From a virus: a stretch of DNA of 43,137 nt. The notes under the pieces were generated by a model. The model saw only the letters and a list, made by a program, of their open reading frames with translations, did not search any database and was not told the DNA's origin. Below are positions 1 to 43,137 of this stretch, piece after piece (position 1 is the first letter of the stretch; each line of letters opens with the position of its first letter). The position numbers were made by a program, and so were the translations under genes. The DNA lies in the IMG/VR virus record IMGVR_UViG_3300025853_000188, positions 1 to 43,137 of that record; one strand, given 5' to 3'.

Positions 1-783
1 GGAGTAGCAATTGCAGCTGCTGCGATGTTAGCATTCGGAGCATCATTGTTAATGGCTGGAAAGGGGATTGAATTTTTAGGTCGAGGCGTTGAAAGTATGG
101 GAACGGTAATGATTCCTATAATAGAAACGTTAGGAGAAATCGTAAAAACAGCATTTGAGGCTTTACCATCAATAATAGAAACCGCTGGAAATACATTCTT
201 GAAAATTGTAGTTGGAATGAAAGACGCTGTTGTTGATTTGTTGGATAATTTAGTAAGACTTGGCGGTTCAGCAGGAGATTTAATGACAGCAGCAGCTGGT
301 ATAACTGCTGTTGGAGGAGCTTTGACAGCGTTGGCAGCAGCAACTGCAGTTAATGGATTTGCAAATTTAGTTGGGTTTTTCACAGGAGGTGGAAATCCAG
401 TCGAGAATATGATAAAATTATCCGAAAAAGCATCAGGACTAACAACTGCTGCTAAAGGAGTCAAGGATATTGCTATTGCTATGAAAGGATTTGGAGAGAT
501 TGGCGATGGATTAGAAGACACTATAAAGGCTTTGGATAAGTTAGATAGTTTAGAAGACGAAGACCGAGAAACTATGCGAGAAATTGCTAATCTGAGTAGG
601 GCAAATGCTGAATTGAATAATTCTATGAAAGCCGACAACTCAGGAATGGAAGCAAAATTGGATAAAAACAATGAGTTGTTAAGTCAATTGATAACAATGA
701 TGGCAAATGGCCATATTGCTGTTAATATGAGTGGTAAAAAGATATCCGAACAAATAGCATCAGATACTAAATACGACTTCTGA
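1..783 (+). CDS. Tape-measure-like tail protein, C-terminal part (5' truncated)
   Basis: The reading frame is open to the first base of the window, so the true start lies upstream; the ATG at 25 is internal. The visible ~260 residues are rich in Ala, Gly, Val and Ile, with long hydrophobic, helix-prone stretches in the first ~150 residues (for example LTALAAATAVNGFANLVGFF), then a charged helical tail (KALDKLDSLEDEDRETM) and a polar end. This fits the C-terminal part of a tail tape-measure protein, which sets tail length and lies inside the tube. The position just before baseplate genes supports it, because tape-measure genes commonly precede baseplate hub genes. No catalytic motif is seen. 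Another long hydrophobic virion protein is possible. Confidence 0.55.
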   Translation, partial: GVAIAAAAMLAFGASLLMAGKGIEFLGRGVESMGTVMIPIIETLGEIVKTAFEALPSIIETAGNTFLKIVVGMKDAVVDLLDNLVRLGGSAGDLMTAAAGITAVGGALTALAAATAVNGFANLVGFFTGGGNPVENMIKLSEKASGLTTAAKGVKDIAIAMKGFGEIGDGLEDTIKALDKLDSLEDEDRETMREIANLSRANAELNNSMKADNSGMEAKLDKNNELLSQLITMMANGHIAVNMSGKKISEQIASDTKYDF

Positions 784-800
784 TAATAATTACAATGTCA

Positions 801-813
801 TATATTTATTGAT
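801..813 (+). promoter_or_regulatory. Candidate late promoter, leaderless type
   Basis: TATATTTATT at 801-810 is followed by 3 bases and then the ATG at 814. The same element at the same 3-base distance precedes 7539, 18002 and 21024. Its span, -13 to -4 from the start codon, matches where the T4 late-promoter box TATAAATA lies relative to a transcription start. The late-promoter role is inferred. Confidence 0.5.
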
Positions 814-2910
814 ATGGCATTAGTAAACACACCGACAACTCCAGATTCCTTATTGGTTATTCGGAAACATAGTAATTCAACTACTATATTCCGCCAAAAC
901 CGAAATAGTTTTTATTCCCCAAAAGGGCCTGGAAATATGAATCCAAGAAGCACTTTGCCAGGTGATTATTTTGACAATGTAGCTAGATTTCAAGAAGCTG
1001 AACGTGATGTGTATGGAAAAGGATCTATATACGCTCAAGACGTTCCGTTTTCAAATTTTGGATTTAGACAACCTTATGTGTGGACTTCATTAGACGATTC
1101 TGACTTTAAAAAGTTTGCTAAACGATATGATAACAGAGGAATTCCATTTGGATCTACGCTTCAAGACGAAGAAAGATTAGGGAAGATGTTAATATCCGGA
1201 CACGGATTAAAATTTTTAGCTAAACAATTTCTACTACAAGCGCAAAATCCGTTTGACGAAACAAGAGCATACAACCCATTAAGCGTTAATATAGCTGCTA
1301 CTGGGTTTATAAACCCAAAACGTCATTTGAATGGTGGTGTATTAGGGTCTATAATGAGTCTGTTTGGGATGGGGGCTAAAAGCGATGGTGCTCCTAAATC
1401 AACTGTCGGTATACAGGCGTTGTCTGATATGGTAAAAGGTGATGGTGCTGGATTATTACGTGAAGAGACTGCTAAGAAGGGATTGAATCGTTTTACGTCT
1501 ATATGGGATGATAGACTTACCGACAAAGGCGGTGGTTTATTAGAAGGATTAATGAGTAAGTTCGGAAGTGTTGCTTTTGGCGGAGTCAATAAGACTGGAA
1601 ATTTCACTTATAGAAAAGATGAACTTGCCCCATTATTACTCACAAATGATGTCAATAAAGACATAATAGGAACAGGTGCTTCAATTCTAAGAAAAGGAAG
1701 TCAGAGAACATTAACTGATAATATAATACATCGTTGGACTAAATCATCGGAAGATAGTGTAGAATTCCAATACGCTCCGGACAAAACTCGTAGAGATGAA
1801 AGAGATACCGATGGAGACGCTTCTGGAAATTTAAAAACCAAATTTAATCAGTCAATTGTAAACAAAAAATCAGGAGATCCTAAATTATATCAAGATGAAA
1901 ATATCGTTGATAATAACCACGTGTCTGAGTTAAAATCAACATTTAATAATCAATATTCATCGGAGATAAAAAACTTCACAGAATTAAATTCAGTTACAAA
2001 AGAAACTGGATATTATAAAACAGGAAATTCAATCAAATATCCATATAAGGTATCTGAATATTCACGTGAGGATAGATTATTATTTCCAGACTCGTCAAGA
2101 ACTAAACAAGATTTGTATAATATAAATCGTATATTATCAGAAGATTCTACAAAAATAGACGATTTATCAAAAAAAGATATAATTCCTTTTTACTTTCACG
2201 ACATTATCAATAAAGAGTATCTTATATTTAGAGCAACATTAAAAGGATTAAGTCAAAATACAACACCAGAATGGAATGAAACTAAATATTTAGGTCGTGC
2301 GGATCGTGTATATACCTATAATGGGGTAACTAGAGACTTGAGTTTTTCATTCAGAGCATATGCTGCAAGTAGAGATGAAATGGGTCCAATGTGGGATAGA
2401 ATTGATAGATTACAAGGAATGTGTTATCCAACAAATACGGATAAATTCAAGTTTGGAGAATCCAAAGAGTTTAGCGTAATGATCCCTCCTTTCATTAGAT
2501 TGACAATTGGAGACATTTACAACAAAGTTCCTACTTTAATTAAAAGTTTTAGTATGAGTATACCAGATGAGTCGCCATGGGAAATATTGGGGGTGGGAAA
2601 TAAATTCCCAATGATGGCAGACATTTCAATTAATGTTACATTATTAGAGGAAGAAATTGCCAAAAATGATAATGTAAGATGGAAATTTGAAGACGGTCAA
2701 CCTAAACCAAGAACTCCTGATATAGAGGTGTTGCCAACGGTTCAAGAGAGAAATGATAAGAAAATTGAAAATGATCTTGTTAAATTAGATGAAGATGTTT
2801 CAAATAAGACAAAGGAAATTGCTCAAAAATCAATTTCGAGAAATCCCAGTCCAAAAGTTAAAACCGGTGGAGTTGGAGCTGGATTTAAAATGCCTGGAAT
2901 TACACCATAG
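814..2910 (+). CDS. Baseplate/tail structural protein, 698 aa
   Basis: This large soluble protein has no signal peptide or membrane segment. The N-terminal part is variable and Gly/Lys/Asp-rich. The C-terminal part (about residues 470-640) looks like a folded tail domain, with LSFSFRAYAASRDEMGPMW, GDIYNKVPTLIKSFSMSIP and a final ADISINVTLLEEE strand. Phage tube and baseplate proteins show similar strand patterns, where a domain handles forces and torque at the tube end. It lies between the tape-measure-like gene and the LysM and hub genes, as tail-completion or tube-initiator proteins often do. The ATG at 814 is chosen because the late-type element ends 3 bases upstream. The structural role is well supported by context; equating it to a specific T4 gene is not. 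Confidence 0.6.
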   Translation: MALVNTPTTPDSLLVIRKHSNSTTIFRQNRNSFYSPKGPGNMNPRSTLPGDYFDNVARFQEAERDVYGKGSIYAQDVPFSNFGFRQPYVWTSLDDSDFKKFAKRYDNRGIPFGSTLQDEERLGKMLISGHGLKFLAKQFLLQAQNPFDETRAYNPLSVNIAATGFINPKRHLNGGVLGSIMSLFGMGAKSDGAPKSTVGIQALSDMVKGDGAGLLREETAKKGLNRFTSIWDDRLTDKGGGLLEGLMSKFGSVAFGGVNKTGNFTYRKDELAPLLLTNDVNKDIIGTGASILRKGSQRTLTDNIIHRWTKSSEDSVEFQYAPDKTRRDERDTDGDASGNLKTKFNQSIVNKKSGDPKLYQDENIVDNNHVSELKSTFNNQYSSEIKNFTELNSVTKETGYYKTGNSIKYPYKVSEYSREDRLLFPDSSRTKQDLYNINRILSEDSTKIDDLSKKDIIPFYFHDIINKEYLIFRATLKGLSQNTTPEWNETKYLGRADRVYTYNGVTRDLSFSFRAYAASRDEMGPMWDRIDRLQGMCYPTNTDKFKFGESKEFSVMIPPFIRLTIGDIYNKVPTLIKSFSMSIPDESPWEILGVGNKFPMMADISINVTLLEEEIAKNDNVRWKFEDGQPKPRTPDIEVLPTVQERNDKKIENDLVKLDEDVSNKTKEIAQKSISRNPSPKVKTGGVGAGFKMPGITP

Positions 2911-2920
2911 GATATAAATT

Positions 2921-3211
2921 ATGGCTAGATATAATAATATAGATTCAAAAGACCGTTTTGACGGTAAGAAGGTTTTTTCAACAAGATTAATGCCTCGTAT
3001 CCCCGTATCAGAAAATGATATTTACATATATTCCCAAGAAGGTGATACATTGGATGGGTTAGCCGATAAATATTATAGAAATCCTTCATACTGGTGGATA
3101 ATTGCAAATGCAAATAAAATTGGAAAAGGAACACGTTTCATAAAACCAGGAATACAAATACGTATACCTGTTAATATAAGTCAAGTATTATCTGACTTTG
3201 AAAAAGAATAA
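2921..3211 (+). CDS. LysM-domain baseplate protein (gp53 / gpX-like)
   Basis: A 96-residue protein made mostly of one LysM-like fold: YSQEGDTLDGLADKYYRNPS, then YWWIIANANKI and a closing PGIQIRIP. The same pattern, with GDTLD..A..YY..P.YWW.IA.AN and a C-terminal G..I.IP, is found in T4 baseplate wedge gp53 and in P2 tail protein X. These small proteins attach the spike or hub to the baseplate. AGGA at 2909-2912 can serve as ribosome site for the ATG at 2921. It lies 10 bases after the previous gene and 5 bases before the next, so it is part of one tail operon. Confidence 0.75.
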   Translation: MARYNNIDSKDRFDGKKVFSTRLMPRIPVSENDIYIYSQEGDTLDGLADKYYRNPSYWWIIANANKIGKGTRFIKPGIQIRIPVNISQVLSDFEKE

Positions 3212-3216
3212 AGGTT

Positions 3217-5493
3217 ATGTCAAAAGAAGATTCAAGAGAATTTCATGGATTGTCACATATAGAAGATTGGGTTAGAAAAGAATTAGAAACTCGACAAAAA
3301 AATATAGGATTATCCACTTCCCCATCGGATGTATTAAATTACGATGGCAGTTCATATAAAGGCCCAAAAATGGCATGGGCCAGATTGGTTTCTAATGCTA
3401 AAGTAACGTTTCCAGGTGACAAACAAACAGAAAAGAATGGTTTTCAATTATTTACTCAAGACGGATTTGATGCTATATATGGTTATAGACCAAACGGATC
3501 TGAGTTTAAACAAGGTATAATTGGGTACACAAAGGATGGAAAAGAACACACGTTAACGGATGAATTTAATTTACATAGACCGCCTCCTGGACTTCAATCG
3601 ATATCAACTGAAATGTTGGGTGGTAATGGTGGTAAATTTAGAAAAGCATCTGTTAAATTTTCAGTATCTTCAAAATATCAACTTGATTATATGACTCCAT
3701 TTTTTCTGGTTCCCGGAATAACATGTTTTATTGAATTTGGATGGAATAACTTTGATCCTTCTAGTTTATTAAAGTTGAATGTTCGTGGTCAAGTCAAAAA
3801 GAAGGGTCAAGAAGGAACAGGGGTATTAGGAAGATTAACTGATTATAAAAATACCCACAAAGCGCAAATGGATTCCAAAGGAAATTATAGTTGCGTGGTT
3901 GGTAGAATAAACAATTATAATTATAATTTAAGATCAGACGGTGGATTTGATGTAACGTTGGAAGTTATGCAAGTTGGCGAGGCTATATATGGATTATCTG
4001 TAGAACCTGATAGTAAAAATAAAGCCGACCCTTCTGAGTTCTCTATAAATTTATCCAAATATTTAGAAGATAATTTAGATAAAATAGCAGAAAACAACAA
4101 AGATGATCTTGGAGTTTTACCTGCTCCATTAGATACTGCTGTTAAGAAGGTTGGGAAAAATGAAATTCCATTAAAAATTGATGATCGTTATTTTTCATCT
4201 AAATATACAATAGAGGATGAGGGAAATCAATCCGCAAAAGAAGCCGATGCTAAATACATTTCATTTGGATTGCTTATTGATATAATAAACTATTATTCAG
4301 AATTAAAGACCGGGGATGATGTAATAAGCGGTTTTAAATTTGACATATCAAAAAGTTATATTTCAGCAACACCAAATTTAAAATCAATCGACCATTCGGT
4401 TATGATAATTCCTAATTCAATAGCACCATCTTTGAATTTTGACGCTGATTTAAATAAAACGTCAGATACTTCAAATTCAGAAGGAACTTCTTTACGTGAA
4501 GCTAATGACGCTTTGAAATTGGCGGTTGGTTCGTCAAAAATTTCAACAGATAGAATAGATATAACTGAATTTTTTCCATTGAAGGGTAATTGTAAGTTTC
4601 CAGAATTAACCGATTTTTCATTAGATGAAATAAAATATGGCATTGGAGGATACTGGGGAAAATTAGAGAATTTGTATATTAATATAAAAATAATTAAAAA
4701 CACAATAAAGTCATCAAAACGAATTGTCGATTTCGTTGAATCTATTTTAGAAAAAATGTCTGGTGCCGCATGTGACATTTGGGATTTTGAAATAAAAGGC
4801 AAAACCAACGGAGAAGTTGATTTAGATTGTACAATTGTAGATAATAATTTTGCTGTAGATTCGACTAGATTTAAAAACGAAACATACACATTTAATCCAT
4901 TAGCCACCAATAGTATATTAAAAAATCTAACGTTTGGGATAAATCTGCCAGATTCAGTGGCAACTCAAACTATAATGGATTCTTCTAGTTCCACAGATTC
5001 AAGAAAGGAAGCAACGTTTTTCTCTCAAATAAAAGGTCAAACCGTTAAAGTTTACGATGAGTATTTAAATGACATGGTAGTAAATGAAACGGAGGGTAAT
5101 AAAAAAAGTAAAGTAGAACCTGATAAAATATTGGCAAAGAACTTCGATAATGATTATTTTACAATAAAATCAAGCGATGGTAATATATTCAAACTAGCAG
5201 AACCAAATAAGAAATTAATGCAAAATCTCATTAATTTAGATAAAAGTCCAAATAATAATGCAATTTACAATGGCATGGTTCCCGGTGTAGAAGTTGAATT
5301 GGAACTTCTTGGAATTTCCGGTCTTAGATTTTTAAATGTATTTTCATTGGAAGGTATTCCTGATATTTACTCAAAAAATGGAGTATATCAAATAAAAAAC
5401 GTAAAGCATTCAGTATCGGATCATATATGGACAACAGTAGTTACTGCTGGATTAAGACCATTTCCAACTGTATTAGAAAAAAAGAAGGTATAA
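3217..5493 (+). CDS. Baseplate hub-like protein, 758 aa
   Basis: The N-terminal third contains SVSSKYQLDYMTPFFLVPG and CFIEFGWNNFDPSSLL, a pattern of phage hub proteins in which a strand-rich domain specifies pseudo-symmetric tail-tube packing. The C-terminus ends with GVYQIKNVKHSVSDHIWTTV and GLRPFP. That is the usual ending of the hub family of T4 gp27, P2 gpD and Mu gp44, where a last domain says how the hub interacts with the spike. Length is greater than T4 gp27 (391 aa), so extra domains are present in the middle. AAAGG just before the ATG may be the ribosome site. The gene follows the LysM gene by 5 bases, matching the P2-type order of tape measure, X, D. Hub identity is inferred from motifs plus context. 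Confidence 0.65.
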   Translation: MSKEDSREFHGLSHIEDWVRKELETRQKNIGLSTSPSDVLNYDGSSYKGPKMAWARLVSNAKVTFPGDKQTEKNGFQLFTQDGFDAIYGYRPNGSEFKQGIIGYTKDGKEHTLTDEFNLHRPPPGLQSISTEMLGGNGGKFRKASVKFSVSSKYQLDYMTPFFLVPGITCFIEFGWNNFDPSSLLKLNVRGQVKKKGQEGTGVLGRLTDYKNTHKAQMDSKGNYSCVVGRINNYNYNLRSDGGFDVTLEVMQVGEAIYGLSVEPDSKNKADPSEFSINLSKYLEDNLDKIAENNKDDLGVLPAPLDTAVKKVGKNEIPLKIDDRYFSSKYTIEDEGNQSAKEADAKYISFGLLIDIINYYSELKTGDDVISGFKFDISKSYISATPNLKSIDHSVMIIPNSIAPSLNFDADLNKTSDTSNSEGTSLREANDALKLAVGSSKISTDRIDITEFFPLKGNCKFPELTDFSLDEIKYGIGGYWGKLENLYINIKIIKNTIKSSKRIVDFVESILEKMSGAACDIWDFEIKGKTNGEVDLDCTIVDNNFAVDSTRFKNETYTFNPLATNSILKNLTFGINLPDSVATQTIMDSSSSTDSRKEATFFSQIKGQTVKVYDEYLNDMVVNETEGNKKSKVEPDKILAKNFDNDYFTIKSSDGNIFKLAEPNKKLMQNLINLDKSPNNNAIYNGMVPGVEVELELLGISGLRFLNVFSLEGIPDIYSKNGVYQIKNVKHSVSDHIWTTVVTAGLRPFPTVLEKKKV

Positions 5494-5496
5494 ATT

Positions 5497-5889
5497 ATGT
5501 CTGATGTAGTATCTGATTATAATAAAACGATAACATCTTTATCTAAATTGATGAAAAGCAAATTTCCATCAGCATTTAAATTGACCATTACGGAGGATGA
5601 TTATACTGAAGGTTTTGTGTATCGATTTTTTTGTCAGAAAATAAACACGAAGGAAATCACTGAAGTGAGCGACAGAAACTACAGAGATTTAAAGCGTTCA
5701 CCGTTATATCATTGTTTTGATGTTGAATGGAAAATTACAGGGCCTGATCGAAATATAATGAATGAAAAGGTCATTCAAAATCAAGGAGTATACGAATATA
5801 ATTCAGAAAGCATAGATGAAATTGCTAATATTGTTCCTGAAATTCGTAATTTTTTAGTTAATCCTCTTGAGTTCTGGCGAGGGTATTAA
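5497..5889 (+). CDS. Small conserved protein at the end of the tail operon
   Basis: A 130-residue protein that I do not recognise. It is soluble, with an alpha/beta pattern: an N-terminal helix (NKTITSLSKLMKSKFPSAFK), then EDDYTEGFVYRFFCQKIN, and a final helix ending NFLVNPLEFWRGY. No cysteine pairs or catalytic motif are visible. The ATG lies 3 bases after the hub stop, preceded by a good AGAAGG ribosome site in the end of the hub gene, so it is translated as the last gene of the tail operon. A baseplate or tail-assembly role is inferred from position only. The 220-base promoter and GTAC region begins directly after it. Confidence 0.55.
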   Translation: MSDVVSDYNKTITSLSKLMKSKFPSAFKLTITEDDYTEGFVYRFFCQKINTKEITEVSDRNYRDLKRSPLYHCFDVEWKITGPDRNIMNEKVIQNQGVYEYNSESIDEIANIVPEIRNFLVNPLEFWRGY

Positions 5890-5903
5890 AATATATAAAA
5901 AGG

Positions 5904-6099
5904 GTACAAATAGTTTTTATAACTTGACAATGTACAATTTAATGGTACAATATTGGTACCAATTAATAAATAAAAAATATTAAATATAATTTGTACAATT
6001 TAAATTAATAAAAGCAATTAGGTACAAAATATATAAAATAAGCATAATGTACATTATATAAAAAATTAAGTACAATATCAACTATAAAAAGCATTGTAC
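5904..6099 (+). repeat. Array of nine GTAC-centred sites
   Basis: GTAC occurs at 5904, 5932, 5945, 5956, 5993, 6022, 6049, 6070 and 6096, mostly as GTACAA or TTGTAC in otherwise A/T-only DNA. Some are perfect palindromes: ATTGGTACCAAT at 5952-5963, TTGTACAA at 5991-5998 and ATAATGTACATTAT at 6044-6057. Several centres are 21-29 bases apart. The array overlaps a promoter (5924-5951) and lies in front of the family A polymerase gene. Operators or an origin are the likely roles, both inferred. Confidence 0.7.
5924..5951 (+). promoter_or_regulatory. Sigma70-like promoter inside the GTAC array
   Basis: TTGACA at 5924-5929, a 16-base spacer, then TACAAT at 5946-5951. Three GTAC sites fall in the spacer, in the -10 box and just downstream, where a bound repressor would block RNA polymerase. 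It would give a ~190-base leader to the polymerase gene. Confidence 0.5.
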
Positions 6100-6112
6100 A
6101 GAATTTTTTTGA

Positions 6113-6141
6113 TTGACTTTTACTGAAAAGTGTATTATATT
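6113..6141 (+). promoter_or_regulatory. Sigma70-like leaderless promoter of the family A polymerase
   Basis: TTGACT at 6113-6118, 17 bases, TATATT at 6136-6141, then 7 bases to an in-frame GTG at 6149. Six other genes here show the same 6-7 base distance. This argues that the TTG at 6113 is a -35 box and not a start codon. Confidence 0.5.
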
Positions 6142-6148
6142 TGCTGTC

Positions 6149-7516
6149 GTGAGGTATATTGAAGACAGTTTAGGAATACAAGAATTAAGCACCGCCTTGA
6201 AAAATAAGGATGTGTTTATGTATTGCATTCCTACGACTACCTACAAACATCCCTGTTGCGATAGTTTATCTTTATTATTTATTTTAGATATACAAGAGCG
6301 TGAAACCTTTGCGGTTATTTTTAATCATATAGATTCACAGTTTAATGTAAATTTGTCTGATATAATTCCAGTTCTTAATTTAACCAGAAGCCGTTTTGTC
6401 GTAGACAAAAAGAGCTTTAAGCAATATATTGATATCAGCGACCTGCTTGACGTTAAGTTTTTAGCGCATGCTATTAATAAAGATTTTAGCATTAATCCAA
6501 CTTCAGTTCATACATTTTACAAGTATCAGTTTCCTAAATGTAATACAGTGAATCGGATCGTTCCGATCAATAAACACTATGAAACATTTGAAAAACTATA
6601 CAGTAATGCTTTTGAAATTTTAAAAACTGAACATAATAAGTTAAAATTAGACGCTTATATCAATTCTAATAATATTTTGACTGATACATTATACCAAATA
6701 GAGAAAAATGGTATATGCGTCAATCCAGGCGACTTTATCAAGTCATTCAAAGAAGACTCTGTAAAGTTATTAGACGGAAACTTAATTAGATCACAATATA
6801 ATTTATTTACATCTACTGGAAGACCATCGAATAAGTTTGGTGGAATAAATTTTGCTGCTTTAAATAAAAAAGATGACAGTAGAAAATGTTTTGTAAGTAG
6901 ATTTGGAACGAATGGAAAATTGTTTGATTTTGATTTTTCCGCTTTTCATCCTCATTTAATTTCTAATTTAGTAAATTATGATTTAGAATTCGGCACAAAC
7001 ATCTATGAATATCTTGGTAAACATTATTTAAGTAAAGATAACTTAACTGAGTTGGAATTAGCTCATGCTAAGACTCTCACGTTCCGCCAGTTGTATGGAA
7101 ACGTCGAACCTAAATACAAGTATATACCTTACTTTAAAAAGTGGATGCAATACATTGAACAACGTTGGAGCTTCTTTTTGGAAAATGGGTATGTTGAAAC
7201 TCCGATATATAGTAGGCAAATCACGTTGGATCATATTGGTGATGATGTAAACCCAAGTAAACTTAGTAATTATATTCTACAAGCATATGAAACTGAAGTT
7301 GGTTTAACTACCGTATCCAGAATATTAAATTTACTAAAAAACAAGAAAAGTAAAGTTATACTTTATACATACGATAGTATTCTAATTGATTTTCATAAAG
7401 ACGATAGCGTTGATTGTTTACATGAAATCAAGAATGCAATGGAGAACAACAAAAAATTTCCAGTAAAAATTAAAGCCGGTGATAATTATAAAGAAATGTT
7501 CAATGTAAACATTTAA
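6149..7516 (+). CDS. Divergent family A DNA polymerase (second polymerase)
   Basis: The C-terminal half carries the palm motifs of the PolA family. Counting from the GTG at 6149: STGRPSNKFGGINF near 222-235, motif A FDFDFSAFHPHL near 259-270, motif B AKTLTFRQLYG near 307-317, and motif C YTYDSILIDF near 406-415. The motif C aspartate is kept, but the usual HDE is YDS. The N-terminal ~200 residues may be a worn 3'-5' exonuclease domain; I cannot find its metal-binding acids. At 455 aa it is shorter than Pol I or T7 gp5. The frame stays open up to a TTG at 6113, but that TTG lies in the -35 box, so GTG 6149 is preferred. The phage also has a T4-type family B polymerase at 31534, so this one probably does repair, lesion bypass, priming-linked or origin-specific synthesis. 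Confidence 0.75.
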   Translation: MRYIEDSLGIQELSTALKNKDVFMYCIPTTTYKHPCCDSLSLLFILDIQERETFAVIFNHIDSQFNVNLSDIIPVLNLTRSRFVVDKKSFKQYIDISDLLDVKFLAHAINKDFSINPTSVHTFYKYQFPKCNTVNRIVPINKHYETFEKLYSNAFEILKTEHNKLKLDAYINSNNILTDTLYQIEKNGICVNPGDFIKSFKEDSVKLLDGNLIRSQYNLFTSTGRPSNKFGGINFAALNKKDDSRKCFVSRFGTNGKLFDFDFSAFHPHLISNLVNYDLEFGTNIYEYLGKHYLSKDNLTELELAHAKTLTFRQLYGNVEPKYKYIPYFKKWMQYIEQRWSFFLENGYVETPIYSRQITLDHIGDDVNPSKLSNYILQAYETEVGLTTVSRILNLLKNKKSKVILYTYDSILIDFHKDDSVDCLHEIKNAMENNKKFPVKIKAGDNYKEMFNVNI

Positions 7517-7525
7517 ATTAACGGT

Positions 7526-7538
7526 TATATTTATTACA
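7526..7538 (+). promoter_or_regulatory. Candidate late promoter, leaderless type
   Basis: TATATTTATT at 7526-7535, then 3 bases, then ATG 7539. It matches the element at 801 in all ten positions and in spacing. Confidence 0.5.
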
Positions 7539-8360
7539 ATGGAAATACAAAAGTTTATATCTAATATATTGGATGAGATTTGTCTTGATGAGCGAATAAA
7601 AAATGGTTTATTTGACATAGAGAGATCTGAACATCTTTTAATTCTAAAAGAGTATGCTACTAAAATGGTAAGTGAGGAATTTGCTTCTGAGTTACACAAC
7701 ATGTTGACCAACGAAGGAAATTATCCTGAACGCCAAGCGTATAACGACGATGGCATATTGGTTACGTTCCCTGATGCTGAATCCAAAAAGGCTGCTATTG
7801 AACGTGGAACTCACCACGACAACAATCCTACAGGTGCTTCAAATGATAGTGAAAGTGGAGATCCTGACACAGAAGATGCGCCCGAGGAAGAATCTGAAGA
7901 AGAAAGTATGTTTGCTGACTTTGAAACTCCGGAAGAAGTTATGGCTGCTAAAGACGCAGGTGATATAACATTCCAAGAGTTTGAAAATCTGATGATAAAA
8001 GCTCGTGACGATGATGATACTTCGGATGAAGAAAAACATCACATTTACGATGTGTTGACAAAAATGAAAGCGGATCAACAAAAGGCAGCCTCTGATGGCA
8101 AAATGACCGCTGATGATTTTGATGGAAGTGAAGCTAGTTCTGGATTAGAGTGGGATAGTTTACATCCTTCTATTTTGTTCGCTTTAAAACAAAAATGGGA
8201 ATTTGATAAAGGTGGTAATTGGTATGATGAAACCAATCGTTTGCGTGGTGCTACTGATCGACGTGGACAATTAGATCCATATAAATCTGAAGACAAAGAT
8301 GAAATGCTTATTTGGATGGATGATTACATCAAACGAAGAGGACAACCAAAAGGCAAGTAA
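7539..8360 (+). CDS. Acidic protein of unknown function, probably late
   Basis: This 273-residue protein starts with a helical segment (MEIQKFISNILDEICLDE). A low-complexity acidic linker lies in the middle (about residues 105-130, e.g. EDAPEEESEEES). After it come helical segments (FETPEEVMAAKDAGDITFQE) and a C-terminal domain with NWYDETNRLRGATDRRGQ. I do not recognise the family. The late-type element 3 bases before the ATG suggests a virion or assembly role, and the N-terminal helix resembles those of the probable virion proteins at 18002-22175. The next gene begins at a TAATG overlap with its stop, so the two are co-translated. Confidence 0.5.
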   Translation: MEIQKFISNILDEICLDERIKNGLFDIERSEHLLILKEYATKMVSEEFASELHNMLTNEGNYPERQAYNDDGILVTFPDAESKKAAIERGTHHDNNPTGASNDSESGDPDTEDAPEEESEEESMFADFETPEEVMAAKDAGDITFQEFENLMIKARDDDDTSDEEKHHIYDVLTKMKADQQKAASDGKMTADDFDGSEASSGLEWDSLHPSILFALKQKWEFDKGGNWYDETNRLRGATDRRGQLDPYKSEDKDEMLIWMDDYIKRRGQPKGK

Positions 8361-8746
8361 TGAGATCACAGTTGTTATGTACATTCAGTAATAAGAAGGA
8401 GTATGAATCAACGTTAATCCAAGTATCAAATAACCACGATATATTATTTGATAAAATTTACATTCTTCAGAACACGGAGAATCCACATTATTTGTATTTA
8501 ACTTATAATGTCGAGGGATATGACTTTGACTTTTTGCCAAAAACAATTTCAGTTCACCGCAAGAAGCACACAAATACATTATATACAATAAATGCTTTAA
8601 ACGAACTTGTTATGGAAAAGACAGGTGGTAAAAAAGACGAGCGGTATGAATTAGATTGGGATGAATATTATAATAATATCATATTAACCAATGATGATGG
8701 AATTAATATAATATCCACTAAATTATATAAGATCATAAACCTATGA
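8360..8746 (+). CDS. Hypothetical protein, 128 aa
   Basis: Unrecognised. The start codon overlaps the stop of the preceding gene (TAATG), which supports translational coupling. The sequence is mixed alpha/beta: a strand-helix start (LCTFSNKKEYESTLIQVSN), aromatic-rich strands (YLYLTYNVEGYDFDFL) and a C-terminal acidic stretch with ELDWDEYYNNIILTNDDG. There is no signal peptide, membrane segment or metal-binding motif. It probably belongs to the same transcription unit as 7539. Function unknown. Confidence 0.5.
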   Translation: MRSQLLCTFSNKKEYESTLIQVSNNHDILFDKIYILQNTENPHYLYLTYNVEGYDFDFLPKTISVHRKKHTNTLYTINALNELVMEKTGGKKDERYELDWDEYYNNIILTNDDGINIISTKLYKIINL

Positions 8747-8970
8747 CCGAAACATTTATATTAAATGTAAACGAAAGTCAATCATAATCGGTTCAATTAT
8801 TTTATTATAAAAAAATAATACTTTTTATAAGTAGATTATATTAAAAGTTGTGGTATAATGATACTTATATATACGACCGGCTCAAATGGTTTAATTGAAA
8901 ATTAAGAAATAAAAATTAATAATTGATTGACTTATTATAAATTGACTTTGTTGATTTATAGTATATACTG
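8747..8970 (+). promoter_or_regulatory. Intergenic control region in front of the SSB gene
   Basis: No gene was found between 8747 and 9011. An inverted repeat ACATTTA/TAAATGT sits at 8752-8768, flanked by ACCGA (8746-8750) and TCGGT (8788-8792). An extended -10 box, TGGTATAAT, lies at 8851-8859. The main promoter is TTGACT at 8942-8947, 16 bases, TATACT at 8964-8969. The -35 is preceded by the 15-base block TTATTATAAATTGAC (8932-8946) shared with three other replication promoters. The leader to ATG 9012 would be about 36 bases. Confidence 0.5.
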
Positions 8971-9011
8971 GAAGTGTAATTAAAAAATAACAAATAAAAA
9001 ATAGGAAATAT

Positions 9012-9812
9012 ATGGATATTAACGCATTAAAACAACGACTTGGAGAAATCTCTGGGAAGAATAAAAAGAACAACAATCTCTGGAAACCAAACGAAGGTAA
9101 ACAAATCATTAGACTTGTTCCTTGTAAAGACAATCCAGACAACCCATTTAATGAATTACGTTTTCATTATGGTCTAAACGGAAAAAATTGGTTATCGCCT
9201 GCAACATATGGTCGTCCTGATCCAGTTCTTGAGTTTGCTAATAAATTAAAGCAAACTGGAAACTCTGATGATTATAATTTGGCTAAAGACTTTTTTCCAA
9301 AAATGAGAATTTACGCTCCTGTAATTGTTCGTGGTGAAGAAGGCGAAGGAGTAAGATATTGGGGATTTGGTAAGAAAGTATATCAAGAACTTCTTGGGTT
9401 CATTTCTGATGAAGATTATGGTGATATTACTGATATGAAGGAAGGTAATGATATTACAGTTGAATATATACCAAAAGAACAAAGCGGAAAGAATTTCCCT
9501 GAAACTGTAATTCGTGTTAAGCCAAAGAAAACTGTAGTTGGTGATTCTGATGTAGTTGATGCTATCAAAAACCAACCTTCTATTAAAGACATCTTTGATG
9601 AAAAGAGTTATGATGAACTGAAGGATGCTCTTGAGTCTCATATTAATCCTGAAGCTGGTGAAGTTGAAGACACTGATGATGAAGTTGTTGTTGTTGAACA
9701 AAAAGTAACCGAAACTTCAAAAGATGATGATGCTCCAGCGGTATCAAGTAAAGCTCCTAAAGCTGCTTCATCAAATGTAGGAACGGATTTTGATAAACTA
9801 TTTGATGTATAG
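9012..9812 (+). CDS. 32: Single-stranded DNA-binding protein, T4 gp32-like
   Basis: The protein has the gp32 plan. A short basic N-terminus (ALKQRLGEISGKNKKNN) would mediate cooperativity. A core OB-fold domain follows, with NLWKPNEGKQIIRLVPCKD, NWLSPATYG and MRIYAPVIVRGEEGEGVRYW. The C-terminal tail is very acidic (EVEDTDDEVVVVEQ) and ends in DFDKLFDV, the type of tip that recruits replication proteins. T4 gp32 is 301 aa and this one 266. I did not see the full zinc-binding Cys/His set of T4 gp32, as marine relatives also often lack it. It coats single-stranded DNA for the helicase, UvsX and polymerase encoded nearby. A strong terminator follows at 9839. Confidence 0.85.
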   Translation: MDINALKQRLGEISGKNKKNNNLWKPNEGKQIIRLVPCKDNPDNPFNELRFHYGLNGKNWLSPATYGRPDPVLEFANKLKQTGNSDDYNLAKDFFPKMRIYAPVIVRGEEGEGVRYWGFGKKVYQELLGFISDEDYGDITDMKEGNDITVEYIPKEQSGKNFPETVIRVKPKKTVVGDSDVVDAIKNQPSIKDIFDEKSYDELKDALESHINPEAGEVEDTDDEVVVVEQKVTETSKDDDAPAVSSKAPKAASSNVGTDFDKLFDV

Positions 9813-9838
9813 TTTTCGTGTTGATTGATTCGTTGTTT

Positions 9839-9873
9839 GGACAGAACCCTGTTAATGGGGTTCTGTCCTTTTT
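9839..9873 (+). terminator. Rho-independent terminator after the SSB gene
   Basis: GGACAGAACCC (9839-9849) pairs perfectly with GGGTTCTGTCC (9858-9868) around an 8-base loop, followed by TTTTT. Confidence 0.9.
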
Positions 9874-9899
9874 GTTTATAAACTTAAAAAATAAAATGT

Positions 9900-11087
9900 A
9901 TGGCTAAAAAAACTGCTAAAAAAACAACCTCAACTAAAAAGATTGAGGTAGAAGTCGAAGGAAATACCGACTCCATCATTGCCGACATTGCTGGCATGAT
10001 CAATAAAGCTAACAAAGAGGGTGGAAATGTTGCTTTTGTAATGGGAAATGACAATCCTGATGATCCGACAAAAATTGTTGACTGGGTTCCCAGTGGAAAT
10101 GATCAATTAGATTTAATAATGTGTAATCGACCTGACGCTGGTTATCCGGTCGGTCGGATTACGGAAATTACAGGATTAGAACATTCCGGTAAAACATTAT
10201 TATCTATGCACGCTCTCGCTGAGACACAAAGAAAAGATGGTATTGCTGTGTTTATTGATACTGAATCATCATTAGATCATAATTTTGTTAGAGCGATTGG
10301 TGTTGACTTGGATAAATTATTATATATTTCATGTGATCACGTTGAAGAAATATTTGAACACATGGAAACTATAATTCAGAAAGTTAGATTATCTAATAAA
10401 GATAAGTTAGTGACTATTGTTGTGGATTCTGTAGCCGCTGCTTCTTGTAAAGCTGAACAGGAGTCTGATTTTGATCAAACTGGATTTGCAACTCAAAAAG
10501 CTATAATTATAAGTAAGGCTCTTCGTAAGATTACTCAATTAATAGCTAGACAACGTGTAGCATTGATTTTCACCAATCAGTTACGTCTTAACTTGGGTGC
10601 TGTATACGGAGATAAATATACAACATCTGGCGGAAAGGCATTAGGATTTCATGCTAGTTTACGATTGAGATTATCTAAGGCTGGTCAAATTTTGGATAAA
10701 CCTAAGAAAAACGGTGGTCGTGTAATTGGCATTAAAACTATATGTAAGATGATAAAAAACCGACTGGGACCTCCTGATCGAGATCATACGTTTAATCTAT
10801 TTTTTAATCGTGGCATTGACAATTATGGTGATTGGATAGAAACGCTTAAAGATAAAAAAATCATAAAAGGGACTAGAACTCCTTATACATATACGGATAC
10901 AAATGGTCAAGAAATTCTATTACATAAAGACAAGTTCACGGATTTGATGAAATCCGATACAGAACTTCGTGACGAACTGTATAAACATTTATGTGACATT
11001 CATATAATGAAATATACATTTCAAGAAGAATGTGCTAGTGATGATATATTAGTCGTTGAAGATGACGACGATGATTTAGAAGATTAA
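9900..11087 (+). CDS. uvsX: UvsX/RecA-like recombinase
   Basis: A 395-residue RecA-fold recombinase. A Lys-rich N-terminus is followed by GRITEITGLEHSGKTLLSMH, with the Walker A box GLEHSGKT, then the IAVFIDTESSLD strand. Walker B is TIVVDSVAAAS, and LIFTNQLRLNLGAVYGDKYT resembles RecA loop regions. The C-terminus ends in a run of acidic residues. It forms filaments on single-stranded DNA, displacing the gp32-like protein, and drives strand exchange for recombination-dependent replication and repair. The length matches T4 UvsX (391 aa). The ATG is preceded by an A-rich leader without a clear ribosome site. It is followed by a terminator shared with the convergent gene at 11107. Confidence 0.9.
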   Translation: MAKKTAKKTTSTKKIEVEVEGNTDSIIADIAGMINKANKEGGNVAFVMGNDNPDDPTKIVDWVPSGNDQLDLIMCNRPDAGYPVGRITEITGLEHSGKTLLSMHALAETQRKDGIAVFIDTESSLDHNFVRAIGVDLDKLLYISCDHVEEIFEHMETIIQKVRLSNKDKLVTIVVDSVAAASCKAEQESDFDQTGFATQKAIIISKALRKITQLIARQRVALIFTNQLRLNLGAVYGDKYTTSGGKALGFHASLRLRLSKAGQILDKPKKNGGRVIGIKTICKMIKNRLGPPDRDHTFNLFFNRGIDNYGDWIETLKDKKIIKGTRTPYTYTDTNGQEILLHKDKFTDLMKSDTELRDELYKHLCDIHIMKYTFQEECASDDILVVEDDDDDLED

Positions 11088-11090
11088 CGA

Positions 11091-11125
11091 AAAAAAGGGC
11101 GATCATTTAAGGTCGCTCTTTTTTT
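11091..11125. terminator. Bidirectional terminator between convergent genes
   Basis: AAAAAAGGGCGATC (11091-11104) pairs with GGTCGCTCTTTTT (11111-11123) with one wobble. The A-run on one side and T-run on the other let it stop transcription from both the UvsX gene (+) and the 11107-12096 gene (-). It overlaps the end of the minus-strand gene. Confidence 0.8.
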
Positions 11126-12096
11126 ACGAACTTAAAACTTCCCAGAGTCCTTCTTTCAAACTTATAATTTGATTTGAATTTGTCTATGTCAATGAAAACG
11201 GCAGTGTCATCACTACGTATTAAAATAATACCGTGATATTTAAGAACACTGAATAATTCTTCCGTAATATACTCGTCGTTCAATTTAGTTGGATCGTTTA
11301 CAACATCCAATTTTCTCAAATCCAAAAATAACTTGCCTTCCAATTTTAATTCATCGTCTATTTTTGCTTTTAATTTATCATTGTCAATTGAAATTTCCGA
11401 AGCTGAAAATGTTTGAGTGCGTCCATTTTTTCGTATTTTAATATAATCTATTACATTAGAAACTTCCTCAGTTGACCCTATTAATTTACAAAATTCACGG
11501 ATAAATGAAAACAATCCTTTTGATATTTCAATTTTTGTGTTTGTTTTTAACCAGTTTTCAAATGATGTCTTTGCTTTTTTTGTAGCATTAATCTTCGCTA
11601 TGATTTTTTTAATAGAATCGTATTTTAATGGATCTTCGTGTTTATTAAATGCTCTCTTCAATTCATTTATCTGATTGATAAAATTCAAATTAGCAAGATT
11701 GAGGGCTCCGCCCGGAATAGTGATTACTTCGGATGATTCATTTGGGCGTTTAATATCAATATATTCACTGTCGTTTATTATAATATCAGGATCAGTTGTT
11801 CCTCCTGATTTAACATTATCTTTACCCAATATCCTTTTTAATAATACCATAAAAGCGGTTTCTCCTTTTCCCATTCCTTTAGTTTTCTTGTCAATATCAT
11901 AATATTCTTCTTTTTCTTCAGTTGACATTTTATTAAATGTTTCCACAGCAAGCGATATAGCATCGAGATTGTCTTTACTTAAAAATTCCTTTAAGTATTT
12001 CAAATCATTCTTATTAAATTTACCATTTTCGATGATGGGGAATCCTCTTGGAATCTTTTTACACCATTGTTCTAAAATAAAATTGGAAATCTTCAT
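11107..12096 (-). CDS. Possible PD-(D/E)xK nuclease-like protein, only minus-strand gene
   Basis: A 329-residue protein encoded opposite to all other genes. Its N-terminus, LEQWCKKIPRGFPIIENGKF, is followed by a helical region. A segment near residues 100-120 reads TTDPDIIINDSEYIDIKRP, which has the spacing of a PD-(D/E)xK nuclease core (PD, then DIK after a hairpin). The C-terminal half has many helices and strands with no recognised motif. It converges on the UvsX gene and diverges from the 5'-nuclease gene; its 5' end is about 50 bases from ATG 12149. I see no clear promoter for it. A nuclease role is an inference from one motif; it could also be a virion protein. Confidence 0.5.
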   Translation of the reverse strand: MKISNFILEQWCKKIPRGFPIIENGKFNKNDLKYLKEFLSKDNLDAISLAVETFNKMSTEEKEEYYDIDKKTKGMGKGETAFMVLLKRILGKDNVKSGGTTDPDIIINDSEYIDIKRPNESSEVITIPGGALNLANLNFINQINELKRAFNKHEDPLKYDSIKKIIAKINATKKAKTSFENWLKTNTKIEISKGLFSFIREFCKLIGSTEEVSNVIDYIKIRKNGRTQTFSASEISIDNDKLKAKIDDELKLEGKLFLDLRKLDVVNDPTKLNDEYITEELFSVLKYHGIILIRSDDTAVFIDIDKFKSNYKFERRTLGSFKFVKKERP

Positions 12097-12113
12097 ATCT
12101 TTAAACTTTTTTA

Positions 12114-12141
12114 TTGACTTTTGCTATAAATATCGTAAAAT
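12114..12141 (+). promoter_or_regulatory. Sigma70-like leaderless promoter of the 5'-nuclease gene
   Basis: TTGACT at 12114-12119, 16 bases, TAAAAT at 12136-12141, then 7 bases to ATG 12149. It lies between two divergent genes. Confidence 0.55.
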
Positions 12142-12148
12142 GATAAAT

Positions 12149-13231
12149 ATGGAAAAATTAGACAAACATAAAAAGAGCCGTCTTTTTTCAATTTTCGAGA
12201 ATTTGGATTCTGATATAGACCTAAGATCGGAACGAAATATAAATAGTGATGTGTTAATAATCGACGGTAATAACAATTACATAAGATGTCATTGTGCTAA
12301 TCCAGCGATTAATGCTGATGGTGAACATATTGGTGGCATAGACGGTTTTTTCAAGAGTTTAGGGTATGCTATACGAACTTTACAACCTACACGGTGTATC
12401 GTAGTATTTGATGGTGTAGGAGGAAGTCAGCGAAGACGAGCGATATATAGCAATTACAAAAACAAACGTAAAAGCAAACTGCGGTTGAATCGTGTGTATG
12501 AGGATTTGGATGATGGTTCTGACGAACAAACGAGTATTTTACGTCAAATGCAGAAAGTTGTGGTGTTGTGTCAAAATTTGCCGGTTAGTATGATGGCGAT
12601 TGACAATATTGAAGCTGACGATAGTATAGCGTTTCTTTGTACCGAAGTTTTCAATACTGATAAAACCGAAAACATTACTATAATGAGCAACGACAAAGAC
12701 TTTTATCAGTTGGTAAATAAGAAGATAAAGGTTTATAGCCCAACGAAAAAGAAAATATTTGGCCCTAAAGAGGTATATGATGAATTTGGAATAACTGCTA
12801 AGAATTTTATATATTACAAAATACTTGCTGGTGACTCTTCTGATAATATTGATGGTATAAAAGGGATCAAAGAAAAAACAGCGGTAAAATTATTTCCACA
12901 ATTATCTACAGAAGATGACTTTACGTTAAACGAAATGATTCGATATACTCAAGATAATGTAAATGGTAAATTAAAAGCATATAACAACATAAATGAAAAT
13001 GTAAACATATTACATAGAAATTATGATTTGATGCAATTGGGAACTGCTGATTTTAACACACATTCAAAATTAAAAATTCAGAATATCATTAACCATAAGG
13101 TAGATCCTACTAATGTATATGAGTTTACAAAACTTTTAAAAAAATATAAATTGTTCAATGTAATAAAAAGCCACGACACTTGGTTACGTGATACATTTGA
13201 CAATCTCGATTTTTACGCAAAACAGTCATAA
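12149..13231 (+). CDS. rnh: 5'-3' exonuclease / RNase H (FEN-type)
   Basis: A 360-residue FEN/PIN nuclease like T4 RNase H. Seen in order: VLIIDGNNNYIRC with the first metal-binding Asp, CIVVFDGVGGSQRRR with the second Asp and basic patch, DNIEADDSIAFLC, then MSNDKDFYQLVN. After these comes the helix-3-turn-helix DNA-binding part KILAGDSSDNIDGIKGIKEK. It would remove RNA primers and flaps during lagging-strand synthesis before the ligase at 39084 seals nicks. The frame is open upstream as far as 11969, but that DNA is the complement of the neighbouring gene. The ATG at 12149 is 7 bases after the -10 box and is preferred over the in-frame ATG at 12140, which overlaps the -10 box. Confidence 0.85.
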   Translation: MEKLDKHKKSRLFSIFENLDSDIDLRSERNINSDVLIIDGNNNYIRCHCANPAINADGEHIGGIDGFFKSLGYAIRTLQPTRCIVVFDGVGGSQRRRAIYSNYKNKRKSKLRLNRVYEDLDDGSDEQTSILRQMQKVVVLCQNLPVSMMAIDNIEADDSIAFLCTEVFNTDKTENITIMSNDKDFYQLVNKKIKVYSPTKKKIFGPKEVYDEFGITAKNFIYYKILAGDSSDNIDGIKGIKEKTAVKLFPQLSTEDDFTLNEMIRYTQDNVNGKLKAYNNINENVNILHRNYDLMQLGTADFNTHSKLKIQNIINHKVDPTNVYEFTKLLKKYKLFNVIKSHDTWLRDTFDNLDFYAKQS

Positions 13232-13237
13232 CACGAC

Positions 13238-13276
13238 TTATTATAAATTGACGAAATCAAGTATATATGGTATGTA
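13238..13276 (+). promoter_or_regulatory. Promoter of the helicase gene with shared upstream block
   Basis: The block TTATTATAAATTGAC (13238-13252) is identical to that before the SSB gene. The -35 is TTGACG (13248-13253), and a weak -10, TATGTA, lies at 13271-13276 after 17 bases. The leader to ATG 13313 is about 30 bases and A-rich. Confidence 0.45.
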
Positions 13277-13312
13277 CTATATCTATATAAAATAAACACG
13301 AAATAAAAATAT

Positions 13313-14143
13313 ATGTCTAATAACAACGAGCGAGACACGTTAACAAAATTTGGTAGTTCATTTCAAAGTAAATGTATTGCCAGTATATTCACAGATAAAG
13401 AGTTCCTTACGCAAGTGATGGATATTGTTCATTTGGATTTCTTTGAAAATTCCGCACATAAGTGGATTTTGAATGAGATCATTGAATATTTCAAACAATA
13501 TACTGAATTGCCAACGCTTGAAGTATTCAAGCACAAGATGAAAGACATCGACAATAAGGTGTTATATGAAAGCATTGTAAATCAGTTAAGAGCGATCACA
13601 AATTCAACAACTTCTTCTGATTTGGTTTATATCAAAGAACAATTTTTGGAATTTTGCAAAAATCAAAAATTAAAATGTGCTATCATAGAAAGTGCTGATT
13701 TGCTTCAAAGTGGTGAATATGAACAAATCAAACATGTTGTGGATGAAGCTTTAAAGGCTGGAATGGAACGTGATGATGGACATGACTATTTAAACGAAAT
13801 TGATGAACGTTTAGTTGATGATGCTCGTGATACGGTAAAGACAAATTGGAAAGCCATTGATGATTTAATGGATGGTGGATTGGGCCCTGGAGAGTTAGGA
13901 GTATTTTGTGCTAGTGCGGGTGCGGGAAAATGTATAGGCCCTAATACCGAAATCGACCTTCAGTATGAAGAACTTGGAATTGAGATACAAGGTAATACCG
14001 GAAATCCTTATGTATTGTGGATTGATCCGTTTAAAGAATATGATGTATCTGGAATAGTAGATGGCGTTACTTCGTGTGTTGGTTGGCGAATATACAATGT
14101 TTTATGGGAACTTGACAATATTAGAATTAACTCCCAAACATAA
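13313..14143 (+). CDS. 41: Replicative helicase (gp41/DnaB-like) N-half fused to split-intein N-fragment
   Basis: Residues 1-206 are the N-terminal part of a DnaB/gp41-type helicase, ending inside Walker A at SAGAGK. Cys207 (codon 13931-13933) starts an intein: CIGPNTEIDLQYEE is block A, with the nucleophilic Cys at position 1. The frame stops 70 residues later, so the ATPase domain is missing here and resumes in the ORF at 15090. The last ~25 residues (from about GIVDGVTS) do not look like intein and may be junk left by the insertion. Joined to residues 137-396 of the 15090 product, the exteins give 466 aa, close to T4 gp41 (475 aa), and rebuild GAGK-S. The product unwinds DNA at the fork only after trans-splicing. 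Confidence 0.85.
   Translation: MSNNNERDTLTKFGSSFQSKCIASIFTDKEFLTQVMDIVHLDFFENSAHKWILNEIIEYFKQYTELPTLEVFKHKMKDIDNKVLYESIVNQLRAITNSTTSSDLVYIKEQFLEFCKNQKLKCAIIESADLLQSGEYEQIKHVVDEALKAGMERDDGHDYLNEIDERLVDDARDTVKTNWKAIDDLMDGGLGPGELGVFCASAGAGKCIGPNTEIDLQYEELGIEIQGNTGNPYVLWIDPFKEYDVSGIVDGVTSCVGWRIYNVLWELDNIRINSQT
13931..14143 (+). other. Split intein N-fragment in helicase Walker A
   Basis: Intein residue 1 is Cys, directly after GAGK. Block A (CIGPNTEIDL) is present, but block B (TxxH) is not. Block B lies in the partner fragment, so this intein is split earlier than the common DnaE-type site. True intein sequence probably covers the first ~40-45 of the 70 residues. Confidence 0.8.
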
Positions 14144-14166
14144 AACCAATAAAAATTATGTTTGAT

Positions 14167-14179
14167 AATATATATTGAC
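14167..14179 (+). promoter_or_regulatory. Possible late-type promoter of the homing endonuclease gene
   Basis: AATATATATT at 14167-14176, then GAC and ATG 14180. It shares the 3-base spacing and most positions of the TATATTTAT(A/T) element seen before probable late genes. Confidence 0.35.
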
Positions 14180-15118
14180 ATGGAATTATTAAAATGTAAA
14201 ATCTGTGGAATAGAACGTCGTAGTTTAGTAACTCATTTGACTAAAGTTCATAAAATAACTGGAAAACAATATAAGGAATTGTATGGTGATTGTAAATTAA
14301 TATTGGTATCCGATGAAACTAAATTGAAGCTTAGTAAGTCTAATAAACGATGGTGTTCTTCTGAGGAAAATAGAAAGAAATTATCCGAGCGTGCCAAAAA
14401 CGGAGGAAGTATATTCACTGTTAATTATTGGATTAAACGTGGATATTCATTGGAAGATGCAAAATGTAAAATTTCTGAAATACAGATTGAGAACGCGAAA
14501 AAATCAACTGACTCATTTGATAAATCAAGAAGTTGTTTCTGCGTCGATTATTGGGTTAATAAGGGATTTTCTATAGAAGAATCAAAAACGGAAGTTTCTA
14601 AATTACAAAAAGAACTAACAAAACGATCGTCGAAATTTAAAGGAAAAATTAGAACAGACGAATCAAAGATGAAAATATCAAAATCCATGACAGAACATAT
14701 TAATTCAGTTGGTGCTAGCGAATGGTCTTCTCATTTTGGTGATTTCAATGGTTCTTCTATTTTAGAAGACTCTGTATTTGACTTTGTTAATGGGAAGTTT
14801 CCTGGTGTCAAACGACATGTTGATATTTCACATTATGTAGTGGATATATTAATAGATAATATAATAATTGAGGTTAATGGTGATTTGTGGCATGCAAATC
14901 CGATTAAGTATTTAGAAAACGACATTATAAATGAGTCTATATTGAACATTACCGCTGGAGAACGATGGGAACGTGAAAAAAATAGAACTAATATATTAGA
15001 GTCGCTTGGTTATATTGTATATGTTATATGGGAACATGATTGGAAAAATAATCGTAAAAATGAAGAAAATAAAGTAATTAAATTTTTATATGAAAATAAT
15101 AGTAAAAACTGTAAATAA
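14180..15118 (+). CDS. Homing endonuclease, EDxHD / Vsr-like family, inside the fractured helicase gene
   Basis: A 312-residue free-standing endonuclease. The N-terminus has a C2H2-like zinc finger (CKICGIERRSLVTHLTKVH). Two copies of a ~40-residue repeat follow, each with a YW-x-KG(Y/F)S-x-E core (NYWIKRGYSLEDAK and DYWVNKGFSIEESK). The C-terminal nuclease domain has SILEDSVFDFV, VDISHYVVDIL, IIEVNGDLWHANP and GYIVYVIWEHDWKNN, the acidic/His signature of the Vsr-like EDxHD family. That family was described from fractured genes with split inteins. It would cut intein-less helicase genes so that the whole cassette spreads by repair. ATG 14180 is chosen over an upstream TTG. Its end overlaps the next ORF by 29 bases. 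Confidence 0.85.
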   Translation: MELLKCKICGIERRSLVTHLTKVHKITGKQYKELYGDCKLILVSDETKLKLSKSNKRWCSSEENRKKLSERAKNGGSIFTVNYWIKRGYSLEDAKCKISEIQIENAKKSTDSFDKSRSCFCVDYWVNKGFSIEESKTEVSKLQKELTKRSSKFKGKIRTDESKMKISKSMTEHINSVGASEWSSHFGDFNGSSILEDSVFDFVNGKFPGVKRHVDISHYVVDILIDNIIIEVNGDLWHANPIKYLENDIINESILNITAGERWEREKNRTNILESLGYIVYVIWEHDWKNNRKNEENKVIKFLYENNSKNCK

Positions 15119-16280
15119 AAAAGTAAAAATAAAAGATATATTTGATGGGGTTGGCATTCCTAATGAGGAACATGCTTCAAAAGCGCCACCAATAAACTTA
15201 CGGGTAAAGACTCCATATGGTTATAAACGTATAGCAAATATGTTCAGAACTGAGCGTCAGAAAACCGTCACTACTTACTTCGGAAACAACAAAACTTTAA
15301 AAACGTCAGATAACCATAGGATAAAATCAAATGGCGATTGGGTATATGTTAAAGATTTGCGAGTTGGTCAAAAAGTTGAAACATTAAGCGACAACACTAA
15401 AGTAATAAAGAAAATAACAGGAAGAGAAGAAATTTTATATGATATTAGTGTAGAAGATGTTCATTGTTATTATTCAAATGGAATATTGAGTCATAATTCT
15501 TGGTGTTTAAACAAGGTTGGAGTTGAAGCGTTAAAGCAAGGAAAAAACGTGGTTCACTTCACAATGGAACTTCAACAAAAATATGTTGGTAGACGATATG
15601 ATTGTTGTTTTACTGGAGTTGACTTTCAAAACATCGTAAGTCACAAAGAACAAGTATATCAAGAATTGAAAAATATAAATTCGTGGTTAAAAATAAAATA
15701 CTTTCCGATCAAAACTGTATCAGCGTTATCTTTAAAAAATTACATTGAACGTATTCAGATGTTGAGTGGTGAAAAAGTAGATTTGATGATCGTGGATTAT
15801 GCTGACATTTTAAAACCTGTTGCTGCTGAACGAAACAGCAATTCATATAGTGAAGCTGGAGGAATTTATGAAGAATTACGTGGGGTTGCTGGAGAGTTAC
15901 AAATTCCATGTTGGACAGCGTCACAAACGAATCGCGGTTCCGCTTCTGAGGATGTTATTGAAGCCGGTAGTATATCAGATAGTTTCAGAAAAATTATGAC
16001 CGCTGATTTCGTAATGAGTATATCTCGCAAGACAGAGGATAAATTACAAAATACAGCAAGAGCACACGTTATAAAAAACAGATTTGGTGCGGACGGTTGT
16101 ACATTCAACAGTTTTTTTGATGCTTCATGTGGTAATATAAACATCTATGATAGAAATGATCCTGAAAGCGCTAAGTTACAATCAAAAATGTCGGATGGTG
16201 AAAATGCTGCTAAGCGCAGAGTTCAAGATATATGGAACAACACGAAGGATGATTCTTCCGATGGTTTGGATTTAGGATAA
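15090..16280 (+). CDS. 41: Split-intein C-fragment fused to replicative helicase C-half
   Basis: Residues 1-136 are the intein C-fragment: LKTSDNHRIKSNGDW is block B with its His, ILYDISVEDVHCYY is block F, and NGILSHN is block G. Ser137 (codon 15498-15500) is the +1 residue of the C-extein. Residues 137-396 are the RecA-fold ATPase of gp41/DnaB, with HFTMELQQKYVGRR, the Walker B region DLMIVDYADILKP and PCWTASQTNRGS. The C-terminus is acidic. Splicing with the 13313 product recreates GAGKS. This fragment holds ~136 intein residues, an unusually large C-part. The first few residues are encoded within the end of the endonuclease gene, so translation is coupled or starts internally. Confidence 0.85.
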   Translation: MKIIVKTVNKKVKIKDIFDGVGIPNEEHASKAPPINLRVKTPYGYKRIANMFRTERQKTVTTYFGNNKTLKTSDNHRIKSNGDWVYVKDLRVGQKVETLSDNTKVIKKITGREEILYDISVEDVHCYYSNGILSHNSWCLNKVGVEALKQGKNVVHFTMELQQKYVGRRYDCCFTGVDFQNIVSHKEQVYQELKNINSWLKIKYFPIKTVSALSLKNYIERIQMLSGEKVDLMIVDYADILKPVAAERNSNSYSEAGGIYEELRGVAGELQIPCWTASQTNRGSASEDVIEAGSISDSFRKIMTADFVMSISRKTEDKLQNTARAHVIKNRFGADGCTFNSFFDASCGNINIYDRNDPESAKLQSKMSDGENAAKRRVQDIWNNTKDDSSDGLDLG

Positions 16281-16335
16281 ATTATACTTTTTTTAAAATT
16301 AGACATATTTATATATTAATACATCTTATATAAAT

Positions 16336-16767
16336 ATGTTTGATTCTATATCTCCTCAATTTTTGACTATTATTTCGTCGTTTATAACTGCGGTTCTTAC
16401 CGGAGTTTTGACTTATTTTGGAGTACGTAAAAAGAACAATAATGATGCTTTTAAAAATTTAATTGATGCTAATGAGAAATTCCGTGAAGAAATAAGGAGG
16501 GATCTTATTGTTGCTAAACAAGATTTATTGCAGGCTAGAGATGAAATAAATAAAAGTCGTGAACATATATTAGGTTTGGAGAATAAGATAGATGAATATC
16601 AAGTGGAAATTGACAGTTATAGAAAATCTATCACTGCATTAAAAAGCGAAATATTGTCATATCAAGCTGTGACGGTGAAATATAAAGAAGAGATTCATCA
16701 ACTTACACTTAAACTTGATGCTTACAACGAACAAATGTACAATAATGGGAAACAAAGGGATGAATGA
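16336..16767 (+). CDS. Membrane-anchored coiled-coil protein
   Basis: A 143-residue protein with one N-terminal membrane segment (FLTIISSFITAVLTGVLTYF, residues ~7-27), followed by basic RKKNN. A long charged coiled coil with heptad-like Leu/Ile spacing fills most of the rest (about 40-135, e.g. GLENKIDEYQVEIDSYRKS). The topology suggests a short outside tip and a cytoplasmic rod. Holin/spanin-type or membrane-scaffold roles are possible, but no family is recognised. An AT-rich gap with TATTTATA at 16306-16313 lies upstream. Its stop overlaps the next start (ATGA), so it is coupled to the CheY-like gene. Confidence 0.6.
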   Translation: MFDSISPQFLTIISSFITAVLTGVLTYFGVRKKNNNDAFKNLIDANEKFREEIRRDLIVAKQDLLQARDEINKSREHILGLENKIDEYQVEIDSYRKSITALKSEILSYQAVTVKYKEEIHQLTLKLDAYNEQMYNNGKQRDE

Positions 16768-17180
16768 GTGATTCCAAAAGAGTTTTCAGTGTCACGTGTA
16801 TTGACGATGATCCTAATACGATAGAATTAATGACGTTAATTTGTTCTCGACGAACTGACATTAAATTAACAACATTTATAAATCCTGTTAAAGCATACTC
16901 TGCACTAAAACATTTAATAGATAATAATAATAGTCCTGATATTGTTGTTATCGATCGAAAGATGCCCTATCTTCCGGGAGAACAATTAAATGTGATGTTA
17001 AAGCACTTAGATCCTGATTTATTTTCCGTATTATACACATCGGAAAATAACAATACCATATTGAAATATGATAAGAGTATCTATAAGTTTGATCATACTT
17101 ATATTAAGTGTGGAAGGATGATGATTAATGAAATAATAGACGATATTATAAAAAATAAGTTGACAAAAGAGAATGCATAA
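16764..17180 (+). CDS. Stand-alone response-regulator receiver (CheY-like) protein
   Basis: The 138-residue protein shows the full REC residue set. TCIDDDPNTIEL near residues 11-22 gives the acidic pocket. DIVVIDRKMPYLPGEQL near 59-75 carries the phospho-acceptor Asp (VVIDRKMP). VLYTSENN near 90-97 gives the switch Thr/Ser, and YIKCGR near 113-118 gives the conserved Lys. No output domain is attached. In bacteria such proteins receive phosphate from a sensor kinase and work by protein contact. It overlaps the membrane coiled-coil gene by 4 bases, so the pair may act together. Whether it intercepts host two-component signalling or serves in the virion is unknown. Confidence 0.75.
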   Translation: MSDSKRVFSVTCIDDDPNTIELMTLICSRRTDIKLTTFINPVKAYSALKHLIDNNNSPDIVVIDRKMPYLPGEQLNVMLKHLDPDLFSVLYTSENNNTILKYDKSIYKFDHTYIKCGRMMINEIIDDIIKNKLTKENA

Positions 17181-17188
17181 TATATAAT
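17160..17188 (+). promoter_or_regulatory. Strong sigma70-like leaderless promoter of the Mom-like gene
   Basis: TTGACA (17160-17165), 17 bases, TATAAT (17183-17188): both boxes match consensus. ATG 17196 is 7 bases after the -10. The -35 lies inside the end of the receiver gene. Confidence 0.75.
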
Positions 17189-17195
17189 ATTCCAT

Positions 17196-17984
17196 ATGGA
17201 AAATGAAGAATATGTTGATACTTCAAAGGTATATATAAGAGAAATATCATCTAAAATTGCAAAAGAACTTATTGTAAAAAACCATTATTCTCATGCGTGG
17301 ACGATGTGTAGTTTACCTATGGGTATATTTTATAAATCAGACAAACAAGATGCTCATTTTGATTACGGAGATGAAAATCTTGATTTGATTGGGGTATGTG
17401 TATTTGGGAATCCCGTTGGTCGAAGTGCAGCCGCTTCTTTTTCATCTGAAGTAAAGCTCGGTGAAGTATATGAACTTACTAGGTTATGGATTGCTGATGG
17501 ATATGGGAAGAATATCGAAAGTTATGTAATAGCACAATGTTTTAAATATATCAAACAACATAGACCACACATCAAAGTAATTCTCAGTTACTCTGACAGT
17601 GAACAAGGACATATGGGTGGAATTTATAAAGCTACTAATGCTTACTATCAAGGAACTCAGATTGCTTTGATGCCTAATTTTTCCATATCAGTAACCAAAG
17701 ATCCTTATGATTGGATTCATTCTAGGACTGCCTTTGAGAAGTTTGGAAGTCATAACATAGAGAAACTAAAGAAGGCTATTGGTCATACATTCTGGCGTAA
17801 ACAGGAGAGTGGCAAACATAGATATTTTTGGATATTGACCAATAAAAAGGAAAAGGCTAAAATTCTAAAAACTTTGAAACACCCTACTCAAAAATACCCT
17901 ACTGACCCAGAAATGTTTAATTATCCCGTTACAGAACATTTCGTTGAATCTAAAAATGAGTTAAAAAATCCATTTTTTGATTAG
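17196..17984 (+). CDS. Mom-like DNA-modification protein
   Basis: A 262-residue protein with the Mom signature in its middle: VYELTRLWIADGYGKNIES, then VILSYSDSEQGHMGGIYKAT and NAYYQGTQ. Mu Mom and relatives share the (L/I)-x-R-L start, the S-Y-(S/A)-D...GH.G.IY.A.N.....G block and an acyltransferase-like (GNAT) fold. Mu Mom converts adenine in DNA to N6-(1-acetamido) or a methylcarbamoyl-type adenine, which blocks restriction enzymes. Here it probably protects phage DNA early in infection, since a consensus promoter drives it. The C-terminal ~70 residues (KHRYFWILTNKKEKAK) are basic and could bind DNA. The modified base and the donor are not visible from sequence. Confidence 0.7.
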   Translation: MENEEYVDTSKVYIREISSKIAKELIVKNHYSHAWTMCSLPMGIFYKSDKQDAHFDYGDENLDLIGVCVFGNPVGRSAAASFSSEVKLGEVYELTRLWIADGYGKNIESYVIAQCFKYIKQHRPHIKVILSYSDSEQGHMGGIYKATNAYYQGTQIALMPNFSISVTKDPYDWIHSRTAFEKFGSHNIEKLKKAIGHTFWRKQESGKHRYFWILTNKKEKAKILKTLKHPTQKYPTDPEMFNYPVTEHFVESKNELKNPFFD

Positions 17985-17988
17985 TGCC

Positions 17989-18001
17989 TATATTTATAGG
18001 C
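17989..18001 (+). promoter_or_regulatory. Candidate late promoter, leaderless type
   Basis: TATATTTATA at 17989-17998, 3 bases, ATG 18002. This supports ATG 18002 as the start over the GTG at 17984, which overlaps the previous stop. Confidence 0.5.
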
Positions 18002-18463
18002 ATGACTGATATACAGATCAAAAAACTTTTAAAAGAGGAAATTCGTAGGCAGTTGGGAGAATCTGCTACGGATGAAATGGTCGAGGGTATGCTTGACCGA
18101 ATGAAAGCTAAGGCTAAAGGTGCTGTTGCCGGAGTCAAAGGAGCGGCTGGTGCTGTTAAAGACAAAGCATTAGGAAAAGGTAAAAAGGGACAATCGTTCA
18201 AGGATACCGTTAAACAAGGATATAAAAAATCCTCTGAGAAAGTAGCCACTTCTTCTATAGTGGGAAAACATTTTGGGAATATATCCAAAGAATTTTCTGA
18301 TTTTCAAAATGACATGACTAAACTTTTGAAATTAGAACCGTCTAAGAGCTTCAATGAATTTATTGCTAATATGCAAGAGATCGATCCTGATTTGGTAGAA
18401 CCTATTTCAAAAATATATATAACATTTACTAAATTGAAACAACAAGAAGATAAAAAGAAGTAA
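18002..18463 (+). CDS. Probable internal virion protein with N-terminal capsid-targeting-like helix
   Basis: A 153-residue basic protein. It begins MTDIQIKKLLKEEIRRQLGE, an amphipathic helix. Similar starts occur in the proteins at 18463, 20721 and 21024. A Lys/Ala/Gly-rich region follows (AKAKGAVAGVKGAAGAVKDK), then a helical C-terminus. In T4, internal head proteins carry such N-terminal helices as capsid-targeting sequences cut by the prohead protease. ATG 18002 is selected because the late-type element ends 3 bases before it. Its stop runs into the next start (TAATG). Function is inferred from these shared traits only. Confidence 0.5.
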   Translation: MTDIQIKKLLKEEIRRQLGESATDEMVEGMLDRMKAKAKGAVAGVKGAAGAVKDKALGKGKKGQSFKDTVKQGYKKSSEKVATSSIVGKHFGNISKEFSDFQNDMTKLLKLEPSKSFNEFIANMQEIDPDLVEPISKIYITFTKLKQQEDKKK

Positions 18464-20694
18464 TGAGAAATTTAAAAACATTAATTACCGAAGATCGTGT
18501 TTTGAGAGATTTACTTGGGGAGTCTCATTACAAACAATTAACAACTTCTGAAAAATCCGATATATTTGAAGCAGCTGATGTATTTCGTTCATATTTAGAT
18601 GAACTACATCGTGAACTCAGTTCAGATCAAACATTAATCAATGAGGGAATCTTTGATAGAGCCAAAGCTCAGTTTTCTGGAACTATTGCTGGTGCTAAAC
18701 AATTAGGAAAAAATTTATCTGGTAAAGATGCTGTTGATCCAGCTGCTGCTAAAAAAATGGCAATGATCAACAATAGAATTGATACTTTTAAGAAAAATCT
18801 TGGAACACATTCTGCTAAAATGTTAGCTGATTTGGCTAAAGGTGGATTTGATCCTAAAGTTGTTAAAAAATTAAATACGTTTGTAGAAAAGAATTTAAAA
18901 GAAACTCATGGTATAACGATAAAAGACACTAGCATAATGGCTAGGTTGTCTGATACTGCTGGTGGAGTTAGTAAAGCTGCATTGAAAGCGTCAATGCCAA
19001 TCATTCAGAAAGTGATTAAAGAGTTTGGTGCTAAGATGGATGCTTTGTATCAGAAGTCTGGCCCAATCAAAGGATTTGACGATAAATACAAAAAAATGAT
19101 TACTTCGCTTAAAGCGAAACATCCTGAAGCTACCAAAGCGTTATCTAAATTTTCTAAATTTGCACTTAAACATAAAAGTAAGGGAACTATCATAATTGGT
19201 GGTTTGGTTGCTTTGATGACTGCTGCTGGAGCTACTGGTCCAATGGCACCATTAATTGTTGGTGTTGGTATGAGAGGTATGTTCGGTTTACTTGCTGGTG
19301 AACCTCCTGCTAAGGCATTTGGAAAAGCAGCTATTACTGCTCTGGTAGGTAAATTTGTTGGTGGTGAAATAAAAGAATTTTTCGGTGGATTGTTTGATGG
19401 TGTTTCTGTGGGTGGTGCTGGTGATGCGGCTGCTGAAGCTGGTTCTGAGGCAGCATCTGAAGCGATGGGAGAATTAAGTGGGGATGTTGAATTGTGGAAG
19501 AGTAATATAGCAAGTCGCATTCAAGATGCAATTGACAATCAAGATTTTGAAGTTAGTGATTCTCCTAATGGCGGAAATACAATAAAAGGATTCCATGCTT
19601 CTGGAGTATTAAATAGTTTATCGGATGAAGACAAAAAATTATTGATATATTCAATGTCAAGAACAGATTCGTCTATGAGTGCTGATATGGCAAGGGAAAA
19701 ACTTAATATGTATTTCACGCAAATTGCTTCGGGACAAGCTGACTCTGAGAAGATAGGTGAATTTTTAGGAAGAAGGCTTGAAGGAAAGGCTAGACGGGCT
19801 GCTGAAGCTGGAAATGAAAAAGCAATTGATATGTTAAATAAATTACTTGATGGCGCTGAATCATCTAATAAAGGAGAAATTGGAATGGATGGGAGTGTTA
19901 CTGATTCCGGTGGTGATGTTGAAGATGCGGCCACAGAAGCGGGATCGGGGGCTGCTGGGGAAGCCATGTCTTCTGAAGAATTATATAAATCTAATTTAGA
20001 ATTAGCTTCGCTGGCTAAAATTGAGTCGGTGGATGATTTAAGCCGATATATACGTGAGCTTCCAAAAGAACAAAAAACGGAAGTTTTTAAACATTTGGGA
20101 TTAAAAGGGCAGACTCCAGAATTGATTCAGTCGTTTGCAGATTCTATAAATGACACAGGAGTTGACCCAGAGGAATTAGCAAAAGCGTTGACGAAAGCAG
20201 AGGTTAGTCCTGACGATCTTGGACAAACAACTGATTTTTCCGTTGATGATGTTAAACAAAAATATCCTGAACTTGAAGGAAAAATGGGATTAAGCTCTGA
20301 TGGTGATTTATTAGCAGCTGGTAAAATGATAGATAATTATGGAATTGATGAAGATCAAGTGAAAACAATTGCTATGAGTAAAAACATAGAAGATCTATCT
20401 GACAAACAAATGGAATTTTTATCAAAAAATGCAAATCAATATGAATTAGGAAAAACTGTAAACTTAATGGGAATTCCTGACGATGATTTAATATCGGTCA
20501 TGAAAAAACATGATTTGGATTTGAGTGATATGAAAATGTTATATCTTGATAAAACAGGAATTGCTCCCGATCAATATGTTGGTCCGAAATTGTATATGAA
20601 GGCAGTAACTCAACTGATTGATGACAATGGAGGTAATAAAAGTATTAACGGTAGAGCATTAGCCAATAAGATTGCTGAATTATCTGGAAAGTAG
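18463..20694 (+). CDS. Large probable virion protein with hydrophobic domain and internal repeat
   Basis: A 743-residue protein. The N-terminus (MRNLKTLITEDRVLRDLLGE) is another short amphipathic helix with a LITE-type protease motif. Residues ~240-300 form a Gly/Ala-rich hydrophobic region (IIIGGLVALMTAAGATGPMA) able to enter a membrane. Two related segments lie near residues 320-350 and 485-515: DAAAEAGSEAASEAM...ELWKSNIAS and DAATEAGSGAAGEAM...ELYKSNLELAS. The C-terminal third is Asp/Glu-rich and helical. Such features fit a packaged or injected virion protein that forms a membrane passage. No enzyme motif is visible. Transcription should read through from 18002. Confidence 0.5.
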   Translation: MRNLKTLITEDRVLRDLLGESHYKQLTTSEKSDIFEAADVFRSYLDELHRELSSDQTLINEGIFDRAKAQFSGTIAGAKQLGKNLSGKDAVDPAAAKKMAMINNRIDTFKKNLGTHSAKMLADLAKGGFDPKVVKKLNTFVEKNLKETHGITIKDTSIMARLSDTAGGVSKAALKASMPIIQKVIKEFGAKMDALYQKSGPIKGFDDKYKKMITSLKAKHPEATKALSKFSKFALKHKSKGTIIIGGLVALMTAAGATGPMAPLIVGVGMRGMFGLLAGEPPAKAFGKAAITALVGKFVGGEIKEFFGGLFDGVSVGGAGDAAAEAGSEAASEAMGELSGDVELWKSNIASRIQDAIDNQDFEVSDSPNGGNTIKGFHASGVLNSLSDEDKKLLIYSMSRTDSSMSADMAREKLNMYFTQIASGQADSEKIGEFLGRRLEGKARRAAEAGNEKAIDMLNKLLDGAESSNKGEIGMDGSVTDSGGDVEDAATEAGSGAAGEAMSSEELYKSNLELASLAKIESVDDLSRYIRELPKEQKTEVFKHLGLKGQTPELIQSFADSINDTGVDPEELAKALTKAEVSPDDLGQTTDFSVDDVKQKYPELEGKMGLSSDGDLLAAGKMIDNYGIDEDQVKTIAMSKNIEDLSDKQMEFLSKNANQYELGKTVNLMGIPDDDLISVMKKHDLDLSDMKMLYLDKTGIAPDQYVGPKLYMKAVTQLIDDNGGNKSINGRALANKIAELSGK

Positions 20695-20720
20695 TTTTTT
20701 ATAGACGATTTTTAAGGAAT

Positions 20721-21002
20721 ATGAAAAAACAAGAATTGAAACAAATAATAAAAGAGTGTATCATAGAAGAGGGATTCGTTGGTGATACTGGAAAATTCAT
20801 AGGCAAAAGTTTTAAGAATGTTGGAAAAGGAATGGGAAAGCTTGCTTTAAAAGGAGCAGGCATTTTAAGTTCTGCTGCTATTATGACAGCCGCCAAAGCT
20901 GCTGGTTGGGGTGCTTCTGAGGTTGAACGTTTAGCAAAAGAATTAATGCAAAAATCACAAGAAATGAAAGCGTTGGAGGAACAGAGAAAACGTTTAAAAT
21001 AA
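20721..21002 (+). CDS. Small basic probable virion protein
   Basis: A 93-residue protein that starts with the shared helix type (MKKQELKQIIKECIIEEGF). A Gly/Lys-rich amphipathic or membrane-active middle follows (GKGMGKLALKGAGILSSAAI), then a coiled-coil C-terminus (EVERLAKELMQKSQEMKALE). A good ribosome site AAGGA lies 6 bases before the ATG, unlike the leaderless neighbours. It sits between two probable virion genes and is likely packaged or membrane-active; that is inference. Confidence 0.5.
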   Translation: MKKQELKQIIKECIIEEGFVGDTGKFIGKSFKNVGKGMGKLALKGAGILSSAAIMTAAKAAGWGASEVERLAKELMQKSQEMKALEEQRKRLK

Positions 21003-21010
21003 AATACATT

Positions 21011-21023
21011 TATATTTATAGTC
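21011..21023 (+). promoter_or_regulatory. Candidate late promoter, leaderless type
   Basis: TATATTTATA at 21011-21020, 3 bases, ATG 21024. It is identical to the element at 17989. Confidence 0.5.
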
Positions 21024-22175
21024 ATGAACGAAAAAATAAATACAATTCGCAAACACATTCGTAAACTTGTGTCTGAACAAATCAACACCGATCGTCGTAT
21101 GGTTGGTGAATTGGAACAGATGAACAAGTCGATTCAATCTTTAGACAAAAACTATAGAGCGTTAATCAATAATTCATTTTCACGTATCGTATTAGATGAT
21201 GGAAATGGCGGTAAACTATTTGACGTTCAGTTATATCCTGTTGTGGATTCTATGGATAATTGTTATGACATGAGAGCATACATTCATTCTGCTAACAGAA
21301 TTTTCCGTAAAGGATTGGGTTGTGATGAAGTTTGTGATTTTATTAAAGACGAGTTGAAAGATTTAATCGACGGTGATCCAACATATATTAAAAATTTCAA
21401 CAAAGGAAAGCGTCCTTATGAAAAAGACGGTGACTACGAATACAAACCAACCGCATTAGCGGAAGCTAAAAAGAAACAGAAATTGCAAGAAAGTGTTACC
21501 ATGCAATGTGGACGGTGTGGGGACTATTATGGATCTGACTATGAGTGGGAAGAAGCAGGTTATCCTAAGTGTGGGAATTGTGGAGGTAATTACCAAGCTG
21601 AAAGTGATTACGATGATTACGACGAAAGCGAATACAATGAGGGTAAATTAACTAAATCAACTAATAATATTGCTGAAGGCAAAAAGAAAAAAGAAGACAA
21701 ATGTGATTGTGATTCTACCGTTGGTGACATGGAAGAAGTCAAAAAAACAAAACGTCAAGAAGAATTTGAAGGAAAAGACTTAGAAGAAGTTGCTTTTGAA
21801 GAGTTGTTGCCAGGAATTGGATTAGAAGAACTTGCTGATAAAATAGAAAATGCTGTTTGGGGTGCTATAAAAAGAGCCGGTGAAGAAAAACACAAGAAAA
21901 CTGCTAAAGCAGACCACGATGTTAAAAATTTAAATGCTGATAAACACACAACTTCAGCTAAAAAACGTCAGTCTGCTAAAACAGATAAAATGAAAGACAA
22001 ACCTAAGAAGCATGAAACCAGTCATAAACTAAAAGGTAAAGATTCTAAGGTTAACACTCCGAAATTAAAAGATCTTGCAAAAGATTCTCGCAAAGCGGAA
22101 AAAACTACATATGGAGTTCATCCCAAAAACGACAAAGACGAAGAATATAAACCTTCTAAAAAATCAAAAAAATAA
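21024..22175 (+). CDS. Zinc-ribbon protein with histone-like Lys-rich tail, probable head-internal protein
   Basis: A 383-residue protein. It begins with the shared type of N-terminal helix (MNEKINTIRKHIRKLVSEQI). Near residues 160-185 it has two CxxC pairs (MQCGRCGDYYG and YPKCGNCGGNY), a zinc ribbon. Another Cys-rich acidic bit is DKCDCDSTVGD. The last ~100 residues are almost all Lys, Asp, Thr, Ser and Ala (KKRQSAKTDKMKDKPKKHE), like a histone tail, and should bind DNA. A late-type element precedes the start and a terminator follows at 22194. A packaged DNA-binding protein is likely. Cleavage at LxE or IxE motifs by a prohead protease is possible. Confidence 0.55.
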   Translation: MNEKINTIRKHIRKLVSEQINTDRRMVGELEQMNKSIQSLDKNYRALINNSFSRIVLDDGNGGKLFDVQLYPVVDSMDNCYDMRAYIHSANRIFRKGLGCDEVCDFIKDELKDLIDGDPTYIKNFNKGKRPYEKDGDYEYKPTALAEAKKKQKLQESVTMQCGRCGDYYGSDYEWEEAGYPKCGNCGGNYQAESDYDDYDESEYNEGKLTKSTNNIAEGKKKKEDKCDCDSTVGDMEEVKKTKRQEEFEGKDLEEVAFEELLPGIGLEELADKIENAVWGAIKRAGEEKHKKTAKADHDVKNLNADKHTTSAKKRQSAKTDKMKDKPKKHETSHKLKGKDSKVNTPKLKDLAKDSRKAEKTTYGVHPKNDKDEEYKPSKKSKK

Positions 22176-22193
22176 AATAAACCTTTGATTGAA

Positions 22194-22225
22194 AACCCGC
22201 TAAATTATAAAAAGCGGGTTTTTTT
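22194..22225 (+). terminator. Rho-independent terminator
   Basis: AACCCGCT (22194-22201) pairs with AGCGGGTT (22213-22220), followed by a T-run. It closes the virion-type block and separates it from the rIIA-like gene. Confidence 0.88.
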
Positions 22226-22246
22226 GTGCATTTTTTAAAAAAAGTG

Positions 22247-22275
22247 TTGACTTTTTATAATTCGTGATGTAATAT
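22247..22275 (+). promoter_or_regulatory. Sigma70-like leaderless promoter of the rIIA-like gene
   Basis: TTGACT (22247-22252), 17 bases, TAATAT (22270-22275), then 7 bases to ATG 22283. Confidence 0.6.
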
Positions 22276-22282
22276 ATTAATC

Positions 22283-24415
22283 ATGAAATACAATGAATCT
22301 GAAATAACTTCTAAAAATACGTTTTCTATTAAGGCAACGTCTCGTTCCTTTGCTATTTTGTCAAAGGGAATTTACACTTGTGAAATATCCCCTCCGATTA
22401 GAGAGTTAGCAACAAACGCTTATGACAGTCATGTGGCTGCTGGTAAAACAGACGTTCCGTTTGAAGTTCATTTGCCAAGCGAAACTGAACCATATTTCTC
22501 TGTTCGTGATTATGGGGTTGGAATGAACGTAGAGGAAATTCAACGTATTTATACAACATATTTTGAAAGCACCAAAACACAAAGCAACGATTATGTTGGT
22601 TGTTTGGGGTTGGGAAGTAAATCTCCATTTTGTTACACTGATAAATTTTCGGTGGATTCTTTTCAAAACGGAAAAAGACACTATACCGAATGTTTTTTGA
22701 AAGAAGGAATTCCGTCATACACTCCAATTGAAACCGAAAATACAACTGAAGATAATGGCATGCTCATTAAGTTTTCTGTGAAGTCAAATGACATTTATAC
22801 ATTTAACCGAAAAGCTACTGAAATTTACAATAGATTTTTAAGTCGCCCAAAAATTGTAGGCGGTAACGATACATTTGAATATAAAGAAGTCAAACATTCA
22901 TATTCAGGCGATGGGTGGGCTTTAATCGATGGTGAATATAATTCACAATCTCATGCTATCATGGGAAATATTGCTTATCCAATTTCTTCTGATAAATTGA
23001 AATTAAATTCATATTCAAGTAACGAAGATGAAAAGAAGATTTTCGCGTTAATTCGTTGTGGAGTTGATGTGACATTTGGTATTGGTGAGTTAGAAGTCGC
23101 TGCAAGTCGTGAATCATTACATTTCGACGGTGATACCATCAATAATGTCAAATCTAAATTGTTACTTGTATTTGGCGAACTGGAATCGTTAATTGGAGAA
23201 AAGTTCTTGAAATGTAACTCTAAATGGGAAGCTATTTGCTTGTATTATGAGTTATACAATGGATCTATGTTTGATTCTTCAATGAGGAATATTTTTAATA
23301 AATTTAAATTCAAATACAAAACACAGGAGATTAATTCTTATGTTTTTAATTTCCGTAGTTTATTGAATGTTAGAGATTATATAACATACACTAGATTTCA
23401 TTATGGATCTCCGAATCAATATAGATGTGATTCTGTTAAGAAGGTTAGAAGAAAGTCAGCGGATGATATTTCTTGTAACAAGAATGTTATGTTCGTAATT
23501 GATGATCTAAAAACTGGCGGAATTTCACGTATTAGATTTTTCATTGAAAATAATAAGGAAAAAATTGTATATGTTCTTGACGGACGCAATGATTCTGCTT
23601 TGTTACAATCTCTCGGATATTCACGTGATAATGTGGTCAATACTTCAACTCTTGAAAAACCTCCGGTGGTAAAACGAGATAAATCAAAAACTCGTATACC
23701 TTCTATTAAAGTTTTAAAAGAATATATCAGCGATTATTCAGTAACTCAAAATTGGAAAAAACAATCGATTGATGATGTTAATACTGGAACCTATTTTTAC
23801 ATTGAGTTGGATCGAAATGATATGATAAATTCTGTGTCTGGAAAAGGAATTTCATATCATGTTATGGAAAGAATCATTGAAGAGTTTAAATTACAGAAAA
23901 TAATTTCCGGTGATTTCGTTTTATATGGGTTAAATAAAGTTAATGTTAAAAAATATGGAAAATTGAAAAATTGGAAAAGTTTTATTCATTTTATTTATAC
24001 ATCCATATTCAAATATTTCAGCAAATTAGATTTATCGACGGTATTATCCGATAAAGAATTTTATGCAAACCATCAAATGGTTATCTCTGAGATGGTTAAA
24101 TTGTCTGACTTACTTAAAGAAGATTCTATGTATTTCAATAAGCTGTATACCGATCTTGTTAATTTTATGGAATTTAAGAATGTATTAAGTTTACATTCAA
24201 AGATGATTATGATTTCAGATAATCTTTCTGTTACTCCGTATTTAGTAGAACAATCTTTTGAACCTTCTTTGGATTTGGATTTGTATACTGAAACTGTTAA
24301 CAATTATCCAATGTTGAGATTTGTAAATGAAAAATTAAACTCATATCGTGGAATTGATGATAACGAAGCGACATGTGCTAAAGAATATGTTAAATTAATT
24401 GAAAACACACTGTAA
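22283..24415 (+). CDS. rIIA: rIIA-like GHKL ATPase
   Basis: A 710-residue protein with a GHKL (Hsp90/MutL/histidine-kinase type) ATP-binding domain in the first ~200 residues: IRELATNAYDSHVAAGK carries the N-box Asn, VRDYGVGMNVEEI the G1 box, and NDYVGCLGLGSKSPF the G2/lid. The order and wording match T4 rIIA (725 aa), whose protein acts at the membrane and helps the phage escape exclusion by the lambda Rex system. The C-terminal ~400 residues are poorly conserved and show no known domain. It is first in a row of small genes, and a leaderless sigma70-type promoter suggests early expression. Confidence 0.8.
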   Translation: MKYNESEITSKNTFSIKATSRSFAILSKGIYTCEISPPIRELATNAYDSHVAAGKTDVPFEVHLPSETEPYFSVRDYGVGMNVEEIQRIYTTYFESTKTQSNDYVGCLGLGSKSPFCYTDKFSVDSFQNGKRHYTECFLKEGIPSYTPIETENTTEDNGMLIKFSVKSNDIYTFNRKATEIYNRFLSRPKIVGGNDTFEYKEVKHSYSGDGWALIDGEYNSQSHAIMGNIAYPISSDKLKLNSYSSNEDEKKIFALIRCGVDVTFGIGELEVAASRESLHFDGDTINNVKSKLLLVFGELESLIGEKFLKCNSKWEAICLYYELYNGSMFDSSMRNIFNKFKFKYKTQEINSYVFNFRSLLNVRDYITYTRFHYGSPNQYRCDSVKKVRRKSADDISCNKNVMFVIDDLKTGGISRIRFFIENNKEKIVYVLDGRNDSALLQSLGYSRDNVVNTSTLEKPPVVKRDKSKTRIPSIKVLKEYISDYSVTQNWKKQSIDDVNTGTYFYIELDRNDMINSVSGKGISYHVMERIIEEFKLQKIISGDFVLYGLNKVNVKKYGKLKNWKSFIHFIYTSIFKYFSKLDLSTVLSDKEFYANHQMVISEMVKLSDLLKEDSMYFNKLYTDLVNFMEFKNVLSLHSKMIMISDNLSVTPYLVEQSFEPSLDLDLYTETVNNYPMLRFVNEKLNSYRGIDDNEATCAKEYVKLIENTL

Positions 24416-24431
24416 ATAAAAAGGTATAAAA

Positions 24432-24776
24432 ATGAAAAATAAAACAAAAAGAAAAAAACTAATTATCGAATGGCCTACTAATAGTTTTACCATTCAAGAT
24501 ATACAATCGTTACATCCTGATGCTAAGAATATTACATTGCGGTATCGAATTAATAAAGCGTTAGAAAATAATGTAATTACTTGTATAGGAAACAATACGC
24601 CTTCTATGGGCAGACCTACATTGGTATTTTGTAAGACTGTCAGGTTGGATGAGTGTTTAAAAGAGTCTGTAGAAAATGGCGTTGTGATAAATGAAGAGTT
24701 TGAGGATTATATCGTCGAAGTCGTAAAAGTATCCGATGTAAAACATTTAATCAACGAAAATACTGTAAAAGTATGA
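24432..24776 (+). CDS. Small winged-helix-like protein
   Basis: A 114-residue protein. A basic N-terminus (KNKTKRKKLIIEWP) precedes a likely winged-helix region: SFTIQDIQSLHPDAKNITLR, then NKALENNVITCIG and SMGRPTLVF. The 'GRP' turn is typical of a wing. The acidic C-terminus could bind a partner. It lies directly after the rIIA-like gene, where rIIB (which has an N-terminal HTH) sits in T4, but I see no real rIIB similarity. AAAGG about 9 bases before the ATG is a ribosome site. The stop overlaps the next start (ATGA). DNA binding is inferred. Confidence 0.5.
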   Translation: MKNKTKRKKLIIEWPTNSFTIQDIQSLHPDAKNITLRYRINKALENNVITCIGNNTPSMGRPTLVFCKTVRLDECLKESVENGVVINEEFEDYIVEVVKVSDVKHLINENTVKV

Positions 24777-25045
24777 TTGCTTCATTTATATCATTATTTC
24801 TATGTTTAGGGTTATCTTCTACGATTATTCTTTATAGTTTAATCGTATTAGGTCTTCCGATTGAAATAACTGCTAATAATATAGGAGCGTCTTCTGCTAT
24901 ATTATTTGTAATTATTACATTATTATCCACGTGCATTGTAACTTCCATGAAGATATTTTCAAATGGCCGAGACAAAGAAGCTGCTGAACAATTTTCTAAA
25001 ATCAAGAAACAAATGGAAGAAAAAGGCGGTTCTTTTGATAATTAG
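24773..25045 (+). CDS. Small membrane protein with two transmembrane segments
   Basis: A 90-residue protein with two hydrophobic segments (residues ~2-28 and ~38-60: FISLFLCLGLSSTIILYSLI and SAILFVIITLLSTCIVTSMK). A charged cytoplasmic tail follows (EAAEQFSKIKKQMEEKG). It overlaps the previous gene by 4 bases and sits in the rIIA-like transcription unit. Size and topology fit a holin, antiholin or exclusion-type membrane protein, but nothing more specific can be said. Confidence 0.55.
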   Translation: MIASFISLFLCLGLSSTIILYSLIVLGLPIEITANNIGASSAILFVIITLLSTCIVTSMKIFSNGRDKEAAEQFSKIKKQMEEKGGSFDN

Positions 25046-25051
25046 TAGTAT

Positions 25052-25426
25052 ATGCCTGCTACTAAAGAACATCCAAAATCAAATGATAATCTTTATGTCT
25101 TTATCGATAATAAAAAATATTCAATGGCTAACACCAATGACCTAAAAAATTTATCATCAACTTCTAGTAAAGGAAGACGATCATTTTTATTCTATTTCAC
25201 TGGCAAGTCAAAGAATGAAACTCAGTCAACTATACTAACGATTGCACGTGTGATGTCAGCGCAAGGTAGAACACCTATCATTAACATATATACTGATGGG
25301 AGTGTGTCTGCTTCAATGTTGGATCGTATGAAGAAAGAATGGTATTCTTTAATAAAGAACGCCACCGAACAGATAAAAACTGATAAATTGAAGGCTGAAC
25401 AATCATCAAAAGAAAAAAAGAAATAG
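25052..25426 (+). CDS. Hypothetical protein, 124 aa
   Basis: Unrecognised. It has an N-terminal strand-rich part (NDNLYVFIDNKKYSMAN), a middle FYFTGKSKNETQSTILTIAR, and a highly charged C-terminal helix ending KAEQSSKEKKK. It starts 7 bases after the membrane-protein gene, with no ribosome site visible. It ends just before a consensus promoter at 25428. It is probably the last gene of the rIIA-like unit. Confidence 0.45.
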   Translation: MPATKEHPKSNDNLYVFIDNKKYSMANTNDLKNLSSTSSKGRRSFLFYFTGKSKNETQSTILTIARVMSAQGRTPIINIYTDGSVSASMLDRMKKEWYSLIKNATEQIKTDKLKAEQSSKEKKK

Positions 25427-25427
25427 A

Positions 25428-25456
25428 TTGACAAATCTATAAAAATAGGTTATAAT
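25428..25456 (+). promoter_or_regulatory. Consensus sigma70-like leaderless promoter
   Basis: TTGACA (25428-25433), 17 bases, TATAAT (25451-25456). ATG 25464 is 7 bases after the -10. No terminator is seen upstream. Confidence 0.75.
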
Positions 25457-25463
25457 ACACATT

Positions 25464-26639
25464 ATGTTTAATGATTTTTTTGAAGAGCCAGATGGCTTAA
25501 GCGAATATGACGAAATGAAAGAAGGCATTCTTGAGAATTTAAATTCCATGAAAGCCATGTCTGTCACTGAGGCTACATTCAAGAAGAAATACTTAGAGGT
25601 TCAAAATTTCTTGAATCATGCTACTCAATCTGATATCACTAAGGCTAAAATCTGGACACCAACCGATATAAATAATAAAGAGCAAACCATCAAAGAGTTG
25701 GAACAAATGCAGCCTGAGATTGTATTCGTTGAACCTGACAATGATGCTCTTGCATTGGATTGGTTGATGTTACGTGTTTTTTGTCATACAATGCCTTTTG
25801 ATCAAACTCCTGGACGGTTTCTAAGATTTCTTATACGAGATAAAGTTACAGAAAAATATTTAGGTGCTACTTCTGTATCAAGTGATGTAATTTGTATTAC
25901 GGTAAGAGACAATTATATTCAATGGGAAAAAGAAGCTAAATTAGGCGGTTTACTAAAAAATTCTGCTATTGGTTCTTGTATCATGTCAACACAACCATTT
26001 GGATATAATTTTTTAGGAAGTAAATTAGCTGCTTGTATGGTAGTATCAAGTGTTGTTAGAGACACGTGGGAACGTTTATATAAGGATAAATTGGTTGGAA
26101 TGACAACTACATCGTTGTATGGAACAAAATCGTTTTATAATGGTGTTCCTGTGTGGAAAAAGTGTGGAGCATCTGCTGGTAAGATTGCACTTAAACCTGA
26201 TGATAAATATTATGAGTGGTGGCATGATTATGTAAAAACGGAATATGCTGAAGAGTATGAAAAAAAGATGACTCAAAAAGAGGGAGTGAGTGGTCCTGTG
26301 ACGGGAGCCAAACAAAGAGTTATTGACATGATTTTCAGACATTTAAAGATAAAGTCAGGTGACTATCAACATGGTTTTGAACGTGGAGTATATTACAGTT
26401 GTTTTTATGATCAAACATTGCAATATCTTCGCGGTAAATGTAAATTAAAAAGTTTAAAATTGAAACCAATGTTTGAGGATGAAAATTTAATTTCATACTG
26501 GAAGGAAAAGGCTATCAAACGATATTCTAAGTTGCACGATGAAGACAAGTTGTTGCCTGAAGTTACATATTATAATGCTATGATTAACGAAAGTTATGAA
26601 ACAGCGAAAAACAAATTTTTTAACAATGTGGGAAGATGA
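25464..26639 (+). CDS. DUF4338 / DruA-like protein
   Basis: A 391-residue protein. Its core contains GRFLRFLIRDKVTEKYLGAT, GSCIMSTQPFGYNFLGSKLA and RDTWERLYKDKLVGMTTTSL. The order of 'LRFLIRD....LG', then a hydrophobic strand block, and a turn before a conserved aromatic/Gly block, recalls DUF4338, the family of DruA from the Druantia defence system. The fold of that family is related to Mom and GNAT-like enzymes. The N-terminal ~110 residues are a helical addition. The promoter is consensus, so it is expressed early and strongly. DruA chemistry is not established, so function stays open. The family call is moderate. Confidence 0.5.
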   Translation: MFNDFFEEPDGLSEYDEMKEGILENLNSMKAMSVTEATFKKKYLEVQNFLNHATQSDITKAKIWTPTDINNKEQTIKELEQMQPEIVFVEPDNDALALDWLMLRVFCHTMPFDQTPGRFLRFLIRDKVTEKYLGATSVSSDVICITVRDNYIQWEKEAKLGGLLKNSAIGSCIMSTQPFGYNFLGSKLAACMVVSSVVRDTWERLYKDKLVGMTTTSLYGTKSFYNGVPVWKKCGASAGKIALKPDDKYYEWWHDYVKTEYAEEYEKKMTQKEGVSGPVTGAKQRVIDMIFRHLKIKSGDYQHGFERGVYYSCFYDQTLQYLRGKCKLKSLKLKPMFEDENLISYWKEKAIKRYSKLHDEDKLLPEVTYYNAMINESYETAKNKFFNNVGR

Positions 26640-26964
26640 ATTTTTTGAATGGGAGGGTTATGGAAATAAGCAATTTGACCCTTATATATTACAATTACCT
26701 AGAATAGTTTATGCTGGTTTATGGGATGATAATTGTTTATATGACATAGCCAAACGATGTTTTGATGAAAACAAGATATTTGTATTCATTACTACTGCTA
26801 AAATGAATACTGAATATCCGCTTATGTTGAAGAAATGTTTAGCTTATTTAGAAGATCATATGTGGATTTATGAAACTAGAGGTATGGTTACCAGAGTTGT
26901 TCTTGAAAGCAGAGCAAGAAAATACGTAGAACATTATAAAAATTCGGAGTTATATCATGCTTGA
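26626..26964 (+). CDS. Hypothetical protein, 112 aa
   Basis: Unrecognised. ATG 26626 overlaps the previous gene by 14 bases; an earlier in-frame ATG at 26596 would overlap more and is less likely. It is acidic at the N-terminus (MWEDEFFEWEGYGN), then has alternating hydrophobic strands and helices (RIVYAGLWDDNCLYDIAKRC, KIFVFITTAKMN) and a basic C-terminal helix. It overlaps the start of the next gene by 8 bases, so it forms an operon with the DUF4338-like and glycosyltransferase genes. Confidence 0.5.
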   Translation: MWEDEFFEWEGYGNKQFDPYILQLPRIVYAGLWDDNCLYDIAKRCFDENKIFVFITTAKMNTEYPLMLKKCLAYLEDHMWIYETRGMVTRVVLESRARKYVEHYKNSELYHA

Positions 26965-27667
26965 TTTAGAGGTATTTGTGGTTGAAAATCAACAGAACAG
27001 TAAATATGATGAACGATTGCGTAAGTCTGCTTTTGTTAATGATGTTAATATAAATTGGATTGGGAACGGTGTTGATTGGAAAGGAAATTCCACTAAAATA
27101 AAATTATTTATAACTTTATTGTGCAGAAGTAAAGCAAAGTATGCTTTATGTTTAGATAGCAGAGATGTGTTGTTTTATGATAAGTTGGAAACTATATGTA
27201 AACGATTTAAAATATATCTCGATCGGGGATATAAAGTTGTCTATAACGCAGAAACCAATTGTTTTCCTCGTCCTGAGATCGCTGGGATGTTTCCAAGTCA
27301 AGATAAGAAGTATAAATACCTTAACTCCGGAGCAATCATAGGCGATCGAAGAAGTATTGTTAGAATATTCAGACAAGCGAAAAAATGGCATTCTAAAATG
27401 CCTTATATAAAGAATGATCAATATTTTCACCAAGCATATTTTTTAAGATATGGTAATGAAAAGAAAATTACATTAGACTATAATTGTAATATATTTCAAG
27501 TAATGTGGGATCAGGGTATGGGCGGCAGCGCTAATTATGACTTGATCTATTCAAAAAATTACATATACAACCAACATACTCAATCATTTCCATGTATATT
27601 TCATTATCCAGGTCCATCGGGAACTGCTGAAACTGTATATAGAATAATAAATAAAAATTTTTATTGA
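26957..27667 (+). CDS. PLOD/procollagen-glycosyltransferase-like glycosyltransferase
   Basis: A 236-residue GT-A-type enzyme. Seen in order: YALCLDSRDVLFYDKLETI with the acidic metal/sugar-nucleotide site, KVVYNAETNCFPRPEIA, KYLNSGAIIGDRRS, a NDQYFHQAYF block, ITLDYNCNIFQV and a final FPCIFHYPGPSG. The 'LNSG...IG', 'DQ..F' and 'LD....IFQ' blocks match the glycosyltransferase domain of PLOD-type enzymes found in large viruses and phages. It would move a sugar to an unknown acceptor, such as a hypermodified DNA base or host surface glycan. The start overlaps the preceding gene. Confidence 0.65.
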   Translation: MLDLEVFVVENQQNSKYDERLRKSAFVNDVNINWIGNGVDWKGNSTKIKLFITLLCRSKAKYALCLDSRDVLFYDKLETICKRFKIYLDRGYKVVYNAETNCFPRPEIAGMFPSQDKKYKYLNSGAIIGDRRSIVRIFRQAKKWHSKMPYIKNDQYFHQAYFLRYGNEKKITLDYNCNIFQVMWDQGMGGSANYDLIYSKNYIYNQHTQSFPCIFHYPGPSGTAETVYRIINKNFY

Positions 27668-27710
27668 CAACTCGATTTTATTGTGTTACCGTATGATTTA
27701 AACGTATAAT
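27664..27710 (+). promoter_or_regulatory. Weak promoter candidate before the 652-aa gene
   Basis: TTGACA at 27664-27669 has no good -10 at 16-18 bases (TACCGT at 27687). TATGAT (27692) and TATAAT (27705-27710) are too far for that -35. One of these probably drives 27730, with an A-rich leader. Exact boxes are unclear. Confidence 0.3.
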
Positions 27711-27729
27711 AAAAAATAAAAAATAAAAA

Positions 27730-29688
27730 ATGAATAACTATATTAAACATAATATCCGAGAAATTGGAGATCATATCAATGAGACATATTTGAATTCCAA
27801 GGATACTAATATGCCTATTGTTACTGAATTTCACGTTCCTTATAACGTAACATATGTTGATGCTATGAGTTCTGATTTTGAGAATTACAAATCATCATGT
27901 GTTGATGAATTGAAACAACCTCCCGCTCAGTCGTTTGTGGATAACCGTCATACTGCTGTGTATTATACCGATTATTGGATTGCTTGTGTTTTGGGAACTA
28001 TTAAGCGTGAAGTTTGGATTGGAATTCCAACTAATAAACCTTCTCCCGAATGGTGTGTTTATGATGGACAAAATAAATTGACTGTTGATTCATCATTTAC
28101 CAAAAACTCAAGTTTGAGATGGTGGAGTGATATAACTGGAATCAAAACCGACGTTTTAAAAGCCAGAGTTGCTGAATATAAACGCATTCATCCATATTCA
28201 GTAAATTATCCTTCTATGATTGAGTTGACTGAATTTTTGAATACACATGATGACTCTGGGGTTTGCTTCAAACACTTTTTCAATTCTGATTTGTTTCCGA
28301 TATTAACTAAGAATTTAACGGATCATGTTAGATGGAAGATTACATTTGCTCATGAAATGTTATTAATTTCTCTGATGAAAGAGGAAAATAATAAAAAATT
28401 CCCCCACACGTCTCAACATTTATTTACAATCGACTTTGCAGGAACTTCATATTTTCCATTGATACAGAGTGATTTTAAAACTAGGAATTCATCTTTATAT
28501 CAAAAACGCATAAATTCAACTGTAAATAATTCAAATCTTTTGCCTGTTAAACAGCTGAAAAATAAAACAGAAGGAAGTGATCCCAAAAATGAGGTTTTTG
28601 TTAAGGGTAATATGTTAATGACTCATATCAACGTATGTGATGATAAAAGTGATGTGTTTACATATGACTTGAAAAGCAAAACCGAACTTACTAAAATTGC
28701 AAAGGTTAAGGTCGATTACAATGATGATTCTGATAGGGTGTTTAGAAACAAACATAATTTAAAAATGGTATCTCTAAATAACTCAGATCACAAGAAAATG
28801 AATGATATTCATGAATTTAATTCAAAATTATTAGATGTTTCTTGTGAATGGGGGATTAAACAAGGTGCTAGAGCGAAAAAGAAAAACGTATATTCAAAGT
28901 TTAGAGAGGTTATAACTGAACTTAGTAATAAGGCTAAAGAATCTAATAATAAAAACTTTCTAACGAGAGGTGAAGAAGGATATTTATCGGATTCTCTCCT
29001 TACTTCTTTAGATATTTCAAATTCGACTTCCTGGTATACTTGGGCCGAATACGTTTCAAAAAAATGGTTTACGAAATACAGTTCTAAGGTAAAATGTCCA
29101 AATTCTTATATAACCGACATTCTTGAATTGACATTCCGAGAATTGACAGAATTTGTTAAAAATAACTTTAATAGTTTGTGTGGAGATGTTTTTAGTGAAA
29201 CGTGTGGTCGGAAAATTCCAAAAGATACGATTGGTCATGTTGTTGTCATAAGAAGCGTATTGGATATTGTATATAAATCATACACAGTGTCGGAATCTGA
29301 TCGTAAACGCGAAGAAGCTATACCTGTTGACATGTTATTGAGAACACTGGGAATGTCAGTTCGCTCCGATGGTTTTATTTTTCATGATCCATTAACGGGG
29401 TCAGATTGTATGATTGATCATAATGCTGTTAGTGATCATGTCATATCCGATAAACATAATGGTCCTGCTACTATATATAATAATGTTATAATGACTTCAC
29501 GGTATAATTCTATGAAGAATGGGGATGGTTTTATTGCTAAAGATTCTCCCGATTATTATTCTATTATGTTGAAAACATTAGAATTGAGTTATAAACACAA
29601 TCCTGTGTTATCAAGAGAGGATTATAAATTTTCAAAACGAAATTTTGAAGATGCGATTGAATATTATTCACTTAATCCTAAAAAATGA
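27730..29688 (+). CDS. Large protein of unknown function, 652 aa
   Basis: Unrecognised. The protein is soluble, without signal peptide or obvious enzyme motif. Parts worth noting are EVWIGIPTNKPSPEWCVYDG, RWKITFAHEMLLISLMKEEN, a Lys/Asn-rich middle, NSTSWYTWAEYVSKKWF and a C-terminal stretch with SDGFIFHDPLTGSDCMIDHN. It stands alone between a promoter region and a strong terminator (29694), so it is a single-gene transcription unit. A middle region (about 290-400) is Asn/Lys-rich. Candidate ideas include a partner of the rIIA-like protein or a takeover factor, but none is supported. Confidence 0.5.
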   Translation: MNNYIKHNIREIGDHINETYLNSKDTNMPIVTEFHVPYNVTYVDAMSSDFENYKSSCVDELKQPPAQSFVDNRHTAVYYTDYWIACVLGTIKREVWIGIPTNKPSPEWCVYDGQNKLTVDSSFTKNSSLRWWSDITGIKTDVLKARVAEYKRIHPYSVNYPSMIELTEFLNTHDDSGVCFKHFFNSDLFPILTKNLTDHVRWKITFAHEMLLISLMKEENNKKFPHTSQHLFTIDFAGTSYFPLIQSDFKTRNSSLYQKRINSTVNNSNLLPVKQLKNKTEGSDPKNEVFVKGNMLMTHINVCDDKSDVFTYDLKSKTELTKIAKVKVDYNDDSDRVFRNKHNLKMVSLNNSDHKKMNDIHEFNSKLLDVSCEWGIKQGARAKKKNVYSKFREVITELSNKAKESNNKNFLTRGEEGYLSDSLLTSLDISNSTSWYTWAEYVSKKWFTKYSSKVKCPNSYITDILELTFRELTEFVKNNFNSLCGDVFSETCGRKIPKDTIGHVVVIRSVLDIVYKSYTVSESDRKREEAIPVDMLLRTLGMSVRSDGFIFHDPLTGSDCMIDHNAVSDHVISDKHNGPATIYNNVIMTSRYNSMKNGDGFIAKDSPDYYSIMLKTLELSYKHNPVLSREDYKFSKRNFEDAIEYYSLNPKK

Positions 29689-29693
29689 ATTTA

Positions 29694-29725
29694 TTGTGGC
29701 GAACGTTTAGTTCGCCACAATTTTC
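29694..29725 (+). terminator. Rho-independent terminator
   Basis: TTGTGGCGAAC (29694-29704) pairs perfectly with GTTCGCCACAA (29710-29720) around a 5-base loop, then TTTT. It overlaps the -35 region of the next promoter. Confidence 0.9.
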
Positions 29726-29754
29726 TTGACTTTTTCTATAATGTGTGGTATTTT
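29726..29754 (+). promoter_or_regulatory. Sigma70-like promoter of the second glycosyltransferase gene
   Basis: TTGACT (29726-29731), 17 bases, TATTTT (29749-29754), giving a leader of about 27 bases to ATG 29788. Confidence 0.45.
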
Positions 29755-29776
29755 GCTTAAAAACAAAAACGAACGC

Positions 29777-29787
29777 TATTTATAAAC
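29777..29787 (+). promoter_or_regulatory. Candidate late element at the same start
   Basis: TATTTATA (29777-29784), then 3 bases to ATG 29788. With the upstream sigma70-like boxes, this gene could be made both early and late. Confidence 0.4.
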
Positions 29788-31146
29788 ATGGATAATATAT
29801 TTTTTGAAGATACAACTGATGATTTGGAATATAAATATAAAATATTAGTATGGCCTAATTGGACATTTTCTAATAATTTAAATGCTGATTCCTTTACAAT
29901 TGTCATCGAAAATGTCATCAACGTTTTGCCTAAAAATATTTACTGGACAATTCCGTATCACGATACCAAGTTGAGCAAGGGTAATAAAGGAATCGCTCAG
30001 TTGAATAAATTTGATAATGTTGAATTGGTAAAGTATGATTTTCCTACATATCCCAACACAATGCGTTGTGATTTCAACACATCTGCTTTTAAAAAATTAA
30101 TTGATTGGGAACGAAACGATTGGGATATTATATATTCACATCTTCCTGAACATACTTCTCAGATCTCAAATGTATTACACAACGACACTAACATCACGCC
30201 AAAAATCGTGGGGTATTGTCATTGGTATGAAGTAAACGAAAATACAGCTTACGACAAGCGTTTGATAAACCAAAATCTTTTGGGAACATTAGAGATGGAT
30301 GAATGTGGAGTAAATACTGCTTGGTTACGTGATTTAGTAATTGATAAAACTTCTGATGTATTTAATGAGGACGCTGCAAAACGTTTTAAAGATATAATCC
30401 AACCTCACTACTTAGGAATTGATAATTACGACTTTAATTGGTCAAAAAAGACTCCAAACAGCATTCTGTTTAATCACAGACCAAACGATTATACTGGTTG
30501 GAAAAAGTTCTTAACTGTTATGGATGAAATTTACAAAGAACGGCAAGATTTTACCGTATATGGAACATTGGTAAACGAAGAACGTCCTTATATCAAAAAG
30601 GTTAGTTTTCCAGAAAGAGAAGATTATTTAGACTTTTTGAAGGAAATGACAGTTGGTATATGTTTTTTCCAAACGTATTCCGCTTGGAGCATTTCTGCTA
30701 CAGACGGAATGAGCCGCGGCGTTCCGTATTTGATGCCTAATAAACTTTGTTATCCTGAAATGGTTGGTGAAGATTATCCTTTGTTTTATAATGACAACGA
30801 TCATTTTAAGGAACTATTGAATGGTATATTAGACAATAATAAAAACCCTACAATTACTAAAGCGGTAAAACACGTAAAGAAAATTATTCCTGATATGACT
30901 TGGGATAAACAAGTAGCTAAGTGGTTTAATGGATGGGATATATTTGATTTAAAACAAATCAAATCAGAGACGGACGCTTATAAGAAGATAAGACAATTTA
31001 TTCTTGATGAAAAAATAGTAACAAAGAAGCGGATATTAGATTATATGAATTGGGGAATCAACATAAAGTTTTCACAATATAGAAATCGTTTGCGGAATGA
31101 ACCTAATATAAAGTTCACTAAAAATAAATACATAGCTACTGATTAG
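29788..31146 (+). CDS. GT-B type glycosyltransferase with C-terminal helical domain
   Basis: A 452-residue enzyme. The C-terminal Rossmann part shows SILFNHRPNDYTGWKKFLTV, QDFTVYGTL, then MTVGICFFQTYSAWSISATD and GMSRGVPYLMPNKLCYPEMV. This is the nucleotide-sugar-binding half of GT4-like transferases (E-x7-E position held by D/E-poor SATDGMS..C.PEMV). The N-terminal half holds YKILVWPNWTFSN and GYCHWYEVNENTA. The last ~60 residues (ILDEKIVTKKRILDYMNWG) look like a helical DNA-binding-type domain. DNA-base glucosylation, as by T4 alpha/beta-GT, is an attractive role given this tail and the Mom-like gene, but unproven. Confidence 0.65.
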   Translation: MDNIFFEDTTDDLEYKYKILVWPNWTFSNNLNADSFTIVIENVINVLPKNIYWTIPYHDTKLSKGNKGIAQLNKFDNVELVKYDFPTYPNTMRCDFNTSAFKKLIDWERNDWDIIYSHLPEHTSQISNVLHNDTNITPKIVGYCHWYEVNENTAYDKRLINQNLLGTLEMDECGVNTAWLRDLVIDKTSDVFNEDAAKRFKDIIQPHYLGIDNYDFNWSKKTPNSILFNHRPNDYTGWKKFLTVMDEIYKERQDFTVYGTLVNEERPYIKKVSFPEREDYLDFLKEMTVGICFFQTYSAWSISATDGMSRGVPYLMPNKLCYPEMVGEDYPLFYNDNDHFKELLNGILDNNKNPTITKAVKHVKKIIPDMTWDKQVAKWFNGWDIFDLKQIKSETDAYKKIRQFILDEKIVTKKRILDYMNWGINIKFSQYRNRLRNEPNIKFTKNKYIATD

Positions 31147-31194
31147 AGCATATATACAATACATATAGTCAGAACTTCAACTAAAGGTCTGATT

Positions 31195-31485
31195 ATGAAT
31201 GATATTGTAAGTATTACCCCTGAAGAAGCTATTCTCAAGATATGGCAAAAAAATCCTAACACGAAAATTGACCATTATTTTGAGTTCATACCAAACGAAG
31301 ATTTTACGACGGTTGATATTTTAGTTTGTGAACAATATAAAAACTCCAAACTAAAAGAAATGTATTATGGATATCAACCAGAGTATTCTTCATTGGATAA
31401 ATCTAAAATAAAAATTAACAACGAAATTAAGTTCAAGATAATTCAATATTTTGAAAATAATAAAATACGAATGCTTTGGCGTTAG
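31195..31485 (+). CDS. Hypothetical protein, 96 aa
   Basis: Unrecognised. N-terminal SITPEEAILKIWQKNPNTKI could be a helix-turn segment, followed by HYFEFIPNEDFTTVDILVCE and a basic C-terminal part (IKINNEIKFKIIQYFENNK). A ribosome-site-like AAGG lies ~10 bases before the ATG. It lies between the glycosyltransferase and the DNA polymerase promoter and is probably co-transcribed with the former. Confidence 0.45.
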   Translation: MNDIVSITPEEAILKIWQKNPNTKIDHYFEFIPNEDFTTVDILVCEQYKNSKLKEMYYGYQPEYSSLDKSKIKINNEIKFKIIQYFENNKIRMLWR

Positions 31486-31488
31486 GTA

Positions 31489-31527
31489 TTTTTATAAATT
31501 GACAACACATTTAAAAAAGGTTATAAT
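31489..31527 (+). promoter_or_regulatory. Consensus leaderless promoter of the DNA polymerase gene
   Basis: The shared block TTTTTATAAATTGAC (31489-31503) leads into TTGACA (31499-31504), 17 bases, TATAAT (31522-31527). ATG 31534 follows after 6 bases. Confidence 0.75.
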
Positions 31528-31533
31528 AAGGTC

Positions 31534-34158
31534 ATGTATCAAAACATACACACTGATGTAAAAAACAAAAAGGTTACAATTTTCGACGATGAAAAGGGAA
31601 TGGTTACATTTGAATTTGAACCATACGCTTTTCGTAAAGCATCTGGCGGAACATATACTGCTATGGATGGAAACACGTTAGAGAAGACAACTAAGTTCCG
31701 TCGTGGAGATCCTACAGTATATGAGTCTGATGTTCCTATGGATACGCGTGTATTGATTGATTTATATGGGGATGATGACAATCCAAGTAAAAATCATTGT
31801 TTGTTTAATTTTGACATTGAGGCTGATAAGGGAGAACAAGGATATTCTAAGCCGGAAGACGCAACGGAAGCGATTACATCTGTAGCATTTAAAGACAGCA
31901 ACAGTCAGTTACGTAGAGTGTATGTGATTGATGTTGATAATGAAGTTGAAGATGCTGACACTGAGGATGATTTAGGCAAAGTAATTGTTCGTAGATTTGA
32001 CAGTGAGAAGGAAATGTTAAGAGCGTTTCTTGATGAATATATGTTAATCAAACCAACGATTATAACTGGTTGGAACATTTGGGGATATGACGTTCCTTAT
32101 TTATACAATCGTTTAAAACGTGTGTTTGATGCTAAAGTTGCTAAGAGTTTAAGTCCTATTGGTAAAGCACACGTTACAAAAAACGACAATGGTTCATTTG
32201 ATTGTACAATCGCTGGGGTATCTTGTTTAGACTATTTAGAATTATATAAAATATTCACATATACTCAGTTACCTAATTATCGATTGGATACGGTTGGTAA
32301 ATTAGAGGTTGGAATGGGTAAGATTGAATATGATGGAAATTTAAATGATTTATTTAAATCCGACATTAATAAATTTATTCAATACAATTTGACTGACGTT
32401 GACATTGTTGATGCTATTGACAAAAAAATGAAGTTAGTAGAGTTGACACGTGGAATTTGTCATATCTGTCATGTTCCTTATGAATGTATTCGATTTTCTT
32501 CACGATTTTTGGAAGGTGCTTTATTGACATATCTTCGTAGAAAAGATTTGGTAGCTAACAGCCGACCTAAGAAGATTGAACAAGATGAAAACGAAGTTGG
32601 TTTTATGGGAGCGTTCGTAAAACAACCTGTTCCTGGTTTATACGAATGGATTTTCTCAAACGATTTAGCTTCTCTATATCCGTCTATCATTCGTAGTTTA
32701 AACATTAGTCCTGAGACTAAGGTTGGCAAGGTATTAAATTGGGATGAAGTTAAAAAACCGTTTTATGATGATCTTGACAGAATTAAAGACGGTGTTACTT
32801 TGAAAGTTGAGGTTGGTGCTAACATAACGGACGTGTCTAAAGAAAAATTCAACAAAATGTTGAAGGCTAATAATTTCTCACTTAGTTCATGTGGAGTATT
32901 TTATAATCAATCGAAACGTGGTCTTATTCCTGAAATCTTGGATAAGTGGTATGCTGAACGTAAAGAATATAAAGCACTTGCATCTAAATTTTCAAAAGAG
33001 GGTGACAAAGACAAAGAGGAATATTATGATCGAAGACAATTGATTCAGAAGGTGTTCTTAAATTCTCTTTATGGTGTATTAGGATTAAATGGATGGCGTT
33101 GGTATGATTTGGATAATGCTTTGAGTGTAACTGCTACTGGTCAAGATATTATTCGTGCTACTGAAAACGAAGGATGTAAACGATATGTTGATTTATTGGT
33201 GAAAGCCGGAGCGGATCGTGACAAGGTAAAGGATGTAGATTATGTTACATACGTTGATACGGACAGTAATTATTTATCGAATAAACCATTGGTTGATCAA
33301 TTAGGAATTGCTGGTGATGAAGAAAAGTGCAAACAACTTACAATTAAAACATCTGATTATTTGGTTGACAATATCAATATTTATTATGATAAGTTAATGA
33401 CCGACGCATTTGGGGCTCCTGATCATTTCATTAGCACAGAAGGGGAAACTATCGGTAGACGTGGTTTGTGGATTACAAAGAAACGTTATGCTATCCACAA
33501 GGTATATGATTTGGAGAAAAAGAAAGACACTGACAAATTCCACATTAAAGGATTGGACGTTGTAAGATCATCATTTCCGAAGAAGTTCAAAGAATTGATG
33601 TTGGATGATTCGGGAGACAAACCAAAAGGAATTATTGCTGATTTTCTATTTAACGTTGATAAGTCTATTATCGACGAAAAGATATTAACTTTGAAACGTG
33701 ACATTGGAACATATCCGATCGAAGAAATCGCTCGTAACACAGCGGTAAAAGAGTTATCTAAATTTGACAAACATTGTGGTGATTGTGTAATGGGAGAATT
33801 TCCGAAGGTTAAAAATGCCAAAGGACAAACCCTTGCTTTTCCAGCACACGTTAAAGCTGCTTTAAATTTCAATAGTTTGATAAAACATTTTAAAATCGAA
33901 CATAAGGCTGAACCGTTATTTAATGGTGAAAAAATCAAATATGTTTATTTGAAGCCTAATGAATTTGGGTTATCTGAATTGGCATTTCGTGGTTATCAAG
34001 ATCCTAAAGAGATTATGGATTTCATTGAAAAATATGCTGATGGTAATGCTTTATTTGAAAATGAGTTATCGAAAAAGTTGAATGATTTTTATGGTGCTGT
34101 CAAATGGGACATTCCAAGTGAGAGTGATAAAGTTGTAGACGAATTTTTTAGTTTTTAA
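31534..34158 (+). CDS. 43: Family B DNA polymerase, T4 gp43-like
   Basis: An 874-residue replicative polymerase. The 3'-5' exonuclease domain starts with HCLFNFDIEADKGEQGY (Exo I DIE), followed by IITGWNIWGYDVPYLYNRL (Exo II) and later YNLTDVDIVDAI (Exo III). The polymerase domain shows motif A SNDLASLYPSIIRSLNISPE, motif B RRQLIQKVFLNSLYGVLG and motif C VTYVDTDSNYLS (the YxDTDS aspartates). The length is close to T4 gp43 (898 aa). It works with the clamp at 35092 and the clamp loader at 36605/38249. A leaderless consensus promoter starts it, so it can be expressed early. Confidence 0.95.
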   Translation: MYQNIHTDVKNKKVTIFDDEKGMVTFEFEPYAFRKASGGTYTAMDGNTLEKTTKFRRGDPTVYESDVPMDTRVLIDLYGDDDNPSKNHCLFNFDIEADKGEQGYSKPEDATEAITSVAFKDSNSQLRRVYVIDVDNEVEDADTEDDLGKVIVRRFDSEKEMLRAFLDEYMLIKPTIITGWNIWGYDVPYLYNRLKRVFDAKVAKSLSPIGKAHVTKNDNGSFDCTIAGVSCLDYLELYKIFTYTQLPNYRLDTVGKLEVGMGKIEYDGNLNDLFKSDINKFIQYNLTDVDIVDAIDKKMKLVELTRGICHICHVPYECIRFSSRFLEGALLTYLRRKDLVANSRPKKIEQDENEVGFMGAFVKQPVPGLYEWIFSNDLASLYPSIIRSLNISPETKVGKVLNWDEVKKPFYDDLDRIKDGVTLKVEVGANITDVSKEKFNKMLKANNFSLSSCGVFYNQSKRGLIPEILDKWYAERKEYKALASKFSKEGDKDKEEYYDRRQLIQKVFLNSLYGVLGLNGWRWYDLDNALSVTATGQDIIRATENEGCKRYVDLLVKAGADRDKVKDVDYVTYVDTDSNYLSNKPLVDQLGIAGDEEKCKQLTIKTSDYLVDNINIYYDKLMTDAFGAPDHFISTEGETIGRRGLWITKKRYAIHKVYDLEKKKDTDKFHIKGLDVVRSSFPKKFKELMLDDSGDKPKGIIADFLFNVDKSIIDEKILTLKRDIGTYPIEEIARNTAVKELSKFDKHCGDCVMGEFPKVKNAKGQTLAFPAHVKAALNFNSLIKHFKIEHKAEPLFNGEKIKYVYLKPNEFGLSELAFRGYQDPKEIMDFIEKYADGNALFENELSKKLNDFYGAVKWDIPSESDKVVDEFFSF

Positions 34159-34166
34159 AATTTATT

Positions 34167-34772
34167 ATGAAAAAGTTATTAATTATATTATTGATGTGTC
34201 TTGGCAGTTGTTTAGTTGCACAAGACTTCGTAGATGAAAATCTACAAGCCGAAATGGCCGAAGTGGAAAAATGGATGACGTTATTAAATCAAGCGGAACT
34301 TCATTATATTGATATGAGTGAATATCCTACGGAGTTAAGTAGATATCAACTTATAATCACGGAACAATTGGAAACTTATATGATGATCATTGAAGATGCT
34401 GAAATCAAAAACTTTGATGGTGAAGATGTTTCAGGTGATCTAACTAAAGCTAATTCCATATTGGATAAATTAAAAGAGTATAAGTTTATATTCGATGATT
34501 ATGTAGCATATAAGGCTACCGAAAATTCAAAAACTATGTTAAAGTTTGCTGTTGTATCGGTTAACTCTGGCAAACCTCAACGTCGTATAAAGTTAGAAGC
34601 ATATAATGCTACTGTTGGAATGGCTCCAATCAAAAAAGATAAGGTTGCTCGTAGAATTGGATCGATGAATAAATATGTGTATTCTGATGGAAGTAACGTA
34701 TATTTCCTAAATGGAAGACTATATCAAGTTGGTGGAACGGTTGGTTTAATGGGAAGAAACTTTCAAAAATGA
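34167..34772 (+). CDS. Secreted or lipoprotein-like protein in the replication block
   Basis: A 201-residue protein with a clear N-terminal signal: MKKLLIILLMCLGSCLVAQ, with basic start and hydrophobic core. LGSC resembles a lipobox, while VAQ-D would fit ordinary signal peptidase. The mature part is helical first (DENLQAEMAEVEKWMTLLNQ) and later has strand-rich KRIGSMNKYVYSDGSNVYFL-type sequence, with a Lys/Arg-rich bit (KPQRRIKLEA). No family is recognised. It begins 9 bases after the polymerase stop, and its stop overlaps the next start (ATGA). Envelope exclusion or periplasmic roles are possible. Confidence 0.55.
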   Translation: MKKLLIILLMCLGSCLVAQDFVDENLQAEMAEVEKWMTLLNQAELHYIDMSEYPTELSRYQLIITEQLETYMMIIEDAEIKNFDGEDVSGDLTKANSILDKLKEYKFIFDDYVAYKATENSKTMLKFAVVSVNSGKPQRRIKLEAYNATVGMAPIKKDKVARRIGSMNKYVYSDGSNVYFLNGRLYQVGGTVGLMGRNFQK

Positions 34773-35020
34773 GTGATTTAAGATACAAATTAGATAAATT
34801 GGATTTGTCGGGCGGAACTCCCGACAAAAAAGAGATCGTGGTTTTAAAGTTTTTAGAAGACGGACAGCCTAATCAGATTATGTCGTTACAAGCGGAATTG
34901 CAAACGTTAAAAAACGAAGCACAATGGGAAAATGTGTGTTTTTTGGTATTACCTCCACACATTCATTTAGCAAAATTAAGTGATGAGGATTTAGAATCTA
35001 TGAATTTATATAGAAAATAG
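34769..35020 (+). CDS. Hypothetical protein, 83 aa
   Basis: Unrecognised. It overlaps the previous stop by 4 bases (ATGA), which supports coupled translation. It has a short helix (LRYKLDKLDLSGG), a strand (EIVVLKFLEDGQ) and a helix-strand end (NVCFLVLPPHIHLAKLSDED). It ends 2 bases before the conserved block of the clamp promoter. Position between polymerase and clamp raises, but does not prove, a replication role. Confidence 0.5.
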   Translation: MSDLRYKLDKLDLSGGTPDKKEIVVLKFLEDGQPNQIMSLQAELQTLKNEAQWENVCFLVLPPHIHLAKLSDEDLESMNLYRK

Positions 35021-35022
35021 AC

Positions 35023-35060
35023 TTTTTATAAATTGACAAATAAAAAATAAGTGTTATACT
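35023..35060 (+). promoter_or_regulatory. Promoter of the sliding clamp gene with shared upstream block
   Basis: TTTTTATAAATTGAC (35023-35037) leads into TTGACA (35033-35038), 16 bases, TATACT (35055-35060). The leader to ATG 35092 is ~25 bases. Confidence 0.7.
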
Positions 35061-35091
35061 AAAAGAAGTAAACAACAAAAATTAAATTAAT

Positions 35092-35829
35092 ATGGAAAAA
35101 ATAAAATTAGATGGTTTCATTAAACGGTATAATCTCGCTGGTTGTATCGAAAGTGTTAAGGTTGAATCAAGTAAAGATGATAATAACATCAAAACTTCAT
35201 TTATTTCAGAGGAAAAACATGTAATTGGAAATGTTGAGTTAAAGCAAAATAACTTTGGCGATTATACATTAGGTGTTGCTGATACAGCTAAACTGAAAGG
35301 TTTGTTAGGTGTATTGGGAAGTGACATTGATGTATCTACTACAAGTGCTGATGATCGTGTTATTTCAATCAATTTAAGTGATAAAAATACTGATGTTAAT
35401 TGCATTTTATCGGATATCTCAGTAATCCCAAAAGTTCCTAATTTCAAGGGATCTCCTGAATGGGATGTTACTATTCCGATAGATTGTGAATTTGCTGATA
35501 GGTTTAAACGTTCAAAAGGAGCATTACCTGATGTAAACACTTTCACATTGGTAAAAGACAAAAAGAGTAAAAAACTAAAGTTGGTGATTGGTTATTCTTC
35601 CATCAACTCAAATCGAATTTCACTGGATGTTGAAACTGAAGACGACGAAATTACATTGGAAAAACCAATTTCATTTTCAGCAAAGTATCTAAAGGAACTT
35701 TTACAAGCCAACTCTGACGCAACTGAAGCTAAGTTGGAAGTGTCTGCTAAAGGCTTAGCACACATCAAGTTTTCTACTGATGATTATGAAAGTGAGTATT
35801 TCTTAACAGAGATTCCACAAGGAAACTAA
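35092..35829 (+). CDS. 45: DNA polymerase sliding clamp, gp45-like
   Basis: A 245-residue clamp subunit, similar in length to T4 gp45 (228 aa). It is built of repeated strand-helix units without catalytic residues: SVKVESSKDDNNIKTSFISE, GNVELKQNNFGDYTLGVADT, KLKGLLGVLGSDIDVSTTSA, FADRFKRSKGALPDVNTFTL and PISFSAKYLKELLQANSD. The final strands (KGLAHIKFSTDDYESEYFLT) follow the PCNA-like pattern. Three subunits would form a ring that holds the polymerase on DNA and, in T4, also activates late transcription. Its position next to polymerase and clamp loader supports the call. Confidence 0.8.
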   Translation: MEKIKLDGFIKRYNLAGCIESVKVESSKDDNNIKTSFISEEKHVIGNVELKQNNFGDYTLGVADTAKLKGLLGVLGSDIDVSTTSADDRVISINLSDKNTDVNCILSDISVIPKVPNFKGSPEWDVTIPIDCEFADRFKRSKGALPDVNTFTLVKDKKSKKLKLVIGYSSINSNRISLDVETEDDEITLEKPISFSAKYLKELLQANSDATEAKLEVSAKGLAHIKFSTDDYESEYFLTEIPQGN

Positions 35830-35845
35830 AAATAAAAAAGGTTAT

Positions 35846-36601
35846 ATGAGTGAAGTAATTACACAAACTGGAACTTCTGAAATTAAAAGTTTTCTTGTAA
35901 AGGGAACATTCGATGATGGTATGCTTAGTGACTTTCTTACTTTTCACCGTGAGTGTATTGCTCATGGTGTAAAGGAAGCGTTTGTATACATTGATTCTCC
36001 TGGTGGTGCTGTTCATACGTTTGCTTCGATGCAGGCTTTAATGAGAAGTGGTGAAGTCGCTTATCACACAATTGCTATGGGTCATGCTTGTAGCGCTGGG
36101 TGTTTACTAACTGCGATGGGTAACTTCCGTTGGGCGATCCCTGAGACTATGTTTATGTTTCATGATGCTAGTTCAATAGCGTGGGGAAAACAAAGAGATA
36201 TCAAAGAAACTGTTGAATGGAATGAAAAGTGGTTAGAACGTGTGTTTGGCATTTTTGCTGAACAAACCAAACAGCCATTAGAGTTTTGGTTAGAGAAAGC
36301 ATACAGTAAATCTTCTGGTGATTTATATTTCACTGCTGAAGAGGCTAAAGAGTGGGGGATGATTGATTTCATTGGCGTTCCTTTGGTTGAACGTTCACCA
36401 CAATTTTTCGTGGAACTTCCTACTGATGCAGAGACATTTGCAGCTGAAAGTGAATTTAGAAGTCACAAATCTTCTGCTGGAATTGACATTTATGCTGAAG
36501 AAGAGATGGAAGAGGAAGAACCTGAACCAACTCCTGTTAAAAAGAAGGCCAAAAAGGTTACTAAGAAAACTGCTAAAAAATCAGCAAAGAAGAAAGCATA
36601 A
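35846..36601 (+). CDS. clpP: ClpP-like serine protease with histone-like Lys-rich tail
   Basis: A 251-residue ClpP-fold peptidase. It shows AFVYIDSPGGAVHTFASMQA, the Ser nucleophile at residue 83 in MGHACSAGCLLTAMG, His106 in TMFMFHDASS, and a late GDLYFTAEEAKEWGMIDFIG where the Asp lies in ClpP. The Ser-His pair is intact. The C-terminus beyond ~210 is unlike ClpP: an acidic run (AEEEMEEEEPEP) and then a Lys/Ala repeat (KKKAKKVTKKTAKKSAKKKA) like histone H1 tails. It lies between clamp and clamp loader. It may degrade host proteins, or mature the prohead as ClpP-fold proteases do in some phages. The tail suggests DNA association. Confidence 0.8.
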   Translation: MSEVITQTGTSEIKSFLVKGTFDDGMLSDFLTFHRECIAHGVKEAFVYIDSPGGAVHTFASMQALMRSGEVAYHTIAMGHACSAGCLLTAMGNFRWAIPETMFMFHDASSIAWGKQRDIKETVEWNEKWLERVFGIFAEQTKQPLEFWLEKAYSKSSGDLYFTAEEAKEWGMIDFIGVPLVERSPQFFVELPTDAETFAAESEFRSHKSSAGIDIYAEEEMEEEEPEPTPVKKKAKKVTKKTAKKSAKKKA

Positions 36602-36604
36602 TAA

Positions 36605-37270
36605 ATGTTTTTTGAGACAGACAACGAAGAATCTAAAACTAATGATGTGTATATTTGGGCGGAAAAATACCGTCCAAATAATTTAGACGAATATCTTGGG
36701 AACGAACAAATCAAGAATAGTGTATCGACTTACATTGAAACCGGAGAGATACCACATTTATTGTTTTATTCAAAGAAGCCAGGCACAGGAAAAACTACTG
36801 TAGCAAAAATGATTGCTAAGTCTATTCCTAGTGACGTAATGTATATTAATGCTTCCGATGAACGTAAACTTGATGACATTCGTGACAAGGTAAAGTCTTT
36901 TGCGTCTTCACTTGGATTCCAAAAATTGAAAATCTTAATTCTGGATGAGTGTTTAGACGAAAACACGTTAGTTACAGTATTACGTGATGGTGAATATAAA
37001 AAGATTCAAATTTGTGAATTAAATGATTCATCTGATTTGGTAAAATCTTATAACTTTGATAAAAATTTAGTTGAATGGACTCCGTTTTCTTTGATGGATA
37101 AGGGTGATCGGGAAACATATGAGATTGAATTTGAGAATGGTGAAAAGATTGTTTGTACAGATAATCACAAATGGTATGTTGAAATTGACGGTGATGTTGT
37201 AAGAAAACCACTATCATTTATAATTGAAAATGAAATTTCTGAAATAATTTCACCGAATATGATAGAATGA
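36605..37270 (+). CDS. 44: Clamp loader large subunit (gp44-like) N-half fused to split-intein N-fragment
   Basis: Residues 1-115 are the N-terminal AAA+ part of a gp44/RFC-small-subunit-type clamp loader: WAEKYRPNNLDEYLGNEQIK, the Walker A PGTGKTTVAK and the Walker B LKILILDE. Cys116 (codon 36950-36952) directly follows DE and starts an intein: CLDENTLVTVL (block A), then CTDNHKWYV (block B). The frame stops after 106 intein residues. The rest of the ATPase is at 38249. Together the exteins are 115+201 = 316 aa, close to T4 gp44 (319 aa). The loader places the clamp on DNA; it can do so only after trans-splicing. No ribosome site is seen before the ATG, which lies 3 bases after the ClpP stop. 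Confidence 0.85.
   Translation: MFFETDNEESKTNDVYIWAEKYRPNNLDEYLGNEQIKNSVSTYIETGEIPHLLFYSKKPGTGKTTVAKMIAKSIPSDVMYINASDERKLDDIRDKVKSFASSLGFQKLKILILDECLDENTLVTVLRDGEYKKIQICELNDSSDLVKSYNFDKNLVEWTPFSLMDKGDRETYEIEFENGEKIVCTDNHKWYVEIDGDVVRKPLSFIIENEISEIISPNMIE
36950..37270 (+). other. Split intein N-fragment in clamp-loader Walker B
   Basis: It runs from Cys1 through block B (T-D-N-H) to a stop. The C-fragment is only 38 residues (38249-38362). The break therefore lies near the common split-intein position, between blocks B and F. Host residues flanking the insertion are LDE and CDN. Confidence 0.85.
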
Positions 37271-37304
37271 CATCCAAATCCCAAAATATATTATATATAT
37301 TTAT

Positions 37305-38252
37305 ATGGGATCAAAAAATAGATATAATAGGCGTCATTTTACCGATGATGAAATTCAAAGTTTGTTTGTTGAATGTATGGAAAATGGAGAGTTATATTCT
37401 CCATTTTCCAAAAAATTATTTGATACAACATATAAGTGGAGAAATGATATTATACGGAATATGGATGTTGAATCATGTAATAAATTTCTATTTAAATTTG
37501 AAGATGTGCGATATTGTAAATATTCCGGTGAAGTTCTAACCGAAACAGAATACTCATATTCTGAACGATATAAAGGATATAAGGGATTTAAAAAATATAA
37601 ATTAAAATATATAGAAATGGGAATATGGAGAAACCGAAAAAAATCAAATCAAGAACGTGAAAAAATAAGTAAAAATATAAAGAAGTATTATTCAACTGAA
37701 GAAGGGAAACTTCGTGCTAAATTAACAGGTGAAAATAATTCAAAAAAATTGAAGGAATATTTTAAAACTGATAAAGGCATTCAACAAATAAAAGAAGTTG
37801 GAAAAAAACAATCCGAGTTGATGAAGGAAAAAATAAAAAATGGGGAATTTACCCCAAATATTACTAATTCATGGACTCACTGGAAAGCTATAATAAAAAT
37901 AGAAAATATTGAACATAAATTCAGAAGTTCGTGGGAAGCCTGTTTCTTTTTATGTAATGATTACTTAAAATATGAATATCTTAGAATTCCTTATGTGGAT
38001 GAAAACGGTATAAATAGAACTTATGTAGGTGATTTTTATGATTGTAATGCAAACATTCTATATGAAATAAAACCTGTGTGTGAATATAATAAACAAAAAA
38101 CTAAAATATCATCTGCTATAGATTATTGTATTATTAATGGTATAAAATTTATTTGGATTAATGAAAATAACATATTAAAATACATTGACATTTCTAAATT
38201 TGATGATTATAATATGATACAATATAATAAAATGATTAAAGGAATAAAATGA
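37305..38252 (+). CDS. Homing endonuclease, PD-(D/E)xK-like, inside the fractured clamp-loader gene
   Basis: A 315-residue free-standing gene between the intein halves. The N-terminus is basic with possible DNA-contact helices (NRYNRRHFTDDEIQSLFVEC), then Lys-rich helical repeats (REKISKNIKKYYSTEEGK, ENNSKKLKEYFKTDKG) like NUMOD-type elements. The C-terminal domain has SSWEACFFL, YVGDFYD and ILYEIKP. This is the E...D...ExK arrangement of a PD-(D/E)xK nuclease. It is thus a different family from the EDxHD enzyme at 14180. Its stop overlaps the start of the clamp-loader C-half (ATGA). A TATATTTATA-like string ends at its ATG, without the usual 3-base gap. Confidence 0.7.
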   Translation: MGSKNRYNRRHFTDDEIQSLFVECMENGELYSPFSKKLFDTTYKWRNDIIRNMDVESCNKFLFKFEDVRYCKYSGEVLTETEYSYSERYKGYKGFKKYKLKYIEMGIWRNRKKSNQEREKISKNIKKYYSTEEGKLRAKLTGENNSKKLKEYFKTDKGIQQIKEVGKKQSELMKEKIKNGEFTPNITNSWTHWKAIIKIENIEHKFRSSWEACFFLCNDYLKYEYLRIPYVDENGINRTYVGDFYDCNANILYEIKPVCEYNKQKTKISSAIDYCIINGIKFIWINENNILKYIDISKFDDYNMIQYNKMIKGIK

Positions 38253-38968
38253 AATTGAAAATTAAGTCTATAACTCCGGTTGGAAAGCGTCATGTATATG
38301 ACTTGAACGTTCCCGGAAATCATAACTTTTATGTGGGAAACTCTGAAGTATTGACTTCAAATTGTGATAATATCACTCCTGACGGTCAAAAGGCTTTACG
38401 TAATATAATGGAGACATACAGCGGCCATTGTCGTTTTATATTGACATGTAATTATTATGAGAAGTTAATTGAACCGTTGGTATCGAGATGTCAGGTGTTT
38501 CATGTTCAGCCGCCTAAGAAAGCTGAGGTTGCTAAACATGTCGCTGGTATCCTTGATAATGAAAACATTAATTATAATGTCGAAGACTTTAAGGTATTGA
38601 TCAAATATTATCCTGATATTAGACGTATCATTCAGACTGCTCAACAAAACTCCATTAGCGGAACATTAAAAATTAATGAAGCACAAGTTGTCGAAAATGA
38701 CGCTAATATTAAATTGTTGGAAATTTTGAAAACGCAATCAAATAAAAAAGATTGCATTCGGAGTATTCGACAATTATTAGCGGATAATGGAGTAGCAGAC
38801 TATACGGAATATTTTGACTATTTATTTGAGAATGTTGACGAGTTTGCTAAAAACTCTACTGCTAATGTAATTTTAACACTAGCAGATTATCAATATAAAG
38901 ATGCTTTTGTAGCGAATAAAGAGATTAATTTCGCTGCATGTATGATTGAGGTTGTTAAGCACCTTTAG
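38249..38968 (+). CDS. 44: Split-intein C-fragment fused to clamp loader C-half
   Basis: Residues 1-38 are the intein C-part: HVYDLNVPGNHNFYVGN is block F, and EVLTSN ends with the splice Asn38, here preceded by Ser and not by the usual His. Cys39 (codon 38363-38365) is the +1 residue. Residues 39-239 continue the AAA+ clamp loader: DNITPDGQKALRNIMETYSG, FILTCNYYEKLIEPLVSRCQ (sensor 1 and the SRC arginine finger of clamp loaders), PDIRRIIQTAQ (sensor 2), then a C-terminal helical collar. Joined to the 36605 product, this rebuilds Walker B LDE-CDN. The start overlaps the endonuclease stop. Confidence 0.85.
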   Translation: MKLKIKSITPVGKRHVYDLNVPGNHNFYVGNSEVLTSNCDNITPDGQKALRNIMETYSGHCRFILTCNYYEKLIEPLVSRCQVFHVQPPKKAEVAKHVAGILDNENINYNVEDFKVLIKYYPDIRRIIQTAQQNSISGTLKINEAQVVENDANIKLLEILKTQSNKKDCIRSIRQLLADNGVADYTEYFDYLFENVDEFAKNSTANVILTLADYQYKDAFVANKEINFAACMIEVVKHL

Positions 38969-38993
38969 TTCGTTCGTATTAGTTGATTGTTGT

Positions 38994-39026
38994 AAACCCC
39001 GTGTCATAAACGACATGGGGTTTTTC
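38994..39026 (+). terminator. Rho-independent terminator after the clamp loader
   Basis: AAACCCCGTGTC (38994-39005) pairs with GACATGGGGTTT (39012-39023) with one wobble, around a 6-base loop, and continues into TT. Confidence 0.88.
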
Positions 39027-39048
39027 TTGTATTTTTTTTAAAAAAGTG

Positions 39049-39077
39049 TTGACAAATATATAATAATTTGGTATCAT
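39049..39077 (+). promoter_or_regulatory. Sigma70-like leaderless promoter of the ligase gene
   Basis: TTGACA (39049-39054), 17 bases, TATCAT (39072-39077), then 6 bases to ATG 39084. Confidence 0.7.
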
Positions 39078-39083
39078 TCATAA

Positions 39084-41000
39084 ATGAAATCAACGATAAA
39101 AAGTTTCTTACAAGGCGATACTGATATAGAAGTATCTGAAGTCATAGACATTTTAAAGTCAGCTGACGATCAATACACCAACGAAGGCGATTCATTTCTA
39201 ACTGACAGTGAATATGATTCTGTATATTTGTTGGCTAAGAGCATAGATCCGACGAATGTTTATTTTATTGGAGTAGGTTCAGATAGTAGGGTTGACAAGA
39301 TCAAGTTGCCTTATCCGATGGGTTCGTTGGATCAGATTCAGGTTGGTGAATTGGAAGATTATGTAGCCAAGAAAAAATTAAAAAATTCTGATTTCATTAT
39401 AAGTGATAAGATGGATGGTATATCTGTTTTGTTGGTGTATGATGAAAAGGGGGAACTTCAAATTGCTTTGACACGTGGAAATGGAGTTGAAGGTCAGGAC
39501 ATAACAAGACATGTCAAGTTTATTCCTGGTGTTCCGTCTAAGATAAGTGGAAAATGTGCTATTCGTGCTGAACTTGAGTTTAGTGAAACCGATTTTAACG
39601 ACATTAAAGATGTTTGTTTGAGAAAAGGCGGTGAACAGTTTAAAAATGCAAGAAATGCAATCGCTGGTTTGGTGAATAATAAAGAAGTAAATGAAACTGC
39701 GTGTAATGCAATGACGTTGTTTGCTTATGAAATCATGGGTCATGCTGGTGATAAGTCTGATCAGATGTTGTCTCTTCAAAGTATGGGATTTAAAGTTGTT
39801 GAATGGATTTTGTGCGGACAGGATCGTTTACGTGACAATTTTTTATCTTCATATATCAATGAAAGAAAGCAAGATTTAGATTATGCTATCGACGGTGTTG
39901 TAATTGAGGTAAATGATGTGGTTATGCGTAATCTATTATGTAAATCCCAAAAACGTGACACATTGAATCCAGCATACGCAATTAAATATAAAGTGATGGA
40001 TGCTGAAAATATAGCTGAAGCGGTAGTAAATCATGTAGAATGGAATGATAGCAAACATGGGGTAGCTAAACCGAAAATCAAGTTGGAGCCATTTGACTTA
40101 CAAGGCGTAACCATCAGTAACGCCACAGGATTTAACGCAAAATACATTAAGGATCACGACATAGGAAAAGGAACTGTAGTTCGTATGACACGTTCTGGAG
40201 ATGTTATTCCATATATAGTAGACGTAATTAGATCGACTACTGCTGATATGCCTGAAAACATTGATGAATATGAGTGGAGTGAAACTGGAGTTGATCTTAT
40301 TTTAAAAGACTCTTCAAACAACGAAACTGTTTTATTAAAGAAATTATCGTCTTGGGCGACTGCTCTTGAGATTCCAAATTTAAAAGAAGGAAGCATTCAA
40401 AAGTTGATGGATGCTGGTGTAAAAACTCCTGCTGGGATTGTATTATGTGAAAAAGAAACCTTATTATCTGTATTAGGAAAAAACGGTGGTAAAGTATATG
40501 ATGGAATAAACAAAGCGTTTAAAAACATTCCTATTGAAAAACTGATGGGAAGCTATCCTTCTTTTGGTGCTGGTGTTGGTCAACGTAAAATAAAACAGTT
40601 AATGGCTGTTGCTGAAGGAATGTCTTGGGATGAATTGTATGATGTTAGTATAGACGAAGTTGATGGTTGGGAAAAAAAGACATTTGATATTTTTGTCAAG
40701 GGGTTGCCTGAGTTTATTGAATATTATCAAAAAATACAACATAAAGTTACTTTAGAAGTAAAACAGACTGTATCTGACGGTAAATTAATTGGTGAAAAGA
40801 TATGTTTTACAGGGTTTAGAGACAAAGATTTACAGGCGTTAGTTGAAAGTGAAGGCGGTGAAATTGTAAGTGGGGTTAGTAAGAAAACTACTATGGTAGT
40901 TGCTGTTGACCCAGATTCTTCCAGCGGCAAACTTAAAAAAGCTAAAGACTTAAATATAAAAATAATTTCAAAGTCTGAAATGGAGGAACTTGTAAAATGA
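39084..41000 (+). CDS. ligA: NAD-dependent DNA ligase (LigA-like), zinc finger lost
   Basis: A 638-residue ligase. It has a domain Ia-like start (EYDSVYLLAKSIDP), then the nucleotidyltransferase with the adenylated Lys109 in IISDKMDGISVLL and RGNGVEGQDITRH. Further on come DYAIDGVVIEVND, a typical PAYAIKYK, an OB region (GKGTVVRMTRSGDVIPYI), HhH motifs (YPSFGAGVGQRKIKQ) and a C-terminal BRCT domain (~565-638, KICFTGFRDKDLQALVESEG). Bacterial LigA has four zinc Cys after the OB fold; the matching stretch here (WSETGVDLILKDSSNNETVL) has none. It seals nicks using NAD, unlike the ATP ligase of T4. Confidence 0.9.
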   Translation: MKSTIKSFLQGDTDIEVSEVIDILKSADDQYTNEGDSFLTDSEYDSVYLLAKSIDPTNVYFIGVGSDSRVDKIKLPYPMGSLDQIQVGELEDYVAKKKLKNSDFIISDKMDGISVLLVYDEKGELQIALTRGNGVEGQDITRHVKFIPGVPSKISGKCAIRAELEFSETDFNDIKDVCLRKGGEQFKNARNAIAGLVNNKEVNETACNAMTLFAYEIMGHAGDKSDQMLSLQSMGFKVVEWILCGQDRLRDNFLSSYINERKQDLDYAIDGVVIEVNDVVMRNLLCKSQKRDTLNPAYAIKYKVMDAENIAEAVVNHVEWNDSKHGVAKPKIKLEPFDLQGVTISNATGFNAKYIKDHDIGKGTVVRMTRSGDVIPYIVDVIRSTTADMPENIDEYEWSETGVDLILKDSSNNETVLLKKLSSWATALEIPNLKEGSIQKLMDAGVKTPAGIVLCEKETLLSVLGKNGGKVYDGINKAFKNIPIEKLMGSYPSFGAGVGQRKIKQLMAVAEGMSWDELYDVSIDEVDGWEKKTFDIFVKGLPEFIEYYQKIQHKVTLEVKQTVSDGKLIGEKICFTGFRDKDLQALVESEGGEIVSGVSKKTTMVVAVDPDSSSGKLKKAKDLNIKIISKSEMEELVK

Positions 41001-41278
41001 ATAAACACATAAGCGAATTGGAAAAATATTGTGAATTAAATTTCATGTGGAGGACATCGATTGAAAATCGTGAAAGATTTTATAATATATTTGATTCGCT
41101 TGTGTTTGCTGTTGATACGTTAGATGTTCAACATAAAGTGGATTACGAATTTCATAATCTATTAGATTTTATGGAAGAAATTGAAACGGAACGTAAAGAT
41201 GTTAGATTTGTGTTTGACATTTGGGATAATTTTATTAACATAGACGGATCATATAACAAAACTGAATACGAAAAATGA
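40997..41278 (+). CDS. Hypothetical protein, 93 aa
   Basis: Unrecognised. It starts on the ATGA overlap with the ligase stop and ends on another ATGA overlap with the MazG-like gene, so it is translated within one coupled operon. It is helical and acidic (HISELEKYCELNFMWRTS, DFMEEIETERKDVRFV), with no membrane segment or metal motif. No function can be assigned. Confidence 0.55.
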   Translation: MNKHISELEKYCELNFMWRTSIENRERFYNIFDSLVFAVDTLDVQHKVDYEFHNLLDFMEEIETERKDVRFVFDIWDNFINIDGSYNKTEYEK

Positions 41279-41583
41279 AAAAATTAGTAAGAGATAAAAT
41301 ACCTGAAATGATTTTGCAAGAAGGAAAAACTCCTATTTTCCGCAAACTTAATGATTCGGAATATGAACATCAGTTGATTATCAAGTTCCAAGAAGAAATT
41401 GGAGAGTTGATAGCTGCTAGAACATTGGAACAAAAAGAAGATGAGTTAGGTGACATTGCTGAAATTGTAAGAGCGTTAATTGATTTTTATGGAATAAAGA
41501 ACCGTATAAACTTCATTGGATATTCTAAACGAGAAGAAAGAGGTGGTTTTGATGAAAGAATCTTTTTAGAGGACATAATATGA
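41275..41583 (+). CDS. MazG-like nucleotide pyrophosphohydrolase
   Basis: A 102-residue all-helical protein with the family start KKLVRDKIPEMILQEGK. LNDSEYEHQLIIKFQEEIGE and KEDELGDIAEIVRALIDFYG follow. The EExxE and ExxD residues in these two helices bind the metal in MazG/PRA-PH type enzymes. They hydrolyse NTPs or related nucleotides to monophosphates, so the product may clean the pool or alter alarmone levels. It is coupled by ATGA overlaps on both sides and sits close to the Nudix gene, another pool-cleaning enzyme. Confidence 0.75.
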   Translation: MKKLVRDKIPEMILQEGKTPIFRKLNDSEYEHQLIIKFQEEIGELIAARTLEQKEDELGDIAEIVRALIDFYGIKNRINFIGYSKREERGGFDERIFLEDII

Positions 41584-41765
41584 ACGACAAAAAATACAAT
41601 TTTGTAATAGCAAGACGTTGGGATGATGAGCGTGATGCCTTGTGTGTTTATGCCTATGGTAGTGAAGTTCATTATGGAACTAAAAAAGATGCTGAATTAA
41701 TGGCAAAAGGAATTAGTGAACGTTCTGATGATACTTATAAGCCATACTATATAGAAGTTAAATAA
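41580..41765 (+). CDS. Hypothetical protein, 61 aa
   Basis: Unrecognised small protein, coupled to the MazG-like gene by an ATGA overlap. It alternates strand and helix (YNFVIARRWDDERDALCVYA, KDAELMAKGISERSD). It is too short for a clear enzyme and may be a binding or regulatory protein. The tight operon spacing supports it as a real gene. Confidence 0.45.
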   Translation: MNDKKYNFVIARRWDDERDALCVYAYGSEVHYGTKKDAELMAKGISERSDDTYKPYYIEVK

Positions 41766-41778
41766 ATAAGAACATAAA

Positions 41779-42270
41779 ATGAGTGAAAAAAAGAAAAGTT
41801 GTGGTGTATTAGTTCAATGTGGAAATCGTTATTTAATGGTTCATTCCACAAGCGATTGGGCGCCATTTGTAAAAAACGATGGTCGTTGGGGATTTCCTAA
41901 AGGCGGTAAAAAAGACGGTGAAGAAGATAGAACTGCTGCCATTAGAGAACTATTTGAAGAAACTGGGATTGATTTGTCTACAGAACCTAAAAGTTTAGAG
42001 GAACATGCTTTATACAGCGGTGACATAAAAACATTTGTGGTATTTAAATATGTAGATACGGATATGAAACTGATGAATCATAAATTTCATTGTGATTCAT
42101 ATTTCAAAGACAAAAATGATATTGAGATGCCTGAAATCGATAGATATTATTGGGCTACTGAAGAAGAATTTGAAAATTTGTGTAAAGATGTTCATAAAGA
42201 TAAGTTGTTTGTCAAAATTGATGAATCTGCTGAAAACGACGACGCAACTGAGCTAGAGATCGTTGATTAA
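41779..42270 (+). CDS. Nudix hydrolase
   Basis: A 163-residue Nudix enzyme. The Nudix box is complete: GGKKDGEEDRTAAIRELFEE followed by TGI, fitting GX5EX7REUXEEXGU with the metal-binding glutamates. Before it comes GRWGFPKG, the usual entry to the loop. The C-terminus is acidic. Nudix enzymes cut nucleoside diphosphates linked to other groups, such as ADP-ribose, NADH, Ap4A, oxidised dNTPs or RNA caps. The substrate cannot be told. It is the last gene of the ligase operon. Confidence 0.85.
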   Translation: MSEKKKSCGVLVQCGNRYLMVHSTSDWAPFVKNDGRWGFPKGGKKDGEEDRTAAIRELFEETGIDLSTEPKSLEEHALYSGDIKTFVVFKYVDTDMKLMNHKFHCDSYFKDKNDIEMPEIDRYYWATEEEFENLCKDVHKDKLFVKIDESAENDDATELEIVD

Positions 42271-42298
42271 AATAAAATAAAAAAATATTAAAAAAATC

Positions 42299-42326
42299 TT
42301 GACATTTTTGATTTATAGTGTATAGT
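42299..42326 (+). promoter_or_regulatory. Sigma70-like promoter of a short transcription unit
   Basis: TTGACA (42299-42304), 16 bases, TATAGT (42321-42326). It would start a ~235-base RNA ending at the terminator at 42539. Confidence 0.6.
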
Positions 42327-42367
42327 TATTAATATAATTTAATTAGAAAAGAAAGCAAATACCTTCA

Positions 42368-42508
42368 ATGAAAAACGTAATAGACAGTTTAAAACCCAAT
42401 CATTCGTGGATGAATAATGATTCTCTGAATGCTGGTTTGTATTGTCTTGATACGGCGATTCGATTTGAGGGGAGACAACCAGTAACAGGGAAGGAAGCGG
42501 CTTTCTAA
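42368..42508 (+). CDS. Possible small protein, 46 aa
   Basis: ATG 42368 opens a 46-codon frame that begins MKNVIDSLKPNHSWMN and ends GRQPVTGKEAAF. It is the only notable frame in a short unit bounded by its own promoter (42299) and terminator (42539). No ribosome site is clear. The unit may instead make a small RNA. Part of it (GGAGACAACCAGTAACAGGG, about 42470-42490) resembles the leader at 42761 (GGAGGAAACAGTAACC...AGGG). Confidence 0.35.
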   Translation: MKNVIDSLKPNHSWMNNDSLNAGLYCLDTAIRFEGRQPVTGKEAAF

Positions 42509-42538
42509 GATATACAAAAATATATCAAACAATTTAAG

Positions 42539-42570
42539 AAACCCGCTTCTATAAAAGAAGTGGGTTTTTT
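42539..42570 (+). terminator. Rho-independent terminator
   Basis: AAACCCGCTTCT (42539-42550) pairs with AGAAGTGGGTTT (42556-42567) with one wobble, around a 5-base loop, then a T-run. Confidence 0.9.
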
Positions 42571-42601
42571 TGTTTAACCTGAAAAAAAAATAAAAAAAGA
42601 G

Positions 42602-42630
42602 TTGACAAAACACAAAACATAATGTAGATT
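42602..42630 (+). promoter_or_regulatory. Sigma70-like promoter, upstream of a pair
   Basis: TTGACA (42602-42607), 17 bases, TAGATT (42625-42630). About 100 bases of A-rich DNA follow before the next promoter. Confidence 0.45.
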
Positions 42631-42699
42631 AATAAACATAACAATAACAAAAGAGAAACAAACAAAAAATAAAAAGTTTAAAGAAAAACAAAAAAAGAC

Positions 42700-42728
42700 T
42701 TGACAAACTAAAAAATTTATGATATAAT
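42700..42728 (+). promoter_or_regulatory. Consensus sigma70-like promoter of a leader RNA
   Basis: TTGACA (42700-42705), 17 bases, TATAAT (42723-42728). It should be one of the strongest promoters here. The start near 42735 gives a leader of ~220 bases before ATG 42955. Confidence 0.75.
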
Positions 42729-42734
42729 AGAAAA

Positions 42735-42954
42735 AACAATTTAATTAAGGAATGAAAGCCGGAGGAAACAGTAACCAATAGGGTGAACTTACCGAAAGGA
42801 AAAATTCCAACTGTGGCTCTCCGAAAGCCAAATAAAGAACTTTAGTTTAAGTTGTCGTAACATACAACTACTAAAACGGTTAAACGTCTTGTAAAACATG
42901 GCATCCAAACCAGCTAAACGCTGAGAGGGGTGAGACAAATTAAAATACCATAAA
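42735..42954 (+). ncRNA. Candidate structured leader RNA
   Basis: This stretch has more G and C than the surrounding DNA and no long frame; only tiny frames such as MKAGGNSNQ at 42752 occur. It can fold into several helices. GGAG..ACAGT (42761-42772) pairs with ACTGT..CTCC (~42810-42822). GGAA-AAA-TTCC lies near 42798-42808, AGTTGT/ACAACT near 42850-42870, and CAGC/GCTG near 42911-42923. It sits between a consensus promoter and a coding region. It matches no riboswitch class that I know. A leader, attenuator or small RNA is inferred. Confidence 0.4.
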
Positions 42955-43137
42955 ATGAAAAAATATGGAATGTTTGTTAATATAACAAAAGATCCTGCCA
43001 CTTCGGTAGTTGCTGTAGACGATAACTTTAGAGTCTGCCATTCCAATAACTTTATATGGAGAGTAAACCAGACAGGCGATACTGGCGGTGTCTTGAAAAC
43101 ACTTGGTCGTGTGAAAGCGATGGGTTTCGATTACTCT
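42955..43137 (+). CDS. Hypothetical protein, N-terminal part (cut by window end)
   Basis: ATG 42955 opens a frame running to the last base of the window (61 codons seen). It begins MKKYGMFVNITKDPATSVVA, followed by DDNFRVCHSNNFIWRVNQTG. It looks like a small globular strand-rich protein without signal peptide. It is preceded by a ~220-base leader from a consensus promoter. No family is recognised. Confidence 0.5.
   Translation, partial: MKKYGMFVNITKDPATSVVAVDDNFRVCHSNNFIWRVNQTGDTGGVLKTLGRVKAMGFDYS

What the first reader, a model, noticed from the sequence alone, without database searches (positions are those of the whole stretch)
36605..38968. Second fractured gene: clamp loader with a split intein and a different endonuclease
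The gp44-like clamp loader stops being clamp loader at Walker B (LDE), continues into an intein with Cys1 and TxxH, and stops. After an endonuclease ORF, a 38-residue intein C-part (ending TSN) leads to Cys and the rest of the AAA+ domain. The extein sum (316 aa) matches T4 gp44. The endonuclease looks like PD-(D/E)xK, not EDxHD, so the two cassettes arose separately. I know of no well-described split intein at this clamp-loader site.
Basis: partly seen in the sequence, partly recalled or inferred. Interest (0 to 1): 0.9.

Follow-up and report, generated by a model that had tools for sequence, protein, structure and literature searches.

The report
Split clamp-loader gene with endonuclease insert
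A phage makes its DNA clamp loader as two pieces that a self-splicing protein element should glue together, with a selfish DNA-cutting gene lodged between them; the same arrangement recurs in dozens of other phages, at the same motif of other ATPases, and in ten lineages the cutter is lost and five of those are back in one piece.

Summary
A gp44-like clamp loader is cut after Walker B (ILDE|C): N-half 36605-37270 (115 aa extein + 106 aa IntN), endonuclease 37305-38252, C-half 38249-38968 (38 aa IntC ending TSN, then Cys+1); exteins sum to 316 aa. A contiguous relative folds as a confident HINT domain. The endonuclease is PD-(D/E)xK of the TnsA type, unlike the PF18741 one in the window's helicase.

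It is not a one-off. 51 distinct gp44 inteins sit at exactly this site in metagenomic phages: 41 split with endonuclease, 5 split with it lost or decayed, 5 contiguous, each loss or fusion apparently independent. All five endonuclease-poor split loci and one contiguous locus keep scars of the endonuclease's 3' end, so the split outlives the endonuclease and can re-fuse. The endonuclease family also lies between split inteins after Walker B 'DE' of UvsW-like, DinG-like and other SF2 helicases, TerL and PhoH, some in cultured coliphages. A consensus promoter in the endonuclease's 3' end could drive the C-half. Kind: the known 'fractured gene' arrangement; new gene, site, endonuclease type and record of loss. 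Splicing and cutting are inferred. The full text of Dassa 2009 could not be read.

The parts
36605..36949 (+). N-extein: gp44-like clamp loader residues 1-115, P-loop GTGKT to Walker B ILDE
   Evidence: phrog_168 1.1e-34; translation
36950..37270 (+). IntN, 106 aa (Cys1, block B TDNH) plus stop TGA
   Evidence: 51 homologues at the same site
37305..38252 (+). TnsA-like PD-(D/E)xK putative homing endonuclease, 315 aa; E211 37935, D243 38031, E254 38064, K256 38070
   Evidence: PF08722 7.7e-5 (a relative scores above the cut-off), conserved motif, AF2 pLDDT 92.6, TnsA 1t0f prob 1.00
38185..38213 (+). perfect sigma-70 consensus promoter TTGACA-17-TATAAT inside the endonuclease 3' end, 36 nt before the C-half start
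   Evidence: 0 of 3000 simulated 150-nt stretches reach 12/12
38249..38362 (+). IntC, 38 aa, starts ATG overlapping the endonuclease stop (ATGA), ends LTSN
38363..38968 (+). C-extein: Cys+1 and the rest of the AAA+ clamp loader, 201 aa, stop
   Evidence: phrog_168 1.4e-41
38994..39023 (+). terminator-like hairpin after the C-half
   Evidence: 5 sites found, 0.5 expected in the region

Best explanation
The phage's gp44 clamp loader is made as two polypeptides, each expected to be inactive alone because the AAA+ ATPase site is cut after the Walker B Glu. IntN and IntC associate into one HINT domain and splice in trans (Cys1, Cys+1, Asn cyclisation with Ser in the penultimate place, as in Npu DnaE from general knowledge), giving a seamless 316-aa gp44. 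The TnsA-like endonuclease between the halves is a homing endonuclease: it cuts gp44 alleles that lack the cassette during mixed infection and is copied in with the split intein. Because the intein is already split, the endonuclease can be deleted without breaking the gene; this has happened many times, leaving naturally split inteins that can later re-fuse. Shown: anatomy, homology, predicted HINT and nuclease folds, conservation, the history of endonuclease loss. Inferred: trans-splicing activity, DNA cutting, homing, promoter activity.
For: Anatomy. HINT model of the contiguous relative L100 (window halves 49% and 54% identical to it): pLDDT 96.1, pTM 0.88, closest to NpuDnaB, NpuDnaE, NrdJ-1, gp41-1 inteins. 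60 of 60 loci tabulated have Cys1 and 59 of 59 have Cys+1, whereas 61 distinct intein-free gp44 read DE-A (59), F or S. Purifying selection: where both rates could be estimated, dN/dS is 0.31 or less for exteins, intein parts and endonuclease in close pairs, except one low-divergence value of 0.42. In ten records of 55-462 kb the intein-bearing gene is the only strong gp44 match. Inteins are more alike than exteins in 96% of 666 pairs (58 vs 45%), as expected of a mobile cassette. Five contiguous and five endonuclease-poor split inteins are scattered on the tree, ten state changes; deletion scars.
Against: No splicing or cleavage data. The window lacks the penultimate His that most relatives have (LTSN). 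Intein sequence may simply evolve more slowly than the exteins, so the 58 vs 45% contrast is not proof of transfer. The window genome is a fragment, so an intact gp44 elsewhere in it is not excluded.
Confidence: 0.86

Rival explanations
1. The gene is simply broken by a free-standing endonuclease insertion, and the fragments are decaying while another ATPase does the job.
For: Only a 43 kb fragment is held; endonuclease genes in two relatives are frameshifted or decayed (L152, L261).
Against: Both halves are open, keep all catalytic residues, are under purifying selection in relatives, and no second strong gp44 exists in ten larger records. When the endonuclease decays (L261) the halves stay intact.
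Confidence: 0.04
2. Genes in pieces without splicing: the two halves assemble non-covalently, like the phage NrdA split by an endonuclease gene, and the HINT parts are only dimerisation tags.
For: [quoted passage not shown] title only read).
Against: Cys1, Asn and Cys+1 are kept in all loci tabulated; contiguous members of the family can only restore gp44 by splicing.
Confidence: 0.05
3. Reverse polarity: the ancestral intein was contiguous without endonuclease, and the endonuclease inserted many times at the same place.
For: Two contiguous inteins (L083, L114) carry no recognisable scar.
Against: All five endonuclease-poor split loci and contiguous L100 keep endonuclease 3' sequence; contiguous forms are nested next to split ones; 41 of 51 members have the cassette.
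Confidence: 0.06
4. The shared Walker-B location across ATPase families is convergence (DE|C is one of few conserved motifs with a nucleophile), not endonuclease targeting; the endonuclease family merely follows inteins. This rival concerns the cross-gene part only.
For: A portal-like protein intein with an HNH-like nuclease also sits at ADE|C (L195); AU tests do not reject gene-wise clades of inteins or endonucleases (p 0.18-0.44).
Against: In the loci examined, members of this family lie at Walker B, except L166, which stands beside an unbroken gp44, while split inteins at other sites carry other nucleases (HNH in NrdA, GIY-YIG-like in UvsX).
Confidence: 0.45

Closest known systems
Fractured genes (Dassa et al. 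2009, NAR 37:2560; abstract recalled from memory, full text not held)
   Same: Split intein breaking a phage DNA-metabolism gene, free-standing endonuclease gene between the halves, apparent control element inside the insert.
   Different: Clamp loader at Walker B; TnsA-like PD-(D/E)xK nuclease instead of the Vsr-related EDxHD family; loci that lost the endonuclease and re-fused loci with scars. Whether Dassa listed gp44 could not be checked.
Npu/Ssp DnaE split intein
   Same: Same split position, ~100 + ~36 aa, Cys1, Cys+1, IntC of the same type; penultimate residue not His (memory); profile and fold match.
   Different: DnaE is a host gene with distant halves and no endonuclease; here the halves flank an endonuclease gene in one locus.
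NrdJ-1 and gp41-1 split inteins
   Same: Metagenomic split inteins of the fractured-gene type; among the best profile matches in PDB.
   Different: Other host genes and sites.
AceL-TerL / GOS-TerL atypical split inteins (PMC11766414)
   Same: TerL inteins at Walker B (DE|C) in loci L136, L177, L195, L196, L199, L203 carry the window's endonuclease family and a short IntN of 32-41 aa.
   Different: Short IntN and long IntC; the endonuclease lies at another place inside the intein than in gp44. That AceL-TerL itself sits at DE|C is from memory only.
PhoH intein of Campylobacter phages (PMC3322345)
   Same: PhoH inteins were noted before in these phages; in CPt10 the insert holds the window's endonuclease family at DE|C.
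   Different: Another gene; not described as a Walker-B cassette in the passages read.
Tn7 TnsA, N-terminal catalytic domain
   Same: Nearest solved fold (1t0f, prob 1.00, E 0.02) and Pfam family.
   Different: A free endonuclease gene inside inteins; no transposase partner seen.

Membership tests
Intein (class 1, Cys) | Cys1, block B TxxH, C-terminal Asn, nucleophile +1 | tested here: met
   Window C1, TDNH, N38, C+1; 60/60 Cys1 and 59/59 Cys+1 across loci
Intein (class 1, Cys) | Penultimate His (usual, not essential) | tested here: not met
   Window ends TSN; 34 of 41 gp44 loci end HN, 6 SN, 1 GN. Not a defining requirement: active DnaE split inteins also lack it (general knowledge)
Intein (class 1, Cys) | HINT fold | tested here: met
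   Contiguous relative L100: pLDDT 96, matches NpuDnaB/NpuDnaE; window halves align to it; not folded directly
Intein (class 1, Cys) | Splicing activity | not testable with these tools
   needs experiment
Naturally split intein | Halves on separate reading frames, each fused to its extein half | tested here: met
Fractured gene (Dassa 2009) | Endonuclease gene between split-intein halves of one host gene | tested here: met
Fractured gene (Dassa 2009) | EDxHD Vsr-like endonuclease (in half of the published loci, from memory; not required of all) | tested here: not met
   PF08722/TnsA type instead; the helicase cassette matches PF18741
TnsA-like PD-(D/E)xK nuclease | Conserved E..DF..ExK active site and fold | tested here: met
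   window Pfam score 23.6, below cut-off 26.5; relatives L166 36.3 and L198 33.5 are above
Homing endonuclease | Cuts cassette-less alleles and mobilises its gene | not testable with these tools
   Only indirect: sporadic distribution, intein more conserved than extein
T4 gp44 clamp loader | AAA+ clamp-loader chain over its full length once the exteins are joined | tested here: met
   phrog_168 over 6-109 and 109-307 of 314

The most novel reading that the evidence does not exclude
One TnsA-like endonuclease lineage has specialised on the DNA that encodes the Walker B 'hhDE-C' motif and has hopped between unrelated phage ATPase genes (clamp loader, UvsW- and DinG-like helicases, TerL, PhoH), riding on different resident inteins, so a protein motif rather than a gene defines the niche of the element; endonuclease loss from these cassettes then repeatedly generates naturally split and re-fused inteins.
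Probability: 0.4. Interest if true: 0.85.

Novelty: new variant of a known kind. Interest (0 to 1): 0.7.

Why it matters
How naturally split inteins arise and what happens to them is an open question, and the fractured-gene arrangement was proposed as the missing link. This family shows the steps side by side in one gene at one codon: split with endonuclease, split with endonuclease fossil, and re-fused. It also ties one endonuclease family to the same catalytic motif in at least five ATPase families, including TerL of cultured coliphages, which makes motif-directed homing directly testable. The inteins are new candidates for protein trans-splicing tools, including variants without the penultimate His.

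Tried and rejected
Long alignments of the N-half with intein-free cyanophage gp44 reached into the intein region; C-half hits overlap the same DNA, so these were rejected as spurious extensions. The 90-aa ORF at 37267-37539 has no family match and is out of frame with the endonuclease: rejected. AU tests of gene-to-gene hopping did not reject gene-wise monophyly, so hopping is kept only as the novel case although bootstraps favour it (L198 inside UvsW, 98/96). An endonuclease alignment was too diverse to scan genome contigs; the IntN alignment found one hit, in a contig binned as Nitrosarchaeum, whose neighbouring gene looks like T4 RegA (by eye), so probably a phage contig. Sequence search of PDB with the endonuclease profile gave nothing significant. 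No nucleotide match of the window's last 13 kb in the isolate phage collection.

Full report
Observation. The window is a 43,137-bp virus record with T4-like genes: DNA polymerase, RIIA, UvsX, a DnaB-like helicase. At 36605-38968 the clamp loader runs in three ORFs. The N-half ends ...ILDE|CLDENTLV and continues 106 aa; an endonuclease of 315 aa follows 34 nt later; the C-half starts at an ATG overlapping the endonuclease stop and carries 38 aa ending LTSN before Cys. Joined exteins give 316 aa. phrog_168 matches the halves in complementary stretches.

Is it an intein? Pfam Intein_splicing matches both parts weakly. A profile of the family matches NrdJ-1, Npu DnaE and gp41-1 split inteins in PDB. 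The contiguous relative L100 folds at pLDDT 96 into a HINT domain closest to NpuDnaB and NpuDnaE. Window halves are 49% and 54% identical to it. The window lacks the penultimate His of most relatives (34 of 41 gp44 loci end HN).

Family at the same codon. Scans of IMG/VR found this IntN at LDE|C of gp44 in 37 loci, then in 71 with an alignment, plus one contig binned with an archaeal MAG. None appears among the isolate phages searched. 61 distinct intein-free gp44 have Ala (59), Phe or Ser where the intein-bearing ones have Cys, so Cys+1 travels with the intein or marks permissive alleles. Inteins are more alike than their exteins in 96% of 666 pairs. In ten records of 55-462 kb no other strong gp44 match exists.

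States and polarity. Of 51 distinct gp44 inteins, 41 are split with an endonuclease-sized insert (not every one of these endonuclease genes was checked for being open; L153 is frameshifted), 5 are split with the endonuclease lost or decayed, 5 are contiguous; the tree needs ten changes, all on well-supported branches. L110 keeps the last codons of the endonuclease of its sister L112 between the halves; L118 and L084 keep endonuclease tails; L109 keeps about 38 residues; L261 a decayed gene. Contiguous L100 reads through endonuclease-tail sequence as linker; contiguous L083 keeps a Met at the start position of IntC. So endonuclease deletion precedes both the endonuclease-free split form and, at least in L100, re-fusion.

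The endonuclease. Conserved residues and fold are PD-(D/E)xK of the TnsA type; relatives pass the PF08722 cut-off. The window's helicase cassette (13313-16280) differs: P-loop site GK|S, short IntN, nuclease matching PF18741.

Other host genes. Members of this endonuclease family lie between split inteins after Walker B 'DE' with Cys1 and Cys+1 in UvsW-like, DinG-like and other SF2 helicases, TerL and PhoH. Cultured examples: E. coli HY03 and Yersinia TG1 (TerL), E. coli phiS (endonuclease fused to the TerL N-half), Proteus PM2 (UvsW), Campylobacter CPt10 (PhoH). TerL uses the short-IntN split, the others the canonical one, so the endonuclease sits at different places in the intein while the exon site is constant. 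L166 has the endonuclease free-standing beside an unbroken gp44 reading DEF. Bootstraps put one gp44 endonuclease (L198) among UvsW ones (98/96), but AU tests do not exclude gene-wise clades; gene hopping remains a hypothesis.

Expression. A 12/12 sigma-70 promoter lies in the endonuclease 3' end, 36 nt before the C-half; 12/12 also occurs upstream of the C-half in L138, L144 and L154 and 11/12 in L139, L149, L150, with 0 of 3000 simulated stretches reaching 12. The other 27 gp44 split loci tested score 7-10, so the element is not universal. The window has five perfect sites, all on the coding strand; eight Markov simulations of the window gave none.

Literature. No paper in the held library describes a split intein in the phage clamp loader; TerL and PhoH inteins are known; Dassa 2009 could not be read. 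The result is filed as a new variant of the fractured-gene kind. Splicing, cutting and promoter activity remain inferences.

Noticed in passing
window 13313-16280: First fractured gene: gp41-like helicase split at the P-loop GK|S with an atypical intein split (IntN up to ~69 aa, block B in the C-half) and a PF18741-type nuclease.
   Followed up: partly
window 17160, 25428, 31499, 39049: Perfect or 11/12 sigma-70 promoters end 7-8 nt before start codons of long ORFs (17196, 25464, 31534, 39084): apparently leaderless phage genes.
   Followed up: partly
L152 1134-5685 (also L109, L115, L140, L154): gp44 carries a second intein at P-loop GK|T; in L152 gp44 lies in three pieces, with an HNH-like ORF at the P-loop, an FkbM methyltransferase gene (PF05050 2.5e-7) and a frameshifted TnsA-like nuclease in the Walker-B gap.
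   Followed up: partly
L195 4003-5748: Contiguous intein with an HNH-like nuclease in what looks like a phage portal gene, also at a DE|C site.
   Followed up: no
L166 3770-5544: TnsA-like endonuclease free-standing directly upstream of an unbroken, intein-free gp44 (DEF at the site): possible collaborative homing or remnant.
   Followed up: partly
L291: The Walker-B gp44 cassette in a contig binned as Nitrosarchaeum, next to a RegA-like gene: probably a phage contig mis-binned, or a virus of the archaeon.
   Followed up: no
L134, L198: Divergent gp44 inteins (L134 from a 462 kb phage record) at the same Walker-B site with a different intein clade.
   Followed up: partly
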